Positions 1 through 64,000 of a DNA stretch of 64,000 nucleotides are shown in pieces. The notes beneath the pieces were generated by a model. That model saw only the letters and a list, made by a program, of their open reading frames with translations. It made no database searches and was not told where the DNA came from. The translations under genes and the position numbers were made by a program. Every line of letters begins with the position of its first letter. The stretch's first letter is position 1. Source of the stretch: Streptosporangium sp. NBC_01755 (GTDB lineage: Bacteria; Actinomycetota; Actinomycetes; Streptosporangiales; Streptosporangiaceae); the NCBI RefSeq assembly GCF_035917995.1, contig NZ_CP109131.1:868001-932000 (forward strand), read 5' to 3'.

Positions 1-282
1 GTAGACCGGTGGCCCGGTTCCGTAGTCTCCCCTGAGGCCGCCCGACGGGCCGACTGGCCAGGCGTCACCGGGAGGCCGGCTCCTTCAGCACAGCGGTGAT
101 CAGCCTGTCGCCGACGTCCTCGGTGTACGGGTGGCGGGCCGGCGGTCGGGCCGCGCCGGCGTCCGGGGAACCGGGCGGGTCACGATGCCGGCTCGACCAG
201 CAGTGGCTGGATCAACAGGCACAGGCGCTGGATGAGGAACCGGCCGTGTCCACCGGGACTCCGTGGGCGGGCGCAACAGCGG
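1..282. other. Left edge, no supported gene
   Basis: No complete gene is supported here. On the minus strand a frame ending at a TGA near position 65 reads like the last 25-30 residues of some enzyme (it contains YTEDVGDRLITAVL), but it has no recognisable domain and may be a degraded gene tail or continue from a broken gene. The other frames have the look of random high-GC open frames. Confidence 0.3.
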
Positions 283-552
283 CTACGAGACGGCTTCCAG
301 CGGTAGGTCGTTGCCGCGCCAGGTAGCCGCCAACTCCTGAACCGGCACGTTGAGTGCCTCACCGAGGCAGACGATCGTGCCGAATCCGGGGGACGGCAGT
401 CGTCCGGTCTCAATCTTGCGCAGGGTTTCCGGCGAGATGCCGGCCACGTGCGCGACTTCCGCTAGGTCGCGTCCCGCTCGCGCGTGGCGCAGCAGGGCGC
501 CGAGACGCCTGCCGGCTTCGATCTGCTCAGGTGTGAGCGGTTGGCGGACCAT
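283..552 (-). CDS. XRE-family helix-turn-helix regulator
   Basis: An 89-residue protein consisting almost only of a Cro/C1-type HTH (about residues 14-70, with LGALLRHARAGRDLAEVAHVAGISPETLRKIETG split across the helices). It should bind DNA as a dimer and act in the cytoplasm. The ATG at 552 directly follows an intergenic region with two GGTATnACTnTACC-type dyads, and the gene is divergent from a methionine aminopeptidase, so autoregulation plus control of that gene is a reasonable inference. No effector domain is present, so the inducing signal cannot be guessed. Confidence 0.85.
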   Translation of the reverse strand: MVRQPLTPEQIEAGRRLGALLRHARAGRDLAEVAHVAGISPETLRKIETGRLPSPGFGTIVCLGEALNVPVQELAATWRGNDLPLEAVS

Positions 553-569
553 GCCCCCAGAATAGGGCT

Positions 570-615
570 GGTATTACTTTACCGGCAAGCGCTAGGGTGC
601 CGGTATAACTATACC
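570..615. promoter_or_regulatory. Paired operator-like dyads between XRE regulator and map
   Basis: Two related 14-bp dyads, GGTATTACTTTACC (570-583) and GGTATAACTATACC (602-615), lie 32 bp apart centre to centre, about three helical turns. Together with the flanking ACCGGCA/TGCCGGT they form a larger imperfect inverted repeat (15 of 19 positions match). The second copy has perfect 6-bp arms. They sit in the 87-bp gap between two divergent starts and are AT-rich in a GC-rich context, as expected for an operator/promoter overlap bound by the neighbouring XRE protein. Confidence 0.6.
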
Positions 616-639
616 AACACCCTGTGACGCGAGGTATTC

Positions 640-1464
640 GTGATTGAACTGAAGACGCCTGCGGAGATCCAACGCATGCACGTGGCCGGGCGTTTCATCG
701 CCGAGGTGCTCTCCGAGGTCGGCCGACTCGCCGACGTGGGCGTCAACCTCCTGGACCTGGAACACCACGTGCGCGGCATGATCAAACAGCGCGGGGCAGA
801 GTCGTGCTACTGGGACTACGCGCCGTCCTTCGGACGCGGCCCGTTCCGCAACGTCATCTGCCTGTCGGTCAACGACGCCGTCCTGCACGGCCTACCCCAC
901 GACTACACGCTGCGTGACGGCGACGTACTCAGCGCGGACCTCGCGGTCGGCGTCGACGGATGGGTGGCCGACTCGGCGCGCACGGTCGTCGTCGGGACCG
1001 CCGCCGAGGAGGACCTGCGGATCATCCGCGCCACCGAGGAAGCGTTGGAGGCGGCGATCGAGGTGGCACGTCCGGGCAACCGCCTGGGTGACATCTCGGC
1101 GGCCATCTGGGCGGTAGCCCACGACTACGGCTACCCGGTCAACACCGAGTTCGGTGGCCACGGCATTGGCCGCACCATGCACGAGGGGCCCCACGTTTCG
1201 AACAAGGGCCGGGCAGGGCGCGGCCTTACGCTCCGGCCGGGCCTGACCCTCGCGCTCGAACCCTGGTTCGCCCGCACGACCGACCGGATCGTCTACGACG
1301 CCGACGGCTGGACCATCCGGTCGGCGGACGGCTCGCGCACGGCCCACTCCGAGCACACGGTAGCCGTCACCGAGAACGCCCCCTTGGTGCTCACCCGGCG
1401 TGAACCGGAGAACCCGGCGACGCGGGCTGATTCCGCCGGTCGGCTATCCACAAAGGACGCCTAG
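640..1464 (+). CDS. map: Type I methionine aminopeptidase
   Basis: Removes N-terminal methionine from nascent proteins in the cytoplasm using a dinuclear metal centre. The pita-bread fold is complete in 274 residues, and all five metal ligands can be placed: D100 (SADLAV), D111 (DSART), H174 (GGHGIG), E207 (LEPWF) and E238 (SEHTVAV), with substrate-pocket H83. The start is GTG at 640 after a weak GAGG. The C-terminal 25 residues after the last strand are non-conserved. It is not next to secY/infA as a housekeeping map normally is, but divergent from an XRE regulator, so it is probably an accessory paralogue with regulated expression. Confidence 0.92.
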   Translation: MIELKTPAEIQRMHVAGRFIAEVLSEVGRLADVGVNLLDLEHHVRGMIKQRGAESCYWDYAPSFGRGPFRNVICLSVNDAVLHGLPHDYTLRDGDVLSADLAVGVDGWVADSARTVVVGTAAEEDLRIIRATEEALEAAIEVARPGNRLGDISAAIWAVAHDYGYPVNTEFGGHGIGRTMHEGPHVSNKGRAGRGLTLRPGLTLALEPWFARTTDRIVYDADGWTIRSADGSRTAHSEHTVAVTENAPLVLTRREPENPATRADSAGRLSTKDA

Positions 1465-1481
1465 GTCGCCCTGTTCAACCG

Positions 1482-1729
1482 ATGTCGGCCCGATCGAACG
1501 GTGCTCGCAGTCAGCTGGAACGCGAGGCGGTGGCGACGTACAGCCCGCGCCAGGCCGCGGAGCTGTTCGCGCTGATGATCCGGCGCGGCGCCTGGCAGTC
1601 GCCCACCCTGGTGACGGTGCAGCGGTTCCGGCGCGCGCCCGACGACATCCTGAACGACCCCGAACTGCGGGCGCCGTCCGCTACATCCCCGTGTGGGCAT
1701 GCTGGAAGGCGTATGAAGCCGTCGGCTGA
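1482..1729 (+). pseudogene. Amidohydrolase C-terminal remnant, frameshifted
   Basis: The frame from 1482 reads like an internal piece of an imidazolonepropionase-like amidohydrolase (ELFALMIRRGAWQSPTLVT, then RFRRAPDDILNDPELR). The expected continuation, RYIPVWACWKAYEAV, is in another frame and ends at a TGA at 1727-1729. No metal-binding barrel motifs are present, so it cannot be an active enzyme. The family assignment rests on the W-x-x-PTLV...NDP-x-L-x-Y-x-P pattern only. Confidence 0.5.
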
Positions 1730-1744
1730 CCTGCCGATCTCGGC

Positions 1745-1915
1745 GTGACTGTCGCCTGGGGTTTCTGGGCGTCGGATCTGCCGGGCCGGAGCGGGGCCGC
1801 CGGGCTCGGCTGCCTGGGGCCGACCCTGGTGACGCGGCGGGACCGGCCGTCGATCGTCCGCTACCGCAACCAGGCGCCGGCCTACCCGGCCAGGCGCGAT
1901 GTGCTCAGCCCTTGA
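1745..1915 (+). pseudogene. Possible multicopper oxidase (cupredoxin) fragment
   Basis: A 56-codon frame from a GTG contains GPTLVTRRDRPSIVRYRNQ, which resembles the first cupredoxin domain of multicopper oxidases (PGPTI...RG..V.V...N). None of the copper-ligand HxH motifs is present and the frame ends after about 20 more codons, overlapping the end of the convergent monooxygenase gene by a few bases. Best read as a scrap of a lost gene. Confidence 0.35.
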
Positions 1916-3050
1916 TGAAGCGGCGGGTCATGTAGCGGCGCACCGGGCCCAGCGTGGCCAGGCGCAGCGGTAGCAGGCTCAGCCACAGCAGCAAGGGGTT
2001 GGCGGGGGCGTAGACGCCTTTGACGCGCCTGCCGAGCTTCTGCTTCTTGTCCACTTCGGGGCGTAGTGCGCTCTCCCAGGCGTTCAGGGCGGCGCCGATG
2101 TCGCCCGGGTGGTCAGCCAGCGCGGTGCCGAGCAGGTCGGCACCGCCGACGGCCAGGGCGGAGCCGTATCCGGCGAACAGGGTCACGCACCAGGCAGCGT
2201 CGCCGAGCAGCACCACCCGGCCGCGGCTCCACTGCTTGGCCACGACCTGGCTGATGCTGTCGAAGTAGACCGAGTCGGTCCTGTCCATGCCCGCGAGCAC
2301 TTCGGGCACCACCCAGCCGATGTCGCCGTACACCTCGGGTAGCACCGTGCGCGGGTCCTGACCTGGGGTGGCGCGGTCGGTGCGGTAACCGAAGAAGGCG
2401 ACGTTGCGGCCGTCGCCGACACTGATCACCGCCATGGTGCGGCCGCCTGAGGACAGCGTGCCGGTGGTGCCGGGCGCGATGGCGGCGGGGCGCTGGTCGA
2501 GCATGTAGACGGCGACCTGGTGGTCGAGATCGAGCAGGTAGTCCTCCTCTGGGCCGAAGACCAGCGCACGGGTGGCCGAGTGCAGGCCGTCGGCGCCGAT
2601 GAGCAGGTCGGCGCGTTCGACGCGGCCGTCGCTGAGGGTGGCGTGGACCGCGTCGCCGTCCTGGTCGATGGCGGTGACGGTGGTGGCGAAGCGGATCTCA
2701 CCGTGGTCGTGGACCTGCTCGAACAGGATGGCTTCGAGGTCGCCGCGCAGGATGGTGATCGAGCGCGGCCCGGTGGTGGCGACGATGGTGTCGCGGTCGA
2801 GGGCGAAGCGGCGAGAGCCGTCGGGCTTGTGGTAGACGAGTTCCTCGGTGACGAAGGATCGACGGCGCAGGGCGTCCAGGATGCCCATGCGTTCGGCGGC
2901 GTCGTAGCCGATGCCGCCGAAGGTGACCGCGTAACCACCGCCGCGGCGGGCGGGCGCGCGTTCGACGATGAGAGTGTCCCAGCCGATCTGGCGCAGGCGC
3001 AGGGCGGCGGCCAGGCCGGCGATGCCGGCTCCGACGATGATGGCGCGCAT
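1905..3050 (-). CDS. FAD-dependent aromatic monooxygenase (PHBH-like)
   Basis: A 381-residue class A flavoprotein hydroxylase. It has the N-terminal Rossmann GAGIAG (residues 7-12) with the ribose-binding E at the end of strand 2 (VERAPA), the DG fingerprint (LIGADGLHSATR) and the GD motif (RVVLLGDAAW). Such enzymes use NAD(P)H and O2 to hydroxylate aromatic or polyketide-like substrates; the TetX/PgaE branch is possible but the substrate is not readable. It lies 15 bp downstream of a truncated epimerase on the same strand and is divergent from a GbsR/MarR regulator at 3848, which may control it. Confidence 0.88.
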   Translation of the reverse strand: MRAIIVGAGIAGLAAALRLRQIGWDTLIVERAPARRGGGYAVTFGGIGYDAAERMGILDALRRRSFVTEELVYHKPDGSRRFALDRDTIVATTGPRSITILRGDLEAILFEQVHDHGEIRFATTVTAIDQDGDAVHATLSDGRVERADLLIGADGLHSATRALVFGPEEDYLLDLDHQVAVYMLDQRPAAIAPGTTGTLSSGGRTMAVISVGDGRNVAFFGYRTDRATPGQDPRTVLPEVYGDIGWVVPEVLAGMDRTDSVYFDSISQVVAKQWSRGRVVLLGDAAWCVTLFAGYGSALAVGGADLLGTALADHPGDIGAALNAWESALRPEVDKKQKLGRRVKGVYAPANPLLLWLSLLPLRLATLGPVRRYMTRRFIKG

Positions 3051-3065
3051 GACAGTGGTGCTTCC

Positions 3066-3389
3066 TTAGCGTGAGAGCTGGTCGAGCAGGCGCTGCTCGG
3101 CGGCGGTGTCGAGCCAGGTGTCGGGGGAGGGCGCGTCCGCGCGGGGTGCCGGGTCGCCCTCGGCCTGGAGCCAGGCCCAGGTGTCGATGACGGCGTCCCA
3201 CTCGGCGTCGCCCAGCGCCTGCCGTACGGTGTCGACGTCGGTGTGGTCGGCGATCAGCGCCCGCACCCCGGGTGCGGGGTCGCGGCTGAGGCCGCGGTTG
3301 AGCGTGCTCACCTCATCGCCGCGCTCCAGCGCGGTCTCCACGATGGCGCGGCCCACATGGTGGGTGCCGCCAAGGACAAGCAGTTTCAC
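3066..3389 (-). pseudogene. NAD-dependent epimerase with large internal deletion
   Basis: The 107-residue frame (GTG start at 3389) begins as an atypical SDR/NAD epimerase (KLLVLGGTHHVGRAIVETAL) up to EWDAVIDTWA, then switches directly to the C-terminal end of the same family (TWAWLQAEGDP...). In the intact paralogue at 50889-51878, WDAVID and DTWAWL are some 200 residues apart. The two ends are joined at a shared DTWA segment, consistent with deletion between short direct repeats. The nucleotide-binding half-domain alone would not be active. Confidence 0.8.
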
Positions 3390-3788
3390 GATGCTCCTGG
3401 GGTGAGTGGCAGCCAGCCGGCTGAAGGGTGGTCGTGGTCGTGGAAGATCTCGTGCTCCGATGTGTGCAGGCTCGTCCCGGTCGCGAGTGGTTCGCCGGGG
3501 CCGGGGTTGCGGCCGAAGCGCGGGTGGGCGCGGCCTGGCCGTCTTGCGGGATACGGCTGAGCCCGCCGTACGAGCGCGGATACCAGGGTGTCGGTTCGTG
3601 CGCGGGCGGCCAGGCGGGCCGATCGATCCAGCGGCCCGGATCGCGGGACGCACGCCGTACAGACGGCTGAGCAGGGTCACCGGAGTCATCTCCTCATCGA
3701 CGCGGAACTGGATGTCGCATCGCCGACCAGGCTTCCCGGCACACCATCGAGCCTCACGGGGAGGCCGATGTGAGCAATATACCGACTT

Positions 3789-3804
3789 TTCAGAAATTAC
3801 TGAA
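3789..3804. promoter_or_regulatory. Dyad in the GbsR/MarR promoter
   Basis: TTCAG-AAATTA-CTGAA, perfect 5-bp arms around an AT core, lies about 45 bp before the GTG of the regulator at 3848 in a locally AT-rich stretch. It is a candidate autoregulatory operator; no promoter hexamers are convincing. Confidence 0.4.
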
Positions 3805-3847
3805 GAGTCGTGGTGTTCGATATCCTTCCTCACGTAAGGAGGCATAT

Positions 3848-4306
3848 GTGAACGACAGGCATGAGGAGTGGCAGGCCGCCGAACGACTGGCGCTGACTCT
3901 GACCGAGGGCGGGATGCAGCGCATGGCCGCGCGCACCCTGGCGGTCTTCCTCTTCACCGACCAGCAGAGCGTCACCGCCGGCGAGATCGCCGACCGGCTG
4001 GAGGCCAGCGCAGGCTCGGTCTCCAGCTCGATCAAATCCCTGCTGACGGTCGGGCTGATCGAACGCCTCCCATCGCCCGGCAGCCGCCGCGAGCACTACC
4101 GGCTCCGCGACGACGCTTGGGCCACCCTGTTCACCAGCCAGAACACCGTCATCCAGGCCATGCTCCAGGCCGCGGCCGCCGGGATCGCCGCCACCGGCAG
4201 CGGCGATCCCGCCCATCAGCGCCTGGCACAGATGCACGCCTTCTACGAGTTCCTGCTCGGCGAGATCCCGGCCCTGCTGGACCGCTGGCACCAGCAGTCC
4301 GGCTAA
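3848..4306 (+). CDS. GbsR/MarR-family transcriptional regulator
   Basis: A 152-residue winged-helix regulator: QQSVTAGEIADRLEASAGSV forms the recognition helix-turn-helix, followed by the wing LIERLPSPGSRREHYRLRDD, and a long C-terminal helix for dimerisation. The GTG at 3848 is chosen because AAGGAGG precedes it by 5 nt; the frame is open further upstream (to 3770), but there is no ribosome-binding site there. It probably controls itself and perhaps the monooxygenase on the opposite strand. The ligand is unknown. Confidence 0.85.
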   Translation: MNDRHEEWQAAERLALTLTEGGMQRMAARTLAVFLFTDQQSVTAGEIADRLEASAGSVSSSIKSLLTVGLIERLPSPGSRREHYRLRDDAWATLFTSQNTVIQAMLQAAAAGIAATGSGDPAHQRLAQMHAFYEFLLGEIPALLDRWHQQSG

Positions 4307-4346
4307 CCCCTTGAAGGACCGGCCCCGCCCGGGCCTGCCACACCGC

Positions 4347-4416
4347 CTCACCCCGGCCCAAAGGGCCGAAGTCAAAGCCTTGGCCTGTCGGCTACCGGCC
4401 GAGACCGGAGTGCCCC
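4347..4416 (+). mobile_element. IS630-type transposase N-terminal scrap
   Basis: Twenty-three codons read LTPAQRAEVKALACRLPAET followed by GVP, the start of the HTH of actinobacterial IS630-like transposases. There is no DDE domain and no detectable terminal inverted repeat. It sits directly before a 5'-truncated SDR gene, so an insertion followed by deletion may have removed the front of that gene. Confidence 0.5.
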
Positions 4417-4481
4417 GGGAGGCGGATGTTACGTGGACCAGTCGGATGTGAGACGTCCGAGCAGTTCGATGAGGCGGGTGA

Positions 4482-4967
4482 GTGCGCCGGGCCCCGGCCG
4501 CCAGGATCGTCAACGTCGCCTCCCAAGCCTCCCGCCACCACGGCACCCTCCGGCTCCCGCAGGACCTGACCGAGACGGTCCCGTTCACCGCACGCGGATC
4601 ATCGCAGCACTACGGCAAGACCAAGCTGCTCGACATCATGTTCACCCTCGAACTCGCCCGGCGCCTGGCCGGCACCACCATCACCGCCAACTGCCTGGAC
4701 CCCGGCTTCAACACCACCGGCCTGGGCCGCGAGCTCCGCTTCGCCGCCACCCTGGAAAAGATCCTCACCCGGCTGTCGATCGTCGACCCCGCCCGCGGCG
4801 CCGGCCTGATCGTCACCCTCGCCACCGACCCCGCCTTCACCGGCCGCACCGGCGGCTACTACACCGTCCGCAAAACCCGCCGGATCCAGCCCACCCCACC
4901 CGGCGACGACCTCGAACTCCAGACCCTGCTGTGGCGCGAAACCGAACGACTCCTCGACACACGTTGA
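4482..4967 (+). pseudogene. Short-chain dehydrogenase lacking its N-terminal half
   Basis: The readable part starts in the catalytic strand (RIVNVASQASRHHG, with the active Ser) and includes YGKTKL (the Tyr-x-x-x-Lys pair), NCLDPGFNTT and the C-terminal region of a retinol-dehydrogenase-like SDR. The first roughly 110-120 residues, including the TGxxxGIG cofactor motif, are missing. Upstream DNA instead holds an IS630 fragment. It cannot bind NAD(P) and is called a pseudogene. Confidence 0.75.
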
Positions 4968-5028
4968 CCAGCCCCAGTAAAGGCGAGGTGCCCGGAGTCG
5001 GCGCCGGCGGGTTGCCGAGCGCCTGATT

Positions 5029-5211
5029 TCAGAACTCCTCTCCGCTGCGTGGTGAGGTGTCGTACAAGATCAGACCCTTCAGGGCGGTGGGGGTCAGCAC
5101 GTAGCGCTGAGCGACGAAACCGCCGTGGGAGTGGCCGAGCAGGAACGGTTCCGGCGCCTTCAGGTGCTCCGCGACGCCGTGCGGGAACTGGGCGTAGGGG
5201 TCGATGCGATA
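5029..5211 (-). pseudogene. Alpha/beta hydrolase fragment with nucleophile elbow
   Basis: On the minus strand, ending at the TGA at 5029-5031, the frame reads ...YAQFPHGVAEHL, PFLLGHSHGGFVAQRYVL and GLILYDTSP, i.e. the nucleophile elbow G-H-S-H-G-G and following strand of an alpha/beta hydrolase. The rest of the fold on both sides is missing, including any catalytic Asp/His. A remnant, not a gene. Confidence 0.6.
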
Positions 5212-5246
5212 GTCCTGCGGCCGCGTGGCAACCGGCTCTGGGCGGC

Positions 5247-5600
5247 TCAGCGGAGGGTCGCCGCCAGGTCGCGGCAGCGACTGGCCGCCTCCGCATCGCT
5301 GATCGTCTCGGACACCTCGGCCGCACGCGCGTACGTTTGGCGGCTTTCGTCGGTCCGGCCTTCCTCGGCCAGGATGGTCGCGAGTGTCTCCAGGGCGCGG
5401 GCCTGTGAGCTGAACGACTGGAACTGCTCCATGAGAGCGATCGCCTCGGTCAGCATGGCGATGTGGCTTCCAGGTCCCCGGGCGGTACCTGATGCACCCA
5501 GGCCAGACGGTTCAGTTGCGTGGCCTGCTGAGCCGTGTCACCGAGGGCGGCGGCGGCTTCCGCTCCGACAGCCGTTAGCACTGAGGTTGATCTTGACTGC
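5247..5600 (-). pseudogene. TPR-protein C-terminal remnant, frameshifted
   Basis: Two frames together give the tail of a tetratricopeptide protein of the kind fused to NB-ARC/SARP regulators: AALGDTAQQATQLNRLAWVH in one frame, then, after a one-base loss near 5465, LTEAIALMEQF...ALETLATILAEEGRTDESRQ, ending SRCRDLAATLR. The front of the protein is absent. A second, diverged copy of this same tail is present at 6551-6668 in the same orientation. Confidence 0.6.
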
Positions 5601-5748
5601 CATCGGGCGGAGTCGAGCGCGCCGGCGCGATTATGCGAACACACGCAGTCACTGCCATCACGCGGAGCTACTGAGCTCCTGGGCAGATCGGGCCCGCCTC
5701 GGACAGGCCGGGCTGAGCGATCTCCTCCGGGGAGTGCTTGAGGCTGCG

Positions 5749-6351
5749 TCACGGGTCCGTGGCACGCCGGGCGCGGAGAGCCCGGAGCTTGTGGCGGTTG
5801 CCGCAGCGCTCCATCGCACACCAGCGCCGGGCGCCGGGGCGGGACGAGTCGACGAACACCAGCGGGCAGTCGTCGCTCGCGCACTCGCGGATGCGCCCGG
5901 AGAGCGGCCCGGACAGCAGCTCGATCATCTCCCGCGCCAGCGTCGACAGCGCTTGCGTTGCCCGCACCGGCGGCGCCCACCCCGCGGTCGTGCCGCCGAC
6001 GGCGAGCTCGGGGACCAGCGGCGCCGAGGCCGCGGCCCGGTTGATGGTCGCGACCGCCCCGGCGGGGAGGGGGCGACGCGCCGCCCGGGCGTGCGCCGCG
6101 TCCCAGATCGCCTGGCGGAGGTCCTTGGCCGCGGTCAGCTCGCGGGCCGTCACGGGAACCGTCATGACCGCGGCCGGCGGCGGCTGGGCCAGCCATTCGC
6201 CTAGGTCGGCAGGCTCATGGAGGGTCTCGAACACCGCGTACCGGCCCTCGCCGCCGGTGTGGGCGAAGTCCAGGCAGACGGCGCCGGCATCGAACCAGAA
6301 CGACCCTCCCCTGGGGTCGTGCAGCACCCGTCCGGTTGTGCTCGCTCGCAT
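5749..6351 (-). CDS. CGNR zinc-finger transcriptional regulator (ABATE domain)
   Basis: 200 residues: an N-terminal ABATE-type domain (FDAGAVCLDFAHTGGEGRYA, about residues 19-38) and a C-terminal CGNR zinc ribbon (CASDDCPLVFVD...RRWCAMERCGNRHK). These are one-component regulators. ATG 6351 is favoured because a -10-like TATAGT on the minus strand ends just 6 nt before it, which would give a leaderless transcript; a longer frame upstream would translate through the operator repeats. Two 17-bp direct repeats lie immediately upstream, suggesting autoregulation. The gene is flanked by two copies of a TPR-gene tail. Confidence 0.85.
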   Translation of the reverse strand: MRASTTGRVLHDPRGGSFWFDAGAVCLDFAHTGGEGRYAVFETLHEPADLGEWLAQPPPAAVMTVPVTARELTAAKDLRQAIWDAAHARAARRPLPAGAVATINRAAASAPLVPELAVGGTTAGWAPPVRATQALSTLAREMIELLSGPLSGRIRECASDDCPLVFVDSSRPGARRWCAMERCGNRHKLRALRARRATDP

Positions 6352-6355
6352 GAAG

Positions 6356-6397
6356 CCACTATAACCGGTGTCGCACGAAACCACTATTACTGGTGTC
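6356..6397. promoter_or_regulatory. Direct-repeat operator of the CGNR regulator
   Basis: Two 17-bp copies, CCACTATAACCGGTGTC (6356-6372) and CCACTATTACTGGTGTC (6381-6397), 15 of 17 identical and 25 bp apart, overlap the predicted -10 region of the CGNR gene. Their position and AT content fit an operator; the assignment to the adjacent protein is inference. Confidence 0.55.
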
Positions 6398-6550
6398 ATT
6401 GTCAGAGGAGGGCGACACATGGGTATACGGCGCATCAACCCTGAAACGAAATCACCGGATGCCTGAAGCGTCATGCCCTGGCCGCCCGCGCTGTCGGTGA
6501 GGTGGAGTGCCCGTCGTACCCCCTCGGCGAAGACCGGCACCTCCGGCATG

Positions 6551-6668
6551 TCAGGGTGCGGCGGTCGCCAGGTCGCGGCAGCGACTGCTCGCCTCGACGT
6601 CACCGATCGCCTCGAACACCTCGGCCGCACGCGTGTAGGCTCGGCGGCTCTCCTCGGTCCGGCCTTCG
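6551..6668 (-). pseudogene. Second TPR-protein tail remnant
   Basis: The minus-strand frame reads EGRTEESRRAYTRAAEVFEA...SSRCRDLATAAP and stops at the TGA at 6551-6553. It matches the end of the fragment at 5247-5600 at both protein and DNA level (about 110 bp of clear similarity). No upstream part is present. Confidence 0.55.
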
Positions 6669-6714
6669 TGCCTGCTGATAGGTTCGGCGGTACCTGCGTG
6701 GGTAGCTCGATGGC

Positions 6715-8223
6715 ATGCTCGCCGTGCTGGTCCGCTGGGGTCTCCGCCTCCTTACCCTCCTGATCGGCGCATGCCTGGCTCTGGCGTTTCCGGCCGTCAA
6801 CGCGTGGTGGTGGGCGTGGGTGGGGCTCGTTCCCCTCCTGCTGCTCCTGGCCCGCGCAGGATCTTTTCGGGAGGCGGCCTGGCGCAGTTGGTTCGCGGCG
6901 GCCGGCTTCTTCGTGACGCTGCACCACTGGGTGCTCCCTTATCTGGGGATGCTCTCGGTGGTGGCGGTCGGGATGGTCGGCCTGCTCTGGGTGCCCTTCG
7001 GGCTTGCCGCCTACGGGCTACTCCGGCGAGCCTCGCTCGCCGGAGTGCTGGTGGCGATGCTCGTGCTGCCCTCGGTGTGGCTGACCGTTGAGGCGCTGCG
7101 CTCCTGGAAGCACCTGGGTGGGGCGTGGGGAATCCTCGGTCTCAGCCAGTGGACGGTAGGGCCGGTACTCGCCGTCGCCGCCCTCGGCGGGGTGTGGCTG
7201 CTGAGCTTCCTGCTGGTCGCCGTCAACATCGGGATCACCGCCCTCCTGATCCCCGGCGCCACGCTCTGTACCCGGCTGGCCGGTGGAGGAGTTGCCGTCG
7301 CTCTGGCCGCGGCCGCGGTCGGCTACGGGATACTGCGGCCGGAGCCGACGGTGACCGGCAGCATACGCGTGGCGGGCGTGCAGCCCGGTATCGTCTATGG
7401 CCCGAAAGAGCGCCTCGCCACCCATCTGCGGCTCACCCGCGAACTGGCAGGACTCGACCACGACGTCATCGTGTGGGGCCAGAGCAGCGTCGGACTCGAT
7501 CCCACGCAGCGGCCCGACGTCGACCGCCAGTTGCGTCAGGCTGCCGCCGCGACAGGCAGCGACCTGCTGGTCAACGTGGACGCTCGCGACACGTCCGGGC
7601 AGATCACCAAGTCGACCTACCACTACACCGGCGAGGGGCTCGTGGCCACGTACGCCAAGCAGAGGCTGGCGCCCTTCGGCGAGTACATACCGCTGCGACC
7701 GCTGCTCGGCTGGATAGCCGACTACACCGGGGCCCCCGAGCAGGATCGGTCCACCGGCGACAAGCTGACGACGCTGGATGTCTCCGGGGTAAAGGTCGGC
7801 CCATTGATCTCCTATGAGTCGACCTTCCCCGACATGCGGCGCGACCTCGCCCGCATGGGCGCCGATGTCACCATCGTGCAGGGCTCGCTCACCACATTCC
7901 ACGGTAGCTGGGCGCATCCACAGCAGGCCGGCTTCGAGGCCGTGCGAGCGGTGGAGTCCGGCCGCCCGGCGGTGCTGGTGGAGCTTGACGGGACCTCGGT
8001 GGCATTCGACGCGCGAGGCAGGCTACTGGCATGGGTCCCGCCCGAGTACCGCGGCACCTTCATGATCGATGTGCCGCTCTCCAGCGAAGAAACACCCTAC
8101 GTCCGGCTGGGCGACTGGGTACCGGTCATGTCCAATGCGATCGTGATCGCGGCCATCCTCACGCTTGCCGCCCGGCAGGTCGGACGGCGACTGGCCAGAA
8201 GTAGCGGCGCGGGTTGTCGATGA
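6715..8223 (+). CDS. Apolipoprotein N-acyltransferase-like protein with altered active site
   Basis: 502 residues: six to seven N-terminal membrane segments (residues 1-210), a periplasmic-side nitrilase-type domain (about 215-460) and a last membrane segment (about 477-495), the architecture of Lnt, which N-acylates lipoproteins. Of the Glu-Lys-Cys triad only the Lys is seen: K315 (ATYAKQRLAPFGEY). The Glu position reads VWGQSS (Q256, codon CAG) and the Cys position reads LISYES (S366, codon TCC). Either this is an inactive or repurposed paralogue, or a different nucleophile is used. The 3' end overlaps the convergent phosphotriesterase fragment by 65 bp. Confidence 0.75.
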   Translation: MLAVLVRWGLRLLTLLIGACLALAFPAVNAWWWAWVGLVPLLLLLARAGSFREAAWRSWFAAAGFFVTLHHWVLPYLGMLSVVAVGMVGLLWVPFGLAAYGLLRRASLAGVLVAMLVLPSVWLTVEALRSWKHLGGAWGILGLSQWTVGPVLAVAALGGVWLLSFLLVAVNIGITALLIPGATLCTRLAGGGVAVALAAAAVGYGILRPEPTVTGSIRVAGVQPGIVYGPKERLATHLRLTRELAGLDHDVIVWGQSSVGLDPTQRPDVDRQLRQAAAATGSDLLVNVDARDTSGQITKSTYHYTGEGLVATYAKQRLAPFGEYIPLRPLLGWIADYTGAPEQDRSTGDKLTTLDVSGVKVGPLISYESTFPDMRRDLARMGADVTIVQGSLTTFHGSWAHPQQAGFEAVRAVESGRPAVLVELDGTSVAFDARGRLLAWVPPEYRGTFMIDVPLSSEETPYVRLGDWVPVMSNAIVIAAILTLAARQVGRRLARSSGAGCR

Positions 8224-8875
8224 GCATCACGTCGATCTGACGGTCGGTGACCCCGGGCTGGCGTAGGGCCGGCAGGACCGCGTCGTGGATGTGAGTGAAG
8301 TGCCAGTTCGGCGCGACCTGTTCCCGCACACCGGGCGGGAACCAGTCGATGTGACACGAGGCGTCGTGCGAGAGCACCATCCGGTCGGCCAGGCCCTGTT
8401 CGACGAGTCGGGCGACGGTGGCCACCCGCTGGTCGCCGGGCAGCAGGATGTCCAGGCCGAACCGGTCCACCCCCGTATAGGAGCCGTTGTCGATCAGTTC
8501 GTGCAGGTAGTCCAGGTCCGCGGTGTCTCCGCTGTGCCCGATCACCACCGCGCCGAGATCGACCCCTTCCTCTTTAAGGATCTGCTGCGCCACCAGTCCG
8601 GTGCGCCTGGCCGGGTTGGTGTGCACGGTGATCGGCGCTCCCGTGCGCTTGTGCGTTTCGGCCACCGCCCGCAGCACCCGTTCGCCCCCGGGAGTCGGAT
8701 CCCCTTCCAGCGCGCATTTGAGGAAGGCGGCCTTGATCTGCGTTCCGGCGATGCCCTCGGTCAGGTCCTGGACGAACATCGACACCATCTGCTCGTCACC
8801 ACCGAGCAGCGTTCCCGGGCCGTGGTAGGCGAAGAAGTGCGGGACGTCGCTGTAGGTGTAGATTCCGGTCGCCAC
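8159..8875 (-). pseudogene. Phosphotriesterase-family hydrolase, N-terminus missing
   Basis: 238 residues covering the C-terminal two thirds of a phosphotriesterase/lactonase TIM barrel: the Lys region (IKAAFLKCA), metal His residues in ITVHTN and VIGHSGD, and the late Asp in LSHDAS. The first barrel strand with the H-x-H metal pair is absent: upstream DNA belongs to an alpha/beta hydrolase tail. The GTG at 8875 is internal to the family (VATGIYTYSDVP). Without the HxH pair it should not assemble the binuclear metal site, so it is called a pseudogene, although a partial protein could be made. Confidence 0.65.
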
Positions 8876-8899
8876 GATTCGGCTCCGGGCCCGGCCGGT

Positions 8900-9000
8900 T
8901 CAGTCGACCGCACGGGCGGCGTCCCGGATGAGGCGGGTCAGCACGCCCGGCTGGCTGATCATCGGCACGTGCGAGGTGGCCGCCGGCTGCCCGGCCCCGG
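8900..9000 (-). pseudogene. Alpha/beta hydrolase C-terminal tail
   Basis: About 30 codons ending at the TGA at 8900 read GQPAATSHVPMISQPGVLTR then LIRDAA, the typical last helix and catalytic-His segment (SHVPMISQP) of small alpha/beta hydrolases. Everything before it is missing and it abuts the truncated phosphotriesterase, marking a deletion or recombination junction. Confidence 0.5.
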
Positions 9001-9100
9001 AATCCGTTCCAGCGGACCGGCGAGCGCGAGTCAGGAAACACCCGGCATGAGCACCGGGCGGCCCGCTGTTTGACGAGTCCAGGAGGGATGGGGGCATAAT

Positions 9101-10312
9101 CTATGTTCTCACCCGGCTGGCCCGAAACTCCAGGTAGCGTTGCTCGGCGATGCTGGCGGTGGACTTCGCGGCGCGCCGGTAGTGCTCGCACGCCCCGGCC
9201 AGGTCGCCGGTCTTCTCCAGCAGATGCGCCCGTACGGACAGCAGCCGGTGATGCCCGGCCATCCGCTCGTCACCGTCCAATGTGGACAGCAGGGCCAGCC
9301 CGGCCTGCGGGCCCTCGGTCTCGGCGAGCGCGATCGCCCGGTTGAGGGTGACCATCGGGTTGGGCGCGATCCGTTCCAGGACCAGGTAAAGGGCGTGCAC
9401 CTGCGACCAGTCGGTCTCCTCGGCCGTGACCGCGTCGGCGTGCGTGGCGGCGATGGCGGCCTGCAGCTGGTAAGGCCCCAGCGCCAGACCGGCCAGCGAC
9501 GCCTTGACCAGCTCGATGCCCTCGTCGATCAGCCCGCGGTCCCACTTCGTACGGTCCTGCTCGTCCAGCGGCACCAGGTCGCCGGCCTCCGTCGTACGTG
9601 CCTCCCGGCGGGCGTCGGTCAGTAGCATCAGCGCGAGCAGCCCGGTCACTTCGCCGTCCTCGGGCAACTGCGCGTGCACCATCCTGGCCAGCCGGACCGC
9701 CTCGTGCGCGAGGTCGGCGCGGTGCAACTCGCTGCCCGAGGAGGCGGTGTAGCCCTCGTTGAAGATCAGGTAGAGCACGTGCAGGACGACCCGCAGCCGC
9801 TCCTCGCGCTCCGCGCCGTCCGGCAGGCTGAACGAGCTGCCGACGGCCTTGATGCGCTGCTTGGCCCGGCTGATCCTGGCCGCCATCGTGGCCTCCGGAA
9901 CCAGGAACGCGCGGGCGATCTCAGCAGTGGTCAGGCCGCCGACCGCCCGCAGCGTCAGGGCCGTCTGGGAGGCCGCGGTCAGCGTCGGATGGCAGCACAG
10001 GAACAGCAGGACGAGCGTGTCGTCGGTGTCCGGTACGTTCTCGGGCACCACCTCGGTGGCCGTCGCCGACTCCCGCTCACGGCGCGCGTGGTCGCTGCGC
10101 ATCTGGTCGATGAGCCGCCGGGACGCGACAGTCACCAGCCAGCCGCGCGGGTTGTCCGGCACCCCCTCGGCCGGCCACTGCACGGTGGCGGCGAGGACAG
10201 CCTCCTGTACGGCGTCCTCACACCCCTCGAACCGGCTGTGCCGGCGTACCAGCGCGCCGAGGACCTGCGGCGTGAGCTCACGCAGCAGGTCCTCGATGAC
10301 CGGTGCCGTCAT
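9101..10312 (-). CDS. ECF42-type RNA polymerase sigma factor with C-terminal extension
   Basis: 403 residues: sigma region 2 (residues about 10-85, DAVQEAVLAA...NPRGWLVTVASRRLIDQMR), sigma region 4 (about 110-175, TLRAVGGLTTAEIARAFLVPEA) and a roughly 200-residue helical, TPR-like extension (NEGYTASSG, ...YLVLERIAPNPMVTLNRAIA) that defines ECF42-type factors. Such factors have no classical anti-sigma and are co-encoded with YCII/DGPF proteins, exactly as here: the ATG overlaps the stop of the upstream YCII gene by 4 bp (ATGA), implying translational coupling. The extension probably regulates activity. Confidence 0.92.
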   Translation of the reverse strand: MTAPVIEDLLRELTPQVLGALVRRHSRFEGCEDAVQEAVLAATVQWPAEGVPDNPRGWLVTVASRRLIDQMRSDHARRERESATATEVVPENVPDTDDTLVLLFLCCHPTLTAASQTALTLRAVGGLTTAEIARAFLVPEATMAARISRAKQRIKAVGSSFSLPDGAEREERLRVVLHVLYLIFNEGYTASSGSELHRADLAHEAVRLARMVHAQLPEDGEVTGLLALMLLTDARREARTTEAGDLVPLDEQDRTKWDRGLIDEGIELVKASLAGLALGPYQLQAAIAATHADAVTAEETDWSQVHALYLVLERIAPNPMVTLNRAIALAETEGPQAGLALLSTLDGDERMAGHHRLLSVRAHLLEKTGDLAGACEHYRRAAKSTASIAEQRYLEFRASRVRT

Positions 10313-10680
10313 GCCTCCAATTGTCCGTCAGCGAACATCACCTGCCGCACCTCGACCCCCAGACCCTCGATCGCGGTGTCCGGGATCTGCGCCGCCAGCT
10401 CGATCGCCCGCTCCTTGTTCTCACAGTCGATCAGATAGAAGCCGCCCAGGTACTCCTTCGACTCCAGGAAAGGGCCGTCGGTCACCACCGGCTGGCCGTT
10501 GCGTACGGACACCACAGCGGCCTGTGACGGGTCGACCAGCGCCTGCGTGATGATCAGCTCGCCGGACTTCTTCAGCGCCTCGATGAACTTGCCGTGGCCG
10601 TCGCCGATCGCCGCCTTCTCCGCGTCGGTCAGCGCGTCCAGCACGGCCGGGTTGATATGCATGCCGATCAGGAACTTCAT
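10309..10680 (-). CDS. YCII/DGPF-domain protein
   Basis: 123 residues with the family signature VTDGPFLESKEYLGGFYLIDC (given here from residue 67 on) and an alpha/beta ferredoxin-like fold. ATG 10680 is preceded by AGGAG at a good distance. First gene of a two-gene operon with the ECF42-type sigma factor. The biochemical role is not established in this family; genetic linkage to the sigma factor suggests a signalling or sensory partner. Confidence 0.9.
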   Translation of the reverse strand: MKFLIGMHINPAVLDALTDAEKAAIGDGHGKFIEALKKSGELIITQALVDPSQAAVVSVRNGQPVVTDGPFLESKEYLGGFYLIDCENKERAIELAAQIPDTAIEGLGVEVRQVMFADGQLEA

Positions 10681-11113
10681 CTCGCACTCCTCGTGATTCC
10701 AGAGCCCCGGCTGGGCCCTTCGACCGGTTGGTCGGAGCCGCCGCCGTCGTCTTGACACCCCCGCCAGAACTTTCGCATGAGTTTTCGCCGTCGCATCGCC
10801 CGGACCGCGAGGTCGTCATCTCTGGTGCCCCCCCGCCGTGGCAGGCGCGAGAGATCTCCTTCCTGCTGGTGACCCAGTATCTGCAGAACGTGCTCGGCTT
10901 CGCGCTGCTCGGCGTGGAGGCGACTCGCGCATAGAACCCTGCAGAGGCCGGCGTTGTGGTTGTCCTATCCGAACGCGGCACTCCATCGTCACCTCCACGC
11001 ATGACGAGCATGGCCGGCAGCCAACTGACCCTGTGGCGAGCAGCGGTCACGACGCGGCCCTGGCCCCGGTCGGCCGACCGGCCCGGCGGCCGAATATTCG
11101 GCAGGATGCTCAC
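10681..11113. other. Intergenic region with no intact gene
   Basis: This 430-bp stretch separates divergent genes. A plus-strand frame ending near 10934 (REISFLLVTQYLQNVLGFALL, then GVEATRA) looks protein-like but is unrecognised and has no start with a ribosome-binding site; it may be another gene scrap. Promoters for the YCII operon and the methyltransferase must lie here, but no hexamers stand out. Confidence 0.35.
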
Positions 11114-11863
11114 ATGACAGTGAAGAACGGCAGGCGGTGGAACCACAACATCCATTACCACCCCCGCATCCTCCGGGTGGTCCCCGATGACGCCCAGCGC
11201 GCCCTCGACGTCGGCTGCGGCGAGGGCATGCTCGCCCGTGAACTGCGGCAGGCCGTGCCGCGCGTCACCGGCATCGACCTCGACGCGCCCAGCATCGACC
11301 AAGCCCGCGAGCATCCGGACGACGTCGACTACATCCTCGGTGACTTCCTCACCCACCCCTTCGAGCCCGCCTCGTTCGACGTCATCGCATCCGTGGCAAC
11401 CCTGCACCACATGGACGCCGCCACCGGATTGGCCCGCATGCGCGACCTGCTGCGCCCCGGCGGCGTCCTGGCCATCGTCGGCCTTGCCCGCAGCACCATG
11501 CCCAACGACCTGCCGCGCGACCTCGCCGGCGTCGCCGTCGGTACCTTCCACCGCACCACGAAGGGCCACTGGGAGCACCCGTCCCCCACGGTGTGGCCGC
11601 CGCCGGTGACCTACCCGCAGATGCGAGCGCTGGCCGCCGAGATCCTGCCCGGCTCCCGGTACCGCCGCCACCTGCTGTTGCGCTACAGCATCACCTGGCG
11701 CAAACCGCAGGACCGAGCAGGGCCGGCCGGCCAGGTCGACGACGCGACGTGCGGCCCCTGGCGCGGTCGAAATCGGCGTTGTAGGCCAGTACCCGCGCCG
11801 CCTTGCCGGATCGGCAATAGGAGTTGCGAGAGCGGGACGCGATGGGCGAGGTTAGACCGGTGA
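11114..11863 (+). CDS. Class I SAM-dependent methyltransferase
   Basis: Motif I (ALDVGCGEGMLARE) binds S-adenosylmethionine, followed by the acidic loop (VTGIDLD), motif II (FDVIASVATLHHMD) and RPGGVLAIVGL. Start ATG 11114. Relatives normally end around the sequence LLLRYSITWRKP; here the frame continues about 45 more Arg/Pro/Cys-rich codons to 11863, overlapping the next gene, so the true stop may have been lost or the tail is untranslated-like sequence. The substrate is unknown (ubiquinone/menaquinone-biosynthesis-like fold). Confidence 0.8.
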   Translation: MTVKNGRRWNHNIHYHPRILRVVPDDAQRALDVGCGEGMLARELRQAVPRVTGIDLDAPSIDQAREHPDDVDYILGDFLTHPFEPASFDVIASVATLHHMDAATGLARMRDLLRPGGVLAIVGLARSTMPNDLPRDLAGVAVGTFHRTTKGHWEHPSPTVWPPPVTYPQMRALAAEILPGSRYRRHLLLRYSITWRKPQDRAGPAGQVDDATCGPWRGRNRRCRPVPAPPCRIGNRSCESGTRWARLDR

Positions 11864-12540
11864 CCGACGACATCGCAGCAGGATCGCCCGCGTCCGATAC
11901 TCCCCCGCTTGCCAACGGATACGCCGCAGACCCCGCGGTGCAGGCGGAATGGGACAAGCGGTACGCCGCCCAAGAGCAGCTGTGGAGCGGCCGGCCCAAC
12001 GGTGCGCTCGTGACCGAGGTTGCCGGGCTCAGGCCCGGGCGGGTGCTCGACGTCGGCTGCGGCGAGGGCGCGGACGCCGTCTGGCTCGCAAGGGGCGGCT
12101 GGGAGGTGACCGCGCTCGAGGTTTCGGGCGTGGCGCTGGAGCGGGCGGCCGGGCATGCTCGGGATGCCGGGGTCACCGTTCGCTGGGTGCATGCCGCACT
12201 GGTGGAGGCGCGGCTCCCGACGGCGTCCTTCGACCTCGTCTCCGCGCAGTACCCGGCCCTGCTGCGCACCCCCGACGCCGCAGCCGAGCGCGCGCTGCTC
12301 GCGGCCGTCGCGCCTGGCGGCGTGCTGCTGCTCGTGCACCACGCGGGGATGGACACCCATGAGGTGCACGACAGCGGTTTCGACCCGGCTGACTACGTCT
12401 GGCCCCCGATGGTCGCCGCACTGCTCAACGACGACTGGGTGGTAGAGCTGAACGAGCAACGGCCACGAATGGCACCCGACCACGGCGCCGGCGCGCACCC
12501 GACCGAAGACCTGGTGCTGCGCGCGCGCCGACTGCGCTGA
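11842..12540 (+). CDS. Class I SAM-dependent methyltransferase, thiopurine/tellurite type
   Basis: 232 residues. EWDKRYAAQEQLWSGRPN at the front and RVLDVGCGEGADAVWLARGG (motif I) resemble the TehB/thiopurine-methyltransferase-like group that works on small molecules; FDLVSAQYPALL and PGGVLLLVHH complete the fold. ATG 11842 (GAGAG upstream) is preferred; GTG 11860 is an alternative. It overlaps the previous methyltransferase frame by about 20 bp. The hairpin at 12561 ends the unit. Confidence 0.82.
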   Translation: MGEVRPVTDDIAAGSPASDTPPLANGYAADPAVQAEWDKRYAAQEQLWSGRPNGALVTEVAGLRPGRVLDVGCGEGADAVWLARGGWEVTALEVSGVALERAAGHARDAGVTVRWVHAALVEARLPTASFDLVSAQYPALLRTPDAAAERALLAAVAPGGVLLLVHHAGMDTHEVHDSGFDPADYVWPPMVAALLNDDWVVELNEQRPRMAPDHGAGAHPTEDLVLRARRLR

Positions 12541-12560
12541 GGATCCAAACGAAATAACGG

Positions 12561-12594
12561 AGCCCCGGTCCCCGCAGAAAAGGGGGCCGGGGCT
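12561..12594. terminator. Terminator hairpin between convergent genes
   Basis: AGCCCCGGTCCCC pairs with GGGGGCCGGGGCT around an 8-nt loop (GCAGAAAA), a 13-bp stem with one G-T pair. It lies 20 bp after the methyltransferase stop and before the convergent epoxide hydrolase remnant, so it could serve both strands. It has no T-tract. Confidence 0.7.
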
Positions 12595-12672
12595 ACGTCC
12601 TGCCGGCAGATGACGAGGAGCCGTCCGCAAGCGGGCGGATAGTTGATCAGTTGTGCGGCACACACCGTAGTC

Positions 12673-13400
12673 CTACTGGGCGAGTGAGGCGAAGAATTCG
12701 CGGATGTCCCCGATGAGGAGGTCGGGCGCCTCCAGAGCGGGGAAGTGGCCTCCGCGGTAGAACTCTGACCAGTGTGTGATGTTGTGGGCTTTCTCGGCGA
12801 AGCGGCGGATGGCGAAGTCGGCGGCGGCGAAGACCGCGACGCCCGTGGGCACCGTGGCAGGGGGCTTGGGCGCCCACATGCTCGCGTCGTGGAAGCGCTC
12901 GTAGTAGGAGTTGGCCACGCTGCGTGCGGTCTCGGTGAACCAGTAGATGCTGATGGTGGCGAGCAGCCGGTCGCGGTCCACCGCGTCCTCGGGCAGCTCC
13001 TTGGCGGGGTCGGTCCACTCCTTGTACTTCTCGACGATCCAGGCAAGCCGACCGACGGGGAGTCGGCGAGGGCGTGCGCCAGGGTCTGCGGCCTGGTGCT
13101 CTGGAGCTGCATGTAGGCGGACATGTCGTCCTGGAAGTGCTTCATCGCCTGGAGCCGCTGCTGCTCGGTCTCGGTGAGCGCGGCCATGTCGACCTGGTCG
13201 CCGGCGGGGAAGGTGGCCAGCGCGTTGGCGTGCACGCCGATGACGTGCTCGGTGTCGACCCGCCCAAGCGCCGGGCCGATGAACGCCCCGATGTCGCCGC
13301 CCTGCACGCCGTAGCGGTCGTACCCGAGCCGGGCCATGAGCTCGGCGAAGGCCGGGGCGATCCGGGTGTCGGTCCAGCCGGTCTCGGTGATGGGACTCAT
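12673..13400 (-). pseudogene. Epoxide hydrolase, 5'-truncated and frameshifted
   Basis: The first frame (ATG 13400) begins inside an epoxide hydrolase of the EHN/juvenile-hormone type (TRIAPAFAELMARLGYDRYG, then VQGGDIGAF with the nucleophilic Asp). Near 13045 one base has been gained, so WIVEKYKEWTDPAKELPEDA and the rest, to FFASLAQ with the late His (RGGHFPALEAP), are in another frame ending at 12673. The N-terminal EHN domain is missing. ATG 13400 overlaps the stop of the upstream transporter (ATGA), probably by chance. Confidence 0.75.
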
Positions 13401-14338
13401 GTCGTGATTCTGGCTGTGACGGCTGGACGGCAGGGGGCGGATCCGGTGGCGGTCTGGGCGAGGAGGGCGCCGGACAACACGATCAGCCCGCCCACGATCT
13501 GGAACACGCCGAGCGTCTCGCCGACCAGCGCCCAGGCCACGATCGCGCCGCCGATGACCTCCAGCGACGCCACGGTGGCGCCCACGGCGGCCGAGAGCCG
13601 CCGCACGGCGTTCACCCCCAGGATGTACGCGGCCACGGTCGCGACCAGCACCATCCACAGGTACGCCGCCAGCACCGGCAACGTCCGACCACCCGCGGCG
13701 GGCGTGGCGAAGACCGTGAAGGCGTCCCACAGAATGTCCCAGGGCCGGGTGAACGGGATCAGCACCACGGCCGCCCCTGTCATCCCCCAGGCGATGAGCC
13801 CGAGCGGGTCCACATCGTCGCCGAAGCTATCGTTCATCAGGAAATATCCGGCGGAGCATGCCCCGGCCAGCAACCCCAGCAGCAGGCCCAGCGTGTCCAG
13901 CCGTACCTCCTGCCAGACCTCGACGACGATCCCGAGGCCCGCGACCGAGACGACCGCCCCGACGTACGCGGCCCGCGCGAGCCGTACCTTCCGTACCAGC
14001 CGCACCCACGCCACCACCATCACCGGCGCCATGTACACCAGCAGCAACGCGATCCCCACCGGCAGCCGGGTGATCGCGACGAAGTAGAGAGACTGCACCC
14101 CGGCCACCGCCATGACCGCATACAGCCCGAAGAACGGCAACCTGGAGCGGGGGATCCGCAACGCCCGCGGCCTGATCACAACCAGCGCGGCCACCAGTAA
14201 CAGCCCCGCACCCGCCATCCGCGTCCACACGGCCTCGATCGGCGTCAGCCCGGCGGTGATGAGGTATTTGGCCATCGGCCCCGAGAACGCGAAACACCAC
14301 GAGGACACGAACGCGAGCGTGAGCCCCGCATGCCTCAT
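13397..14338 (-). CDS. EamA/DMT-family transporter
   Basis: 313 residues with ten predicted membrane segments arranged as two EamA repeats (MRHAGLTLAFVSSWCFAFSG... and ...AYLWMVLVATVAAYILGVNA...). This superfamily exports metabolites, amino acids or drugs; the substrate cannot be predicted. Start ATG 14338 follows a G-rich ribosome-binding site (GGGGGGTGGG). It precedes the broken epoxide hydrolase on the same strand. Confidence 0.85.
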   Translation of the reverse strand: MRHAGLTLAFVSSWCFAFSGPMAKYLITAGLTPIEAVWTRMAGAGLLLVAALVVIRPRALRIPRSRLPFFGLYAVMAVAGVQSLYFVAITRLPVGIALLLVYMAPVMVVAWVRLVRKVRLARAAYVGAVVSVAGLGIVVEVWQEVRLDTLGLLLGLLAGACSAGYFLMNDSFGDDVDPLGLIAWGMTGAAVVLIPFTRPWDILWDAFTVFATPAAGGRTLPVLAAYLWMVLVATVAAYILGVNAVRRLSAAVGATVASLEVIGGAIVAWALVGETLGVFQIVGGLIVLSGALLAQTATGSAPCRPAVTARITT

Positions 14339-14619
14339 CCCACCCCCCTGTGCCGTAATCACCGTCCAGCGGGCTTGACATTGACATGTCCGGCGTCCCA
14401 GGCGCAATGGGATAACGCTCTTCGCGTGATCGCTGACGGCCGTGTCCGGGTTCGTCTCAACCGGCGCGGTGTCGCCGGTAAGGCGTCAGAAAATCCTCCA
14501 AAGGCGTAGGGATCGCGTCAAAGCCCTGGCGATGGGCCCGGGTATCGGCTCCCATGGGACCGAAGGGCGGTGTCGTGGGGCGTCGCCGGGCCGGGATCCG
14601 CCGCCTGCTGGAGGGTGTT

Positions 14620-14955
14620 GTGAACGAGGTCGTGGGACTGTGGTTGCTAGGCGTCGGCCTCGCCCTGTTCGTGCTCGCAAAGCGCATCAGGGGCGGGCCG
14701 ATACGCGGCTGGGGCGGGCTGGCGGCCAGGATGGGCCTGGGGGACGCGCGGTCGTGGGAGATAACACACGACGAGGTCGAGCCGTGGATCGCGTCGGCGG
14801 GGGTCGCGTCGGGGCTGGCCGGGCTGGCGTCCCTGTCCATCGAAGAGAGCTCGGTACTGGCCGCAGTGACGACGCTGGGCTTGGGACTGTGCGGCGCACT
14901 GCTGGTGGCCGCCGCCGTGACCGGACGCGCGCGGTTACGGCGGCCCGGCGCCTGA
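14620..14955 (+). CDS. Small hypothetical membrane protein
   Basis: 111 residues with two or three hydrophobic segments (VVGLWLLGVGLALFVLA; IASAGVASGLAGLASLSI; VTTLGLGLCGALLVAAAV) and a basic C-terminus. The GTG at 14620 is chosen because GGAGG stands 5-6 nt upstream; an ATG at 14554 would add 22 Arg-rich residues. No family is recognised. It stands alone between convergent and divergent neighbours. Confidence 0.5.
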   Translation: MNEVVGLWLLGVGLALFVLAKRIRGGPIRGWGGLAARMGLGDARSWEITHDEVEPWIASAGVASGLAGLASLSIEESSVLAAVTTLGLGLCGALLVAAAVTGRARLRRPGA

Positions 14956-15145
14956 GAGCCTGATCACGGCTGCGTCCCCCGCCTCGCTCCCTTCGGATGC
15001 GCTCGGCTTCCCGCTGGTGCCGGCAGTCGGACGGCCCGGCGAGGAGCTTGAGGTGCTTCCTGGGGACGCGTCGGAGATCCGGAAAACACCGACTCACCCT
15101 GACCCGCAGTAAAACATGACGTGTTGCATAACCGCTGGTCAGAGC

Positions 15146-16393
15146 CTAGATCGACCCGTTGACCAGCAGTGCCACGCACTCCACGTGGTGGGTCATCGGG
15201 AAGGCGTCGAAGGCACGCAGGTCGGCGAGGCGGTAGCCCCCCTCGGCGAACCAGGCAAGATCGCGGGCGAGGGTGGCCGGGTCGCAGGAGACGTACACGA
15301 TCCGAGTGGCCTCAAGAGTGGTCAAGCGATCGACGATGTCGCGGCCCAGACCCGCCCGGGGCGGGTCGACGACGACCAGGTCCGCGCGCTCGATGCCGAA
15401 GCGGTCGAGAGCGTTCTCCACGCGTCCCCGGGCGAAGTGGGCCTGGGGGAGGTCACGGAGGCTACGCTCCGCGTCGCGGACGGCGACGGACTCGGACTCG
15501 ACGCCGAACACGGCCCCCTCGGGGCCGACCGCCTCGGCGATCCCGGCGGCGAACAGACCGACGCCGCAGTAGAGGTCGAGCGCCCACTCGCCCGGCCGCG
15601 GGGCGGCGAACTTCAGGACCGCGTCGAGCAGGGTGGCGGCGGCACCGGGATGGACCTGCCAGAAACCGCTGCCGGTGACCTGGAAGTCGCGTTCGCCGAC
15701 GCGCTCGACGAGATGGTTGCGGCCGCGGACGACCCGGCTGCGGCCCTTGCCCTCGTCGACGAAGACGGCCACGCTCGTGTCGAGGTCGGGCACGGCCACC
15801 GTGCGCCGGGGCTTGGGGGCGATCACGACCGCCTGGTCACCGCTGGAGGAGGCGATGACCTCGACCGAGGAGGCGTTACGCCAGTTCATGACCTCGGCGC
15901 CGACGTTCTCCACCTCGGGGTGGGCGATCAGGCAGGCGTCCACCGGCTCGACGTCGCGGGAGCGGTGGCGGCGCAGGCCCAGCCTGCCCTCCCGGTCGAC
16001 GGCGAACTGGACGCGGGTGCGCCAGCCAAGACCGTCGGGGGCGCCGGGAACCTCCTCGACCACGCCCTTCCAGTCGATTCCGCCCAGACGCTTGAGCTGC
16101 TCGGCCACCACGTCGGCCTTCAGGCGGCGCTGGGCCTCCAGGGAGGCGTGCTGCCAGTCGCAGCCACCGCAGCGGCCGGGACCCGCGAACGGGCACGGCG
16201 GGCTCACCCGGTCGGCGGAGGGCTCCAGGATCTCGACGGCGTCGGCCCGCAGGAAGCGGGAGGTCTCCTCGGTGATCTCGGCCGTGACGCGCTCGCCGGG
16301 CAGCGCGTGCCGCACGAAGACGACCCGGCCGTCATGGCGCGCGACACACCAGCCACCGTGCGCAACCGGTCCTACCGTTAGTTCGATCGCCAT
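15146..16393 (-). CDS. TrmA/RlmD-family RNA (uracil-5-)-methyltransferase
   Basis: 415 residues: N-terminal TRAM domain (about 1-57), a likely [4Fe-4S] cluster made by C67, C75, C78 and C154 (CPF...RCGGC... and DACLIAH), then the SAM-binding domain (ALDLYCGVGLFAAGIAEA) and the catalytic Cys in VYVSCDPATLARDL, with DPPRAGL preceding it. It methylates C5 of uracil in rRNA or tRNA; the RlmC/D-like cluster favours rRNA. Downstream of the KimA-type gene on the same strand, the order seen in mycobacteria (Rv2689c). Confidence 0.92.
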   Translation of the reverse strand: MAIELTVGPVAHGGWCVARHDGRVVFVRHALPGERVTAEITEETSRFLRADAVEILEPSADRVSPPCPFAGPGRCGGCDWQHASLEAQRRLKADVVAEQLKRLGGIDWKGVVEEVPGAPDGLGWRTRVQFAVDREGRLGLRRHRSRDVEPVDACLIAHPEVENVGAEVMNWRNASSVEVIASSSGDQAVVIAPKPRRTVAVPDLDTSVAVFVDEGKGRSRVVRGRNHLVERVGERDFQVTGSGFWQVHPGAAATLLDAVLKFAAPRPGEWALDLYCGVGLFAAGIAEAVGPEGAVFGVESESVAVRDAERSLRDLPQAHFARGRVENALDRFGIERADLVVVDPPRAGLGRDIVDRLTTLEATRIVYVSCDPATLARDLAWFAEGGYRLADLRAFDAFPMTHHVECVALLVNGSI

Positions 16394-16460
16394 GGCCGTC
16401 GCCCCCCAGAGAATTCGTCGTCGGTCGAGCCTCCTTGCTGTCAGGAGCGCATATGAAAGG

Positions 16461-18500
16461 TTATGCCTTGACGTCCTCGTCCCGGACCGTCTCCCGGCGG
16501 GGACGGCGGACGGCGCCCGGCGCGAGAGGCTCGGGACGGCCCTTGAGGCGGTCGGAGGAGTGCAGCTGCCAGGGCACGCTGATGACCATCACACCGGGCT
16601 GGAACAGCAGGCGGCCCTTCAGCCGCAGCGCGCTCTGGTTGTGCAGGATGTGCTCCCACCAGTGGCCGACGACGTACTCGGGGATGTAGACGCTCACCAC
16701 GTCGCGGGGAGAGCGGCGGCGCAGCGACTTGACGTACTCCAGGATCGGCCGGGTGATCTCACGGTAGGGCGAGTCGAGCGTCTTCAGCGGCACCGGGATA
16801 CCGCGCCGCTCCCACTCCTCCTGCAGTTGTTTGGCCTCCTCGCCCTCCACGCCCACGGTGATCGCCTCAAGCTTGGAGGGACGGGTGGCGCGGGCGTAGG
16901 CGAGGGCACGCAGGGTCGGCTTGTGGATCTTGGAGACCAGGACGATGGCGTGGTTGCGCGCGGGCAGTATCGACTCGTCCACCGCCGAGTCGTCGGCGGC
17001 GAGCTCAAGGGCCACGTTCTCGTAGTGACGGTGGATGCCCTTCATCATCAGGAACAGCACCGGCATGGCCACGCAGACGATCCACGCCCCGTGGGTGAAC
17101 TTGGTGAGCAGCACGACCACCAGCACCAGCCCGGTCATGACGCCGCCGAAGAAGTTGATGGTCCGTGAGCGGTGCATCTGATGCCGGACCTTCGGGTCGG
17201 TCTCGGTTCTCAGGTGCCGGGTCCAGTGCCGGACCATGCCGATCTGGCTCAGCGTGAACGACACGAAGACGCCCACGATGTAAAGGTTGAGCAGGCGGCT
17301 GACGTCGGCGTCGAAGCCCCACAGCAGCAGGCAGGCCCCGGCCGCGAGGATCACGATGCCGTTGGAGAAGGCGAGCCGGTCGCCCCGGGTGTGCAGCTGG
17401 CGGGGCAGGTAGCGGTCCTGGGCCAGGATCGAGCCGAGCACGGGAAAGCCGTTGAAGGCGGTATTGGCGGCGAGGAACAGGATCAGCGCGGTGACGGCCG
17501 AGATGACGAAGAAGGGCAGCGAGCCGTTTCCGAAGACCGCGTCGGCGACCTGGGAGATGATCGGCTGCTGGTAGTAGCCGGGCCCGGCGGGCCGCCCGTC
17601 GATGAGCACGTCACGGAAGGCGACGGCGGGGTCGGCGACCTTGACCCCCGAGGCCAGGCCGAGGGAGATGATGCCGGCGAACATCGTCACCGCGACCAGG
17701 CCCATCATCAGCAGCGTGGTCGCGGCGTTCTTGCTCTTGGGCTTGCGGAAGGCGGGTACGCCGTTGCTGATCGCCTCGACACCGGTGAGCGCGGCGCAGC
17801 CGGTGGAGAACGCGCGCAGGATCAGGAAGGCCGCCGCGAAGGAGGTCAGGTTGGACTGCTCGGCGACGATCTCGTACCCGGCGGTGGGCGCTCGCAGCTC
17901 GTCACCGAGGACGAGCACCCGGAAGGCTCCCCACACGATCAGGCCGAGGACGGCGACCATGAAGGCGTAGGTGGGGATCGCGAAGGCCGCACCGGACTCC
18001 CGGATGCCGCGCAGGTTCACCAGTGTCAGCAGGACGACGATGACGATCGCGACCAGCGGCTTGTGCTCGGCGACGTAGGGGATGGTGGCACCCACGTAGT
18101 CGACGCCGTTGGCGACCGACACCGCGACGGTCAACACGTAGTCGACCATCAGGGCGCTGGCGACGGTCAGGCCGGCGTTCGGTCCGAGGTTGACCGTGGC
18201 GACCTCGTAGTCACCGCCCCCGCTGGGGTAGGCGTACACGTTCTGCCGGTACGACGCCACGACGGTGAGCATCACCACCACGACGGCAAGGGCGACCCAG
18301 GGGCTGAAGTGGTAGAAGGAGATCCCGGCCAGCGAGAGGATGACGAGGATCTCCTGCGGGGCGTAGGCCACCGAGGAGAGCGCGTCGCTCGCGAAAACCG
18401 GCAACGCGATGCGCTTGGGGAGCAACTGCTCGTGTAACTGAGTGCTGCGTAGCGCACGCCCGATGAAAAGGCGTTTGACAAGGTCCGTCACCTTCGACAC
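16461..18500 (-). CDS. kimA: KimA-type APC-superfamily potassium importer
   Basis: 679 residues: about twelve membrane helices (residues 30-470), then a C-terminal cytosolic domain of roughly 200 residues resembling the USP-like domain of B. subtilis KimA. Sequence runs parallel to KimA throughout (FASDALSSVAYAPQEILVIL; SYRQNVYAYPSGGGDY; GCAALTGVEAISNGVPAF; ANTAFNGFPVL; late LHNQSALRLKGRL). D39 and D120 correspond to the K+-site aspartates of KimA. GTG 18500 start. It is divergent from two TrkA-type RCK proteins, supporting a role in potassium. KimA is inhibited by c-di-AMP in Firmicutes; whether that holds here is unknown. Commonly annotated only as APC permease. Confidence 0.85.
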   Translation of the reverse strand: MSKVTDLVKRLFIGRALRSTQLHEQLLPKRIALPVFASDALSSVAYAPQEILVILSLAGISFYHFSPWVALAVVVVMLTVVASYRQNVYAYPSGGGDYEVATVNLGPNAGLTVASALMVDYVLTVAVSVANGVDYVGATIPYVAEHKPLVAIVIVVLLTLVNLRGIRESGAAFAIPTYAFMVAVLGLIVWGAFRVLVLGDELRAPTAGYEIVAEQSNLTSFAAAFLILRAFSTGCAALTGVEAISNGVPAFRKPKSKNAATTLLMMGLVAVTMFAGIISLGLASGVKVADPAVAFRDVLIDGRPAGPGYYQQPIISQVADAVFGNGSLPFFVISAVTALILFLAANTAFNGFPVLGSILAQDRYLPRQLHTRGDRLAFSNGIVILAAGACLLLWGFDADVSRLLNLYIVGVFVSFTLSQIGMVRHWTRHLRTETDPKVRHQMHRSRTINFFGGVMTGLVLVVVLLTKFTHGAWIVCVAMPVLFLMMKGIHRHYENVALELAADDSAVDESILPARNHAIVLVSKIHKPTLRALAYARATRPSKLEAITVGVEGEEAKQLQEEWERRGIPVPLKTLDSPYREITRPILEYVKSLRRRSPRDVVSVYIPEYVVGHWWEHILHNQSALRLKGRLLFQPGVMVISVPWQLHSSDRLKGRPEPLAPGAVRRPRRETVRDEDVKA

Positions 18501-18615
18501 GTCTGCCGATGCTAGTCGCTATTACCCGGCTCCACTCACGCGGCGCTCCTAAGGGCGCCATACTGGCTGAATACATCGGGAACAAGATCCGCCTCACAGC
18601 GACCGGCGGGGGAGC

Positions 18616-19281
18616 ATGCATATCGTGATCATGGGGTGTGGCCGGGTGGGTTCGACACTGGCGCACATCCTTGAGGACAGCGGCCATTCGGTCGCGATCA
18701 TCGACCGTGACCCGCAGGCGTTTCGCCGCCTGCGGGCCGGGTTCCGGGGGCGCAGGGTAACCGGGATCGGCTTCGACCGGGACGTCCTGGAAGAGGCGGG
18801 CATCGAGGCCGCGGGCGCCTATGTGGCGGTGAGCAGCGGCGACAACTCGAACATCATCTCTGCCAGGGTCGCCCGCGAGACGTTCGGCGTGGACAACGTG
18901 GTGGCCAGGATCTACGACTCCCGGCGCGCCGAGGTCTACCAGCGGCTGGGCATCCCCACGGTGGCCACGGTCCGCTGGACCGCCGACCAGATCCTGCGCC
19001 GTGTCCTGCCAGAGGGCGCCGAGCCGCTCTGGCGCGACCCCAGCGGGCGCGTGGTGCTGGCCGAGGTGGCCTACCACCCCGGCTGGATCGGCACCCCGGT
19101 GAGGGAGCTGGAAGAGGCCGCGGGAAGCCGCCTGGCGTTCATCAACCGGATCGGTGAGACCCTGCTGCCCAAGAACGACTCGGTGGTGCAGGAGGGTGAT
19201 GTGCTGCACGTCATGGCGGTCGAGGCCGACATGGACCGCATCAACAAGGTGCTGTCCGGGGCGCCGGAGGAGGAGCACTGA
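18616..19281 (+). CDS. trkA: TrkA/RCK potassium-channel regulatory protein 1
   Basis: 221 residues: N-terminal RCK Rossmann domain with MGCGRVGS (residues 6-13) and the ribose-binding D at the end of strand 2 (IIDRDP), and a C-terminal TrkA-C domain (about 140-215). Such proteins gate K+ transporters in response to NAD(H) or nucleotides from the cytoplasmic face. ATG 18616 is preceded by GGGGGAG. The next gene starts within its stop (TGATG). In mycobacteria the same pair is called CeoB/CeoC. Confidence 0.9.
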   Translation: MHIVIMGCGRVGSTLAHILEDSGHSVAIIDRDPQAFRRLRAGFRGRRVTGIGFDRDVLEEAGIEAAGAYVAVSSGDNSNIISARVARETFGVDNVVARIYDSRRAEVYQRLGIPTVATVRWTADQILRRVLPEGAEPLWRDPSGRVVLAEVAYHPGWIGTPVRELEEAAGSRLAFINRIGETLLPKNDSVVQEGDVLHVMAVEADMDRINKVLSGAPEEEH

Positions 19282-19952
19282 TGCGCGTCACCATCGCCGG
19301 CGCGGGGGCGGTCGGCCGGTCGATCGCCGCCGAGCTCCTGGAGAACGGCCACGAGGTCCTGCTCGTCGACATCGACCCCAAGGCCATCAAGATCGACACT
19401 GTGCCGCGGGCGGAGTGGCTGCTCGCCGACGCCTGCGAGATCTCCTCGCTGGACGAGGCGGGCCTGGCCGACTGCCACGTGGTCGTCGCGGCCAGCGGCG
19501 ACGACAAGGTCAACCTCGTGGTGTCGCTGCTCGCCAAGACGGAGTACGGCGTGCCGCGCGTGGTCGCCAGGATCAACCACCCCAAGAACGAGTGGCTGTT
19601 CAACGAGTCGTGGGGCGTCGACGTGGCCGTCTCGACCCCGCGCCTGCTGAGCGCGCTGGTCGAGGAGGCGGTCAGCGTCGGCGACCTGGTGCGCCTGATG
19701 ACCTTCCGCCAGGGCCAGGCCAACCTGGTCGAGCTCACCCTGCCCGAGGACGCGCCGGTCGTCGGCCACCGTGCCGGCTCGGTGCCGTGGCCGAACGACA
19801 CCGCCCTGGTCGCGATCCTGCGCGAGGGCCGGGTGCTGGTGCCCACCGCCGACGACCCGCTGGAGGCCGGTGACGAACTGATGTTCGTGGCCAGCCAGGA
19901 GGTCGAGGAGGAGCTGGCCGAGCTCCTGTCCCCGCACCGCACGCCGCGCTGA
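19281..19952 (+). CDS. trkA: TrkA/RCK potassium-channel regulatory protein 2
   Basis: 223 residues with the same two-domain plan as its upstream partner: RVTIAGAGAVGRSIAAELLE (GxGxxG), DIDPKAI, and a TrkA-C domain (VVGHRAGSVPWPNDTALVAI). Paralogue of the preceding gene; the two probably form a hetero-oligomeric RCK ring. No TrkH/TrkG membrane subunit is in the window, so the divergent KimA-type importer is the obvious partner to test. Confidence 0.9.
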   Translation: MRVTIAGAGAVGRSIAAELLENGHEVLLVDIDPKAIKIDTVPRAEWLLADACEISSLDEAGLADCHVVVAASGDDKVNLVVSLLAKTEYGVPRVVARINHPKNEWLFNESWGVDVAVSTPRLLSALVEEAVSVGDLVRLMTFRQGQANLVELTLPEDAPVVGHRAGSVPWPNDTALVAILREGRVLVPTADDPLEAGDELMFVASQEVEEELAELLSPHRTPR

Positions 19953-19958
19953 AGAGGG

Positions 19959-19986
19959 GCTTCGGACCGGCATGCCGGTCCGAAGC
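19959..19986. terminator. Bidirectional terminator after the trkA pair
   Basis: A perfect 28-bp palindrome: GCTTCGGACCGG, CATG, CCGGTCCGAAGC. It starts 7 bp after the second trkA stop and lies between convergent genes, so it can end transcripts on both strands. The same GGTCCGAAGC word is re-used in the tandem repeat that follows. Confidence 0.75.
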
Positions 19987-20033
19987 CCGGTCACCGGTCC
20001 GAAGCCCGGTCACCGGTCAGAGGCCCGGTCACC
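19977..20033. repeat. 19-bp tandem repeat, 3 copies
   Basis: Units of GGTCCGAAGCCCGGTCACC at 19977, 19996 and (with two changes) 20015. It extends out of the right arm of the terminator palindrome, as if duplicated from it. A second, related tandem of three 17-bp units built on CGAAGCAGGGGCCCTGC follows at about 20076-20127, just before the DUF3159 stop codon. Confidence 0.85.
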
Positions 20034-20129
20034 GGCCAGGAACACCCCCGCGAGGGCGCGGGCACGCCGGGACGGCGAAGCAGGGGCCCTGCCGAAGCAG
20101 GGGCCCTGCCGGAGCAAGGGTCGTGCCGC

Positions 20130-20804
20130 TCAGGAGGTCGCGGGCCGCACCGGGGTCCGGCCACGGGCCAGGAGCCACACCATGGCGGCGAGTGCCGCGA
20201 CCTGGAGCGGCCAGCCCATCGCGATCTTGAGGATGCCCAGCTCGGCGACCGCGTCATCCCTGCCGATCAGGTAGACGGGGAGCTGCACCGCCACCCGGAT
20301 CACACACGGGATCATCAGCAGCCAGGTGAGCCTGGTGCACAGCCTCACCACGGCCGGATCCGCGCGCCACGCGGTCGGGTCACCGGTGACGGACCCGATG
20401 AGAAAACCCACCACCGGCCACCGGGTGACGATCGACAGCAGCATCACCACGGAGTAGCCGGCGTTGTAGAGGATGCCCGGCAGGAAGACGTCCTCCGCCT
20501 GACCGGTGCGGGAGGCGAAGAACGCGCCGATGCCGATGCCGATCAGGCTGTTGATCACGAACTGCGGCGTCGAGCGCCGCGCCAGCCGCACGACGAGCAG
20601 CAGCACCGCGGCCGAGATGCTGACGATCAGGGACATCCTCAGGTCAGCGGTGGTGATCCACATGCCGGTGAAGGCGATGGTGGGTACGGCGGCCTCGATG
20701 ACGCCCCGCACTCCGCCGAACGCCTTGGCAAGCTGGCTGCGGATCGCGGCCTCGACCGTGTCGTGCGCGGCGGTCTCGCCGGTGGTGGTCATCTTCTCGC
20801 TCAC
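20130..20804 (-). CDS. DUF3159 membrane protein
   Basis: 224 residues with five to six hydrophobic segments (FVINSLIGIGIGAFFAS, SVVMLLSIVTRWPVVGFLIG, WLLMIPCVIRVAVQLPVYLIG, LQVAALAAMVWLLARG) after a soluble N-terminus. It matches the actinobacteria-wide DUF3159 family (Rv2693c in M. tuberculosis). Function unknown; its constant position next to the OB-fold protein and the trkA genes hints at envelope or ion homeostasis. The start may be the internal ATG four codons in. Confidence 0.88.
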   Translation of the reverse strand: MSEKMTTTGETAAHDTVEAAIRSQLAKAFGGVRGVIEAAVPTIAFTGMWITTADLRMSLIVSISAAVLLLVVRLARRSTPQFVINSLIGIGIGAFFASRTGQAEDVFLPGILYNAGYSVVMLLSIVTRWPVVGFLIGSVTGDPTAWRADPAVVRLCTRLTWLLMIPCVIRVAVQLPVYLIGRDDAVAELGILKIAMGWPLQVAALAAMVWLLARGRTPVRPATS

Positions 20805-20825
20805 CGTCTCGTGGTCCTCGATCGC

Positions 20826-21233
20826 TCACGCACCGCCCGTCGGGCGCAGCTCGTATCTGGGGTTGAACATGACTTTTCGCCCATCCTGGATGCTGACCAG
20901 CCCTTCGGCCAGCACCAGACGGCCAGGCTCGATGCCCGCGATCTTCCTGCGGCCCAGCCAGATCAGATCGATCACATCGGAACCGTCATAGAGCTCCGCC
21001 TCCAGTGCGGGAGCGCCCCCGCGAGGACGCAGCGTCACCGTCCGCAGGGTACCGCTCACGCAGAAGCGTCGGCGTCCACTGCACGACACTATGGGCGTGG
21101 CGCCGTGCCGGTCGAGGTCCTGCTGGAGCTCGTCAGCCTCCAACTCGGCCTGGCCTGCTGTCATGCGGCGAAAGAAGCCTCGCAGACCGCCCTGTTTATG
21201 CGGCTCCTGAGAACCCACGGACCTCTCCTTCAC
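20826..21233 (-). CDS. OB-fold nucleic-acid-binding domain protein
   Basis: 135 residues: a short helical front (GFFRRMTAGQAELEADELQQ) and an OB-fold (about residues 50-130; CSGRRRFCVSGTLRTVTL, LYDGSDVIDLIWLGRRKIAG, LVSIQDGRKVMFNPRYEL). Counterpart of Rv2694c. OB folds bind single-stranded nucleic acid or oligosaccharide; the partner is unknown. In a same-strand run with DUF3159 and DUF3710 with short gaps, likely one operon. Confidence 0.87.
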   Translation of the reverse strand: MKERSVGSQEPHKQGGLRGFFRRMTAGQAELEADELQQDLDRHGATPIVSCSGRRRFCVSGTLRTVTLRPRGGAPALEAELYDGSDVIDLIWLGRRKIAGIEPGRLVLAEGLVSIQDGRKVMFNPRYELRPTGGA

Positions 21234-21267
21234 GTACGAGTTGAATCAGCGTACGCGATCCAACCCC

Positions 21268-21951
21268 TCAGCGAATCTCGGCGATCTCCGGTCCCCGGTC
21301 GAACGGGTTGAGGTCGGGCACCTCACCCCCGGTGGCCTGCTGCTCCACGGCCTGCCTGGCCTCGGGGGGCAGCCGGAGCTCGATCGCCTCCTTGGGGGCC
21401 ATCGGATCGTCGCCGCGTACCACGACTATGTCCCGGACGACACCCTCCAGCGTCTCGGCGACCTCGGCGTCCTGCGCGGCACGCCCGCTGATCACCGCGC
21501 GCAGGAACCAGCGCGGCCCGTCCACCCCGATGTAGCGGACCGGCTGCTCGACGCCCTCGGCGGGGATCCTGGCGGCCAGCTCGACGCCGAAGGCTCCCTC
21601 CCGCTCCTCGGCGGTGCCTCCGGCGCTCTTCACCCCCTCGACCAGCTCGGCCCTGACCTCGTCCCAGATCCCGCTCCGCTTGGGCGCCGCGAAGGCGTGC
21701 ACCTGCAGAGCGCTCTCGTTGAACAGGACCACCGCGCCGACGATCTGGTCGCCGGCCAGGTTGAGCTGGACCTCGAAGCCGGGTCCGACCGGCAGGCGCA
21801 TGCCTCCGAGGTCGACCCGCTCCCGCTCGGGATAGGGCTCGTCCGCGTCCCACGGGCCCGACTCCCGCGACGGGACCTGCGGGGCCTCGTCCACCGCGGC
21901 CTTGGCTGCCGGGGACTCCTCACGACGGCGACGTCGGAACATTTTCCTCAC
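21268..21951 (-). CDS. DUF3710 protein
   Basis: 227 residues, soluble, with a basic start (MFRRRRREESP), an acidic linker, then the DUF3710 body (GPWDADEPYP, GMRLPVGPGFEVQLNL, LFNESALQVHAFAAPKRSG, WDEVRAELVEGV, GPRWFLRAVISGRAA). Family restricted to actinobacteria, function unknown, nearly always linked to dut (Rv2696c). ATG 21951 is a good start. Confidence 0.9.
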   Translation of the reverse strand: MRKMFRRRRREESPAAKAAVDEAPQVPSRESGPWDADEPYPERERVDLGGMRLPVGPGFEVQLNLAGDQIVGAVVLFNESALQVHAFAAPKRSGIWDEVRAELVEGVKSAGGTAEEREGAFGVELAARIPAEGVEQPVRYIGVDGPRWFLRAVISGRAAQDAEVAETLEGVVRDIVVVRGDDPMAPKEAIELRLPPEARQAVEQQATGGEVPDLNPFDRGPEIAEIR

Positions 21952-22081
21952 GCTCCTTGAAGATTCGCTGGTAACTCATCCCCCGCCGGGTACGGCGGCG
22001 GGCGGCCTTGGGGGCCGAAGGCGCGCCCAGGTCCCGGATCATCGTCCGCCACCTCCTTCACCTCGCCGGAGTCACTCCCTG

Positions 22082-22525
22082 TCAGCGGCCCGTGGACCCG
22101 AACCCGCCCGCGCCTCGTACCGATCCGGGCAGCCGGTCCACCTCGTGGAACGCCGCCCTCTCCACTTTCTGGATCACCAGCTGCGCGATGCGGTCTCCCC
22201 TGCGCAGCCGCACGGCGTCCTTGGTGTCGGTGTTGAGCAGCGTCACTCTGATCTCGCCCCGATATCCCGCGTCCACGGTGCCGGGCGCGTTGACAAGCGT
22301 CACGCCGTGCTCGGCGGCCAAACCCGAGCGCGGGTGGACGAACGCGGCGTACCCGTCGGGCAGGGCGACCGCCAGCCCGGTGCCGACCACGGCCCGCTCT
22401 CCGGGGAGGAGTTCGACGTCGGTGACGGCGTGCAGGTCGGCGCCCGCGTCGCCCGGGTGGGCGTACGAGGGCGGCGGCAGGTCGGCGTCGAGCCGGTGGA
22501 TCAGCACCTCGACGGTGTGGGTCAC
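22082..22525 (-). CDS. dut: dUTP diphosphatase
   Basis: 147 residues with all five trimeric dUTPase motifs in order: GDAGADL, HPRSGLA, NAPGTVDAGYRGEI, GDRIAQLV and RGAGGFGSTGR. It hydrolyses dUTP to dUMP and PPi, keeping uracil out of DNA and feeding dTMP synthesis. The ATG overlaps the upstream thioesterase stop by 4 bp, so the two are coupled. A GC-rich 130-bp gap with a small hairpin (about 21982-22002) separates it from DUF3710. Confidence 0.95.
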   Translation of the reverse strand: MTHTVEVLIHRLDADLPPPSYAHPGDAGADLHAVTDVELLPGERAVVGTGLAVALPDGYAAFVHPRSGLAAEHGVTLVNAPGTVDAGYRGEIRVTLLNTDTKDAVRLRRGDRIAQLVIQKVERAAFHEVDRLPGSVRGAGGFGSTGR

Positions 22526-23076
22526 GGGTTCACCTCGTACTCGTGGTGCTCGTCGATGATCGCTTGGGCGTCACCGTGCTTGGCGAAGTGCTCCATGCCC
22601 ACCTCGATGAAGAGCGCTGCGGCCCGCACGGCGACCGGGCCGTCCAGGGAACCGATCCGGCCCTCAGCCTCAAGGTACGCCTTCCTGCCCGACATGCCGT
22701 TGCACCAGGCACGCATATGCAGGACGGTGCCGACCGGAACCGGGGCGAGATAGTCGGTCTCCAGCCTCGCGGTGACGTAGGGGCGCTGGAAGAGCCACAC
22801 CAGCATGCCGATGACCTCGTCCATCGCCGTGGCGAGCACGCCGCCGTGCGCCAGGCCCGGCGCACCCTGGTGTGCCGTGCCCACGGTGAACGTGGCGATC
22901 ACCGTGATCCCGTCGGGGGTGACGGCGGTCAGGCGCAGGCCCGTCGGGTGGTCTTCACCGCAGCCGAAACAGCGGCTGTAGTGGGAGCCGAGGGTGGCGC
23001 CGGGGGCGGGCCCGCCGGGAAGCGGCCGCGGAAGGACGGCATCCGGAGGAGGGACGGTCAGGGCGGAACGGGTCAC
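22522..23076 (-). CDS. PaaI-family hotdog thioesterase
   Basis: 184 residues with a single hotdog domain: HQGAPGLAHGGVLATAMDEV carries the conserved His-Gly-Gly of acyl-CoA thioesterases and the catalytic acid in the following helix. An N-terminal CFGCGEDHPTGLRL segment is typical of this actinobacterial subgroup. The acyl substrate is unknown. Translationally coupled to dut (ATGA). Confidence 0.88.
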   Translation of the reverse strand: MTRSALTVPPPDAVLPRPLPGGPAPGATLGSHYSRCFGCGEDHPTGLRLTAVTPDGITVIATFTVGTAHQGAPGLAHGGVLATAMDEVIGMLVWLFQRPYVTARLETDYLAPVPVGTVLHMRAWCNGMSGRKAYLEAEGRIGSLDGPVAVRAAALFIEVGMEHFAKHGDAQAIIDEHHEYEVNP

Positions 23077-23087
23077 GGAGCAGAACG

Positions 23088-24362
23088 TTACCCCCTGTGC
23101 TGCGGTGATTCCTCATCCACCGGCTTTCCCGCTTCCGCCGCCGGTTCCTCCCCGCCCTCCTTCGGCCCCGCCTCGCCGGGGTCGGGATGCGGCGCGGCGG
23201 GTGGCAGGGCGCGCGGTGCGTCACTGATGAGCTTGGGCAGCGCCCGGTAGATCACAGCGGCCACCGGCACCGCCACCACGGCCCCGGCGATCCCCGCCAG
23301 GATGCCGCCCACGGCCAGCACCAGGATGATCGCCAGCGGATGGAAGTGCAGCATCCTGCCGACGATCAGCGGTTGGAGCACGTGGTTCTCCAGTTGCTGC
23401 TCCACGATCAGGATGCCGATGAAGATCAGGGCGTAGATCGGCCCCTTGGCGCCGAGGGTGACCAGGGTGGCCACGGCACCGGCGAAGAAGATGCCGACGA
23501 TGGGGATGAAGCTGGCCACGAAGATCAGCACCGCGAGCGGCGCCCAGAGCGGCACGCCCATCCCGGCGAGCACGATGCCCATGACCACGCCGTGCACGGC
23601 GGCCACCGCGACCGTGCCCTGCACGTAGTGCGAGAGCGTCACCCAGGCGGTCCGCCCGGCTTGATCGACACGCGGCGCGACCCTGCCGAACCCCTTCAGG
23701 AACCACGCCCAGATCCGGTCGCCGTCCTTGAGCATGAAGAACGTCACGAACAGCAGCAGCACGATGGAGGCCAGCACCTCCAGCGCCACCGTGGCGCCGG
23801 TGAGGACCGTCTGGGTGATCTCGTTGCGCTGGTTGGTGATCTGCTTGCCGATCTCGTCGACCCAGCTGGTGATCTGGGTCGGCTGCAGATGCAGAGGCCC
23901 GGTGTAGAGCCAGTTCTCGACGTCCTTGGCCGTGCTGCGCACCTGGTCGACGAGGCCGGGGAACTCCTCGTTGGCGCGTGCCCCGATGATCCAACCGGTG
24001 CCGCCGAGCACGGCGAGCGCGATGATCATGGTGAGCCAGGTGGCGTAGATGGGCTTCATGCCCGTCGCCCGGAGCCGCCGGGTGATCGGGAACAGCAGCG
24101 CGGTCAGCAGGAGCGCGATGGCCACCGGCAGCACCACGATGCGCAACGTCGCGATGAACTGGGCGAAGTAGAAGACGGCCCAGCCGATGATGATCAGGCA
24201 GAGACTCCACATCGCGAGGCGCAGCAACGTGCGAGGTACCAGGTTCGTCAGACGTTCCCGATCTGAGATCACACGTTCCAGACTGTCATGCCGGGAGGGG
24301 AAACGCGCGGGAGTTGTCGCCTTGACACGGGAAGGAGTGGCCCGGCCGGTCGGCCGGGCCAT
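23088..24362 (-). CDS. AI-2E family transporter
   Basis: 424 residues with about seven to eight membrane helices of the AI-2E/UPF0118 (PerM) family: GWAVFYFAQFIATLRIVVLPVAIALLLTALLFP split across the first helices, a soluble central segment (120-200), and VLIFVASFIPIVGIFFAGAV near the diagnostic PxxG region. Despite the name, members include Na+/H+ antiporters; autoinducer export cannot be assumed. The C-terminal 45 residues are disordered (PAAPHPDPGEAG...). A GTG at 24272 is an alternative start, favoured by the strong hairpin at 24339-24360 inside the longer version. Confidence 0.82.
   Translation of the reverse strand: MARPTGRATPSRVKATTPARFPSRHDSLERVISDRERLTNLVPRTLLRLAMWSLCLIIIGWAVFYFAQFIATLRIVVLPVAIALLLTALLFPITRRLRATGMKPIYATWLTMIIALAVLGGTGWIIGARANEEFPGLVDQVRSTAKDVENWLYTGPLHLQPTQITSWVDEIGKQITNQRNEITQTVLTGATVALEVLASIVLLLFVTFFMLKDGDRIWAWFLKGFGRVAPRVDQAGRTAWVTLSHYVQGTVAVAAVHGVVMGIVLAGMGVPLWAPLAVLIFVASFIPIVGIFFAGAVATLVTLGAKGPIYALIFIGILIVEQQLENHVLQPLIVGRMLHFHPLAIILVLAVGGILAGIAGAVVAVPVAAVIYRALPKLISDAPRALPPAAPHPDPGEAGPKEGGEEPAAEAGKPVDEESPQHRG
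24339..24360. other. Strong GC dyad near AI-2E gene start
   Basis: GGCCCGGCCG, GT, CGGCCGGGCC: perfect 10-bp arms with a 2-nt centre. If the AI-2E gene starts at 24272 this is an intergenic terminator-like structure in its leader; if it starts at 24362 it is coding. It has no T-tract. Confidence 0.5.
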
Positions 24363-24730
24363 CCGGTGTGCTCTCGGGGGCCGGCGCCCGCCCGGTCAGG
24401 GGCCGGCGCTCACCCGGCCGGGTTCAGCGCTCACCCGGCGGGCGGGAGATCACCCTGTCCTCGAGGTAGCAACTGCAGTTACCACATCCTGGCGGCATGC
24501 CTGTCCTCCCCTCACCTGTTTTGCCTCGACCGTACGGCAGGATCCCCCGACGGGAAGGACAGATTCGTGTGCGCGACCTGTCTCCTCGCTCTCACCACGG
24601 CCCCGGCCCGGTTTCCCCGGCATGGGTGCGAGGCACGGTCACCACTTCGTCATGCCTCGCCATGGCTTCACGCGATATGGCGCTCGGGGAGACTAGTGTT
24701 CTTCATGCGGACGGAAAACGGGAGGACCAC

Positions 24731-25027
24731 ATGGCCGACAAGAGCGAGAAGCAGGACATGGCCTGGAGAGCCATCGGTGGTCTGCTTGGCCTCGTCACCG
24801 CCTGGAGCGCCAAGAAGGTCATCGGGTTCGCCTGGGAGAAGAGCACCGGCAGGAAGCCGCCCGCCGACAGTGAGTCGCCGGACATCAGCCTCGGCGAGGC
24901 GATCGGCTACGCCGTGGTGATGGGGGTCGGCATGCAGGTGGCGCAGATCGTGGTCGCCCGCGGCGCCAGGAAGCGCTACGACGCGTGGAAGTCCCTGAAG
25001 AGCACGGCCAAGGACGCCACCACCTGA
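24731..25027 (+). CDS. DUF4235 membrane protein
   Basis: 98 residues. Typical DUF4235 layout: AWRAIGGLLGLVTAWSAKKV (first hydrophobic helix), GRKPPADSESPDISLGEAIG, and YAVVMGVGMQVAQIVVARGA (second). ATG 24731 follows GGGAGGA. Small actinobacterial membrane protein of unknown role. It is the only plus-strand gene between the trkA pair and the small gene at 30294. The 370 bp before it hold no supported gene. Confidence 0.85.
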   Translation: MADKSEKQDMAWRAIGGLLGLVTAWSAKKVIGFAWEKSTGRKPPADSESPDISLGEAIGYAVVMGVGMQVAQIVVARGARKRYDAWKSLKSTAKDATT

Positions 25028-25109
25028 CGGCGGACGCCGCGGCCCCCGTCCCCTGTCCTCGTCCCGCGGGGGGCGGGGCTGGACGGGAGACGGGGAGCCC
25101 GGCGACGGG

Positions 25110-26486
25110 TCAGGAGGACTCGAGCGAGGTGAGGAACTCCTTCGCCCAGCGGTCCACGTCGTAGGTGGACACTCTCCGGCGCAGCGAACGCATCCGGCGC
25201 GACAGGTCGTGCGGGGTCGCCCGCATCGCGGTCAACATGATCCGCTTGAGACCGTCGACGTCGTAGGGGTTGACCATGAACGCCTGGCGCAGCTCGTCGG
25301 CCGCCCCGGCGAACTCGCTGAGCACCAGCGCGCCGCGCAGATCATTGCGGCAGGCGACGTACTCCTTGGCGACCAGGTTCATCCCGTCACGCAACGGTGT
25401 GACCATCATCACGTCCGCCGCGAGATAGAGCGCGGCGAGCTCGTCGCGGCCGTACGACTGGTGCATGTACTGCACGGGCTGCTGTCCGAGCTCCCCCTGC
25501 TCGCCGTTGATCCGGCCGACCTGGAGTTCGATCGAGTCGCGCAACCGCATGTACTCCTCGACGCGCTCCCGGCTCGGCGTGGCGATCTGCACGAACGCCG
25601 CCTCGCCCGGTTTGATCTTTCCCTCGGCGAGCAACTCCCCGAACGCCTTCAGGCGCTGGCCGATGCCCTTGGTGTAGTCGAGCCTGTCGACGCCGAGCAG
25701 CATGCACTCGGGGTCGCCCAGATCCCGGCGGATCTCCCTGGCCCGGGAGATGATGTGCGGCTCGCGGACCAGCGAGTCGAGCTCGCCGAAGTCGACGGAG
25801 ATGGGGAACGCCCCGGCGCGCACCACCCGGCCGTCCACGTAGATCTCGTGCTTGTGGTGCTGGAGGCCGAGCAGGTGGCGGCAGAGCCGGATGAAGTTGG
25901 ACGCGCCACCGGGACGCTGGAACCCGACCATGTCCGCGCCGAGCAGCCCTTCGAGGATCTCGCGCCGCCACGGGAGCTGGACGAACAGCTCGATCGGCGG
26001 GAAGGGGATGTGCAGGAAGAAGCCGATGCGCAGGTCCGGGCGGAGCTTGCGCAGCATCGCCGGGACCAGCTGGAGCTGGTAGTCCTGGATCCACACGACC
26101 GCGTTCTCCGCGGCCTCCTCGGCGGCCGCCTGGGCGAAACGCTCGTTGACCATGCGGTAGGCGTCCCAGGTGACGCGCGAGTAGATGGGGGTGGCGACCA
26201 CGTCGTGGTAAAGGGGCCAGAGCGTGGCGTTGGAGAAACCCTCGTAGTAGAGCTCGACCTCGTGCTCGGACAGCGGGACGGGAACGAGCTGCATGCCGTC
26301 GTGCTCGAAGGGTTCGAGCCGCTCGCCGGGGGCCCCGTGCCAGCCGATCCAGGCCCCCTCCCTGCGCTGCAGGACCGGGGCTATCGCGGTGACGAGGCCG
26401 CCGGGGCTGCGCCGCCACAGGTCCTCCCCCACCCGATCGACGGGGAGACGGTTGGCGACGATCACAAACGTGCTGCGACCCGGCAC
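25110..26486 (-). CDS. otsA: Trehalose-6-phosphate synthase
   Basis: 458 residues, GT20 family: transfers glucose from an NDP-glucose to glucose 6-phosphate, first step of trehalose synthesis for osmotic and stress protection. Diagnostic stretches are [11 protein letters not shown], the glycine-rich [45 protein letters not shown] and [19 protein letters not shown] 26486 follows GGAGG. No TPP-type phosphatase domain is fused and none is seen next to it. The upstream 55 bp is AT-rich (TAGTTAATTCAG) and likely the promoter. Confidence 0.95.
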
Positions 26487-26541
26487 AGATTCCTCCAGGT
26501 AGTCGGGGGCTTACTGAATTAACTACCCGTTCGAGAAGTTT

Positions 26542-27348
26542 CTATGACTTTCCAGGCGGGAGGGCACGGTGAACTCTCAGATCATTCCGTACGATCTCGC
26601 CGAGCTTCTTCGTGGCGGCGCGGTTGAGGAACCCTCCGGCCACGGCGCCGGTGAGGAAGGGGCCGAAGGTGGTGAGGTGGCGTCCGAGAGTGCGCATCAG
26701 CCTGTTGCGCAGGGCGGTCCTGGTGGCGGTGCCGAGCGCGACGGTCATCGTTCCCGGGGACAGGGGGTCGACACCGCGCTGCCTGGACCAGGCCGCCGCG
26801 AAGGCCATGGCCCGCTGGGAGACGTTGCCGGGCACCTGCATCCCGTACACCTCGTGGAGCTCGGCGATGAGCTTGACCTCGATCGCCGCGACGACGAGGG
26901 TCTCGGCCACCAGCTGGGCGGGGGCGGAGAGCAGCAAGGGGGGAGCGGCGAACTCGGCGGCGGCGACGGCCCCGCCGATGGCCCCGACCGTCATGGTGGC
27001 CTTGGCCGCGGTGCGCACCAGGTCGTCGGCCAACGCCTCGGCGGTGAGGCCGTGGTGGTGCTCGGAGAGGGTGTGCAGGTCCCGGATGGGTATGCGGGGG
27101 GCCACGGCCATGAACACGTCGGTCAGCCAGCGGCCACGGTCCCTCCCCGACGCCCTGGCCTTCTTCGCCCGCTGGGACAGCGCCTTCGTGAGGCGGCCGA
27201 GCAGCCGTCGCCGCTCGGCCCCATCCATGTCGCCCGGCTCCGCGAGCCGACCGACGATCTCAGCCACTTCCCGATCAGGCGCGCCGTCCGACTCCCCTGC
27301 CGTGGAGTCGTCCGGCGCCTCACCGGTCTGCCTGTTCTCTGACGTCAT
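26542..27348 (-). CDS. Conserved hypothetical protein with hydrophobic core
   Basis: 268 residues. An acidic disordered front (1-35), a helical basic part (RRRLLGRLTKALSQRAKKAR), and a central Ala-rich hydrophobic section (TMTVGAIGGAVAAAEFAAPP, LLLSAPAQLVAETLVVAAIE) that could be two membrane helices, plus FLTGAVAGGFLNRAATKKLG near the end. Somewhat EcsC-like in composition but not a secure match. ATG 27348 is chosen because GGAGG lies 9 nt upstream, inside the longer frame. Neighbour of otsA on the same strand. Confidence 0.65.
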   Translation of the reverse strand: MTSENRQTGEAPDDSTAGESDGAPDREVAEIVGRLAEPGDMDGAERRRLLGRLTKALSQRAKKARASGRDRGRWLTDVFMAVAPRIPIRDLHTLSEHHHGLTAEALADDLVRTAAKATMTVGAIGGAVAAAEFAAPPLLLSAPAQLVAETLVVAAIEVKLIAELHEVYGMQVPGNVSQRAMAFAAAWSRQRGVDPLSPGTMTVALGTATRTALRNRLMRTLGRHLTTFGPFLTGAVAGGFLNRAATKKLGEIVRNDLRVHRALPPGKS

Positions 27349-27430
27349 GTCTCGGAACCTCCTCAAGGCTGTCCTGGGACCCTATCCATAGCTGGAAGAG
27401 CACACCTCGGACAGGCCATCGGAATCATCG

Positions 27431-27730
27431 TCAAGCCGCACATTCCCGACATATCTGCTGGCCGTTCTTCTCAACGGCGAGCTGACTGCGGTGGTGTACC
27501 AGGAAGCAGCGCGCGCAGGTGAACTCGTCGGCCTGACGAGGAATCACCCGGAGCGAAAGCTCCTCGTTCGACAGGTCCGCACCCGGCAGTTCGAGCGACT
27601 CGGCGAGATCCGTCTCGTCGATGTCGATGCTGCCCGAGGACTTGTCGGTACGGCGGGCCTGCAGTTCCTGAAGACTGTCCTCACTGAGGTCGTCGTCGGT
27701 CTTGCGTGGGCTGTCGTAATCGGTAGCCAT
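27431..27730 (-). CDS. DUF4193 zinc-ribbon protein
   Basis: 99 residues: an acidic, Ser/Asp-rich N-terminal two thirds and a C-terminal zinc ribbon CARC...CREC (FTCARCFLVHHRSQL then GQQICRECAA). Matches the actinobacteria-wide DUF4193 family (Rv2699c), essential or near-essential in some members but of unknown role; an RNA-polymerase or ribosome contact has been proposed on looks only. The 270 bp upstream (27731-28002) hold no other gene and must contain its promoter. Confidence 0.9.
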   Translation of the reverse strand: MATDYDSPRKTDDDLSEDSLQELQARRTDKSSGSIDIDETDLAESLELPGADLSNEELSLRVIPRQADEFTCARCFLVHHRSQLAVEKNGQQICRECAA

Positions 27731-28002
27731 CGGTCTGCTCCATCCCCCTCATCTAGCTGTGTGCGCTCACTCGCGCGTGTGTAACGTTCGAGAGGCACGA
27801 CTTGTGCCCGATCTGCCGACGAGATTCCTGCTTCGGTACCCTGCCGGAAAGGTCACTGAACCTCCCTACACGTGAGGGACGTACCGCCAATGGCAACGGT
27901 TAGCCAAATATGGCGTAAACCACAGCATCGGCGGCATGCACCACCGTGTTCGACGGCACATCCAACCACATGTACGGCGTGAACGAGACGCCCCCCGCCG
28001 GA

Positions 28003-29421
28003 TCAACGTGCCTGAAGTCGCACGGTGACCACCAGACCTCCTCCGTCACGGGGGATGGCGGTCACGTTGCCCCCATGGGCCCGCACCACCGCGCGGACGA
28101 TGGAAAGCCCGAGCCCCGCCCCCTTGTCGGAGTCGACCCGGTCGGCGTTGAGCCGCCGGAACGGCTCGAAAAGGCTGTTCACCTCATACGCGGGGACATG
28201 TGGCCCCGTGTTGGCCACCTGAACGACCAACGCGCCCTCCACCATTCCCGTCCTGACCCACAGGCGTCCTGCGTCGGGGAGGTTGTGCTTGATGGCGTTC
28301 TCCACCAGATTCGCCACGCAGCGCTCCAGGAGCACCGGATCACCGACGGTCTCGGCATCGCGGAGCTCGGTGACCACGGTGACCCCGGCCTCCGCGGCCC
28401 GCGTGGCGAGCTGGTCGACGGCCGTCTCGGCCACGTCCTTCATGTCCACCGGCTTGCGCACGCTCAGCTCGCGCTCGCTCCGCGCCAGCAGCAGCAGTCC
28501 CTCGATCAGGCGTTCGTTGCGGGCGTTGACCTCCAGGAGGGTGCGGCCCAGCGCCTTGAGATCGCCCGACGCCTCCGGGTCGCCCAGCGCGATCTCCAGC
28601 ACCGTCCGGTTGATCGTCAGCGGGGTGCGGAGCTCGTGCGAGGCGTTGGCCACGAATCTTCGCTGTGTGTCGAAGGCCACATTGAGCCTGGTGAGCATCT
28701 CGTCGAAGGTGTCGGCCAGCTCCTTCAGCTCGTCGTCGGGCCCCTTGAGGTCGATCCGCTCGTGGGCGAGCGTGGAGCCCGACAGCTTGCGGGCCGTGGC
28801 GGTCATCTGCTGGATCGGCTTGAGCGCCCGGTCGGCGACGATGTAGCCGATGATGACCGCCAGGATGCCGACCCCCAGCAGGGCCAGCAGCGAGCGGGCC
28901 AGCAGTTCCTTCTGCGCTTGGGCGATCGCGGCGTGCTGGTACCAGTACCACTGCCGCTCGACCAGGCGCACCTGGTCGGGAGGCATCAGCTCGTCCAGGT
29001 CGAGCGGGAAGCTCGGCCACGCCGTGTTCAGAGACCAGCCCACCATCAGGTAGATCACGACCATGAGCAGGGCGCCCGCGGTGAAGAACAACGTCGCGTA
29101 GGTGATGGTCAGCCGCCACCGGATGCTGACCCGGCCCACGATCGCCCGCAGCCGGTCCAGCAAGGTGTGATCGACCGGCACCGCGCCCGCCGGGGGCGGC
29201 CCGTCCCACGCGGGCGGGCCGGTCGGCGGCGGGGGCTGGGCACCCGCCTTCCCAGCCTTCTCCGGGGCTCCCGACGCGAGCTGCTCACTCTTCCGGGCGC
29301 CCCGCTCGGAGTGCGGGCTGATCATCGGATGGGTCGGCACGGACTCCCGGCCCTCGTCCGCCGGGACGTCCGCCGGGACGAACGTCGGGCGTTCCTCTCC
29401 CCCGCCTGCCGTAACGCTCAC
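28003..29421 (-). CDS. Two-component sensor histidine kinase
   Basis: 472 residues: an 85-residue Pro-rich cytoplasmic front, TM1 (about 103-128), a short extracytoplasmic loop of about 45 residues, TM2 (about 176-196), HAMP (197-250), HisKA with phospho-acceptor H262 (FVANASHELRTPL), and HATPase (N box LVENAIKHN; G boxes SDKGAGLGLSIV). The small sensor loop argues for envelope or membrane-state sensing. GTG 29421 overlaps the response-regulator stop (GTGA), so translation is coupled and the kinase is the second gene of the operon. Confidence 0.93.
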   Translation of the reverse strand: MSVTAGGGEERPTFVPADVPADEGRESVPTHPMISPHSERGARKSEQLASGAPEKAGKAGAQPPPPTGPPAWDGPPPAGAVPVDHTLLDRLRAIVGRVSIRWRLTITYATLFFTAGALLMVVIYLMVGWSLNTAWPSFPLDLDELMPPDQVRLVERQWYWYQHAAIAQAQKELLARSLLALLGVGILAVIIGYIVADRALKPIQQMTATARKLSGSTLAHERIDLKGPDDELKELADTFDEMLTRLNVAFDTQRRFVANASHELRTPLTINRTVLEIALGDPEASGDLKALGRTLLEVNARNERLIEGLLLLARSERELSVRKPVDMKDVAETAVDQLATRAAEAGVTVVTELRDAETVGDPVLLERCVANLVENAIKHNLPDAGRLWVRTGMVEGALVVQVANTGPHVPAYEVNSLFEPFRRLNADRVDSDKGAGLGLSIVRAVVRAHGGNVTAIPRDGGGLVVTVRLQAR

Positions 29422-30071
29422 AACCTGTACCCGACCCCGGGAACCGTCTCGATCACCTGAGGCTCGCCCAGTTTCTTTCTCAGCGTCATCATGGTGACGC
29501 GCACCACGTTGGTGAACGGGTCGATGTTCTCGTCCCACGCCTTGTCCAGCAGGTCCTCCTGGCTGACCACCGCGCCCTCGGCGCGCATCAGCTCCTCCAG
29601 GACCGCGAACTCCTTCTTGGTCAGCGCGATCTCCCCGCCGTCCCGGGTCACCAGCCGCTTGCCCGGATCCAGGCGGACCCCCGACCGCTCCAGCACCGGC
29701 GGCAGCGCCGGGGCGGAGCGGCGCCCGAGCGCCCGCACCCGCGCGACGAGCTCGATGAACACGAAGGGCTTGGCCAGGTAGTCGTCAGCTCCCAGCCCCA
29801 GTCCCTCCACCTTGTCGTCGACGTCGCCCGAGGCGGTCAGCATGAGAATCCGCGACGCGGTACGGGAGGCCACCAGCCGGCGGCAGACCTCGTCTCCGTG
29901 CACCTTGGGCAGGTCACGGTCCAAAACGATGACGTCGTAGTCGATGTAGCCCGTCCGCTCCAGCGCGCCGGCGCCGTCGTAGGCCACGTCCACGGCCATC
30001 GCCTCGCGCCGGAGCCCGGTCGCGATCGCGTCGGCGAGCACCCGCTCGTCCTCGACCACAAGCACTCGCAC
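29418..30071 (-). CDS. OmpR-family response regulator
   Basis: 217 residues: receiver domain with acidic pocket (VVEDER) and phospho-acceptor D51 (VIVLDRDLP), conserved K in DDYLAKPF, then a winged-helix DNA-binding domain (about 125-217, LTKKEFAVLEELMRAEGAVV; VVRVTMMTLRKKLGEPQVIE). Partner of the kinase at 28003. Start GTG 30071. The 220 bp to the next, divergent gene must hold its promoter; a long CTGTAAGCACACGGTAAG stretch looks like a possible direct repeat (TGTAAGC/GGTAAGG) site. Confidence 0.93.
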   Translation of the reverse strand: MRVLVVEDERVLADAIATGLRREAMAVDVAYDGAGALERTGYIDYDVIVLDRDLPKVHGDEVCRRLVASRTASRILMLTASGDVDDKVEGLGLGADDYLAKPFVFIELVARVRALGRRSAPALPPVLERSGVRLDPGKRLVTRDGGEIALTKKEFAVLEELMRAEGAVVSQEDLLDKAWDENIDPFTNVVRVTMMTLRKKLGEPQVIETVPGVGYRL

Positions 30072-30293
30072 GGCTTATGGCACCTCCCGTCACATTCCAT
30101 GAGCAGCCGCTGGGACGGCTCCTCATTCTCGCCCCAACCCCTGTAAGCACACGGTAAGGCCCTCTCCGGGGTAGACACTCCGTGTGATGTCGGAAACACA
30201 CAGGTTTAGCTACCGGGTCACCGTGGGTACAGCCGCTTCCAGTCTCTATCGCGGTATCTTCCGCCCCCATGAGCCCGTGAGAAAGAAGGTGAG

Positions 30294-30458
30294 ATGGGCG
30301 AGTTCACCACCACAATCGAACACCGCCTCGACCAGGCATACAGGAATCTGCGGGAGGCCAGGTCCTCCGGCGACGACTACCTCGCCGACACCTTCAGCAC
30401 CGAGATCGAGGATCTACACCGTCTAGCCACAGACAACGGCGTCCCCATCCGGCGCTGA
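30294..30458 (+). CDS. Small conserved-looking acidic protein, 54 aa
   Basis: A 54-residue protein, MGEFTTTIEHRLDQAYRNLR..., ending NGVPIRR. Evidence that it is real: AGAAGGTGAG directly before ATG 30294, strong third-position GC, sensible amphipathic helical composition, and a canonical rho-independent terminator 42 bp downstream. Function unknown. Divergent from the response regulator, so it may be a regulon member. Confidence 0.7.
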   Translation: MGEFTTTIEHRLDQAYRNLREARSSGDDYLADTFSTEIEDLHRLATDNGVPIRR

Positions 30459-30499
30459 GGCGTCCCCATACGGCGCCGATGGGAGGCCGATGGGAGAGA

Positions 30500-30532
30500 G
30501 CCCTCCGGCCAGGAGACGGCCGGAGGGCTTTT
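30500..30532 (+). terminator. Rho-independent terminator
   Basis: GCCCTCCGGCC, 7-nt loop, GGCCGGAGGGC, TTTT: an 11-bp perfect stem followed by a T-run, downstream of the small gene at 30294. It also separates it from the convergent suhB. Confidence 0.85.
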
Positions 30533-30604
30533 CGTCCGCCCGCCCCGGTCGGGACGACGGGGCGGGGGACGACGGGGCGAGAAGCCGGAGCCGAGGACAC
30601 GACC

Positions 30605-31438
30605 TCAGGCGTCGCGTTCCGGATCCAGCGGGAGCAGCAGGTCGTGCAGTTCCTCGAACAGGCCAGGCGCCGCGCACAGGACGAGGCCGGGATTGGCAGG
30701 CCTGCCGGCCAGTCCACCGAGCCTGGCCCCCGCCTCCTGGGCGATGAGGCCGCCGGCCCCGTAGTCCCAGGGGTTCGTGCCGCGCTCGTAGTAGCCGTCC
30801 ACCCGTCCCGCCGCCACCGAGCAGAGGTCCGAGGCAGCCGATCCACCCCTGCGGATGTCACGTACCCGTGGCAGCACGTGACGGAGCACCTCCGCCTGCA
30901 CCTCGCGTCGCCCGCTCTCGTAGCCGAATCCGGTGGCGATCAGTGCCCGGTCCAGCGGCACACCGGTGTTGCAGCGCAGCCGCTCCCCCGCCAGCCACGC
31001 GCCCTCGCCCCTGACCGCGGTGAACACCTCTCCGCGGGGCACGACGTTGACCACCCCCGCGATCACTTCACCGTCCACCTCGACCGCGATGCTGACCGCC
31101 CACTCGGGCAGCCCGTACAGGAAGTTGACGGTCCCGTCGATCGGGTCGACGATCCAGCGGACCCTGCCGTCGCCGGTGGAGCCCCCCTCCTCGCCGAGGA
31201 TCGCGTCTCCGGGCCTGACCGCCCTGATCCTGTCGCGGATCAGCACCTCCGAGGCCCGATCGAGGGCCGTCACCACGTCGGTGGGGCTGGATTTGGTAAC
31301 CAGCACCTCGGGACGGGGTGGGCGCTTGGCCAGGAGCATCTCACCGGCCTCCCTGGCTATTTCCTCCGCCAACCGGCCGAAGGTCACGGCATTGTCCACG
31401 ATCCGCTCATCACTCCTTGCTCGTTCCACCGTACTCAC
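30605..31438 (-). CDS. suhB: Inositol monophosphatase family protein
   Basis: 277 residues with the three metal/substrate motifs of the Li+-sensitive phosphatases: GEEGG, WIVDPIDGTVNFLYG and WDYGAGGLIAQEAGA. It releases inositol (or a related sugar alcohol) from its monophosphate, in actinobacteria feeding phosphatidylinositol and mycothiol. GTG 31438 is chosen since it overlaps the stop of the S9 peptidase (GTGA); the frame extends 8 codons further upstream. In mycobacteria suhB (Rv2701c) occupies the same neighbourhood. Confidence 0.9.
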   Translation of the reverse strand: MSTVERARSDERIVDNAVTFGRLAEEIAREAGEMLLAKRPPRPEVLVTKSSPTDVVTALDRASEVLIRDRIRAVRPGDAILGEEGGSTGDGRVRWIVDPIDGTVNFLYGLPEWAVSIAVEVDGEVIAGVVNVVPRGEVFTAVRGEGAWLAGERLRCNTGVPLDRALIATGFGYESGRREVQAEVLRHVLPRVRDIRRGGSAASDLCSVAAGRVDGYYERGTNPWDYGAGGLIAQEAGARLGGLAGRPANPGLVLCAAPGLFEELHDLLLPLDPERDA

Positions 31439-33456
31439 GAGAGCGACTCCGGGCGCTTCCACTCGCGGCCAAGGACATGCTGGTCCAGGAAGGCCATGAC
31501 GGTTTCGTACCAGACGATCGCGTTGCCCGGCTTGAGCACCCAGTGGTTCTCATCGGGAAAGTACAGGAACTTCGACTCCACGTCGGAGCGCTGCAGGTCC
31601 CACCAGAGCCGCAGCGCCTCGCCGATGGGGACCCGATAGTCCTTGTCACCGTGGACGACCAGCATCGGGGTGGAGATGTTCCCCAGCGACAGGTGCGGGG
31701 AGAGCTTCGCGTACAGCCCGGTGCCCGGGGCTCCGAACTCGCGCTGCCAGTACATGGACCCGTCGGTGGTGCCGGCGAACTGGTCGAGGTTCCAGAGCGA
31801 GGCATGGGTGACGATCGCGCTGAACCTGTCGGTGTGCCCGGCGACCCAGTTGGCCATGTAGCCGCCGAACGAGCCGCCCATGGCGGCGGTCCTGGTGGCG
31901 TCGACCTCGGGTAGCTCCAGCGCGGCGTCGGTGATCGACATCAGGTCGGCGTGGGTACGCGGGCCCCAGTTGGCCCAGCCGCGCCGGATCATCTCCGGCC
32001 CGTAACCTGTGGACATGCAGGGGTCGGGAAGCAGCACGGCGTAACCGTGCTGAGCCATGATCCAGGGGTTCCAGCGCCAGGACCAGTCGTTCCAGCTGCC
32101 GAGCGGGCCACCGTGGATCCACAGCAGGACCGGCGCGGGGTTCTTCGACGAGGCTCCCTCGGGCAGCGCCAGCCAGGCCCTGATCTCCACGCCGTCGTCG
32201 GCGGTCGCGGTCACCTCGGTGAGCGTTCCGGGCGGCTCCAGCTCGGGGGCGGGGGAGGGCAGCCTTTCGACGGTGCCGTCCGCGGCCACCCTGACCGGGG
32301 CCGCGGGCGCGTCCACCGCGCCGCGCAGCGCGTAGACGGTTCCGTCGGGCGCGACGTCGAGCGAGGCGTACGCGCCGTCGTCACCGGTGAGCCGCTCCGG
32401 CGCGGAGCCGTCGGCCGGGACCAGGAAGATCGGGCGGCGGCCACGATGGTCGGCGGCCACGAACAGCGAGCGGGAGTCGGGTGCCCAGACGATGTCGGAA
32501 GGCCAGAGCGCCCCGCCCGCCGGACGCCCCTCACCGGTGGCCAGATCGACGATCCACAGGGTGCTCTCGGGGATCTTGTCGATGTCGGCGTGGTTGCTCC
32601 GGACGCACGCGACCAGGCGTCCGTCGGGAGAGATCTTGACAGGCCCGCCGAAGTCGTGGCCGTTCTCGGCGGCGAGGACCCGCCGGGCACCGCCGTTGGT
32701 CGCCTCGATGGTGACCAGTTCGAAACGGAGCTCGCCGTGCGGCATTGAGACACCCCAGGTGGCCACGACCGTGGAGCCGTCCGGCGTCACGTCGTAGGCG
32801 CTGTGGCCGGCCAGTGCCTTGCCCGGCTGCGGGGTGAGGTCCCTGACCTCGGTCAGCCGTTCCTCCTCGCTCAGCGTGCCCGCGAACAGCCGGGGTTCGC
32901 CGGGGCCGAGGTCGTGATCCCAGTAACGCACCGGGTAGCTCTCGTGCAGGATCGCACTGATCCCCGCATCCTTGCGCGTCTTGCGCCGCTCGGCCTCCCC
33001 CGCCTCGTCGCCCGGGAGCACGTCGGAGCAGAAGACCACGGTCTGCCCGCCGATCGCGAACCCGGCGACACCCCCCGGCCTGGAGGCGATCTGCCGGGCC
33101 TCTCCTCCCGCCGCGGGCAGCAGCCAGAGCGCCGGAACCTCCTCATCCGCCTCCTTGACCGTCGGGTCGGGCCGGCGCGAGCCGAAGAGCAGATCACCAC
33201 GCTGGGTGAACTCGGCCCCGGCCTCACCCTTGACCGATCTGGTCAACCGGTGCGGCCGTCGGCCGTCCAGCGGGATTTCCCAAAGGGAGGTTCCGTAGGA
33301 TCTGCCATCGGGGTTGAGCGCCTGCACCACGCTGACCAGGCGCGTTCCATCGGGGGATAGCCGCAGGGATGCCACCCGCGGCACACCGACATAATCGCGG
33401 ATGTCGTTAAATGGGGTCACGGTTTCGAACCTACCCCGGCTGCCGTCTTCGGACAT
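31435..33456 (-). CDS. S9-family prolyl oligopeptidase-like peptidase
   Basis: 673 residues: an N-terminal seven-bladed beta-propeller (about 1-400; repeated SPDG/TPDG/APDG blade motifs) and a C-terminal alpha/beta hydrolase domain with nucleophile in GGSFGGYMANW, Asp in HGDKDYRVP and His in PDENHWVL. Cytoplasmic, no signal peptide. Acylaminoacyl-peptidase/DPP-like, cleaving short peptides. ATG 33456 with upstream GGGGG is preferred over GTG 33468. Coupled to suhB by a 4-bp overlap. Confidence 0.92.
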   Translation of the reverse strand: MSEDGSRGRFETVTPFNDIRDYVGVPRVASLRLSPDGTRLVSVVQALNPDGRSYGTSLWEIPLDGRRPHRLTRSVKGEAGAEFTQRGDLLFGSRRPDPTVKEADEEVPALWLLPAAGGEARQIASRPGGVAGFAIGGQTVVFCSDVLPGDEAGEAERRKTRKDAGISAILHESYPVRYWDHDLGPGEPRLFAGTLSEEERLTEVRDLTPQPGKALAGHSAYDVTPDGSTVVATWGVSMPHGELRFELVTIEATNGGARRVLAAENGHDFGGPVKISPDGRLVACVRSNHADIDKIPESTLWIVDLATGEGRPAGGALWPSDIVWAPDSRSLFVAADHRGRRPIFLVPADGSAPERLTGDDGAYASLDVAPDGTVYALRGAVDAPAAPVRVAADGTVERLPSPAPELEPPGTLTEVTATADDGVEIRAWLALPEGASSKNPAPVLLWIHGGPLGSWNDWSWRWNPWIMAQHGYAVLLPDPCMSTGYGPEMIRRGWANWGPRTHADLMSITDAALELPEVDATRTAAMGGSFGGYMANWVAGHTDRFSAIVTHASLWNLDQFAGTTDGSMYWQREFGAPGTGLYAKLSPHLSLGNISTPMLVVHGDKDYRVPIGEALRLWWDLQRSDVESKFLYFPDENHWVLKPGNAIVWYETVMAFLDQHVLGREWKRPESLS

Positions 33457-33540
33457 GCCCCCAAACACGCATCCACAAATGTTGTTGATGACGAACTACT
33501 CATGGTGACCATGCGAGAGAACGCCCCGGCATGCGGTTTG

Positions 33541-34512
33541 ATGAAGGCCATGGGGAATTACGACGCACTCCTCGTCGTCTCGTTCGGGGGACCCGAAAAA
33601 CCTGACGACGTGATGCCGTTCCTGGAGAACGTGGTGCGGGGCCGCGGGATCCCGCGCGAGCGGCTGCTGGAGGTCGAGGCGCACTACCGGCGCCTCGGCG
33701 GGGCCAGCCCGATCAACCAGCAGTGCCGCGACCTGATCGCGGCCGTGAAACCGACCGTCGACCTTCCGGTCTACTGGGGCAACCGCAACTGGCACCCCTA
33801 CCTGGAGGACACACTCCGCGAGATGGCGGGCGACGGTGTGCGCAGGGCAGCGGCCTTCGTCACCTCGGCCTACAGCTCGTACTCGAGCTGCCGGCAGTAC
33901 ATCGACGACATCGCGCTCGCCAGAGCCGCGGTCGAGGGCGCCCCCGAGGTGGTCAAGCTCCGGCACTACTTCGACCACCCGGGCTTCATCGCGGCGATGG
34001 CCGACCACACCCGCGAGGCGCTGGACCGGCTGCCCGACGGGCTCGGCGACTCCGCCCGGCTGGTCTTCACGGCGCACAGCATCCCGATCTCGATGGCCGA
34101 GACGGCCGGAGAGAGCGGCGGGGCGTACGAGGCGCAGCTGCGCCGCGCGGCCACGCTGGTCACCGCGGAGCTGGGCGGCGACAGGGCGTGGGACCTGGTC
34201 TGGCAGAGCCGGAGCGGCGCCCCTCACATCCCGTGGCTGGAGCCCGACGTCTGCGACCACCTGCTGGAGGTCGACGCCCAGGCGGTGGTGCTGGTGCCGA
34301 TCGGCTTCGTCTCCGACCACATGGAGGTCGTCTACGACCTCGACGTGGAGGCCGCGGAGACGGCGAGGAAGATCGGCCTGCCGCTGGTCAGGGCGGCCAC
34401 GGCCGGCACCCACCCCCGGTTCGTCTCGATGGTCGGGGAACTGCTCGCCGAGCCCGAACCCGTCGCGTGCTCGGCCACCTGCTGCCCGGCGCCACCGCGC
34501 CGCCGCGGGTAG
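33541..34512 (+). CDS. hemH: Ferrochelatase (coproporphyrin type)
   Basis: 323 residues. Inserts Fe2+ into a porphyrin; in actinobacteria the substrate is coproporphyrin III (CpfC). Key residues: the catalytic His in FTAHSIPISM and the Glu in PWLEPDV; early DALLVVSFGGPEKPDDVMPF is highly conserved. The C-terminal Cys-rich end (ACSATCCPAPP) together with earlier cysteines fits the [2Fe-2S] cluster of actinobacterial enzymes. The start is uncertain among 33502, 33541 and 33550. Monocistronic, between convergent and divergent neighbours. Confidence 0.92.
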   Translation: MKAMGNYDALLVVSFGGPEKPDDVMPFLENVVRGRGIPRERLLEVEAHYRRLGGASPINQQCRDLIAAVKPTVDLPVYWGNRNWHPYLEDTLREMAGDGVRRAAAFVTSAYSSYSSCRQYIDDIALARAAVEGAPEVVKLRHYFDHPGFIAAMADHTREALDRLPDGLGDSARLVFTAHSIPISMAETAGESGGAYEAQLRRAATLVTAELGGDRAWDLVWQSRSGAPHIPWLEPDVCDHLLEVDAQAVVLVPIGFVSDHMEVVYDLDVEAAETARKIGLPLVRAATAGTHPRFVSMVGELLAEPEPVACSATCCPAPPRRRG

Positions 34513-34527
34513 GGCGCGCGTGCGCCT

Positions 34528-36045
34528 TCAGGGGTAGGCGTCGGCATAGCCGCGGGAGATGGCCAGGACTTTGGAAACGTACGACCAGGAGTGGTTGTAG
34601 AACCAGATGGCCTTCTCCAGCTTCTTGCCGCCCTGGGCCGCCCCGTTCGCGCACAGGTAGTTGGCCGCCGAGGGGACCGCGTCGTAGGGGCTCCAGATGT
34701 CGGCGACGCCGTCGCCGTCGCCGTCCACGCCGTAGGCCTTCCAGGTGGCGGGCATGAACTGCATCGGGCCCTGCGCACCCGCCGAGGAGGGGCCGTTGTT
34801 GCGCCCGTGGGAGCTCTCCACCTGGCCGATCGCGGCCAGGACCGTCCAGGAGAGCCCCGGGCAGACCTCGGCCGACCTGCGGTAGAGCTCCAGGTAGCTG
34901 CCGGGTCTGCCGACCGTCACCCGGGCCGCCTTCGCGGTCGACCCGCCGGTGGTGGTCTTGCCCGCGGTGGTCTTGTCGGTGGTGGTCTTGCCCGCGGTGG
35001 TCTTGTCGGTGGTGGTCTTGTCGGTGGTGGTCTTGTCGGTGGTGGTCTTCGCCGTGGCGGCCGCACCGACGGCGACCACGTGGGAGCCCGGGCCGAGCAG
35101 CCTGCCCACCCGCGCCTTGAGAACGGCGGTGGCCTTCCGGGGCCCGTGCACGAGCAGCGCCACCCCCGGCAACAGGCCCAGCCGGCGGCCGGTCTCGGTG
35201 CCCACGATGCCGTCCACACCCGGCAGGCCGAAGGTGGCCGAGGCCGCTGCCCGTAGCCGGGGACCGTCGTCCACCTGGTACTCCGCGCCGAGGACCAGGC
35301 CCAGGCGGCGTGCCGCCGAGCTGTCGGCGACGAACTCGCCCCTGGCCAGGGCGCTCCACACGCCCTGCTGATCGGCGACGGCCCTGGGGGCCCACGCCCG
35401 GAAACGGTCGGGGTCGACCGCGATGAGGTTGAGCCCGACCCCGGACACCTTGACCGCCCCGCCGTCGAAGGAGTCGATCTTCTGGACGTACTTGAGCCGG
35501 GAGATGTCCTCCTTGGTCTGCTCGGTCAGCGTCGACGGTGATATGACCAGCAGCCGAGGCGGGGTGGAGGCGGGCCCTGGCCCCGCTGTCCCTACCGGGC
35601 CGGGGGCCGCTGTCCCTACCGGGCCGGGGGCCGCTGTCCCTACCGGGCCGGGGGCCGCTGTCCCTACCGGGCCGGGGGCCGCTGTCCCTACCGGGCCGGG
35701 GGCCGAGGACGGCCGCGAGGCCGGGTTCTCCGGGGCGGCCTCCCCGCCCACCGGGTTGTTCGGGCCGGGGCTCCCCCGGTCCGGGCTCGGCGGATCCGGA
35801 CTCCCGGGGTTTTCCGGGTTCGCCGCGTCTGCCGTGGCCGGCGGGACCGCCGTCCGGCCGACCACCGGCGCGAGCGCCGACAGGTCCCGGATGCGGGACT
35901 CCACGACGGCGTTCCCATCCGGGGCCGCGGGACGACCGCCGGTGATCACCGCGAGCGCGACTCCGCCGAGAGCGACAAGTGCGGTCAGAGCAACCACTAC
36001 TGGGACGAACACCCTCAACCCGGAAAGACGTGACACCGAGCTCAC
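34528..36045 (-). CDS. Secreted lytic transglycosylase with repeat linkers
   Basis: 505 residues: N-terminal membrane anchor/signal (VFVPVVVALTALVALGGVALA, residues 12-32), Pro-rich linker, five octapeptides GPVGTAAP (about residues 116-155), a central globular region (160-330), six pentapeptides of KTTTD/KTTAG type (about 335-365), and a C-terminal goose-lysozyme-like SLT domain with catalytic Glu in IGQVESSHGRNNG and AGAQGPMQFMPATW. It should cut peptidoglycan outside the membrane. The two linker tracts are almost perfect at DNA level (24-bp and 15-bp units), suggesting length variability. Confidence 0.88.
   Translation of the reverse strand: MSSVSRLSGLRVFVPVVVALTALVALGGVALAVITGGRPAAPDGNAVVESRIRDLSALAPVVGRTAVPPATADAANPENPGSPDPPSPDRGSPGPNNPVGGEAAPENPASRPSSAPGPVGTAAPGPVGTAAPGPVGTAAPGPVGTAAPGPVGTAGPGPASTPPRLLVISPSTLTEQTKEDISRLKYVQKIDSFDGGAVKVSGVGLNLIAVDPDRFRAWAPRAVADQQGVWSALARGEFVADSSAARRLGLVLGAEYQVDDGPRLRAAASATFGLPGVDGIVGTETGRRLGLLPGVALLVHGPRKATAVLKARVGRLLGPGSHVVAVGAAATAKTTTDKTTTDKTTTDKTTAGKTTTDKTTAGKTTTGGSTAKAARVTVGRPGSYLELYRRSAEVCPGLSWTVLAAIGQVESSHGRNNGPSSAGAQGPMQFMPATWKAYGVDGDGDGVADIWSPYDAVPSAANYLCANGAAQGGKKLEKAIWFYNHSWSYVSKVLAISRGYADAYP
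34952..35041. repeat. 15-bp coding tandem repeat, 6 units
   Basis: Units GTGGTCTTGTCGGTG or GTGGTCTTGCCCGCG (plus orientation) start at 34952, 34967, 34982, 34997, 35012 and 35027. They encode the KTTTD/KTTAG linker of the transglycosylase on the minus strand. Confidence 0.9.
35585..35704. repeat. 24-bp coding tandem repeat, 5 perfect units
   Basis: Five identical 24-bp units, each beginning GCTGTCCCTACCGG, start at 35585, 35609, 35633, 35657 and 35681. They encode GPVGTAAP octapeptides of the transglycosylase linker. Perfect identity including third positions indicates recent expansion or homogenisation. Confidence 0.92.
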
Positions 36046-36159
36046 GTTAGCCTCAACGGACCGCGTCGGGAGCCGTTGCCTGGAAAATCACTTGCCGAGG
36101 AGCGATTCCGTGCGGAATCGTCAGGATGTTTCACACGCATAGAGCATCAAGAGGTGTCA

Positions 36160-37356
36160 GTGGTCGGGCCGTACCGAGGGCTCTTCAGCACGCCCGGCGT
36201 CAAGGGTTTCGTCATCGCGGGATTCTTCGGGCGAATGCCCATGTCGATGCTCGGCATCGGCATCGTGCTGCTCATCGAGGCGCTCACCGACTCCTATGCG
36301 ACGGCGGGGGCGGTCGCGGCCACCGTCAGCGTCTCCTACGCCATCGCGGCTCCCCTGTCGGGGCGTCTGGTGGACAGGTTCGGCCAGGCCAGAATAGTCA
36401 TCCCGCTCACCCTGGCGCACGGCGCCACGCTGACCGGCATGATGCTCTGCGCCGAGTTCGGCGCCCCCCGGTGGACGCTCTTCGCCACCGGTGTGGCGGT
36501 CGGCGCGACCGCGCTCTCGCTCGGCTCGCTGGTGCGCGCCCGCTGGTCGCACCTGCTGGGCGGGACGGCGAGGCTGCACACGGCGTTCTCCTTCGAGTCG
36601 GTCGCCGACGAGGTCATCTTCGTCGCGGGCCCGGCGCTGGTCACTGCCCTGGCCACCATGATCAACCCGTACACGGGCCTGATCGTGGCTCTGGTCTGCA
36701 CGACCGTGGGCACCATCGCCTTCGGGTTGCAGCGTGGCACGGAGCCGCCCGTCCGCCCCAGGGAAGAGCGCTCGGGCACCCCGATCACCATCCCCGGCGT
36801 CGCCCTGATGTCATGCGCCTTCCTGGCGATGGGGGCGGTGTTCGGCTCGGTCGACCTGGTCACGGTGGCGTTCGCCGAGGAGGAGGGCGTCAAGGCCGCC
36901 GCCGGACTGCTGCTCGCCTCGTTCGCCGGCGGGAGCCTGGTCTCGGGGCTCTGGTACGGCGCGCGGCAATGGACCGTCTCGCTGCGCGGCAGGTTCATCG
37001 GCTCGCTCGCGGTGTTCGCCGTGGGCCTGACCCCGATCATGCTCATCGACGATGTCAGGGTCATGGCGGGCGCGCTCTTCCTGGCCGGGATGGCCATCTC
37101 CCCGACCGTCATCACCGGCTACAGCCTGACCGAGCGACTGGTCCCCGCCCACCTGCTCACCGAGGGCATGGCGTGGATCTCGACCTCGGTCGGATTCGGC
37201 GTGGCGATCGGCGCGTGGGCGGGCGGCAGGCTCACCGACGCGTTCGGCGCTTCCAACGCCTACGGGTTCTCCTTCGTCTGCGCCCTGCTGGCCGTGGCGA
37301 TCGGCGTCGGCGGCTCCGCCTGGCTGCGAACCCCTGTCGCCCGGCAACAATCATGA
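36160..37356 (+). CDS. MFS transporter
   Basis: 398 residues with twelve predicted membrane segments; the loop 2-3 motif reads GRLVDRFGQARIVIPL, the MFS motif A in the drug-efflux style. Exports small molecules by proton antiport, substrate unknown. GTG 36160 is chosen as AGAGG sits 5-6 nt upstream; the frame is open back to 36076 without a site. Divergent from the transglycosylase. Confidence 0.88.
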   Translation: MVGPYRGLFSTPGVKGFVIAGFFGRMPMSMLGIGIVLLIEALTDSYATAGAVAATVSVSYAIAAPLSGRLVDRFGQARIVIPLTLAHGATLTGMMLCAEFGAPRWTLFATGVAVGATALSLGSLVRARWSHLLGGTARLHTAFSFESVADEVIFVAGPALVTALATMINPYTGLIVALVCTTVGTIAFGLQRGTEPPVRPREERSGTPITIPGVALMSCAFLAMGAVFGSVDLVTVAFAEEEGVKAAAGLLLASFAGGSLVSGLWYGARQWTVSLRGRFIGSLAVFAVGLTPIMLIDDVRVMAGALFLAGMAISPTVITGYSLTERLVPAHLLTEGMAWISTSVGFGVAIGAWAGGRLTDAFGASNAYGFSFVCALLAVAIGVGGSAWLRTPVARQQS

Positions 37357-37481
37357 GTATTGTTCATATTTACTGGCGGAGCGAGTGACGAACCGGCGGT
37401 AACCCGCGTGTCGCGAGCGGGCGTCCCGGGGACGCCGTGCCCACGAGGCGTCCGGGTGACACCCGCAGGGCAGGAGTGAGC

Positions 37482-38795
37482 ATGGGCGAGACCTTCCGCA
37501 ACTGGGCGGGGAACCAGTCCGCCACCCCCGCGGAGGTCCGTACACCGTCCTCCGCCGAGGAGGTCTCGCGGGCGGTGCGCGATGCCGTCGCCTCGGGACG
37601 CCGGGTGCGGATGATCGGCACCGGGCACTCGTTCACCGCGGTCGCCCTGACCGACGGCGTCCTGCTGCGGCCGGACGCGCTGACCGGGATCCGCGAGGTG
37701 GGAGACGGCTGGGTGACGGCCGAGGCGGGGACGACGATCGGCGTGCTCAACGGGGAACTGCACCGCAGGGGTCTGGCCCTGGCCAACATGGGCGACATCG
37801 ACGCCCAGACGGTGGCCGGGGCCATCCAGACCGGCACCCACGGCACCGGCAGGGACATCGGCGGGCTGGCCGACCAGGTAGTGGCGCTGGAGATGGTGCT
37901 CGCCGACGGCGAGATCGTCACGGTCCGCGGCGACGGCGAGGGGAAGATCCGCGGGATGGCCGAGCAGGACCTGTTCGACGCGGCCAGGGTGGGCCTGGGC
38001 GCGCTCGGCGTGGTGACCGCGGTGACCTTCCGGGTGGAGCCCTCCTTCCTGCTGCGCAGCGTCCGGGGGCCGATGGCACTGTCCTCGATCCTGGACTCCC
38101 TCGACTCCCTCGTCGCCGGCAACGAGCACTTCGACTTCTTCTGGATGCCGCACACGGACACCTGCCTGACCAAGCGCAACAACCGCAGCCCCGGCCCGGC
38201 CCGGCCGCCGAGCGCGTTCAGGCACTGGCTCGACAACCACTTCGTGGAGAACACCCTGTTCGGCGCGGTGTGCGGCATCGGTGGCCGCCACCCGGGCGCC
38301 ATCCCCCGGCTCAACGCGCTCTCGGCCGCGACGTTGTCGGCCTCGACCCACACCGACGCCTCGCATCGGATCTTCACGAGCGTGCGCCAGGTGCGCTTCC
38401 TGGAGATGGAGTACGCCATCGCGCGTGAGCACCTCGGTCAGGCCCTCCACGAGGTCCGCGACCTGCTGGAGGCAACGGACTGGAAGATCAGCTTCCCGAT
38501 CGAGGTGCGGGTCACCCCCGCCTCGGACGCCTGGCTGTCCACCGCCTACGGCAGGGACTCGGCCTACATCGCCTGCCACGTCTACCGGCCGACACCGAAC
38601 CCCGCCTACTTCGAAGGCGTTGAGGAGATCATGACGAGGATGGGTGGCCGCCCGCACTGGGGCAAGCTGCACACCCGCGACGCGGCCTACCTGACGGCGG
38701 TCTATCCCCGGTTCGCCGACTTCCTGGCGGTACGGGACGTCCTCGACCCCGGACGCGCCTTCGGCAACGAGTATCTCGACACCGTCCTGAGGTGA
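37482..38795 (+). CDS. D-arabinono-1,4-lactone oxidase family FAD oxidase
   Basis: 437 residues of the VAO flavoprotein fold: N-terminal FAD-binding domain (about 15-180), with GTGHSFT carrying the His that covalently holds FAD in aldonolactone oxidases, TGTHGTG, and an ALO C-terminal domain with the active-site PHWGK motif (RPHWGKLH). Oxidises a sugar lactone or alditol with O2. ATG 37482 follows GGAGTGAGC. Lone gene between an MFS gene and the sepH leader. The plant-type use in vitamin C synthesis should not be assumed. Confidence 0.9.
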   Translation: MGETFRNWAGNQSATPAEVRTPSSAEEVSRAVRDAVASGRRVRMIGTGHSFTAVALTDGVLLRPDALTGIREVGDGWVTAEAGTTIGVLNGELHRRGLALANMGDIDAQTVAGAIQTGTHGTGRDIGGLADQVVALEMVLADGEIVTVRGDGEGKIRGMAEQDLFDAARVGLGALGVVTAVTFRVEPSFLLRSVRGPMALSSILDSLDSLVAGNEHFDFFWMPHTDTCLTKRNNRSPGPARPPSAFRHWLDNHFVENTLFGAVCGIGGRHPGAIPRLNALSAATLSASTHTDASHRIFTSVRQVRFLEMEYAIAREHLGQALHEVRDLLEATDWKISFPIEVRVTPASDAWLSTAYGRDSAYIACHVYRPTPNPAYFEGVEEIMTRMGGRPHWGKLHTRDAAYLTAVYPRFADFLAVRDVLDPGRAFGNEYLDTVLR

Positions 38796-39210
38796 AGGAC
38801 CCCCGCCCCCGCCGCCCGTTCCCCCGATTCGGTCGCTTCTCACAAGCTTTCGGTAAAGGGTGGCGCAAAGGCTCGCTCGAAGAGTGACGCGTCCGCGTGT
38901 CCCGTCGTTCCCCCGGCGTGTGCGACGGGCAGATTCGCAGACACCCGCGCCGCTCGACCCCGAGGGAGTCCGCTGGAGATGACCTTCTCCCGCCGTCCAT
39001 GCCAGCCGCCGCCGCGATCCGTCGTCACGGACCGCGACGACCGCCCCCCGCACAACGCCGCGATCGCGACGTCCCCTCCCCGGATCGGCGGACCGGCCTC
39101 ACCGCCATCTCCCGGTTCTTGGTGGAAGTCCGCAGCGGTTCACGGAGTTATCCGTGAGAATCCCTTGAGGATCCCGAAGTTGCTGCTCCAGACCGGTGCC
39201 CTGTAATTAG
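38796..39210. other. Long intergenic leader before sepH
   Basis: 415 bp with no supported gene. It turns AT-richer at its right end (CTGTAATTAGATGAATG), where the sepH promoter and the CRP-type site (39225) lie. I see no riboswitch core. Confidence 0.5.
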
Positions 39211-39224
39211 ATGAATGGAGCAAA

Positions 39225-39240
39225 TGTGACCGGCGTCACA
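39225..39240. promoter_or_regulatory. CRP/FNR-type binding site upstream of sepH
   Basis: TGTGACCGGCGTCACA exactly fits the cAMP-receptor-protein consensus TGTGA-N6-TCACA. It is 127 bp before the sepH ATG. Actinobacterial Crp homologues recognise this consensus, so sepH may answer to cAMP or a related Crp-family signal. Confidence 0.6.
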
Positions 39241-39366
39241 TCGCTGCGAGCCCCATCCAGGAAGGCGATGTTCGGACATGCCGGGTACGGTGCTGGCAGG
39301 CAACCGGCACACGCGAGAGACTCAAGGGTCCGGGGGAAGATTGAGCACGACGACGAAGGGACTCGC

Positions 39367-41106
39367 ATGCAGGAGCTCCGACTCGTCGCGGTGAGTGAGG
39401 ACGGAACCTATCTCGTGCTGGCGACAGCCGGCCGGGGTACCCGGTTCACGCTGCCCGTCGACGACCGGCTCCGTGCTGCCGTCCGCGGCAACTTCTCCCG
39501 TCTCGGCCAGTACGAGATCGAAGTGGAGAGTCCGTTGCGCCCCAAGGAGATCCAGGCCCGGATCCGTGCCGGCGAGACCGCGGAGGAGATCGCCAATACG
39601 GCGGGCATCCCGGTCGAGCGCGTGCGGTGGTTCGAGGGCCCCGTGCTCCAGGAACGTGAGTACATGGCACAGCAGGCGCAGCGCTGCGCCGTACGCCTGC
39701 CCGGCGACTCCGCTCCCGGTCCCACTCTCGGCGACCTGGTCGCCGAGCGGCTGACCCGCCGCGGCGTACCCGCCGACGAGATCGAGTGGGACTCCGCCAA
39801 GCGGGACGACAACATGTGGCGCATCAAGCTCGGGTTCGTGTGGAACGGTCACACGCGCAACGCCGAGTGGCTCTTCGACCCGCGCCGGCGCCACATCACG
39901 CCCCACGACGACGAGGCCCTGCGCCTGTCCAGCGGCGAGGACGTCAACCCGGTCGAGGACACCACGGTCACGCCGTTCGTGCCGCGCGTGGCCAAACTCG
40001 CTCCGGTGCCGCCGCTGGCACCCGAACCGCCGAACCAGCAGCCGGTCGCGTTCCCATCGGTCCTGCGGCACGAGCCCGCGGCCCAGCACCGGCCCGCCTA
40101 TCAGCAGCCGCCCATGCCGCCGCTCCCCGCCGGATACGAGGCCCCGAGGGTGTCGGTGCCGCCGCTGCGCGCTCCCGACCCGGCCGGATACCAGCCTGGC
40201 AGGATCCCGGAGCCCACCGTTCCGGCGGCCGAGGACTCCGATCCCGCCGCGTGGATCAGGCCTCCGGAGCCGGTGTCGCCGGAGCCCGTCACCGTGCACG
40301 AGCCGCTCCCCTCCCCGGAGCCGGAGCCCGCGGCACCCGCCGCGCCGCAACCCGTTGCCGCTGTCCAGCCACCGGTGACGGCGGCCGGGCCGTCTTGGGA
40401 GTCGTCTCCGGTCGGGCCGCCCTCGGCCGGCGCACCGGAGCCGGCGCCCGCCACGGCGCGGGAACCGGTCACCGGATCCGGCGTGCCCGAGCAGGTCGCC
40501 ACCGAGCCGGCTCTCGCGCACGTGCCGGCCGCCCCCCCGGAGCCGATGGCCGCCGTGGCCACGGCCGAACCCGTGGCCACGGAGGTCGCGAAGGCACCGG
40601 AGGTCACGAAGACACCGGAGGTCACGAAGGCTCACAAGGGGGCTGAGGTTTTCGAGGTCGCCGAGGTTTCGGAACCCTCCCGGCCCACCGCCGCACCCCC
40701 ACCGGAGCCGGTCCCGGCCGCCGTCCTGTCCAAGCCCGCCGAGCAGCGGTCCACCCCGGGCGGGAAGGCGGCAGAGCAGCGAGACTCCACGAAAGCGGAG
40801 AACGGCACCGCTGCGAAGGAGACCCCCGCGCCGGAGACCGAACCAGCCCAGGAGGGCTCGATAGCTGTACCGGCGGCGCGCGTCAGCGTGGACGAGCGGG
40901 CCAAGGCCGAGCCGGGCAGGCAAGAGACACAGGGGGACACGGGGGCCATGCAGGAGACCAAGGTCGACAAGCCCGCGGCGGAGAAGCCCGCGGAGCCGCC
41001 GAAGCCGGCACCGGCTCCGGCGCGACCTGCCAAGAAGTCCCGAGGGCGGCGCGCGTCCGTGCCCACCTGGGACGAGATCATGTTCGGCGCTCGCCGCCAG
41101 GACTGA
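39367..41106 (+). CDS. sepH: SepH, cell-division regulator of FtsZ
   Basis: 579 residues. The N-terminal DUF3071 domain (about 1-200) has the HTH-like LRPKEIQARIRAGETAEEIA and the region through FVWNGHTRNAEWLFDPRRRH; a very long Pro/Ala/Glu-rich disordered part follows (about 205-555), then the conserved SepH C-terminal motif SVPTWDEIMFGARRQD. In Streptomyces and Mycobacterium SepH stimulates FtsZ assembly at division sites. ATG 39367 is set by GAAGG upstream and the conserved MQELRLVAVSEDGTYL start; the frame is open to 39211. Short repeats (EVTKTPEVTK) occur in the linker. Confidence 0.95.
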   Translation: MQELRLVAVSEDGTYLVLATAGRGTRFTLPVDDRLRAAVRGNFSRLGQYEIEVESPLRPKEIQARIRAGETAEEIANTAGIPVERVRWFEGPVLQEREYMAQQAQRCAVRLPGDSAPGPTLGDLVAERLTRRGVPADEIEWDSAKRDDNMWRIKLGFVWNGHTRNAEWLFDPRRRHITPHDDEALRLSSGEDVNPVEDTTVTPFVPRVAKLAPVPPLAPEPPNQQPVAFPSVLRHEPAAQHRPAYQQPPMPPLPAGYEAPRVSVPPLRAPDPAGYQPGRIPEPTVPAAEDSDPAAWIRPPEPVSPEPVTVHEPLPSPEPEPAAPAAPQPVAAVQPPVTAAGPSWESSPVGPPSAGAPEPAPATAREPVTGSGVPEQVATEPALAHVPAAPPEPMAAVATAEPVATEVAKAPEVTKTPEVTKAHKGAEVFEVAEVSEPSRPTAAPPPEPVPAAVLSKPAEQRSTPGGKAAEQRDSTKAENGTAAKETPAPETEPAQEGSIAVPAARVSVDERAKAEPGRQETQGDTGAMQETKVDKPAAEKPAEPPKPAPAPARPAKKSRGRRASVPTWDEIMFGARRQD

Positions 41107-41161
41107 CCCGCACCGCGTCAGGCGGGGGTGACCGGAACACCGGCCCCCCGCTTCACGGATG

Positions 41162-43015
41162 TCAGCCGTTCCCCGAGTCCCCGGGCGAGGCTGGCGGCTC
41201 ACCGGATGAGGACGACCTGCCCCGCACGGGCGGTTCGCCGGACGGACGTGCCCCTCCCGGCGCGCCGGGTGCGGCTGCCCCAAGGGTTGCGGACTCCCCG
41301 GAAGGCGGGTTCTCGCGGATGGGGTCCTCGGAAACGAGGAACGGGGCGAGCCAGCTCGGGGTGACCTCGGCGGCGAAGGCCGGCCCCTCGGCCTCATCGA
41401 CGTCGAGGGCGGCGTAGCCGCCGGTGCCCGCGCCCACGCCCGCGGTCACGGTCAGCAGACCGACGCGGCGCTGGAACCAGGTCTGGCTCAGGGTCCAGCC
41501 GACGACCGCCCGCTTCTCCACCACCGCCTGTGAGCGGCGCAACGACCCCGAGCGGACCGACAGGCGGCTCCCGTCGTACGTGTGGCCGAGGGACCGGTAG
41601 CGGTCGAGGCCGAGCGGGATGCCCAGCAGCGCGAGGAGCAGCGCGGGCGCCGCGAGCGCCCACCAGAGCCCTGACCAGAACATGGCCGCCGCCGTCGCAC
41701 AGGCGGCGACGACCAGCCACGGAAAGATCGCCCGAAACAGCCGGCGCCTGCGCGCCGCCGGCGGGTGGGGCCGCAGCCCGGTGGCGACCGGGCCGATCGC
41801 CTCACCGACCACGTCGAGCACGGTGTCCCTCGGGGCGACGGGAAGCAGTTGGCCCCGGGTCTCCGAGTCGCCGAGACCGGTCACGATCGCCCATGCGCGG
41901 CCGAACCCCGCCCAGCGCTCGACCAGCCCTTCCACGAACTCGAACCCTCGCACCCTGCGCCGCTCCAGGGACACGCTCCTGCGCGTGACCAGACCGCGCC
42001 CGGTGATCAGGTATCCCTCGCTGGCGCGGAGGGTGAAATCCCAGTTGAACACCGCATACATGATCACACCGACCACCGGCATGGCCAGGATCAGCAGCAC
42101 CAGGGCAGCGGCGAGCAGGGGCGGACGCTCCCAGAGCCACTCCCCCGCGCCCATCACGACCCGCCTGTCGATTTTGAACTCGCCGCCCCACTGGAACGCC
42201 AGGCCCACGGCACCGGCGACCAGCGCGAACGGGGTCAGCAGGTAGGAGCCGGAGAGCGGGCCGTAGACGAGCCACTTTCGCGGTAACACGAAGAACACCC
42301 GTTCGGGGAGCGCATCACCCGCCTCGTGACGGACGGTGGCGGACGTCGTCGGCTCCGTCGCGTTCGCGGCCGTGAGCTCGCCGGAGCCGGGTGCCGAAGC
42401 CGCCTCGGCCTGGACGCGTCTCGCCGTCCGGGCGCGTGCGTGCCAGAGCAGCACCGCCTTGAGCCGCTCCCCCTCCTCGACGGTGACCCCGTCGAGCTCA
42501 CCCTCCTGCTTGTCGTCGCCGCCGGCACCGGTGTCGATCCGCAGGACGGCGATGCCGAGCAGGCGGTGCAGCGGCGGGGCACTGACGTCGACGCCGCGGA
42601 TCCGCTCCAGCGGGATCGTCCGCACCGACCTGCTGATCAGCGACCGGGTGAGCTCCATCCGGTCACCGGCGATCCGGTAGGTGAAGGTGGCCCAGCGCAC
42701 GGCCGAGAACGCGACGGAGCCGACGACGCCCAGCGCCGCCCACACGAACGATCCTGGAGAGAACCCGCCGAGGAACAGGACACCGGCCAGCGGCAGGAAG
42801 AGCGAGGGCAGCATCCGGATCGGATCGGTCAGCAGAACCTTCGGGCTGAGCCGCAGCGGCGCCTCCGTCCGGTCTGCCGGACGAGCGTGGCCGGGCCCGG
42901 GAGGCGGAACGGATCCGGGAGACCCGGAATGAGGCACGGCGCCGGAATGAGGCACGGCGGGTTCGCCGCCCTCCGGCGGCCCGGCCGGTGAACGGTCGCC
43001 GGGAGATCCGGTCAC
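41162..43015 (-). CDS. Large bacterial-PH-domain membrane protein (YdbT-like)
   Basis: 617 residues with three bPH_2 (former DUF304) domains each behind a pair of membrane helices: FTYRIAGDRMELTRSLISRS...PLERIRGVDV; FTLRASEGYLITGRGLVTRR...RVRGFEFVEG; HTYDGSRLSVRSGSLRRSQA. Disordered ends. Paired with the single-domain protein upstream, the classical YdbS/YdbT arrangement, whose role in Bacillus is resistance to some antimicrobial peptides. GTG 43015 overlaps the upstream stop (GTGA). Confidence 0.88.
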   Translation of the reverse strand: MTGSPGDRSPAGPPEGGEPAVPHSGAVPHSGSPGSVPPPGPGHARPADRTEAPLRLSPKVLLTDPIRMLPSLFLPLAGVLFLGGFSPGSFVWAALGVVGSVAFSAVRWATFTYRIAGDRMELTRSLISRSVRTIPLERIRGVDVSAPPLHRLLGIAVLRIDTGAGGDDKQEGELDGVTVEEGERLKAVLLWHARARTARRVQAEAASAPGSGELTAANATEPTTSATVRHEAGDALPERVFFVLPRKWLVYGPLSGSYLLTPFALVAGAVGLAFQWGGEFKIDRRVVMGAGEWLWERPPLLAAALVLLILAMPVVGVIMYAVFNWDFTLRASEGYLITGRGLVTRRSVSLERRRVRGFEFVEGLVERWAGFGRAWAIVTGLGDSETRGQLLPVAPRDTVLDVVGEAIGPVATGLRPHPPAARRRRLFRAIFPWLVVAACATAAAMFWSGLWWALAAPALLLALLGIPLGLDRYRSLGHTYDGSRLSVRSGSLRRSQAVVEKRAVVGWTLSQTWFQRRVGLLTVTAGVGAGTGGYAALDVDEAEGPAFAAEVTPSWLAPFLVSEDPIRENPPSGESATLGAAAPGAPGGARPSGEPPVRGRSSSSGEPPASPGDSGNG

Positions 43016-43620
43016 GTCGCGTCGTCCCTGAGCTCTTCCGCGCGCCGGGCGAGCCCTTCGGCCAGCTCGGCGGCGACACCGTAGTCGAGACCCTTGATCG
43101 TGGACGAGCCCGCGTGGGAGGCGGTGCGGATCTCGACGGTTGCCAGGCCCAGCATGCGCTCGAACCAGCCCTGTGCCTTGTCGACGGTCTGGATCCTGCT
43201 GACCGGGACGAACACCCATTCCCTGCTCAGCCATCCGGAACGGGCATAGACAACGTCCTCGCTGAGCTCCCATCTGTGCACGGCGTACCGCCAGAACGGC
43301 TCGACGAGCGCGCCGGGCACCAGTAGCAGCACCATCAACCACGGCAGCCACCAGATGTTGTCCAGTGCCCATCCGGGCAACCATGACCAGCGGCCCTCGT
43401 CGATCCACCTCGCCAGGAAGAAAGAGCCGCCGACCAGGACAATGGACCAGAAAATCCCCTCCATCAGCCACAACGTGACTGCCTTGCGTGAAACCGGATT
43501 GGCGGGGGCGCGCAGGGAGACTCGGGCACGCCCGGAGGTGGCTCTGCGACGCTCGCCCGGCCGACCGGCCGCCGTGGCCTCCTCTGAGGCGGGGCTGGGC
43601 TTATCGGCTCGGTCGTTCAC
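43012..43620 (-). CDS. Single bacterial-PH-domain membrane protein (YdbS-like)
   Basis: 202 residues: a disordered Arg/Ala-rich front (1-45), two membrane helices (LWLMEGIFWSIVLVGGSFFL; WWLPWLMVLLLVPGALV) and one bPH_2 domain (HRWELSEDVVYARSGWLSRE, VPVSRIQTVDKAQGWFERML, GLATVEIRTASHAG). GTG 43620. First gene of the two-gene PH operon; divergent from the ABC exporter at 43854. Confidence 0.88.
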   Translation of the reverse strand: MNDRADKPSPASEEATAAGRPGERRRATSGRARVSLRAPANPVSRKAVTLWLMEGIFWSIVLVGGSFFLARWIDEGRWSWLPGWALDNIWWLPWLMVLLLVPGALVEPFWRYAVHRWELSEDVVYARSGWLSREWVFVPVSRIQTVDKAQGWFERMLGLATVEIRTASHAGSSTIKGLDYGVAAELAEGLARRAEELRDDAT

Positions 43621-43654
43621 GCTGTCAGCCTAAACGGTCATGTCCCGCAGGGTG

Positions 43655-43686
43655 CTCCGGCGGTGTGACGCAAAAAGTTCCGCCGG
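43655..43686. promoter_or_regulatory. Dyad between PH operon and DrrAB-like exporter
   Basis: TCCGGCGG and CCGCCGGA, perfect 8-bp arms separated by 16 bp containing GTGACGCAAAAAG, in the 230-bp gap between divergent operons. Candidate operator (or hairpin) controlling either side; no regulator gene is adjacent. Confidence 0.4.
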
Positions 43687-43853
43687 ACCTCGGCGGGCAT
43701 CGCGGCAGGTCCTGCGGGCAGGCGCTCCCGATGAGGCGGCTCCCCTTCCGCGATCTGTCCTCACCCGTTTCCCCGCCGCCGGGCAGAGGGGCGCAAAAGT
43801 GTCGGTGGCGCAGTACATGCTGGAGGTCCGGAAACCACGGAGAGGCATGACCG

Positions 43854-44822
43854 ATGACCTATGCGATCCAGGCCGAGGGTCTGGTGAAACGCTACGGGAA
43901 GACCCGCGCGCTGGACGGGGTGGATCTCCTCGTTCCCCAGGGGCGCCTGCTCGGCGTGCTGGGCCCCAATGGGGCGGGCAAGACCACCGCGGTGCGCATC
44001 CTGGCGACGCTGCTCCGCCCTGACGCCGGCACCGCCAGCGTCGGCGGCTACGACGTGACGCGCCAGGCCCACCAGGTGCGCTCGCTGATCGGCCTGACCG
44101 GGCAGTACGCCGCCGTCGACGAGATGCTCACCGGCATCGAGAACCTGGTGATGATCGGCCGCCTGCTGGGCATGACGCGCGCCGACTCCCGGGCGCGCGC
44201 GGGCGAGCTGCTGGAGCGCTTCGATCTGTCCGACGCCGGCGGACGGGCCGCCAAGACCTACTCCGGCGGCATGCGACGCCGGCTGGACCTGGCCGCCAGT
44301 CTGGTCGGCCGCCCCCAGGTGCTCTTCCTCGACGAGCCCACCACCGGGCTCGACCCGCGCAGCCGCACCGACCTGTGGAGCGTGGTGCGCGGCCTGATGG
44401 CCGACGGGGTCACCGTGCTGCTCACCACCCAGTATCTGGAGGAGGCGGACCAGCTCGCCGACGACATCGTCGTCTTCGACCACGGCAGGGTCATCGCCTC
44501 AGGCACCTCCGACCAGCTCAAGGCGACCACCGGCGCACAGGTCCTGGAGGTGCGTCCCTCGCAGGCCGAGCACCTCGATCTGGTCGGCAAGATCCTGGCC
44601 GATGTGCTGGGCGAGATCCCCGACCTCAGCGGGGGCAGGGCCACCGCCTCCGTCCACGATCCCGCCGCCGTTCCCGTGATCGTGCGCCGCCTGGACGAGC
44701 AGGGTGTCATCGCCTCGGAGCTCGCGCTGCGCAAGTCCAGCCTGGACGAGGTCTTCCTGGCCATCACCGGCCATCTGCCCGACGACAAGGACGTCCCCGA
44801 GAAAGAAGAGGCATTCGCATGA
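43854..44822 (+). CDS. Daunorubicin-resistance-type ABC transporter ATPase (DrrA-like)
   Basis: 322 residues: Walker A GPNGAGKTT, Q-loop (GLTGQYAAVDEMLTG), signature YSGGMRRRLDLAASL, Walker B VLFLDEPTTGLD, H-loop TTQYLEEADQLAD, then a C-terminal DUF4162 domain typical of DrrA. Powers the ABC-2 permease next to it; such pairs export drugs, antibiotics or lipids. ATG 43854; AGAGG upstream. The stop overlaps the permease ATG (ATGA). Confidence 0.93.
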   Translation: MTYAIQAEGLVKRYGKTRALDGVDLLVPQGRLLGVLGPNGAGKTTAVRILATLLRPDAGTASVGGYDVTRQAHQVRSLIGLTGQYAAVDEMLTGIENLVMIGRLLGMTRADSRARAGELLERFDLSDAGGRAAKTYSGGMRRRLDLAASLVGRPQVLFLDEPTTGLDPRSRTDLWSVVRGLMADGVTVLLTTQYLEEADQLADDIVVFDHGRVIASGTSDQLKATTGAQVLEVRPSQAEHLDLVGKILADVLGEIPDLSGGRATASVHDPAAVPVIVRRLDEQGVIASELALRKSSLDEVFLAITGHLPDDKDVPEKEEAFA

Positions 44823-45628
44823 CCACGCTGACGACGACCATCCCGCGGATGGCCGCCAAGCGCGTCACTCCCCTGGCCACGCTGCAGCAGACCATGACAC
44901 TGGCCTGGCGCAGCCTGGTCCAGATCAAGCACAACCCGTGGGAGCTGCTGGATCTGAGCATCCAGCCCATCATGTTCCTGCTGCTGTTCACCTACGTCTT
45001 CGGCGGCGCCATCTCCGGCTCCACCGGCGACTACCTGCAGTTCGCTCTGCCCGGCCTGCTCGTACAGAACGCCCTGTTCTACACGCTCTCCACCGCTATC
45101 GGCCTCAACACCGACATCACCAAGGGCGTCTTCGACCGGCTGCGGAGCCTGCCCATCGCCCGCACCGCGCCCCTGTCCGGGCGAATCATCGCCGACACCG
45201 TCAAGCAGATATGGGCCTTCGCCCTGCTGGTCGGCTTCGGCATGGTGCTGGGCTTCCGGGTCACCACCAGTGTCTTCGGAGTGCTGGGCGCCCTGGCACT
45301 GCTGGTCGTGGTCGCCCTGGCCATGTCCTGGATGTCGGTGCTGATCGGGTTGAAGGCCTCCAGTCCCGAGAAGGTGCAGATGATCGCCTTCTCCACGATG
45401 ATGCCGCTGACCTTCACCAGCAGCGCCCTGGCGCCGTCGGCCACCTTCCCGTCCTGGCTGAAGGCCTGGTCCGACATCAACCCCGTCACGCATCTGGCGG
45501 ACGCCATCCGCGGCCTGCTCATCGGCGGCGACGTCACCAGGGCCGTTCTCTTCTCGCTGCTCTGGGCCGCGGGTTTCGCCGTGGTCTTCGCCCCTCTGGC
45601 GATCCGCGCGTTCCGCAGCCGCGTCTAG
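44819..45628 (+). CDS. ABC-2 type permease (DrrB-like)
   Basis: 269 residues with six membrane helices of the ABC-2 fold (PIMFLLLFTYVFGGAISG; GLLVQNALFYTLSTAIGL; SEKVQMIAFSTMMPLTFTSS region with the conserved PLTFTSSALAP; NPVTHLADAIRGLLIGG, the DrrB signature). Membrane partner of the preceding ATPase, translationally coupled. Substrate unknown. Confidence 0.92.
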   Translation: MTTLTTTIPRMAAKRVTPLATLQQTMTLAWRSLVQIKHNPWELLDLSIQPIMFLLLFTYVFGGAISGSTGDYLQFALPGLLVQNALFYTLSTAIGLNTDITKGVFDRLRSLPIARTAPLSGRIIADTVKQIWAFALLVGFGMVLGFRVTTSVFGVLGALALLVVVALAMSWMSVLIGLKASSPEKVQMIAFSTMMPLTFTSSALAPSATFPSWLKAWSDINPVTHLADAIRGLLIGGDVTRAVLFSLLWAAGFAVVFAPLAIRAFRSRV

Positions 45629-46216
45629 GCCCCGTCCCTTGGATCTTTTGCCCACCGTGGTCAGGCGGTGTCTCGCCGCGTCGTCGTCGGTCACCGCGGT
45701 ACGCCGCGGGTCCCTCCTTCGCCTCGCGAGGCACCGCCTGACCGATCCCCGCCTGACCGATCCCCGCCACGCCTCCCCCTCACGGCCATCCACTGGCACG
45801 GCTCCCTGCGTGCCCCTGGGCGCCTTTCCCCAAGAAGCTCCGGACAGGCCGCTGCACGAGGTTTCCGGTGTGGCCTGGGAAACGGGTCCGGACGGACCCC
45901 GCAGGGGCAGGGCGGACCCCTCGGGGGCAGGGCGGCCCCCTCGGGGGCAGGGCGGCCCCCTCGGGGGCGCCTCGGGGGCCGCCTCAGGGGCGCGGCCGTC
46001 ACAGGCGTTCCAGCCGGCACAGAAGTCTCAGGCGTCACGAACACCGGGAGCGGCGAGACCTGACCAACGAGCGGAGGTCCGGGGCGGCGAAACTAGTTTG
46101 ATGTTCACTCCCGTCCCTTCCGTCCCTCGGTTTTGCCCGTTTTTCGGCCTTTTCCCCACCGCGGAACCTCGCGATCCGGTCTGCACATCTTCTAGACCCG
46201 CGTAGCATCATCGGGC
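45629..46216. other. 588-bp intergenic region, repeat-rich
   Basis: No gene is supported. It contains a doubled GCCTGACCGATCCCC (about 45737-45767) and the 20-bp tandem at 45908-45967. The right end becomes AT-richer (GTTTTGCCCGTTTTTCGGCC) and probably carries the promoter of the lipoprotein gene. Confidence 0.5.
45908..45967. repeat. 20-bp GC-rich tandem repeat, 3 copies
   Basis: CAGGGCGGCCCCCTCGGGGG-type units begin at 45908, 45928 and 45948, the first with a single A change, followed by further CCTCGGGGGC words. Each unit can fold on itself (CCCC/GGGG). Confidence 0.8.
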
Positions 46217-46783
46217 ATGGGGCAGCCAAACATGTCTACGCGCCGCCCGCGGCTCACCTCGGGAGTGGCGATCGCCGCGGCGCTCGTCGTCGCGTCCTCG
46301 GGTTGTGGGATGGCCAGCGGCATGGCCTCGACGGAGAGGTCGCAACTGGAGCCGATCAGCGTCTTCAGCCCCCGGGTCAGAGACGGCGGCCCCCTGCCGT
46401 CCGACTACTCATGCAAGGGTTCGGTCGGCAATCCCCCGTTGCGCTGGTCTCGCGTGCCCGAGGGCACGAAGTCCGTCGCGATCGTGGCGGACAACAACTC
46501 CCGGGCGGACGGCGAGGTGAACTGGGTCGTTTTTGACATCGACCCCCGCACCAACGAACTGCCCGAGGGTGGCGTCCCGGTGGGAGCCGTGGAGGGAAGT
46601 ACCACGAACGGCAAGGTGGGCTATAGCCCCCCGTGCGACGTCCGGGAGAACTATCGTTTCACTGTCTACGCGCTCGATGACAAGGTCGATCTTCACAAGG
46701 GAGCCTCCCTTGACAAGACCTTGAAGAGCATCGCGGACAAGACGATCGCCTGGGGACGGCTCACCGCGGCACACATCGAGTGA
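46217..46783 (+). CDS. YbhB/YbcL-type PEBP lipoprotein
   Basis: 188 residues: N-terminal signal (SGVAIAAALVVASSGCG) with a lipobox-like SSGC putting the lipidated Cys near residue 30, then a phosphatidylethanolamine-binding-protein domain (GNPPLRWSRVPEGTKSVAIV, NWVVFDIDP, GYSPPCDVRENYRFTVYALD). Exported and membrane-anchored; PEBP proteins bind small ligands or inhibit proteases, exact role unknown. ATG 46232 is an alternative start. Confidence 0.87.
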   Translation: MGQPNMSTRRPRLTSGVAIAAALVVASSGCGMASGMASTERSQLEPISVFSPRVRDGGPLPSDYSCKGSVGNPPLRWSRVPEGTKSVAIVADNNSRADGEVNWVVFDIDPRTNELPEGGVPVGAVEGSTTNGKVGYSPPCDVRENYRFTVYALDDKVDLHKGASLDKTLKSIADKTIAWGRLTAAHIE

Positions 46784-46966
46784 CTGGCCAAACACCGGAG
46801 GTAGTAATGGTTACCAATTCTTCACTTAGGGTGTGACAACGCTCATAGTGGTCCGACACAATCAGATCCAATGTCCAAGCGCAGGTGATGCATGGGGGAA
46901 GGTCGCGTCGATGGCCGCGCGATCTCACCGGCGCCGCTGTAAGGCCATGGCCTTGAGGGTGGTGCA
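46784..46966. other. Intergenic region with tiny SD-led ORF
   Basis: An AT-richer promoter-like stretch (GGTTACCAATTCTTCACTTA). GGAGGTAGTA precedes an ATG at 46808 that opens a nine-codon ORF ending in TGA, which could be a leader peptide for the gene at 46967 but may be accidental. Confidence 0.3.
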
Positions 46967-48499
46967 ATGATCGCGGTCGTAGTAAGCCTGGTCGCCGTCG
47001 TGCTCCTCGTGCTCGTCGTCGTGGCACTGGGAATGCGGTCGATGAACCGCAGGGAGAGCGCGCTCCCGGCGGAACGTCTGCGGGAGATGGCGGAGAAGGA
47101 GGCGCTGACTCCGACCATGTCCAGCGACGACTTCGCCACTAGAGAACCGAAGATGAACCATTTCACCCCTGACCTGACACCGTTCGACGAGCCGAAGCCG
47201 CCACGCCAGCCACGGCCGCCGAGCGCCCGGGGCAAGCGTGGGATGAACGAGTTCGGTCAGGTGGACGACTACGACGACGACTACTGGACACGGCTCCAGG
47301 CTGACGAGGGCGGTTTCGGAGGGCCCTTGGCAGCTCAGATGGGCGCGAGTCGTCCCGTCGACCAGGAGAACCAGGAGAACCAGGAGAACCAGCAGGTCGA
47401 CGCCGACGCGACGACGGTGCAGGCTCCGCTCCCGATCAGGCCCCAGCCATCCCGAAGCACCCCGCACCCCCCCATGCCTCGACCGGCCAGGCCCGCGCCC
47501 GAGCCGGCCGTCGCCTCCGCCTCGTTGCCCTCCGGCCTCGACGACCTCATCGCCCCGGTCCAGCCGAATCCGGCGCCCACCGCGGCGTCGCTCGCCGAGC
47601 AGAGGACCGTGACGTTCGCGGCTCCCACCCCCGGCACCTTCGGCGACGCCCGCCCCTCGCGGGCGAGTTCCCGCCGTGGCGGGAACCGGCCGTCCTCGCA
47701 GCCGGCGCCCCAGCCCGTCCAGGGCAACGGCGGCCCCTCCCGGCCCGACCCGCTGAACGACCCGCTCGGCGGCTCGTACTTCCGCCGCGGCGCGGGCTCC
47801 CGGCCCAGTGGCGCGGGTTCCCCCTCGGCCGGCAGCGGCTCGCCCGGCGCCCGCCCGGGCAACGGCGGGCCGCCCGCCTCGATGCCCCCCATGGGTCCCA
47901 CGACCAGCGGCGGCTTCCCCGCCGCGTCCGCGCCCGACCCGCTCACGGCGCCCTACCGCCACCCGGCGCAGCCGCCCAAGAGCAACGTGGCGGACAACCC
48001 GTGGGCGCAGGCCACGAGCCCGACGTCGGGTGGCTGGCCTGCGGCGAACACCGCCGACATCCTCGACGACCCGGCCCCGTCCTACTCCTCGTACCAGACA
48101 CCGGTCTACGGCGCGCCGCCCGCGGGCTCGTACGAGGTCAGCTCGGGTTGGGCAACCATCGAAGACGACGCGATCACCGGTCCGAGCCCGGCGGTCTCCG
48201 CCTCGACCGGCCCCTCCCGAACCTTCCCCCCCGCCCAGGACCGCCCGGCCGCCCCGCAGGGTGGGACGACCGGCGGGTACGGCTACGAGCCCCAGCCCGC
48301 CACCCCGGCCAGCCCGGCCAGCCCGGTCGCGTGGCCGGAGCCCGGCGCTCCCAACGGGAGCGACGGCGCGAGCTGGCCGAGCTACGGCGAGCTCTACGGC
48401 ACCGCCCCCGAGACCACCCCTGCCGAGGGAGGAGGGGCCGGCTCGCGGGGCAACCACCGGGCCGCCCAGGAGCCCGACTACCCCGACTATTACCGCTGA
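46967..48499 (+). CDS. Membrane-anchored, long disordered hypothetical protein
   Basis: 510 residues: a single N-terminal membrane helix (VVVSLVAVVLLVLVVVALGM, residues 4-23) followed by a short charged region (to 110) and about 400 residues of Pro/Ser/Gly/Ala-rich disordered sequence, including an NQENQENQENQ tract. No domain is recognised. ATG 46967 after GAGGGTGG. Codon-position GC bias supports real coding. By form it could be a scaffold or envelope-associated protein; nothing more can be claimed. Confidence 0.7.
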   Translation: MIAVVVSLVAVVLLVLVVVALGMRSMNRRESALPAERLREMAEKEALTPTMSSDDFATREPKMNHFTPDLTPFDEPKPPRQPRPPSARGKRGMNEFGQVDDYDDDYWTRLQADEGGFGGPLAAQMGASRPVDQENQENQENQQVDADATTVQAPLPIRPQPSRSTPHPPMPRPARPAPEPAVASASLPSGLDDLIAPVQPNPAPTAASLAEQRTVTFAAPTPGTFGDARPSRASSRRGGNRPSSQPAPQPVQGNGGPSRPDPLNDPLGGSYFRRGAGSRPSGAGSPSAGSGSPGARPGNGGPPASMPPMGPTTSGGFPAASAPDPLTAPYRHPAQPPKSNVADNPWAQATSPTSGGWPAANTADILDDPAPSYSSYQTPVYGAPPAGSYEVSSGWATIEDDAITGPSPAVSASTGPSRTFPPAQDRPAAPQGGTTGGYGYEPQPATPASPASPVAWPEPGAPNGSDGASWPSYGELYGTAPETTPAEGGGAGSRGNHRAAQEPDYPDYYR

Positions 48500-48570
48500 T
48501 TCTCCCCGTCCTCCGTAAAAGCCCGCGGTAAACGCCCGGCTGACGGGGGGCGGCCCCGTAGGGTCTGCTC

Positions 48571-50820
48571 ATGGAGACGGACACGAAGAGCGACGGGGCG
48601 TTGACGGCGGGTCGCATCGCCTCTGTGCTGTGGTACGACCTGCCCGCCTCCCTGGTGGTCTTCCTGGTGGCCCTGCCCCTCTCGCTGGGCATCGCGGTCG
48701 CCTCGGGAGCACCACTGGCGGCAGGGCTCATCGCCGGTGTGGTGGGCGGTGTGGTGGCGGGTCGGCTGGGCGGCTCCGTCGTCCAGGTGAGCGGGCCCGC
48801 CGCGGGACTGTCCCTGGTGGTCGCCGATCTGGTGGTGCGATACGGCTGGCGGGCCACCTGCATGATCACTTTACTCGCGGGCGTCCTGCAGCTGCTGCTG
48901 GGCGTCTGCCGGGTCGCCCGCTCGGCGCTGGCGGTCTCGCCCGCCGTGGTGCACGGCATGCTCGCCGGGGTGGGCGTGGTGATCGCCCTCGCCCAGCTGC
49001 ACGTGGTGCTCGGCGGGAACCCGCAGCGCTCCGCGATCGAGAACCTGGTCGAGCTGCCCCAGCAGATCATCAACAACCACACGCACGCGGTCTTCGTCGG
49101 CCTGCTGACCATCACGGTCCTGGTCGCCTGGACCCGTATGCCGGCTCGGCTGCGGGTCTTTCCCGCACCGCTGGCGGCCCTGCTCACCGCCTCGGTGACC
49201 GCCTGGACGCTCGGCTGGGAGGTCACCCGGATCGACCTGTCCGCCAGCCTGGACTCCTGGGCCACCCCGCTCTGGCCCACGGGCGACTGGCACGGGATCA
49301 TCGCCGCGGTGCTGATCGTGGCGCTGCTGGCCGGGGTGGAGTCGCTGCTCTGCTCGGTGGCCGTCGACAAGCTGCACGAGGGCAGGCGCTCCGACCTCGA
49401 CAGGGAGCTCATCGGCCAGGGCGTGGCCAACATGGTGACCGGCGTGCTGGGCGGCCTGCCCGTGGCCGGGGTCATCGTCCGCAGCACCACCAACGTCAGG
49501 GCGGGGGCACGCAGCCGCTGGTCCACGATCCTGCACGGCGTGTGGATCCTGCTGTTCGCGGTCGGGCTGGGGTGGATGATCGCCCTGATCCCGATGGAGG
49601 CGCTGGCCGCGCTGCTGGTCTTCATCGGTGTGCAGATGGTCAACATGGGGCATCTGCGTAACCTGCGCGGCCACAGCGAGGTGCCGGTGTACGTCGTCAC
49701 GATGGCCGGGGTGGTGCTGCTCGGCCTCGCCGAGGGAGTGCTGGTCGGCCTCGGCCTCGCCGCGCTGTTCGCGCTGCGCCGCCTCACCCGGGTGACCGTG
49801 CGGGCCACCGCCGAGCCGGACGGCCGCTGGCACGTGGTGATCGCCGGTTCGCTGACCTTCCTGGGGGTGCCCACACTCACCTCGGAGCTGCGGGCCATCC
49901 CGGCGGGGGCCTCGGTCGACCTCGACCTGAACATCGACTTCATGGACAACGCGGCCTTCGAGGCCATCCACGACTGGCGGCACGAGCACGAGCGCGGCGG
50001 CGGGACCGTGGACATCGACGAGATCCACGACGAGTGGTACGCCATGGCGGCCAGCGGCGCCCGGGTGTTTCCCGCCAAGACCCCGCCCCTGGCGCCGGAC
50101 CGGTGGTGGCTGCCCTGGTCCCACCGGCGGAGCGGGCGGCGCTCGATCCGCCACCCGCTGGTCGCCACCCGGCACGCGCCCCGCGGCGGCAGTCCCGCCG
50201 TGCCCGATCTGCTGGCCGGGGCGCGGGAGTTCCACCGGCGCACGGCACCGCTGGTCCGCCCGCTCCTGCACGGGATGGCTCGCGGGCAGGAGCCCTCGCA
50301 TCTCTTCATCACCTGCGCGGACTCCCGCATCGTGCCGAACCTGATCACCGCCAGCGGCCCGGGAGACCTGTTCACCCTTCGCAACCTCGGCAACCTGGTG
50401 CCCCGGCGGGATTCCGTGCCGGCGGACGACTCGGTGGCGGCGACGATCGAGTACGCGACGGACGCGCTCAACGTCCGCACCATCACGGTCTGCGGGCACT
50501 CAGGGTGCGGGGCGATGACCGCGCTGCTCAGCGGGGGCGAGAAGGCCGCGGGTCTGCCGGCGCTGGGCCGCTGGCTACGCCACGGCAACCACACCCTGGC
50601 ACGGTTCATCGCGGGCGAGAGCGCCGGCGACGACGAGGGCCCGCTGGACCGCCTCTGCCGGGTCAACGTGATCCAGCAGCTGGAAAACCTTCGGACCTAC
50701 CCGCAGGTGGACCGGCTGTTCCGCGCCGGGCACCTGGAGCTGGTCGGCATGTACTTCGACATCGGCAGCGCCCGGGTGCACCTGCTGGAGCATCCTCCGA
50801 TCGCGAGCCGTCCGCTGTGA
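48571..50820 (+). CDS. SulP-family transporter fused to beta-carbonic anhydrase
   Basis: 749 residues: SulP membrane domain (about 15-400; PASLVVFLVALPLSLGIAVA, GGSVVQVSGPAAGLS, LLGGLPVAG-type motif as VLGGLPVAGVIVRSTTN), a STAS-like region (about 410-490), a basic linker, and a C-terminal beta-class carbonic anhydrase (about 540-749) with Zn ligands C582 (ITCADSR, D584/R586 dyad), H643 and C646 (CGHSGCG). The natural reading is bicarbonate uptake coupled to CO2/HCO3- interconversion at the membrane. Known as SulP-CA fusions in several bacteria. ATG 48571. Confidence 0.92.
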   Translation: METDTKSDGALTAGRIASVLWYDLPASLVVFLVALPLSLGIAVASGAPLAAGLIAGVVGGVVAGRLGGSVVQVSGPAAGLSLVVADLVVRYGWRATCMITLLAGVLQLLLGVCRVARSALAVSPAVVHGMLAGVGVVIALAQLHVVLGGNPQRSAIENLVELPQQIINNHTHAVFVGLLTITVLVAWTRMPARLRVFPAPLAALLTASVTAWTLGWEVTRIDLSASLDSWATPLWPTGDWHGIIAAVLIVALLAGVESLLCSVAVDKLHEGRRSDLDRELIGQGVANMVTGVLGGLPVAGVIVRSTTNVRAGARSRWSTILHGVWILLFAVGLGWMIALIPMEALAALLVFIGVQMVNMGHLRNLRGHSEVPVYVVTMAGVVLLGLAEGVLVGLGLAALFALRRLTRVTVRATAEPDGRWHVVIAGSLTFLGVPTLTSELRAIPAGASVDLDLNIDFMDNAAFEAIHDWRHEHERGGGTVDIDEIHDEWYAMAASGARVFPAKTPPLAPDRWWLPWSHRRSGRRSIRHPLVATRHAPRGGSPAVPDLLAGAREFHRRTAPLVRPLLHGMARGQEPSHLFITCADSRIVPNLITASGPGDLFTLRNLGNLVPRRDSVPADDSVAATIEYATDALNVRTITVCGHSGCGAMTALLSGGEKAAGLPALGRWLRHGNHTLARFIAGESAGDDEGPLDRLCRVNVIQQLENLRTYPQVDRLFRAGHLELVGMYFDIGSARVHLLEHPPIASRPL

Positions 50821-50888
50821 GCGGATGGCTTGCGCTACGGGTGAAAGCCCGTGGCCCCCTATCCGCCGGGCGCCAAGAATGAGGCGCT
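50821..50888 (+). promoter_or_regulatory. Structured 5' leader of epimerase gene
   Basis: Between the SulP-CA stop and the epimerase ATG, 68 nt can fold into an outer helix GCGGAT/ATCCGC (50821-26/50861-66), an inner hairpin ACGGG/CCCGT (50837-41/50848-52) and a 3' hairpin GCGCC/GGCGC (50870-74/50883-87) that would cover the ribosome-binding site. I do not recognise a riboswitch class; it may simply attenuate translation. Confidence 0.35.
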
Positions 50889-51878
50889 ATGAGAATTCTG
50901 ATCATGGGTGGTTCGATCTTCCTCGGCCGGGCGATCACCCAGGAGGCGCTGCGGCGCGGGCACGAGGTCACGACGTTCAACCGAGGGCGCAGCGGGGTCG
51001 ACCTGCCGGGCGTGGAGGCCGTCAAAGGTGACCGCGAGGTTCCGGAAGACCTGGATCGCCTGGTGGCGGGCCGGGAGTGGGACGCCGTCATCGATGTCCA
51101 CGGGCAGGTCCCGAGGGTCGTCGGCGAGTCGGTGCGGAGGCTCGGCGGCCGGGCAGGCACCTACGCGTACATCTCCAGCATCTCGGCCATCTCCGACTTT
51201 CCCGAGCGGGAGTGCGACGAGAGCTCGCCACGCTACGAGTGCGCGCCGGACGCGGGGCCCGAGGACGGTCACTACGGCATCCTCAAGGCGGGCTGCGAGC
51301 GGGCGGTGGAGGGCTTCGACGGCAACGCGCTGATCATCCAGCCGGGTCTCATTCTCGGCCCGTACGAGAACGTGGGCCGCCTGCCCTGGTGGCTGGACCG
51401 GATCTCCCGAGGCGGACGGGTCCTGGCCCCTGGTGACCCGGACCGGGCGATGCAGCTCATCGACGCCCGCGACATCGCCGCGTTCGTCCTCACCCATGCC
51501 GAGGCCGGGACGGCCGACCGCTTCCTCACCAGCGGGGTGCGGGGCAACATCACCTACGGCGGCTGGCTGGCCGAGTGCCGCGCGGCGACCGGTTCGGACG
51601 CCGAGTTCGTCTGGGTCGACGACCGCTTCCTGCTCGATCGGGAGGTGTCGCCGTGGAGCGAGTTCCCCGTCTGGACTCCCGGCGGTCCCGAGTTCGCCGG
51701 GGTCTGGCTGCCGTCGTCGGCGAAGGCCATCGCGGCCGGGCTGACCTGCCGCCCGGTCGCCGAGACCGTACGCGACACCTGGGCGTGGCTGGGTGAGGTC
51801 CCCCCGGGCGAGCGCGCGTTCCGCGGGCACGGCATCGACCCGGAGAAGGAGGCCGGAATCCTGGCCGAGTGGGCATAG
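50889..51878 (+). CDS. NAD-dependent epimerase/dehydratase family protein
   Basis: 329 residues. Rossmann start RILIMGGSIFLGRAITQEAL (GGxxFLG variant of atypical SDRs), YAYISSISA, YGILKAGCERAV (Tyr-x-x-x-Lys), then a substrate domain ending with DTWAWLGEV. This isoflavone-reductase-like subgroup is common in actinomycetes; the substrate is unknown. It is the intact counterpart of the deleted pseudogene at 3066-3389. Its 3' end is overlapped by the antisense read-through of iscB. Confidence 0.88.
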   Translation: MRILIMGGSIFLGRAITQEALRRGHEVTTFNRGRSGVDLPGVEAVKGDREVPEDLDRLVAGREWDAVIDVHGQVPRVVGESVRRLGGRAGTYAYISSISAISDFPERECDESSPRYECAPDAGPEDGHYGILKAGCERAVEGFDGNALIIQPGLILGPYENVGRLPWWLDRISRGGRVLAPGDPDRAMQLIDARDIAAFVLTHAEAGTADRFLTSGVRGNITYGGWLAECRAATGSDAEFVWVDDRFLLDREVSPWSEFPVWTPGGPEFAGVWLPSSAKAIAAGLTCRPVAETVRDTWAWLGEVPPGERAFRGHGIDPEKEAGILAEWA

Positions 51879-53760
51879 GGCGTGCCCGTGACTCCTCCGC
51901 TCCCCCCGGGTACGCCTTCGGAGGAGTGGCGAGGGCTCGTGACGGCGAGGGCTCGTGACGGCGAGGGCTCGTGACGGCGAGGGCTCGTGACGGCGAGGGC
52001 TCGTGACGGCGGAGGCTCGTGACGGCGGAGGCTCGTGACGGCGGAGGCCGAGCGGCTCGCCGCTCTGGGCGCCCCGAGATTCGCAAGGCGGAGGAGTGGG
52101 GAGGATGCCGGACCTCATGACCGACCCCGAGACCGACCCCGAGGGTAATGAGTTCTTCCTGCGGTAGGGATGTATTTCTACGCATACATCGGGTCGGCGG
52201 AAACATAGGGTCGCGGCTGTCCGGCTCCGTCCCCCGAACGCCGGACGGCGGTCCACACTCCCAGGGCCGAGGGTGGAGGGCTACCGATATCGTCCTCCAC
52301 CCACCCAACCCCGACCCGAGCCGATTCACCAGAACCTCCCGAGGATGCCCCGGCCTTCGGGCCGGGGCGGAATCGGGAGCGGGAGGGCCGCCAAGGCCCG
52401 AGCGTGCCCTGACCGGTCGGTCATTTCGATCGGCTTCTTTCTGAGTCGTGTAGCCGTAGCCGTCCGCGCGTTGAAGGTGGCGAACATGCCGGTGGTTGAT
52501 CCCGGCGACGCGACCGTGCCGGGTGGTGATGTCGAACGAGCCGGAGGAGCGGACCAGGACTCGCCCGAGGTGAACCCCGGCCTTCTTGCCCGCCGGGACG
52601 TTCGCCCGGACCAGGTCGCCGGTTTGGAAGCCGTGGCGCAGTTTGCTCCGTGGCCGGACAAGACGGGGGAACCCGTATCGGTCGGGGGTGGTGCGGGCGT
52701 AGGCGCCGCGACCGGTCGCCGCGACCACCAGGACCGTCGACGGCCAGGCGGTCACGCTCTCCAGTTCGCCGACGTGCAACGCGTCCAACGTGTGCGACTT
52801 CGGCGCGCCGGTACGCGACCGGTTCCACTTCGTACGACCGCCGGAGGCGCCTGCCACGGGTAGGCCGGTGGCCTCCAGCGCCTGCCACAGTGCCCAGCGG
52901 GTGGTGTTGACGGCGGCGGCGTCGCACAGTGGCGCTTTCGCCTGCTTGAGGATCTTCGCCAGGATTGCGGGTCTGGTTTTCAGGAACTCCTGCACGGGGG
53001 TGGCGTTCTTGGTCTGGTTACAGCCGACGCAGGCCAGGGTGAGGTTGCTGACACGGTCGGAGCCGCCCCGGCTGCGGGGGTGGATGTGGTCAAGGTTCAC
53101 AGGTACGCCGCTCGCGCCGCAGTAGGCGCAGGTGCGCCCCCACTTGGCCAGCAGGTATTCGCGGACCTCGTACCCGGCGAGGGTGCCCTGCTGATACTCC
53201 ACTCCTTCGAGCGGCCGCCCGGCCGACAGGGCGTGAGTGTCGAAGGAGACCCGCTCCACGTGCACGGCGGCCACGGGCACCCACCGACTCAGCCGCGCCA
53301 CCCACGACAAGGTGGTGTCGACGCGGTGGCGCAGCGACGGCGCGAGCCACCCTTTCGGCTTGGTCCGGTTGAGAAACCGGGGGGCGCGGTAACGCAGGTT
53401 CCGCCCCCGGCGGGCACGGCGCAGTGCGGCCCGCGAGGCGAGCCTGTCACGGATCAGCGCGCCCCGGTGGTCGAGCTGGATCGCATACCGGCCGGCCCGG
53501 CTACCGTCATGGTCGATGAACACGGCCAGGCCGGTGTGCCTGGAGCCGGGGTCGATACCGACCTGCAGGCCTGCCACGGTGGAATCGGCCACCGACCGGT
53601 CCTTGAGGCGGATGACGAACGGGGTGTGGCGGTGAACCACCGCTCGCCCGGCCGCCAGCAGGCGGCGGGCGCGGGCGGGGTGGCAGGGGTCGAGCGGGTG
53701 GCCGCGGGCGTCCAGGACGAACACGACAGGGTGAACCTCACGGTTCGCTCCCTCGGACAC
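51550..53760 (-). CDS. iscB: IscB RNA-guided nuclease (RuvC + HNH)
   Basis: The core is about 445 residues from GTG 53760 (GAGGA 7 nt upstream) to about 52425. Domain order fits IscB: N-terminal PLMP-type segment (VFVLDARGHPLDPCHPARAR), RuvC-I with D70 (VGIDPGSRHTG), Arg-rich bridge helix (RAALRRARRGRNLRYR), RuvC-II with E169 (VHVERVSFD), HNH with C211/C214, D224-H225, C244/C247 and N248, RuvC-III with H323/D326 (KSHTLDALHV), and a C-terminal TAM-interacting-type region to LQRADGYGY. All catalytic residues are present. IscB nucleases, ancestors of Cas9, cut DNA guided by omega-RNA encoded just upstream. Beyond the normal end the frame has no stop until 51550, crossing the 16-bp repeat and the antisense of the epimerase; that tail is unlikely to be functional. 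An in-frame ATG at 53970 with AAGGAGG would add 70 residues. No tnpA is present. Confidence 0.9.
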   Translation of the reverse strand: MSEGANREVHPVVFVLDARGHPLDPCHPARARRLLAAGRAVVHRHTPFVIRLKDRSVADSTVAGLQVGIDPGSRHTGLAVFIDHDGSRAGRYAIQLDHRGALIRDRLASRAALRRARRGRNLRYRAPRFLNRTKPKGWLAPSLRHRVDTTLSWVARLSRWVPVAAVHVERVSFDTHALSAGRPLEGVEYQQGTLAGYEVREYLLAKWGRTCAYCGASGVPVNLDHIHPRSRGGSDRVSNLTLACVGCNQTKNATPVQEFLKTRPAILAKILKQAKAPLCDAAAVNTTRWALWQALEATGLPVAGASGGRTKWNRSRTGAPKSHTLDALHVGELESVTAWPSTVLVVAATGRGAYARTTPDRYGFPRLVRPRSKLRHGFQTGDLVRANVPAGKKAGVHLGRVLVRSSGSFDITTRHGRVAGINHRHVRHLQRADGYGYTTQKEADRNDRPVRARSGLGGPPAPDSAPARRPGHPREVLVNRLGSGLGGWRTISVALHPRPWECGPPSGVRGTEPDSRDPMFPPTRCMRRNTSLPQEELITLGVGLGVGHEVRHPPHSSALRISGRPERRAARPPPSRASAVTSLRRHEPSPSRALAVTSPRRHEPSPSRALATPPKAYPGGAEESRARPMPTRPGFRPPSPGRCRARGTRARPGGPHPATPRCRVRSRRPGGRSARPRWPSPTTAARPRRTRDRRESRRGTRSTATPPDRAGSGRRPRRTRRPNRSPRGTRPASRRR
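51891..51927. terminator. Terminator hairpin after epimerase
   Basis: ACTCCTCCG and CGGAGGAGT, perfect 9-bp arms with a 19-nt loop, 12 bp after the epimerase stop. No T-run. The word CGGAGGAGTGG recurs at about 52089. Confidence 0.55.
51931..52050. repeat. 16-bp tandem repeat, 7 copies
   Basis: Five units GAGGGCTCGTGACGGC (51931, 51947, 51963, 51979, 51995), two variants GGAGGCTCGTGACGGC (52011, 52027) and a partial eighth. There are no spacers, so this is not CRISPR. Because 16 is not a multiple of three, the minus-strand read-through of iscB translates it as a 16-residue periodic peptide without stops. Confidence 0.93.
52336..52379. other. UUCG hairpin at the 3' end of the IscB element
   Basis: Nested perfect helices: outer CTCCCGA/TCGGGAG and inner GCCCCGGCC-TTCG-GGCCGGGGC. 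Such subterminal hairpins are typical right ends of actinobacterial IS200/IS605-related elements, and it marks where iscB would normally already have stopped. It may double as a transcription terminator. Confidence 0.65.
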
Positions 53761-54065
53761 CGAAGCATCCTCGGGGTGACGCCGAGCAGACCGGGTGCCG
53801 GTCCGCTCGATCTCCCCTCGCCCGGGTTGAACACCAGGTACCGCCTGACAGCGGTGTCCGTGAGCCGTTTCGTGCCCACCCTCGGGCGTGTCTGCTCCCA
53901 CGAATTCCAGAGCGGCAGGCTGAGGAAGCACCTGCCGGTGGGTCTGCGATCTCGTGTTCAACGTAGCCATCAAAACGCACCTCCTTGAGCGATGGCCAGG
54001 GCTGGTCAACGCGGGGCTTCAAAGCGCATTACCGCGCCTCAAGCCCCCTCCTTCGGGAGGGGGTC
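53761..54065 (-). ncRNA. Putative omega-RNA (HEARO-type) region upstream of iscB
   Basis: The 300 bp before iscB have no protein homology but strong nested pairing on the minus strand: CCCAC/GTGGG (53938-42/53897-901) enclosing GGCAGG/CCTGCC (53931-36/53914-19), then ACCGC/GCGGT inside GACACC/GGTGTT nearer the gene, and a GC hairpin at 54044-54063 at the far end. In IscB systems the omega-RNA lies exactly here, with its guide at the 5' end derived from flanking DNA. The exact ends and guide cannot be fixed by eye. Confidence 0.6.
54044..54063. other. UUCG hairpin at the 5' end of the IscB element
   Basis: CCCCCTCC-TTCG-GGAGGGGG, a perfect 8-bp stem with a UUCG loop in the plus orientation, mirroring the hairpin at the other end of the element. 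It could be the left-end structure or the terminator of the upstream DUF1579-like gene, whose stop is 49 bp away. Confidence 0.55.
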
Positions 54066-54111
54066 GTTGACGGGCTCCCATCCCGGCCCGGGCACGGGGA
54101 GCGGCCCCGCG

Positions 54112-54567
54112 TCACGCGCGGCGGGTGTGCCTCATCGTCCAGTTGGTCTCCCAGGTCTTCTCCCCGTCGGCGGAGAACGCCTGCTCCCACAGGGCCGATG
54201 TCGGTGTGATCTCCGACCACGTGTACCGCATCCGGATGGGCGTGCCCTCGTGGGTTTCATCGCCGTGGAACACCCCCTTCCCGTCGGCGAACGTGCCGAA
54301 GACGGGATTATGGAGGATTCCGGTCTCACTGTTGATCCAGTAGATCGCCCACAGTTCGCGTTCGACGTCAAAGGTCCGTATCGACACCCCCTTGAAGCCC
54401 TTCGTGGGGAAGGTGATCTCGTCGAAGACGCCCGCGCCGTCAAAGAAACCGCGGCAGACGGCGACGCTGGGAAACTCCTCCCACTCATCCCTCCCGCTCA
54501 GGGGTTTGACGAGCCTACGGTTGGCGATGTCCCAGCTGCCGTGCAGGAAGTCGAAATCGCTGTTCAT
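54112..54567 (-). CDS. DUF1579-like lipocalin-fold protein
   Basis: 151 residues: FDFLHGSWDIANRRL at the front and repeated beta-strand segments (FPSVAVCRGFFDGAGVFDEI, FKGVSIRTFDVERELWAIYW, FADGKGVFHGDETHEGTPIR, WEQAFSADGEKTWETNWTM) typical of the DUF1579/heme-lipocalin-like family. Function unknown. Complete, with ATG 54567. It is upstream of the IscB element in the same direction. Confidence 0.78.
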   Translation of the reverse strand: MNSDFDFLHGSWDIANRRLVKPLSGRDEWEEFPSVAVCRGFFDGAGVFDEITFPTKGFKGVSIRTFDVERELWAIYWINSETGILHNPVFGTFADGKGVFHGDETHEGTPIRMRYTWSEITPTSALWEQAFSADGEKTWETNWTMRHTRRA

Positions 54568-54901
54568 GCCAGAAGGTTAGAACCGCCCGGTGACACTTGG
54601 GGCACGCGGGAACTCCGGACGCCGGCGGCCACGCTTCTGGTCTTCCAGGTCCTCTCCCCGTCGATCGAAAGGCAGGAGCCGCCCGCCGGCATCTCATGGC
54701 GGCGGGCCTTGGACATTCCCGCCCGGGCGAGCGTTGCGCGGCACTCGCATGCGGAGTACCGTCACGGCCCCCGTGTTTTCCCATTCGACTCGGCTTCGAC
54801 ATCGGCAAGAGAGGCTGGGCACCGGGGCGCCATGGGGACGTTGCACATCTGCAGGGGCATGAATCAGGGCGCCAGACACGCATAGGGCACGGAGGTCGAC
54901 G
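54568..54901. other. Intergenic region, no gene
   Basis: 334 bp between divergent genes with no protein-like frame of note. ACGGAGGTCGACG just before 54902 is the ribosome-binding site of the methyltransferase. Confidence 0.5.
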
Positions 54902-56074
54902 ATGGCTGAGTGGCACGCGTTACGGGAAGAGCTGGTCTCGCAGGTACGCACGCGGGGGATCAGCGAGGTGGTGACCGACGCGCTGCGGGCGGTGCCGCGA
55001 CATGTGTTCCTGCCGGACCTTCCGGCGGAGACCGTCTACCGGGACGACGCGATCGTTACCAAACGCGACGGCGGCGGCCGGCCGATCAGCTCCTCCTCCC
55101 AGCCGGCGATCATGGCCCTGATGCTCGACCAGCTCGGAGTGGAGCCCGGGCAGCGGGTACTGGAGATCGGGACCGGGACGGGCTACAACGCCGCGCTCCT
55201 CGCCCACCTGGTGGGGCCGGAGGGCCAGGTCGTGAGCGTCGACATCGACCCCGAGCTGGTGACGCTCGCCGGGGAGCACCTGGCGGTCGCGGGACACCCC
55301 GAGGTGAGGCTGGTGTGCGGCGACGGATCCGAGGGGTTCTGGCCGGGGGCGCCCTACGACCGGGTGATCTCCACCGTCGGCGTGTGGGACCTGGCACCGG
55401 CCTGGCTTGGGCAGCTCGGGCCCGGTGGGCGCCTCGTGGCCCCGCTGGACCTGCGGGGGGTGCAGCGCTCGGTGGCGATGGAGCGCCGGAACGGGCACTG
55501 GGTGAGCCGCTCGGTGCTGCCCTGCGGTTTCATGCGGATGCGCGGGCCCTTCGCGGGCCCTGAGACGACCCTGGTGCTGGACCAGGAGTCAGACCTGACG
55601 ATCTCACTGCCCGATGCGAGCGAGATCGGCGACGTGCTGGCGGCGCTCGACGGGCCCGCGGTCGAGCTGTCCACCGAGATCAGCATCGGCTTCTCCCAGC
55701 TCTTCGACGGGCTGAGCCTCTGGCTGGCGGTGCACGAGCCCCGCTGGTGCACGATATCGGAGGCGCGGCCGGGGTGGCTGGCCTCGCCCCCGCTCGACCT
55801 GACGGGGTTCAGGATGGCCGTCGGGATCGTCGAGCGCGACAACCTCTGCATGCTGGAGCCGTCGCCGGACGGCACCCTGATCGCTCGCGGCCACGGGCCG
55901 GACAGGCTGCGGCTCGCGGGCGAGCTGGTCGCCCACGTCCAGGCGTGGGACATGGCGGACCGCCCCATGACGACCGGACTCCGGATCGAGGCCTACCTGA
56001 ATGACCCTCCGAGTGGTGGGCTGCTCCTCCGTAAGCGCCACGCCACCCTCGCCCTGTCGTGGAAGGACTCCTGA
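54902..56074 (+). CDS. PCMT-type protein methyltransferase with C-terminal extension
   Basis: 390 residues. The first 200 are an L-isoaspartyl O-methyltransferase fold: SSSSQPAIMALMLDQLGVEP, then VLEIGTGTGYNAALLAHLVG (SAM site) and RVISTVGVWDLAPAW. The remaining 190 residues are a family-specific extension seen in actinomycete paralogues, some of which modify lanthipeptides (FxLD systems). No lanthipeptide synthetase or precursor is nearby, so either protein repair or an orphan peptide modifier is possible. ATG 54902 follows GGAGG. Confidence 0.85.
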   Translation: MAEWHALREELVSQVRTRGISEVVTDALRAVPRHVFLPDLPAETVYRDDAIVTKRDGGGRPISSSSQPAIMALMLDQLGVEPGQRVLEIGTGTGYNAALLAHLVGPEGQVVSVDIDPELVTLAGEHLAVAGHPEVRLVCGDGSEGFWPGAPYDRVISTVGVWDLAPAWLGQLGPGGRLVAPLDLRGVQRSVAMERRNGHWVSRSVLPCGFMRMRGPFAGPETTLVLDQESDLTISLPDASEIGDVLAALDGPAVELSTEISIGFSQLFDGLSLWLAVHEPRWCTISEARPGWLASPPLDLTGFRMAVGIVERDNLCMLEPSPDGTLIARGHGPDRLRLAGELVAHVQAWDMADRPMTTGLRIEAYLNDPPSGGLLLRKRHATLALSWKDS

Positions 56075-56442
56075 CCTCCACGCCCCGCGAGCACAGGTGA
56101 CGGTTCACGACCGCGTGTGAAAAGCACCAATCAGGTGCACGATTGAAACGCATATTAAATCGTCAAGTAGAATACATATCACCAAATGGTGATTAATTCA
56201 GTTTAGCTGCGACTTTTGCACTTAACTCCCTCCTTTCAGATCAGCACTTATCGCCGATTCCAGACATCGCACCTGCGACGATCCATCATGACGCCCAGCC
56301 TTGACAAATGACTTGACAAAGGGCTGAACAAAGGCGCCGACCTTCGTGTCAGCGAGCCGTACGATGCGAGGGTAGAGCGTGGCCCGGCGCCGCCGTGTGG
56401 AAACAACGGGCACGCGGCGCCATGAAAAACAGGGATGATTCC
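56075..56442. promoter_or_regulatory. AT-rich intergenic island with several dyads
   Basis: 368 bp, much richer in A+T than the rest of the window around 56110-56230. Dyads: GCACC/GGTGC (56124-28/56134-38), ACGATT/AATCGT (56139-44/56158-63) and ATCACCA-AA-TGGTGAT (56178-93). Two TTGACA words occur at about 56301 and 56313. No gene is supported. It is a probable regulatory region for the DoxX gene, or imported DNA. Confidence 0.5.
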
Positions 56443-56898
56443 ATGCAAATCAGCCGATTCAACGGGCCAGTGCTCTCGCTCTTCCGTATCGTGACAAGCC
56501 TTCTTTTCCTGTGCCACGGCCTGGCATCGATGTTCGGTGTCTTCGGCGGCAACCACGGCACCGGCCAGGCCCTCGCGTTCGGCGTCTGGCCCGGCTGGTG
56601 GGCCGCGCTCATCCAGGTGGTCTGCGGCGGGCTCGTCCTCGCCGGGTTCCTCACCCGCGTCAACGCGATACTCGCGTCAGGTTCGATGGCCTACGCCTAC
56701 TTCATGGTGCACCTGCCGCAGGACTTCATGCCGCTGCGCAACGGCGGCGAGCCCGCGGCGCTGTTCTGCTGGTCGTTCCTGATCATCGCCGTACTCGGTC
56801 CCGGCCCCTGGGCCGTCGACACCCTGCTCCAGCGCCGCCGCGACGACTCCGCCGATGCCCGTCCGATCCACGTCCCCGCGCACGCCGAGGGAACCTGA
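56443..56898 (+). CDS. DoxX-family membrane protein
   Basis: 151 residues, four membrane helices: LFRIVTSLLFLCHGLASMFG, WAALIQVVCGGLVLAGFLTR, ILASGSMAYAYFMVHLPQDF and ALFCWSFLIIAVLGPGPWAV; the HG and G-x-L-L-x-G-F-x-T-R positions are typical of DoxX. Members are linked to redox or thiol stress and quinone chemistry, role here unknown. ATG 56443 has AGGGA upstream; ATG 56422 would add 7 residues. Confidence 0.87.
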   Translation: MQISRFNGPVLSLFRIVTSLLFLCHGLASMFGVFGGNHGTGQALAFGVWPGWWAALIQVVCGGLVLAGFLTRVNAILASGSMAYAYFMVHLPQDFMPLRNGGEPAALFCWSFLIIAVLGPGPWAVDTLLQRRRDDSADARPIHVPAHAEGT

Positions 56899-57145
56899 CC
56901 GGCGGCCTTCCCCCAGAAGCGTGCGGGAGCCCTGGGCGCCGATCCGGCGTCCGGGGCTCTCTCGCGTTCCGGCGCTTCCGGGAGGTCGTCGCCGGAGCCC
57001 GAGTCGCTGAGCGGAACGGGAATCCCACAATATTTTCCATCGCTCCGGCCGGAGTCGGAAAAGGCCAGGTCAGCATGGACACCCGGCACGGGCGGACGGC
57101 GGAAAGGACCGTTCACCGACCCGAGGAAGAGTGAGTTTTCGCAGG

Positions 57146-57183
57146 TCAGAGCAAATGTGAACATACCTTTCACGTTTGCCTGA
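57146..57183. promoter_or_regulatory. Operator-like inverted repeat before ABC exporter
   Basis: GCAAATGTGAA (57151-61) and TTCACGTTTGC (57169-79), 10 of 11 pairs matching, flanked by TCAG/CTGA. It lies about 100 bp before the ATPase start. Size and symmetry fit a TetR- or GntR-type dimer site; no such regulator is encoded nearby. Confidence 0.55.
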
Positions 57184-57279
57184 TCCGGATCGCGTGGGCA
57201 AAGATGAATCATCTCCAGCCGACCCCCGACCAGGGCTTTCTTCGGCATGCCACCAACCACCCACCCCGAGGAGGGGACG

Positions 57280-58263
57280 ATGATCCATGCCCGAGGGCTG
57301 ACCCGGCGATTCAAAATCAGAAAAGGAAGCGTCGACGCCGTGCGCGGCCTCGACATCGATGTGGAGGAGGGCCAGTTGGTGGCCTTCCTCGGCCCGAACG
57401 GCGCGGGCAAGTCCACCAGCCTGCGCATGCTGACCTCCCTGCTCCCGCCGACGTCGGGAACCGCGACCGTGGCGGGCTGCGATGTCGTGTCGGATCCGGC
57501 CGGGGTCCGCGCCCGCATCGGCTATGTCGGCCAGAAGAACAGCGCGGGTGAGAACTTTCGCGTCCGCGACGAGCTGGTGACCCAGGCGCGCTGCTACGGG
57601 CTGCGGCGGGCCGAGGCGCGGCGGCGGGCCGACGAGATCCTCGGCCTGCTGGACCTGGAAGCGCTGGCCACCCGGAAGCCCGGCACCCTGTCGGGCGGCC
57701 AGCGCCGCCGCCTCGACATCGCCCTGGGGCTCATCCACCGGCCCGGTCTGCTTTTCCTGGACGAGCCCTCGACCGGCCTCGACCCGCAGAGCCGCGCCAA
57801 CATCTGGGAGCACATCCTGCGGCTGCGCGAGGAACACGGCACGACCCTCTTTTTGACCACCCACTACCTGGAGGAGGCCGACACCATGGCCGAACGGGTA
57901 GTGATCATCGACCACGGCCGGATCATCGCCGACGGAACCGCCGAGCGACTGAAGGGCGACCTGGCCGGCGACCGCGTCACGATCACCGTCCACGACGAGC
58001 CGGGGGCGGCGAGAGCCGCCGAGGTCGCCGGGCGGATCACCGGGCCGGACGCGGTCACCGTCGACGGGAGGACGGTACGGCTGCGGGTGCCCCACGCGGG
58101 CGCGGCGCTGCCGGAGTACCTGCGGTACCTGGAGTCGTCGGGGGTGAAGGTCGCCACCGCCGAGACCGCCCGGCCCACCCTGGACGACGTGTTCCTCGCA
58201 CTGACCGGCCGCAGCCTGCGCGAGAGCGATGAGAACCAGGGGACCGACCCACAGGACGCCTGA
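57280..58263 (+). CDS. ABC-2 exporter ATPase (DrrA-like), second system
   Basis: 327 residues: Walker A GPNGAGKST, signature LSGGQRRRLDIALGL, Walker B LLFLDEPSTGLD, H-loop LTTHYLEEADTMAE, and a DUF4162 C-terminal part (TVDGRTVRLRVPHAG...ARPTLDDVFLALTGRSL). Pairs with the permease at 58477. ATG 57280 is supported by GAGGAGGGGACG. The final 60 bp of the gene are repeated after the stop (see 58201-58402). Confidence 0.93.
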   Translation: MIHARGLTRRFKIRKGSVDAVRGLDIDVEEGQLVAFLGPNGAGKSTSLRMLTSLLPPTSGTATVAGCDVVSDPAGVRARIGYVGQKNSAGENFRVRDELVTQARCYGLRRAEARRRADEILGLLDLEALATRKPGTLSGGQRRRLDIALGLIHRPGLLFLDEPSTGLDPQSRANIWEHILRLREEHGTTLFLTTHYLEEADTMAERVVIIDHGRIIADGTAERLKGDLAGDRVTITVHDEPGAARAAEVAGRITGPDAVTVDGRTVRLRVPHAGAALPEYLRYLESSGVKVATAETARPTLDDVFLALTGRSLRESDENQGTDPQDA

Positions 58264-58402
58264 CCGTCGGCGACGCTTTCCCCCGCACTGGCTCCCCCGC
58301 GCTGACCGGCCGCGAACTGAGCGAGAACCACAGGCCCGACACGCATGACCCGCGCGACGCCTGACCGTCGGCGACGCTTTCCCCGCACCGGTTCCCCCCA
58401 CC
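58201..58402. repeat. 101-bp tandem duplication of the ATPase 3' end
   Basis: CTGACCGGCCGC at 58201 recurs at 58302, and the stop-containing GACGCCTGACCGTCGGCGAC recurs exactly 101 bp later (TGA at 58261 and 58362). The second copy still encodes a diverged tail (LTGRELSENHRPDTHDPRDA) but lies after the true stop and out of frame. A third partial copy starts near 58414. Confidence 0.8.
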
Positions 58403-58476
58403 GGTTCCCCGCGCTGAACGGCGAAAGCCACAGGCCCTCCGTACAGCACCCCTCCCCCGGTAAGAAAGGCCACCCC

Positions 58477-59241
58477 GTGAGCGTACGACTCTTCCTCCGT
58501 GACACCTCGACCGTGTTCTCCCGCGAGTTCGTCCCCGTACTACGCGAACCCCTCGGCCTCCTCTTCACCATGAGCCAGCCGCTGCTCTTCCTGTTCCTGT
58601 TCGGCCCGCTGCTCACCGGAACGCAGAGCTTCGGCGGCCAGGACTCGCCATGGCAGTGGTTCGTGCCCGGCATTCTGATCATGATGTGCCTGTCCGGGCC
58701 GATGATGGCCGGGTACTCCCTGCTGGTGGAGCTGCTCGGCGGCTCGATGGAGCGCATGCTGGTCACCCCGCTGAACCGCACCGCGATGCTGGTCGGCCGG
58801 ACGATGAAGGAGTTCGTGATCCTGCTGGCCCAGGCCGTGCTGATCATCGCGCTCGCGGTGCCGCTGGGCTTCCGTCTGCACCTGCCGGGGGTACTGACCG
58901 GGCTGGCGATACTGGTCGTGTTCGGGATCGGCCTGGGCTCGCTCTCCTTCGTCCTCGCGATCGCGTCCAGTCCGAGCGGCAACCTGTTCTACGGGGTCAC
59001 CCAGCTGGTGCTGTTCCCGCTGATGCTGCTCTCCGGCGTGCTGCTGCCGATGGACTTCGGCCCGGGGTGGCTCCAGGTGGTCGCCACCCTGAATCCGGTC
59101 TCCCACATCGTCGAGGCGGAGCGGGCACTGTTCTCCGGCCGTTTCGCGGACACCTCGGTGCTGTACGGGACACTCTGGGCCTGCGTCGTCGCCGCGGTGG
59201 GCCTGGCCATGGGCACCAGGGCGATGCGCCGCGGCATCTGA
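58477..59241 (+). CDS. ABC-2 type permease, second system
   Basis: 254 residues, six membrane helices (LLFTMSQPLLFLFLFGPLL; IMMCLSGPMMAGYSLLVELL; FGIGLGSLSFVLAIASSPSG; QLVLFPLMLLSGVLLPMDFG; WLQVVATLNPVSHIVEAERA). GTG 58477 is 8 nt after AAAGG. Partner of the ATPase at 57280, separated from it by the duplicated tail. Substrate unknown. It is not CydDC, despite lying next to cydAB. Confidence 0.91.
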   Translation: MSVRLFLRDTSTVFSREFVPVLREPLGLLFTMSQPLLFLFLFGPLLTGTQSFGGQDSPWQWFVPGILIMMCLSGPMMAGYSLLVELLGGSMERMLVTPLNRTAMLVGRTMKEFVILLAQAVLIIALAVPLGFRLHLPGVLTGLAILVVFGIGLGSLSFVLAIASSPSGNLFYGVTQLVLFPLMLLSGVLLPMDFGPGWLQVVATLNPVSHIVEAERALFSGRFADTSVLYGTLWACVVAAVGLAMGTRAMRRGI

Positions 59242-59318
59242 CACAGCGCCCTCGGGAGCTCGTGACGCGGCTTCGATCACCCACGGGTGCCGCGTCTCGA
59301 CGTCCCGTACCGGCTCGC

Positions 59319-60332
59319 TCAGCCGGACGTGCCGGAACGGTACGACCAGCGTCCCTGCAGCAGGAACAGCAGGATCAGGGAGGGCACCAGGAGCAGCGCC
59401 CCGACGGCGAGCGAGATGAGCGTCGCGGTCAGCACCGCCGGATGCGCCGCGGCCTCGTGCACCGTGAGGGACGGCGGGAGCATGAGGGGGTACTGCGCGA
59501 GCGGCCATCCCCACAGCACCGCGGTGACGGCCAGCGCGCCGGTGATCCGGACGAGCGTGAAGTTCCGCCGCCACAGCAGGACCAGGGAGAGCAGTCCGAA
59601 CACCGCGCTGGCGATCACCAAGGGCAGTGCCCGGTGGGTGAGGCCGTCGAACAGCCGGGGCGCGTCCGCGCGGAGCACCGCGATGCCGGCGAGCGCGACG
59701 ACTCCGACGCACAATCCCATGATCAGCGCCTTGGTCCGGAAACTCTCCGCCAGGTGCGGCATCCCCGCCCGCACCGCGTCGTCGCACAGGTAGATCGCGG
59801 CCAGGTAGGCGCAGACGCCGACTGCGAGAACCCCGCCCAGCATGGAGGTCGGGTTCAGCCAGCCGGTCACGATGTTCCCGGCCGCGAGCCCCTGCGGCAC
59901 ACGTCCCGAGGCGACCCCTCCGGCGGCGGCGCCCAGGAAGAAGGGGGTCAGCACGGAGGAGATCGCGAAGGCGGCACCGAACAGGCGTTTCTGCCACAAC
60001 TCCGTGGCGGCCTTACGGAAGGCGAAGGCGGCCCCTCGGGCGATGATGCCGAATGCCACCAGCGTCAGCGGGATGTAGAGGGTCGACATGACGGCGGCGA
60101 AGACCGGCGGGAACCCGGTCCACATCATGACGAGCACGAAGATCAGCCAGACGTGGTTGGCCTCCCACACCGGCCCGATGGAGTGCTCGATGAGGTTGCG
60201 CTCCGGCATACCCTTCCTGCTGCGCCCGGCCAGCAGATCCCAGACACCGCCGCCGAAGTCGGCCCCGCCCAGCAACGCGTAGCAGGTCACGCCCACCCAC
60301 AGCACGAGCAACAGGATCTGCGCCGGATCCAT
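59319..60332 (-). CDS. cydB: Cytochrome bd ubiquinol/menaquinol oxidase subunit II
   Basis: 337 residues, eight or nine membrane helices; MDPAQILLLVLWVGVTCYAL start, GADFGGGVWDLLAGR and IGPVWEANHVWLIFVLVMMW are CydB hallmarks. Structural partner of CydA in the high-affinity terminal oxidase. ATG 60332 is 5 bp after the cydA stop. No cydCD follows in the window. Confidence 0.94.
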   Translation of the reverse strand: MDPAQILLLVLWVGVTCYALLGGADFGGGVWDLLAGRSRKGMPERNLIEHSIGPVWEANHVWLIFVLVMMWTGFPPVFAAVMSTLYIPLTLVAFGIIARGAAFAFRKAATELWQKRLFGAAFAISSVLTPFFLGAAAGGVASGRVPQGLAAGNIVTGWLNPTSMLGGVLAVGVCAYLAAIYLCDDAVRAGMPHLAESFRTKALIMGLCVGVVALAGIAVLRADAPRLFDGLTHRALPLVIASAVFGLLSLVLLWRRNFTLVRITGALAVTAVLWGWPLAQYPLMLPPSLTVHEAAAHPAVLTATLISLAVGALLLVPSLILLFLLQGRWSYRSGTSG

Positions 60333-60336
60333 CGGA

Positions 60337-61740
60337 TCAGTCCCGTTCCTGAGGAGCCTGCAGAAGTTCCTGAGGAGCCTGCAGAAGGAGCTCGCGGGGT
60401 GCTCCTTCTCCCACGACCTCCTTTGGTTCACGCGCCAGGCGCCGCAGGACGTAGACGATGGCGATGGTGAGGAACAGGTAGACCAGCAGGAGGGCGACGA
60501 GCCCCAGCCACAGCCCGGGGGCGGGATTGACCGCGTCGGCAGTGCGCAGCCTGCCGTACACCACCCAGGGCTGCCTGCCGACCTCCGTCACGATCCAGCC
60601 CGTCTCCACCGCGACGACGGCGGCGACCCCGGAGATGGCCGCGAGCCTCAGAAACCACGGCGAGCGCGGCAGGTCGCGCCGCCGCCACCACGCCAGGGCG
60701 AACCAGGCCGCCATCAGGAGCAGGAAGAAACCGATCCCCACCATCGTGTCGAAGGCCAGATGCACGGGGTTGACCGGTGGGCGCTCGGCCACAGGCACGA
60801 TGTTCAGTCCCTGAACCACGGTATCGGGGTGAAAGCCCACCAGCATGGAGAGGCCGTAGGGAATGTCCAGCGCGTAGCGCAGCTCGTCGTTCACCACGAA
60901 GCCGCCGATGCTCAACGGCGCACCGGCGCGGGTCTGGAAGAGAGCCTCCGCGGCGGCGAGCTTGACCGGCTGGTTGGTGGCCAGGAACCTGGCGATGAAG
61001 TCGCCCACCACGATCTGGAGCGGGGCGAATATCGAGGCGAGCGTGAAGGGCACCAGGAATCCCAGCCGGTGATAGCGGTCGCGCCGTCCGCGCAGCATGG
61101 CCACCGCGTAGACCGCCGCGACGAGGAACCCGGCGACCATGAACGCCGCCACGATCATGTGCGTCGTCTGCAGCGGCGTGGCCGGGTTGAACATCGCCCG
61201 CCACGGGTCCACGCTGGTGATCCGCCCGTCCTTCGCCTCGAACCCGACCGGCTGGTTCATCCACGCGTTGGCCGACACCACGAAGAACGCCGACGCCGTC
61301 CCCGCGATCATGACGGGAATCCCGGTCAGCAGGTGGATCTTGGGCGGCAGCCGGTCCCAGGAATAGAGGTAGATGCCGATGAAGATGGCCTCGATGAAGA
61401 AGGCGATCCCCTCCAGCGCGAAGGGGAACCCGATCACCTGACCGTAGGTACCCATGAGGCCCGGCCAGAGCAGGCCCAGCTCGAAGCTGAGGACCGTTCC
61501 CGAGACCGCCCCGACCGCGAACAGCACTCCCACGGCCCTGGCCCACTTGCGGGCCAGCCGCATGTAGTTGTCGTCGCCGGTGCGGATCGCCCGCCACTCG
61601 GTGAACACCAGCAGGACCGGCATGCCGACCCCCATGCACGACAGCACGATGTGCCACCCGAGTGACACCGCCATCTGCAGGCGCGCCGCCAGCAGATTCG
61701 TCGCGCTCGCCGCCTCGGCCAGCGCGCCGAACGCCGTCAC
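60337..61740 (-). CDS. cydA: Cytochrome bd oxidase subunit I
   Basis: 467 residues, nine helices. Heme-ligand His in VSLGWHIVLSCMGVGMP, the ESEL-region equivalent SFELGLLWPGLMGTYG, GRQPWVVYGRLRTADAV near the end, and a short Q-loop. It reduces O2 to water with menaquinol and gives growth at low O2 or with aa3 oxidase inhibited. GTG 61740. The last residues are a duplicated LLQAPQE. No Rex-like TTGTGA-N6-TCACAA site is seen upstream. Confidence 0.94.
   Translation of the reverse strand: MTAFGALAEAASATNLLAARLQMAVSLGWHIVLSCMGVGMPVLLVFTEWRAIRTGDDNYMRLARKWARAVGVLFAVGAVSGTVLSFELGLLWPGLMGTYGQVIGFPFALEGIAFFIEAIFIGIYLYSWDRLPPKIHLLTGIPVMIAGTASAFFVVSANAWMNQPVGFEAKDGRITSVDPWRAMFNPATPLQTTHMIVAAFMVAGFLVAAVYAVAMLRGRRDRYHRLGFLVPFTLASIFAPLQIVVGDFIARFLATNQPVKLAAAEALFQTRAGAPLSIGGFVVNDELRYALDIPYGLSMLVGFHPDTVVQGLNIVPVAERPPVNPVHLAFDTMVGIGFFLLLMAAWFALAWWRRRDLPRSPWFLRLAAISGVAAVVAVETGWIVTEVGRQPWVVYGRLRTADAVNPAPGLWLGLVALLLVYLFLTIAIVYVLRRLAREPKEVVGEGAPRELLLQAPQELLQAPQERD
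60345..60386. repeat. 21-bp tandem duplication in cydA 3' end
   Basis: Two exact copies of a 21-bp unit beginning GTTCCTGAGGAGCCTGCAG (60345-60365 and 60366-60386), encoding the repeated LLQAPQE of the CydA C-terminus. Confidence 0.9.
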
Positions 61741-61933
61741 GGTGCGTACACCTCAGCGTGCGCGACGTGGTGCCGGACATGAGCCCGAACGGTCTCCCCG
61801 CGCATGCCCCGCCACGCTTCCCACACCTGAAAACGACCTCTGACCTGCATGAAGGCGCTTTTCCCTGTACGCGTAAGCCACAAACGACGGAAGGTCACAT
61901 CCGCAGATCGGGTGCGAGATACCGTGCCGGGAA

Positions 61934-62025
61934 CCGGTCACGGCGAGAGAGCACGACACCGCCCGGGCGTTCCCTCCGGCCGGTCACGGCGGGAGAGCAC
62001 GACACCGCCCGGGCGTTCCCTCCGG
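61934..62025. repeat. 46-bp tandem duplication
   Basis: Two 46-bp copies (61934-61979, 61980-62025) beginning CCGGTCACGGCG and differing at one base. They lie in the 360-bp gap between cydA and the GNAT gene, a stretch with no other gene. Confidence 0.9.
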
Positions 62026-62099
62026 GAGGTCGCGCCCCGTGTCGCCCGTATGCCCGACGGGAACAAACACCGGCGAGACCCGTCCCGAAAGGAATCCAT

Positions 62100-62153
62100 A
62101 TGCTCGCCGACCCGCACCGCAGCCCGAAGCCCGTGACGGCCGGCGCCCGGTGA
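62100..62153 (+). CDS. 17-residue upstream ORF coupled to GNAT gene
   Basis: ATG 62100, preceded by AAAGGAATCCAT, opens MLADPHRSPKPVTAGAR and its TGA overlaps the GTG of the acetyltransferase (GTGA). The GNAT start itself has no ribosome-binding site, so this leader probably delivers ribosomes to it. It has no known function of its own. Confidence 0.5.
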   Translation: MLADPHRSPKPVTAGAR

Positions 62154-62992
62154 TCACGGTGGACACCGGGCCGGTCGTGGCCGAGGCTGAGCGCCAGTTC
62201 AGGGCCGCCGAGCGCCGCGGCGGGGTCGAGGTGCGCGAACTGCACCAGATCAGCGAGTTCAGGCAGGTCTTCGCCCTGTACGACGACATCTGGCACGCCG
62301 ATCCCGGCAAGGCGCCGATCAGCACGGAGCTCATGCGGGCGATGTCCCACAGCGGCAACTACGTCACGGGCGCCTTCGACGGCGCGAGGCTGGTCGGCGC
62401 CTGCGTCGGTTTCTTCGCCGACCCCGTGGGCACGGCGCTGCACTCCCACGTGACCGGGGCGCTGCCCGGCCGCGGCATCGGGTTCGCACTCAAGCTGCAC
62501 CAGCGCGCGTGGGCGCTGACAAGAGGGCTGAGCACCGTTTTCTGGACCTACGACCCGCTGGTGCGCCGCAACGCCCACTTCAACATCGCCAAGCTCGGCG
62601 CGCGTCCCGAGGAGTACCTCGAATCGTTCTACGGCCCCATGGCGGACGCCATCAACGCGGGCGACGAATCCGACCGGCTCCTGGTGGTCTGGCGGCTGAC
62701 CGAGCCGCGCGTGGTGGCCGCCTGCTCGGGGACGGGGAAGCCGCCCCTCGTCCCCGACGAGGCGAGGGTGGCCCTGGCCGCCGAGGGCGATCGCCCGGTC
62801 AAAGGCACGACGGGCGGGCGGGTGTCGCTGGTCCAGATCCCGCGCGACGTGGAGATGTTACGCCGTACCGATCCGACCGCCGCCAGGGCGTGGCGGCACG
62901 CGACGCGCGACGTGCTCGGCGGGCTGATCGGCCAGGGCGCCCGCGTCACCGGGTTCACCTCCGACGGCCACTACATCCTGGAAAGACAGTAA
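62150..62992 (+). CDS. GNAT-family N-acetyltransferase
   Basis: 280 residues. GNAT fold: VREL...FRQVFALYDDIW, GAFDGARLVGACVGFFA, then the acetyl-CoA pyrophosphate loop HVTGALPGRGIGFALKLHQR and FWTYDPLVRRNAHFNIAKLG. The long C-terminus (180-280) is specific to an actinomycete subgroup of unknown substrate. GTG 62150 is inferred from the overlap with the small upstream ORF; a longer upstream frame is Arg/Pro-rich and unlikely. Confidence 0.82.
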   Translation: MITVDTGPVVAEAERQFRAAERRGGVEVRELHQISEFRQVFALYDDIWHADPGKAPISTELMRAMSHSGNYVTGAFDGARLVGACVGFFADPVGTALHSHVTGALPGRGIGFALKLHQRAWALTRGLSTVFWTYDPLVRRNAHFNIAKLGARPEEYLESFYGPMADAINAGDESDRLLVVWRLTEPRVVAACSGTGKPPLVPDEARVALAAEGDRPVKGTTGGRVSLVQIPRDVEMLRRTDPTAARAWRHATRDVLGGLIGQGARVTGFTSDGHYILERQ

Positions 62993-63151
62993 AGATCACC
63001 GGTGTCGAAGCCGACGGGAAACGACGAGAACGCTACGACAGATCGCGGGACAGGCGGCGCCTGACGACGTGTGCGCTCCCGCGGTCAGCCGTCCGCCCGG
63101 CGTTCCGACCGTCCAAGCTCACCGTTGGCGCAGAGGGTCCGGGCGCGCTCC

Positions 63152-64000
63152 TCACGAGAGACTCCCGGCCAGCTTGTCGAAGTCGGCCACCACCAGCTGA
63201 TACTGATTACGCTGCAGTTTGGCGATCTCAGCGATGGTCATGCCCGGCACCCAACCCGTTCCCTCGACCCGGATGTCCACCCCGAGTTGCAGATTCAGCT
63301 GCCATGGCTTGAGAGAGTCCGTGGACCCGTCCCAAAGCAGCCGGTACGGCAGCTCAGCGCGAAGATCGGTGACGAATTCACGGGGAGTCGCCTTGTAGTC
63401 GCGCCAATCCCGGAAGAACTCCCGCAGCGTGTCGTGGAAGTACTTGGTGCCCGCCGTACCGGCCGAACGCTTTGACTCGCCAGGCAGGGACGCTGTGTTC
63501 ACGTGCGCGCCGAGGCTCGGCTTGACGATGGGACGCGCGGGCTCGGCATCCCTGTACTCGATGCCGATGATCTCGCCGATGCTCCACATGACGTAGTTGG
63601 TGGGCGACCTGAGTTCGTGCAGGACCCGGAGCCACTCTAGGCCGCGCGCGATGTCCCCCTGCTGGGCGATCCGGATGGCGTGCTCCAGCACGTTCCGGAT
63701 GTAGTCGACGGGGATCCATTCGTGCTTGCCGGGCGCCAGACGCCGCCACTCCCCGACGACCCACTGGCGGCTCTCCCCTCCCGTGCGCCAGATTGCGTTG
63801 AACTGCGCCCAGGTCATCGGGCCGCCGGTCGGATGGCGGATCAGCCCTTCGAAGAACTGGCGCACGCCGCCCACCTGCTGCACGGCGGCGACCAGGTCCG
63901 GGTGCAGGGTCCCCCCGACGAACGGCACGAACCGCCCGTAGGGCTTTGCGCTCACGTCGTAGGCGATTTGGCCGATCTCGTCGTGGACATGCTTGTCGAA
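63152..64000 (-). CDS. Unrecognised protein, 5' end beyond window
   Basis: At least 282 residues on the minus strand, open through the right edge (the first visible residues are FDKHVHDEIGQIAYDV), so the start is outside the window. Soluble, Trp-rich: GGPMTWAQFNAIWRTGGESR, WRRLAPGKHEWIPVDYI, LRSPTNYVMWSIGEIIGIEY, YFHDTLREFFRDWRDY. A GTG at 63955 could be an internal start. No motif is recognised; composition and sharp codon bias say it is a real gene. Confidence 0.7.
   Translation of the reverse strand, partial: FDKHVHDEIGQIAYDVSAKPYGRFVPFVGGTLHPDLVAAVQQVGGVRQFFEGLIRHPTGGPMTWAQFNAIWRTGGESRQWVVGEWRRLAPGKHEWIPVDYIRNVLEHAIRIAQQGDIARGLEWLRVLHELRSPTNYVMWSIGEIIGIEYRDAEPARPIVKPSLGAHVNTASLPGESKRSAGTAGTKYFHDTLREFFRDWRDYKATPREFVTDLRAELPYRLLWDGSTDSLKPWQLNLQLGVDIRVEGTGWVPGMTIAEIAKLQRNQYQLVVADFDKLAGSLS

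Follow-up and report, generated by a model that had tools for sequence, protein, structure and literature searches.

An IscB element in Streptosporangium and the frequent position of its family at host start codons

The element and its IscB protein

In the window, by which we mean the whole stretch of 64 000 nucleotides analysed here, an element of 1742 bp lies on the minus strand at positions 52330–54071, with boundaries taken from sister copies and empty sites. The ends are sharp and are common to copies at unrelated sites, and a relative, G002, has the same locus without the element at 95% identity. Alignment to this empty site, a check that the preliminary description of this DNA had proposed, fixed the ends and allowed the flanks to be read off: the element is inserted, without target duplication, between the putative guide GCCGGGATGGGAGCCC and the target tetramer GTGA, which lies outside the element (52326–52329, minus strand) and which we infer to be the TAM. 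A hairpin is found near each end, CCCCCTCC-CGAA-GGAGGGGG at the left (54044–54063, minus strand) and CCCCGGCC-CGAA-GGCCGGGG at the right (52348–52367, minus strand), and a Shine–Dalgarno-like GGGAGG occupies 52335–52340 (minus strand) at the right end. Hairpins with UUCG had been described on both sides; the hairpins are present but, because the loop reads CGAA in the iscB-sense strand, only the opposite strand has a UUCG loop. Subterminal hairpins, a fixed tetramer and the absence of a target duplication are all features of IS200/IS605-type mobility. A 21-nt stretch adjoining a broken TnpA is identical to the hairpin of one sister copy (L029).

The iscB coding region extends over 52420–53760 (minus strand), its conserved part beginning at 53724. 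Its identification as IscB, the ancestor of Cas9, was borne out by a match to the NCBIfam equivalog NF040563 (E = 1.4e-127, 425 bits against a cut-off of 175), by matches to the RRXRR and HNH domains and by sequence matches to solved IscBs. The catalytic set likewise proved to be complete, comprising D58, E157, D212-H213, N236 and D314 together with C199, C202, C232 and C235 (counted from 53724; the earlier numbering began 12 residues further upstream), and these residues are invariant among seven aligned copies. In all seven other type A junction copies, the iscB stop lies 87 nt before the junction; the TGA of sister copies is replaced by CGA in the window copy (52417–52419, minus strand). 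The window ORF consequently continues beyond the end of the element and lies antisense to an epimerase gene (50889–51878), so that the ORF end at 51550 given in the preliminary description is an artefact, and 51550–52416 (minus strand) is a read-through tail rather than real iscB. Neither a loss of catalytic residues nor a lack of a covariance hit, which that description had named as grounds against its reading, was found for the window copy, although its stop is lost.

The window copy is intergenic and no gene lies behind its GTGA, so that it does not follow the start-codon rule described below; nor is there any codon periodicity after this tetramer (mismatches 4/2/2). Its nuclease domains are intact, but with an intergenic GTGA that no gene follows, and with its stop lost, the copy is probably ageing. 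That it is already a decaying relic, its stop lost, no host gene behind it and no TnpA of its own, we consider less likely than not: the CGA codon and the absent periodicity would agree with decay, as would the change of the RuvC-I aspartate to asparagine in two of 11 further copies examined from the genus and the existence of deleted copies, but the catalytic residues and the HEARO RNA are all intact, and the dN/dS of iscB, 0.25–0.32 against three type A copies, also speaks against decay, though it mostly reflects older history.

Copies, transposases and the omega-RNA

The IscB had been called solitary. The same genome, however, contains six full-length iscB genes, a further copy with an internal deletion and a short fragment, as well as nine HEARO matches, five of which exceed the cut-off. 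An empty-site relative was found for all 15 sites tried, 14 of them aligning ungapped over at least 12 nt on each side of the junction; plasmids and phages gave only diverged relatives (best plasmid match 62%, all 63 phage records below 60%). A solitary or domesticated copy is therefore rejected, there being several copies and an empty site in a close relative. In several Streptomyces species, an iscB adjoins the sRNA Ms_IGR-5. This adjacency, and the RuvC-I change in two sister copies, might point to a host gene that was domesticated to regulate those beside it; a dispersed family of many copies with sharp ends, at variable sites that are empty in close relatives, and the intact nuclease residues of the window copy make such a role highly improbable here.

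The earlier statement that no TnpA is present holds for the element, as the genome profile search found no Y1 domain between 52330 and 54071, but not for the genome, where five of the ten Y1 matches, all elsewhere, are near-complete (at least 118 of 121 model positions). Lacking its own TnpA, the element is a non-autonomous member of the IS200/IS605 type, and the proposal of a non-autonomous, RNA-guided IscB of this kind is supported by the HEARO match, NF040563 and the empty-site alignment. The assignment of a TnpA partner from end similarity is suggestive only: L021 scored 38 where shuffled sequences reached at most 23, and L022 scored 42 where they reached at most 24, these being the top results among 32 comparisons, for each of which 12 shuffles were made. 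No match was obtained for the right end of the L256 element.

The covariance search suggested in the preliminary description upheld its omega-RNA, with a match to HEARO (RF02033) at 53806–54071 on the minus strand, scoring 87.5 bits where the cut-off is 83. Both sides have changed in 28 of the 71 predicted omega-RNA pairs among 14 copies. IscB guides are located 5′ of the RNA scaffold, and from its place in the flank, next to the 5′ end of the HEARO match, GCCGGGATGGGAGCCC (54072–54087, minus strand) is the putative guide, its length of 16 nt being an assumption. Guide plus GTGA has only five other matches in the genome, each with three mismatches, compared with four for the reversed control. 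At the left junction of the element itself, the guide is followed by GTCA rather than GTGA.

Within the omega-RNA, a Shine–Dalgarno sequence, AAGGAGGT, and an ATG (53968–53986, minus strand) provide a possible earlier start for iscB. The frame from this ATG is open (a multiple of three, no stop) in every one of the 13 copies measured out of 15. Inside the omega-RNA this upstream frame shows no codon-position bias (85/93/101 and 321/407/401), as compared with 70/74/184 and 181/119/462 within iscB itself.

Junctions, start codons and Shine–Dalgarno-like ends

At the 18 junctions from the genus, the tetramer is GTGA in 8/8 cases of type A and ATGA or ATGG in 10/10 of type B, and at least 12 of the 18 tetramers (12 of the 17 besides the window) begin a host gene that is co-oriented with the element and whose product belongs to a Pfam family; these host genes include hisB, uppS, hom and sdaA. 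The Pfam scan gave no family for the proteins read from the RTG of L035 and L040, and L028, L030 and L056, whose ORFs of only 24, 7 and 20 codons from the RTG speak against the rule, were outside the scan. Similar placement recurs in other actinobacteria and in proteobacteria; the 48 wider junctions used were picked by eye, as clear, from 80 wider loci. Short C-terminal fragments (L033, L051, G007:33425, G002:C17 and G002:C4) and N-terminal pieces at contig edges (L050 and L057) were not used as junctions. Among the 20 omitted wider loci, which exclude repeats and the Streptomyces group, L146, L153, L160, L169, L172 and L183 did not fit by eye.

Overall, 49 of the 60 scanned proteins beginning at the RTG have a Pfam family, and in 28 of the 49 the domain begins within 30 residues and at profile position 10 or lower. 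The RefSeq-annotated start falls exactly at the eye-assigned junction in four of nine annotated plasmid loci examined. The end of homology, determined without regard to genes, lies directly after RTGN in 14/14 genus copies and in 29/67 other tails, and the iscB stop lies between −12 and +10 relative to the start at 19 of 66 junctions. Downstream of the junction, substitutions concentrate at the third codon position as read from the RTG (117/99/350, by a stricter count over 37 alignments from 12 sites); those upstream are periodic as well (115/95/257), because some upstream genes extend to the junction. The start test itself is weak, being passed by 254 of the 838 RTGA sites of the window.

A Shine–Dalgarno sequence often stands a few bases before the right-end junction of the genus copies, and many copies in actinobacteria have a Shine–Dalgarno-like sequence there. 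A match of at least 5 nt to AAAGGAGGTGA was found at 13/18 genus and 18/48 wider junctions, compared with 86/847 RTGA sites of the window, and one of at least 6 nt at 21/66 junctions, compared with 23/847. Candidate solo right ends precede ORFs and are common to orthologous genes of two or three species. The elements of this family seem to supply a substitute ribosome-binding site as they insert.

The placement is also open to a reading as survivorship only, in which the transposase would cut at any RTGR, insertions before starts would persist because they do little harm, and the Shine–Dalgarno-like bases would be a transposase recognition site. TnpB elements with the same end lie at start-like codons in 12 of 17 cases outside G001, and this shared bias indicates that the placement is not IscB-specific; IscB-specific start targeting is not supported (Fisher p = 1.0 against these 17 copies). 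Yet only two of the seven near-identical TnpB copies of the G001 burst pass the start test; this points to random insertion followed by selection, a process that may account for the start-codon bias. (The TnpB start test omitted seven of 30 loci, truncated or without the shared end, and rows without a locus, except the G001 copies; the script left three further loci unassigned.) The Nocardiopsis and gammaproteobacterial copies, whose ends lie at start codons mostly without a Shine–Dalgarno sequence, also favour survivorship. On the other hand, the Shine–Dalgarno-like bases recur in differing sequence (GGAGGT, AAGGAG, AAAGGA and GGAGG) across actinobacterial copies, their matches exceed the window background, and the candidate solo ends have been retained before orthologous genes. 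We judge survivorship as the sole cause to have somewhat less than an even chance.

A proposed mechanism and its relation to known systems

We favour, with a probability of about 0.7, a non-autonomous ISC-type transposon of omega-RNA and iscB whose start-codon placement and replacement of the ribosome-binding site belong to one explanation. The element inserts immediately 5′ of an RTGR tetramer, without target duplication, presumably by means of a Y1 TnpA supplied in trans; in most family copies this tetramer is the start codon of a co-oriented gene, and the window copy obeys the same end and tetramer rules although no gene follows it. The host promoter would then give one transcript of host 5′ leader, omega-RNA, iscB and host gene, in which the leader, with the displaced native ribosome-binding region, would serve as guide, and the element end would take over from the displaced site. 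This replacement and, in type B, the overlap of the iscB stop with the host start codon would keep the host gene translated. The omega-RNA–IscB complex would cut element-free alleles at the native ribosome-binding site and start codon, which equal guide and TAM, whereas the resident left junction would escape because it has GTCA in place of GTGA.

The broader proposal, that across a widespread group the translation start is the address, with the start codon as TAM, the gene's own ribosome-binding site as guide, a guide RNA made from the host promoter and the element end as replacement ribosome-binding site, we advance tentatively, as falling just short of even odds. If it is true, insertions can persist before core genes (dnaN, IMP dehydrogenase, era-like and uppS), and solo ends can later remain as the gene's working ribosome-binding site.

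No description of start-codon insertion by IscB elements was recognised in the literature searched. The ISC/IscB transposons (NF040563, RF02033) share with the present family the protein domains, omega-RNA, subterminal hairpins and a 4-bp target without duplication, but here the junction falls mostly on host start codons and the element end resembles a ribosome-binding site. Targets of the ATGA/GTGA or another 4-bp type have reportedly been noted for ISC/HEARO elements. The start-codon rule would explain, testably, the transcription of a guide that lies beyond the element and the persistence of elements near core genes without a transposase of their own. It also supplies predicted natural guide–TAM pairs for the IscBs of actinobacteria, and it suggests that the end of a transposon can turn into the ribosome-binding site of a host gene.

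The IsrB nickases have a 3′ TAM of the NTGA, ATGA or NTGG kind (PMC9581776), resembling that of the window family, but carry a linker in place of the HNH domain found in the window protein. OrufIscB and engineered OgeuIscB likewise combine IscB, omega-RNA and a 3′ TAM, but the TAMs reported for them, NTAAA and NWRGNA, respectively (PMC13180657), differ from the inferred RTGR, a difference that counts against the explanation favoured here. IStrons also limit the harm of an insertion sequence to its host, using a self-splicing intron instead of a replacement ribosome-binding site (PMC4227781). Closest to hand, the TnpB elements of IS605 type in the genus have in common with the IscB family an end bearing a Shine–Dalgarno sequence and the tetramer (TCAT beside tnpB), often at start-like codons, but tnpB faces away from the host gene, whereas iscB faces it.

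The IscB element of the window

The window copy of iscB lies in an ORF at 51550-54009 on the minus strand whose product includes a complete IscB (NF040563, 'RNA-guided endonuclease IscB', E = 1.4e-127), with the Pfam domains RRXRR and HNH and sequence matches to IscB proteins of solved structure, such as TbaIscB and OgeuIscB. With residues counted from 53724, seven aligned copies all have D58, E157, D212-H213, N236, D314 and four cysteines of the zinc type, which confirms the complete catalytic set of the preliminary description. The omega-RNA suspected there was recovered by a covariance search with the Rfam HEARO model at 53806-54071 (87.5 bits against a cut-off of 83), and 28 of its 71 predicted pairs carry changes on both sides among 14 copies. 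A perfect Shine–Dalgarno (SD) sequence with an ATG occurs within this RNA (53968-53986), and in each of the 13 copies measured the iscB frame is open across the 3' part of the RNA, with no codon bias.

Alignment of the copies placed the left end sharply at GTCAACG and the right end directly before the tetramer RTGR, the inferred TAM. Searches of 16 genomes of the genus with the joined flanks of 15 sites found a relative for every site; 14 aligned without gaps for at least 12 nt on either side of the junction, and at the remaining one (L026) only the right flank aligned well. The window site is empty in a relative (G002) at 95% identity. On the basis of the copy ends and the empty sites, the whole element spans 52330-54071 (minus strand, 1742 bp), and its target is not duplicated. 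Right-end sequence alone separates two end types, A and B. The iscB stop lies 87 nt before the junction in seven of seven other type A junction copies; in the window copy this position reads CGA (52417-52419), and the ORF therefore extends for a further 289 codons, through the element end and antisense into the epimerase gene, so that the lower gene boundary of 51550 proposed earlier is an artefact of the lost stop.

Nor is this IscB 'solitary', as had been thought: the host genome, a single contig of 8.15 Mb, holds six full-length iscB copies, one internally deleted copy and one short fragment, together with nine HEARO matches (five above cut-off) and 10 matches to Y1 transposase, five of which cover at least 118 of the 121 model positions. 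A wider draw of 297 genomes of the order contained a close relative (E <= 1e-120) in 47. The window copy belongs to a known kind and is unremarkable, if slightly damaged.

Junctions at start codons

The part worth following is a family-wide rule of insertion. Among 18 junctions in the genus, the tetramer is GTGA in all eight of type A and ATGA or ATGG in all 10 of type B. Proteins translated from the RTG belong to a Pfam family in 12 of the 14 scanned (the window copy, L028, L030 and L056 were omitted; L035 and L040 gave no family), and the genes at the genus junctions include those for imidazoleglycerol-phosphate dehydratase (HisB), undecaprenyl diphosphate synthase, homoserine dehydrogenase, serine dehydratase, OsmC, CbiX and an ABC-2 permease. 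A wider set of 80 loci, less four repeats of genus copies, eight of a Streptomyces group and 20 others left out, yielded 48 junctions assigned by eye, with a Pfam family in 37 of 46 scanned, including DNA polymerase III beta subunit, IMP dehydrogenase, RuvA, RuvX, YbeY and YicC; L148/L170 and L164/L180 are not independent, because each pair has one common site. Over both sets, 49 proteins have a family; in 28 of them a domain begins by residue 30, at position 10 of the profile or lower. On annotated plasmids, the RefSeq start falls exactly on the junction at four of nine loci examined, one of them a Deinococcus copy between parA and parB.

In a strict recount of 37 alignments of filled and empty alleles from 12 sites, substitutions downstream fell 117/99/350 on the codon positions of the RTG frame; upstream, counted by distance, they fell 115/95/257, a periodicity that arises because the upstream gene reaches the junction at several sites. 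In a gene-blind comparison, homology ends immediately after RTGN for all 14 genus copies and for 29 of 67 other tails; the remaining tails end elsewhere, many within the 3' part of iscB, and for 11 tails no usable pair was available.

The rule has exceptions. No gene follows the tetramer of the window copy, and the frames opened by the RTG at L028, L030 and L056 run for 24, 7 and 20 codons. Among the 20 others left out of the wider set, inspection by eye shows no coding frame behind the tetramer of L146 and L169 and just a short leader ORF at L160 and L183; also by eye, the start at L153 lies 16-19 nt beyond the tetramer, and L172 is apparently internal to a gene.

RTGA occurs 847 times on the two strands of the window. 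With an assumed upper bound of 64 genes per 64 kb, all beginning with RTGA, p is about 4e-10 for 12 of 18 junctions at starts. A coarser automatic test (at least 60 open codons plus GC3 contrast) was passed by 13 of 18 IscB junctions and 254 of 838 window RTGA tetramers (p about 3e-4). Because the copies share ancestry, both values overstate independence. In the genus, TnpB elements bear the same end, which reads TCAT beside tnpB. Outside the genome G001, 12 of 17 TnpB junctions pass the test (L317 and L318 being one orthologous site; three more loci were left unassigned); of seven nearly identical G001 copies, two pass, a difference from IscB that is not significant (p 0.06). Start placement as a property of IscB only was thus not supported; it belongs to the shared end and its survival.

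Earlier papers on HEARO and ISC elements reportedly noted ATGA/GTGA or 4-bp targets. Published IsrB TAMs are of the NTGA/ATGA/NTGG kind (PMC9581776), and other IscB TAMs differ (OrufIscB, NTAAA; engineered OgeuIscB, NWRGNA; PMC13180657). Linkage to TnpA is rare for HEARO enzymes (PMC9755519). We recognised no description of IscB insertion in terms of a start codon and ribosome-binding site in the literature searched, which consisted mostly of titles and abstract openings.

The right end as a possible ribosome-binding site

An SD match of at least 5 nt precedes the RTG at 13 of 18 junctions in the genus and 18 of 48 in the wider set, compared with 86 of 847 window RTGA tetramers; for at least 6 nt the counts are 11 of 18, 10 of 48 and 23 of 847. 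Copies from Nocardiopsis and gammaproteobacteria mostly have no SD. The iscB stop lies between -12 and +10 of the start in 19 of 66 cases, frequently overlapping it as ATGA or TGATG.

The right-end pattern occurs at 10 places in the host genome (reversed control, one): six known elements, three solo ends preceding ORFs of 341, 234 and 425 codons, and one probable chance match. Twenty further regions in the genus comprise the seven G001 TnpB copies, two beside TnpB and 11 others; in each of these 11 the RTG opens an ORF of 122-222 codons, counted inside the retrieved stretch, and neither a HEARO signature nor iscB or TnpB of these kinds was among the matches there. The pattern itself includes RTGR, and therefore only the ORFs count as evidence. 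Candidate solo right ends directly before ORFs are L251, L252, L253, L295-L301 and L303-L306. Judged by N-terminal sequence, the same gene bears the right end in three species (L252, L299, L301) and a second gene in two (L253, L300). Such transposon ends, some of them common to orthologous genes in several species, are possibly retained as ribosome-binding sites.

The ends, the tetramer, the empty sites and the gene positions are observed; for the mechanism, we propose that TnpA would act in trans on the element. The host promoter would transcribe the leader, which would serve as the guide, the host gene would be translated from the element right end, and element-free alleles would be cut at their ribosome-binding site and start codon. 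The left junction of the resident copy has GTCA, not GTGA, which would spare it from cutting. Elsewhere in the genome, guide plus GTGA gave only five matches, all with three mismatches (reversed pattern, four). Near the IscB C-terminus, A or T stands in 8 of 8 GTGA elements and Q in 10 of 10 ATGR elements of the genus, a difference confounded with the two end types.

Variant copies and neighbouring loci

Miniature elements with internally deleted iscB occur in the host genome (L028, at 4.84 Mb) and in G001 (L041/L138). Both of their ends remain, the left one still recognisable (GTCGACG in G001); L028 has HEARO above cut-off, and the G001 miniatures keep part of the omega-RNA. In L027 (host genome, 7.14 Mb) and L040 the RuvC-I aspartate is replaced by asparagine, iscB being otherwise open.

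In eight Streptomyces loci (L199, L200, L202, L204, L205, L207, L208, L214), iscB occupies apparently the same genomic site. The six loci scanned gave no HEARO above cut-off, and all six carry the sRNA family Ms_IGR-5 just downstream of iscB. The checked residues are intact apart from an HNH D to E change in L204, L207 and L214, and the group is a candidate for a domesticated or vertically kept iscB.

Between the window element and the epimerase gene lies a tandem array (51928-52043; a 16-bp unit repeated 7.2 times with 98% matches). Nearby are an FxLD-system methyltransferase gene of the peptide-maturation type (54902-56074; TIGR04364, above cut-off) and a 749-aa ORF (48571-50820), by eye a putative fusion of a SulP-type transporter with a carbonic anhydrase.
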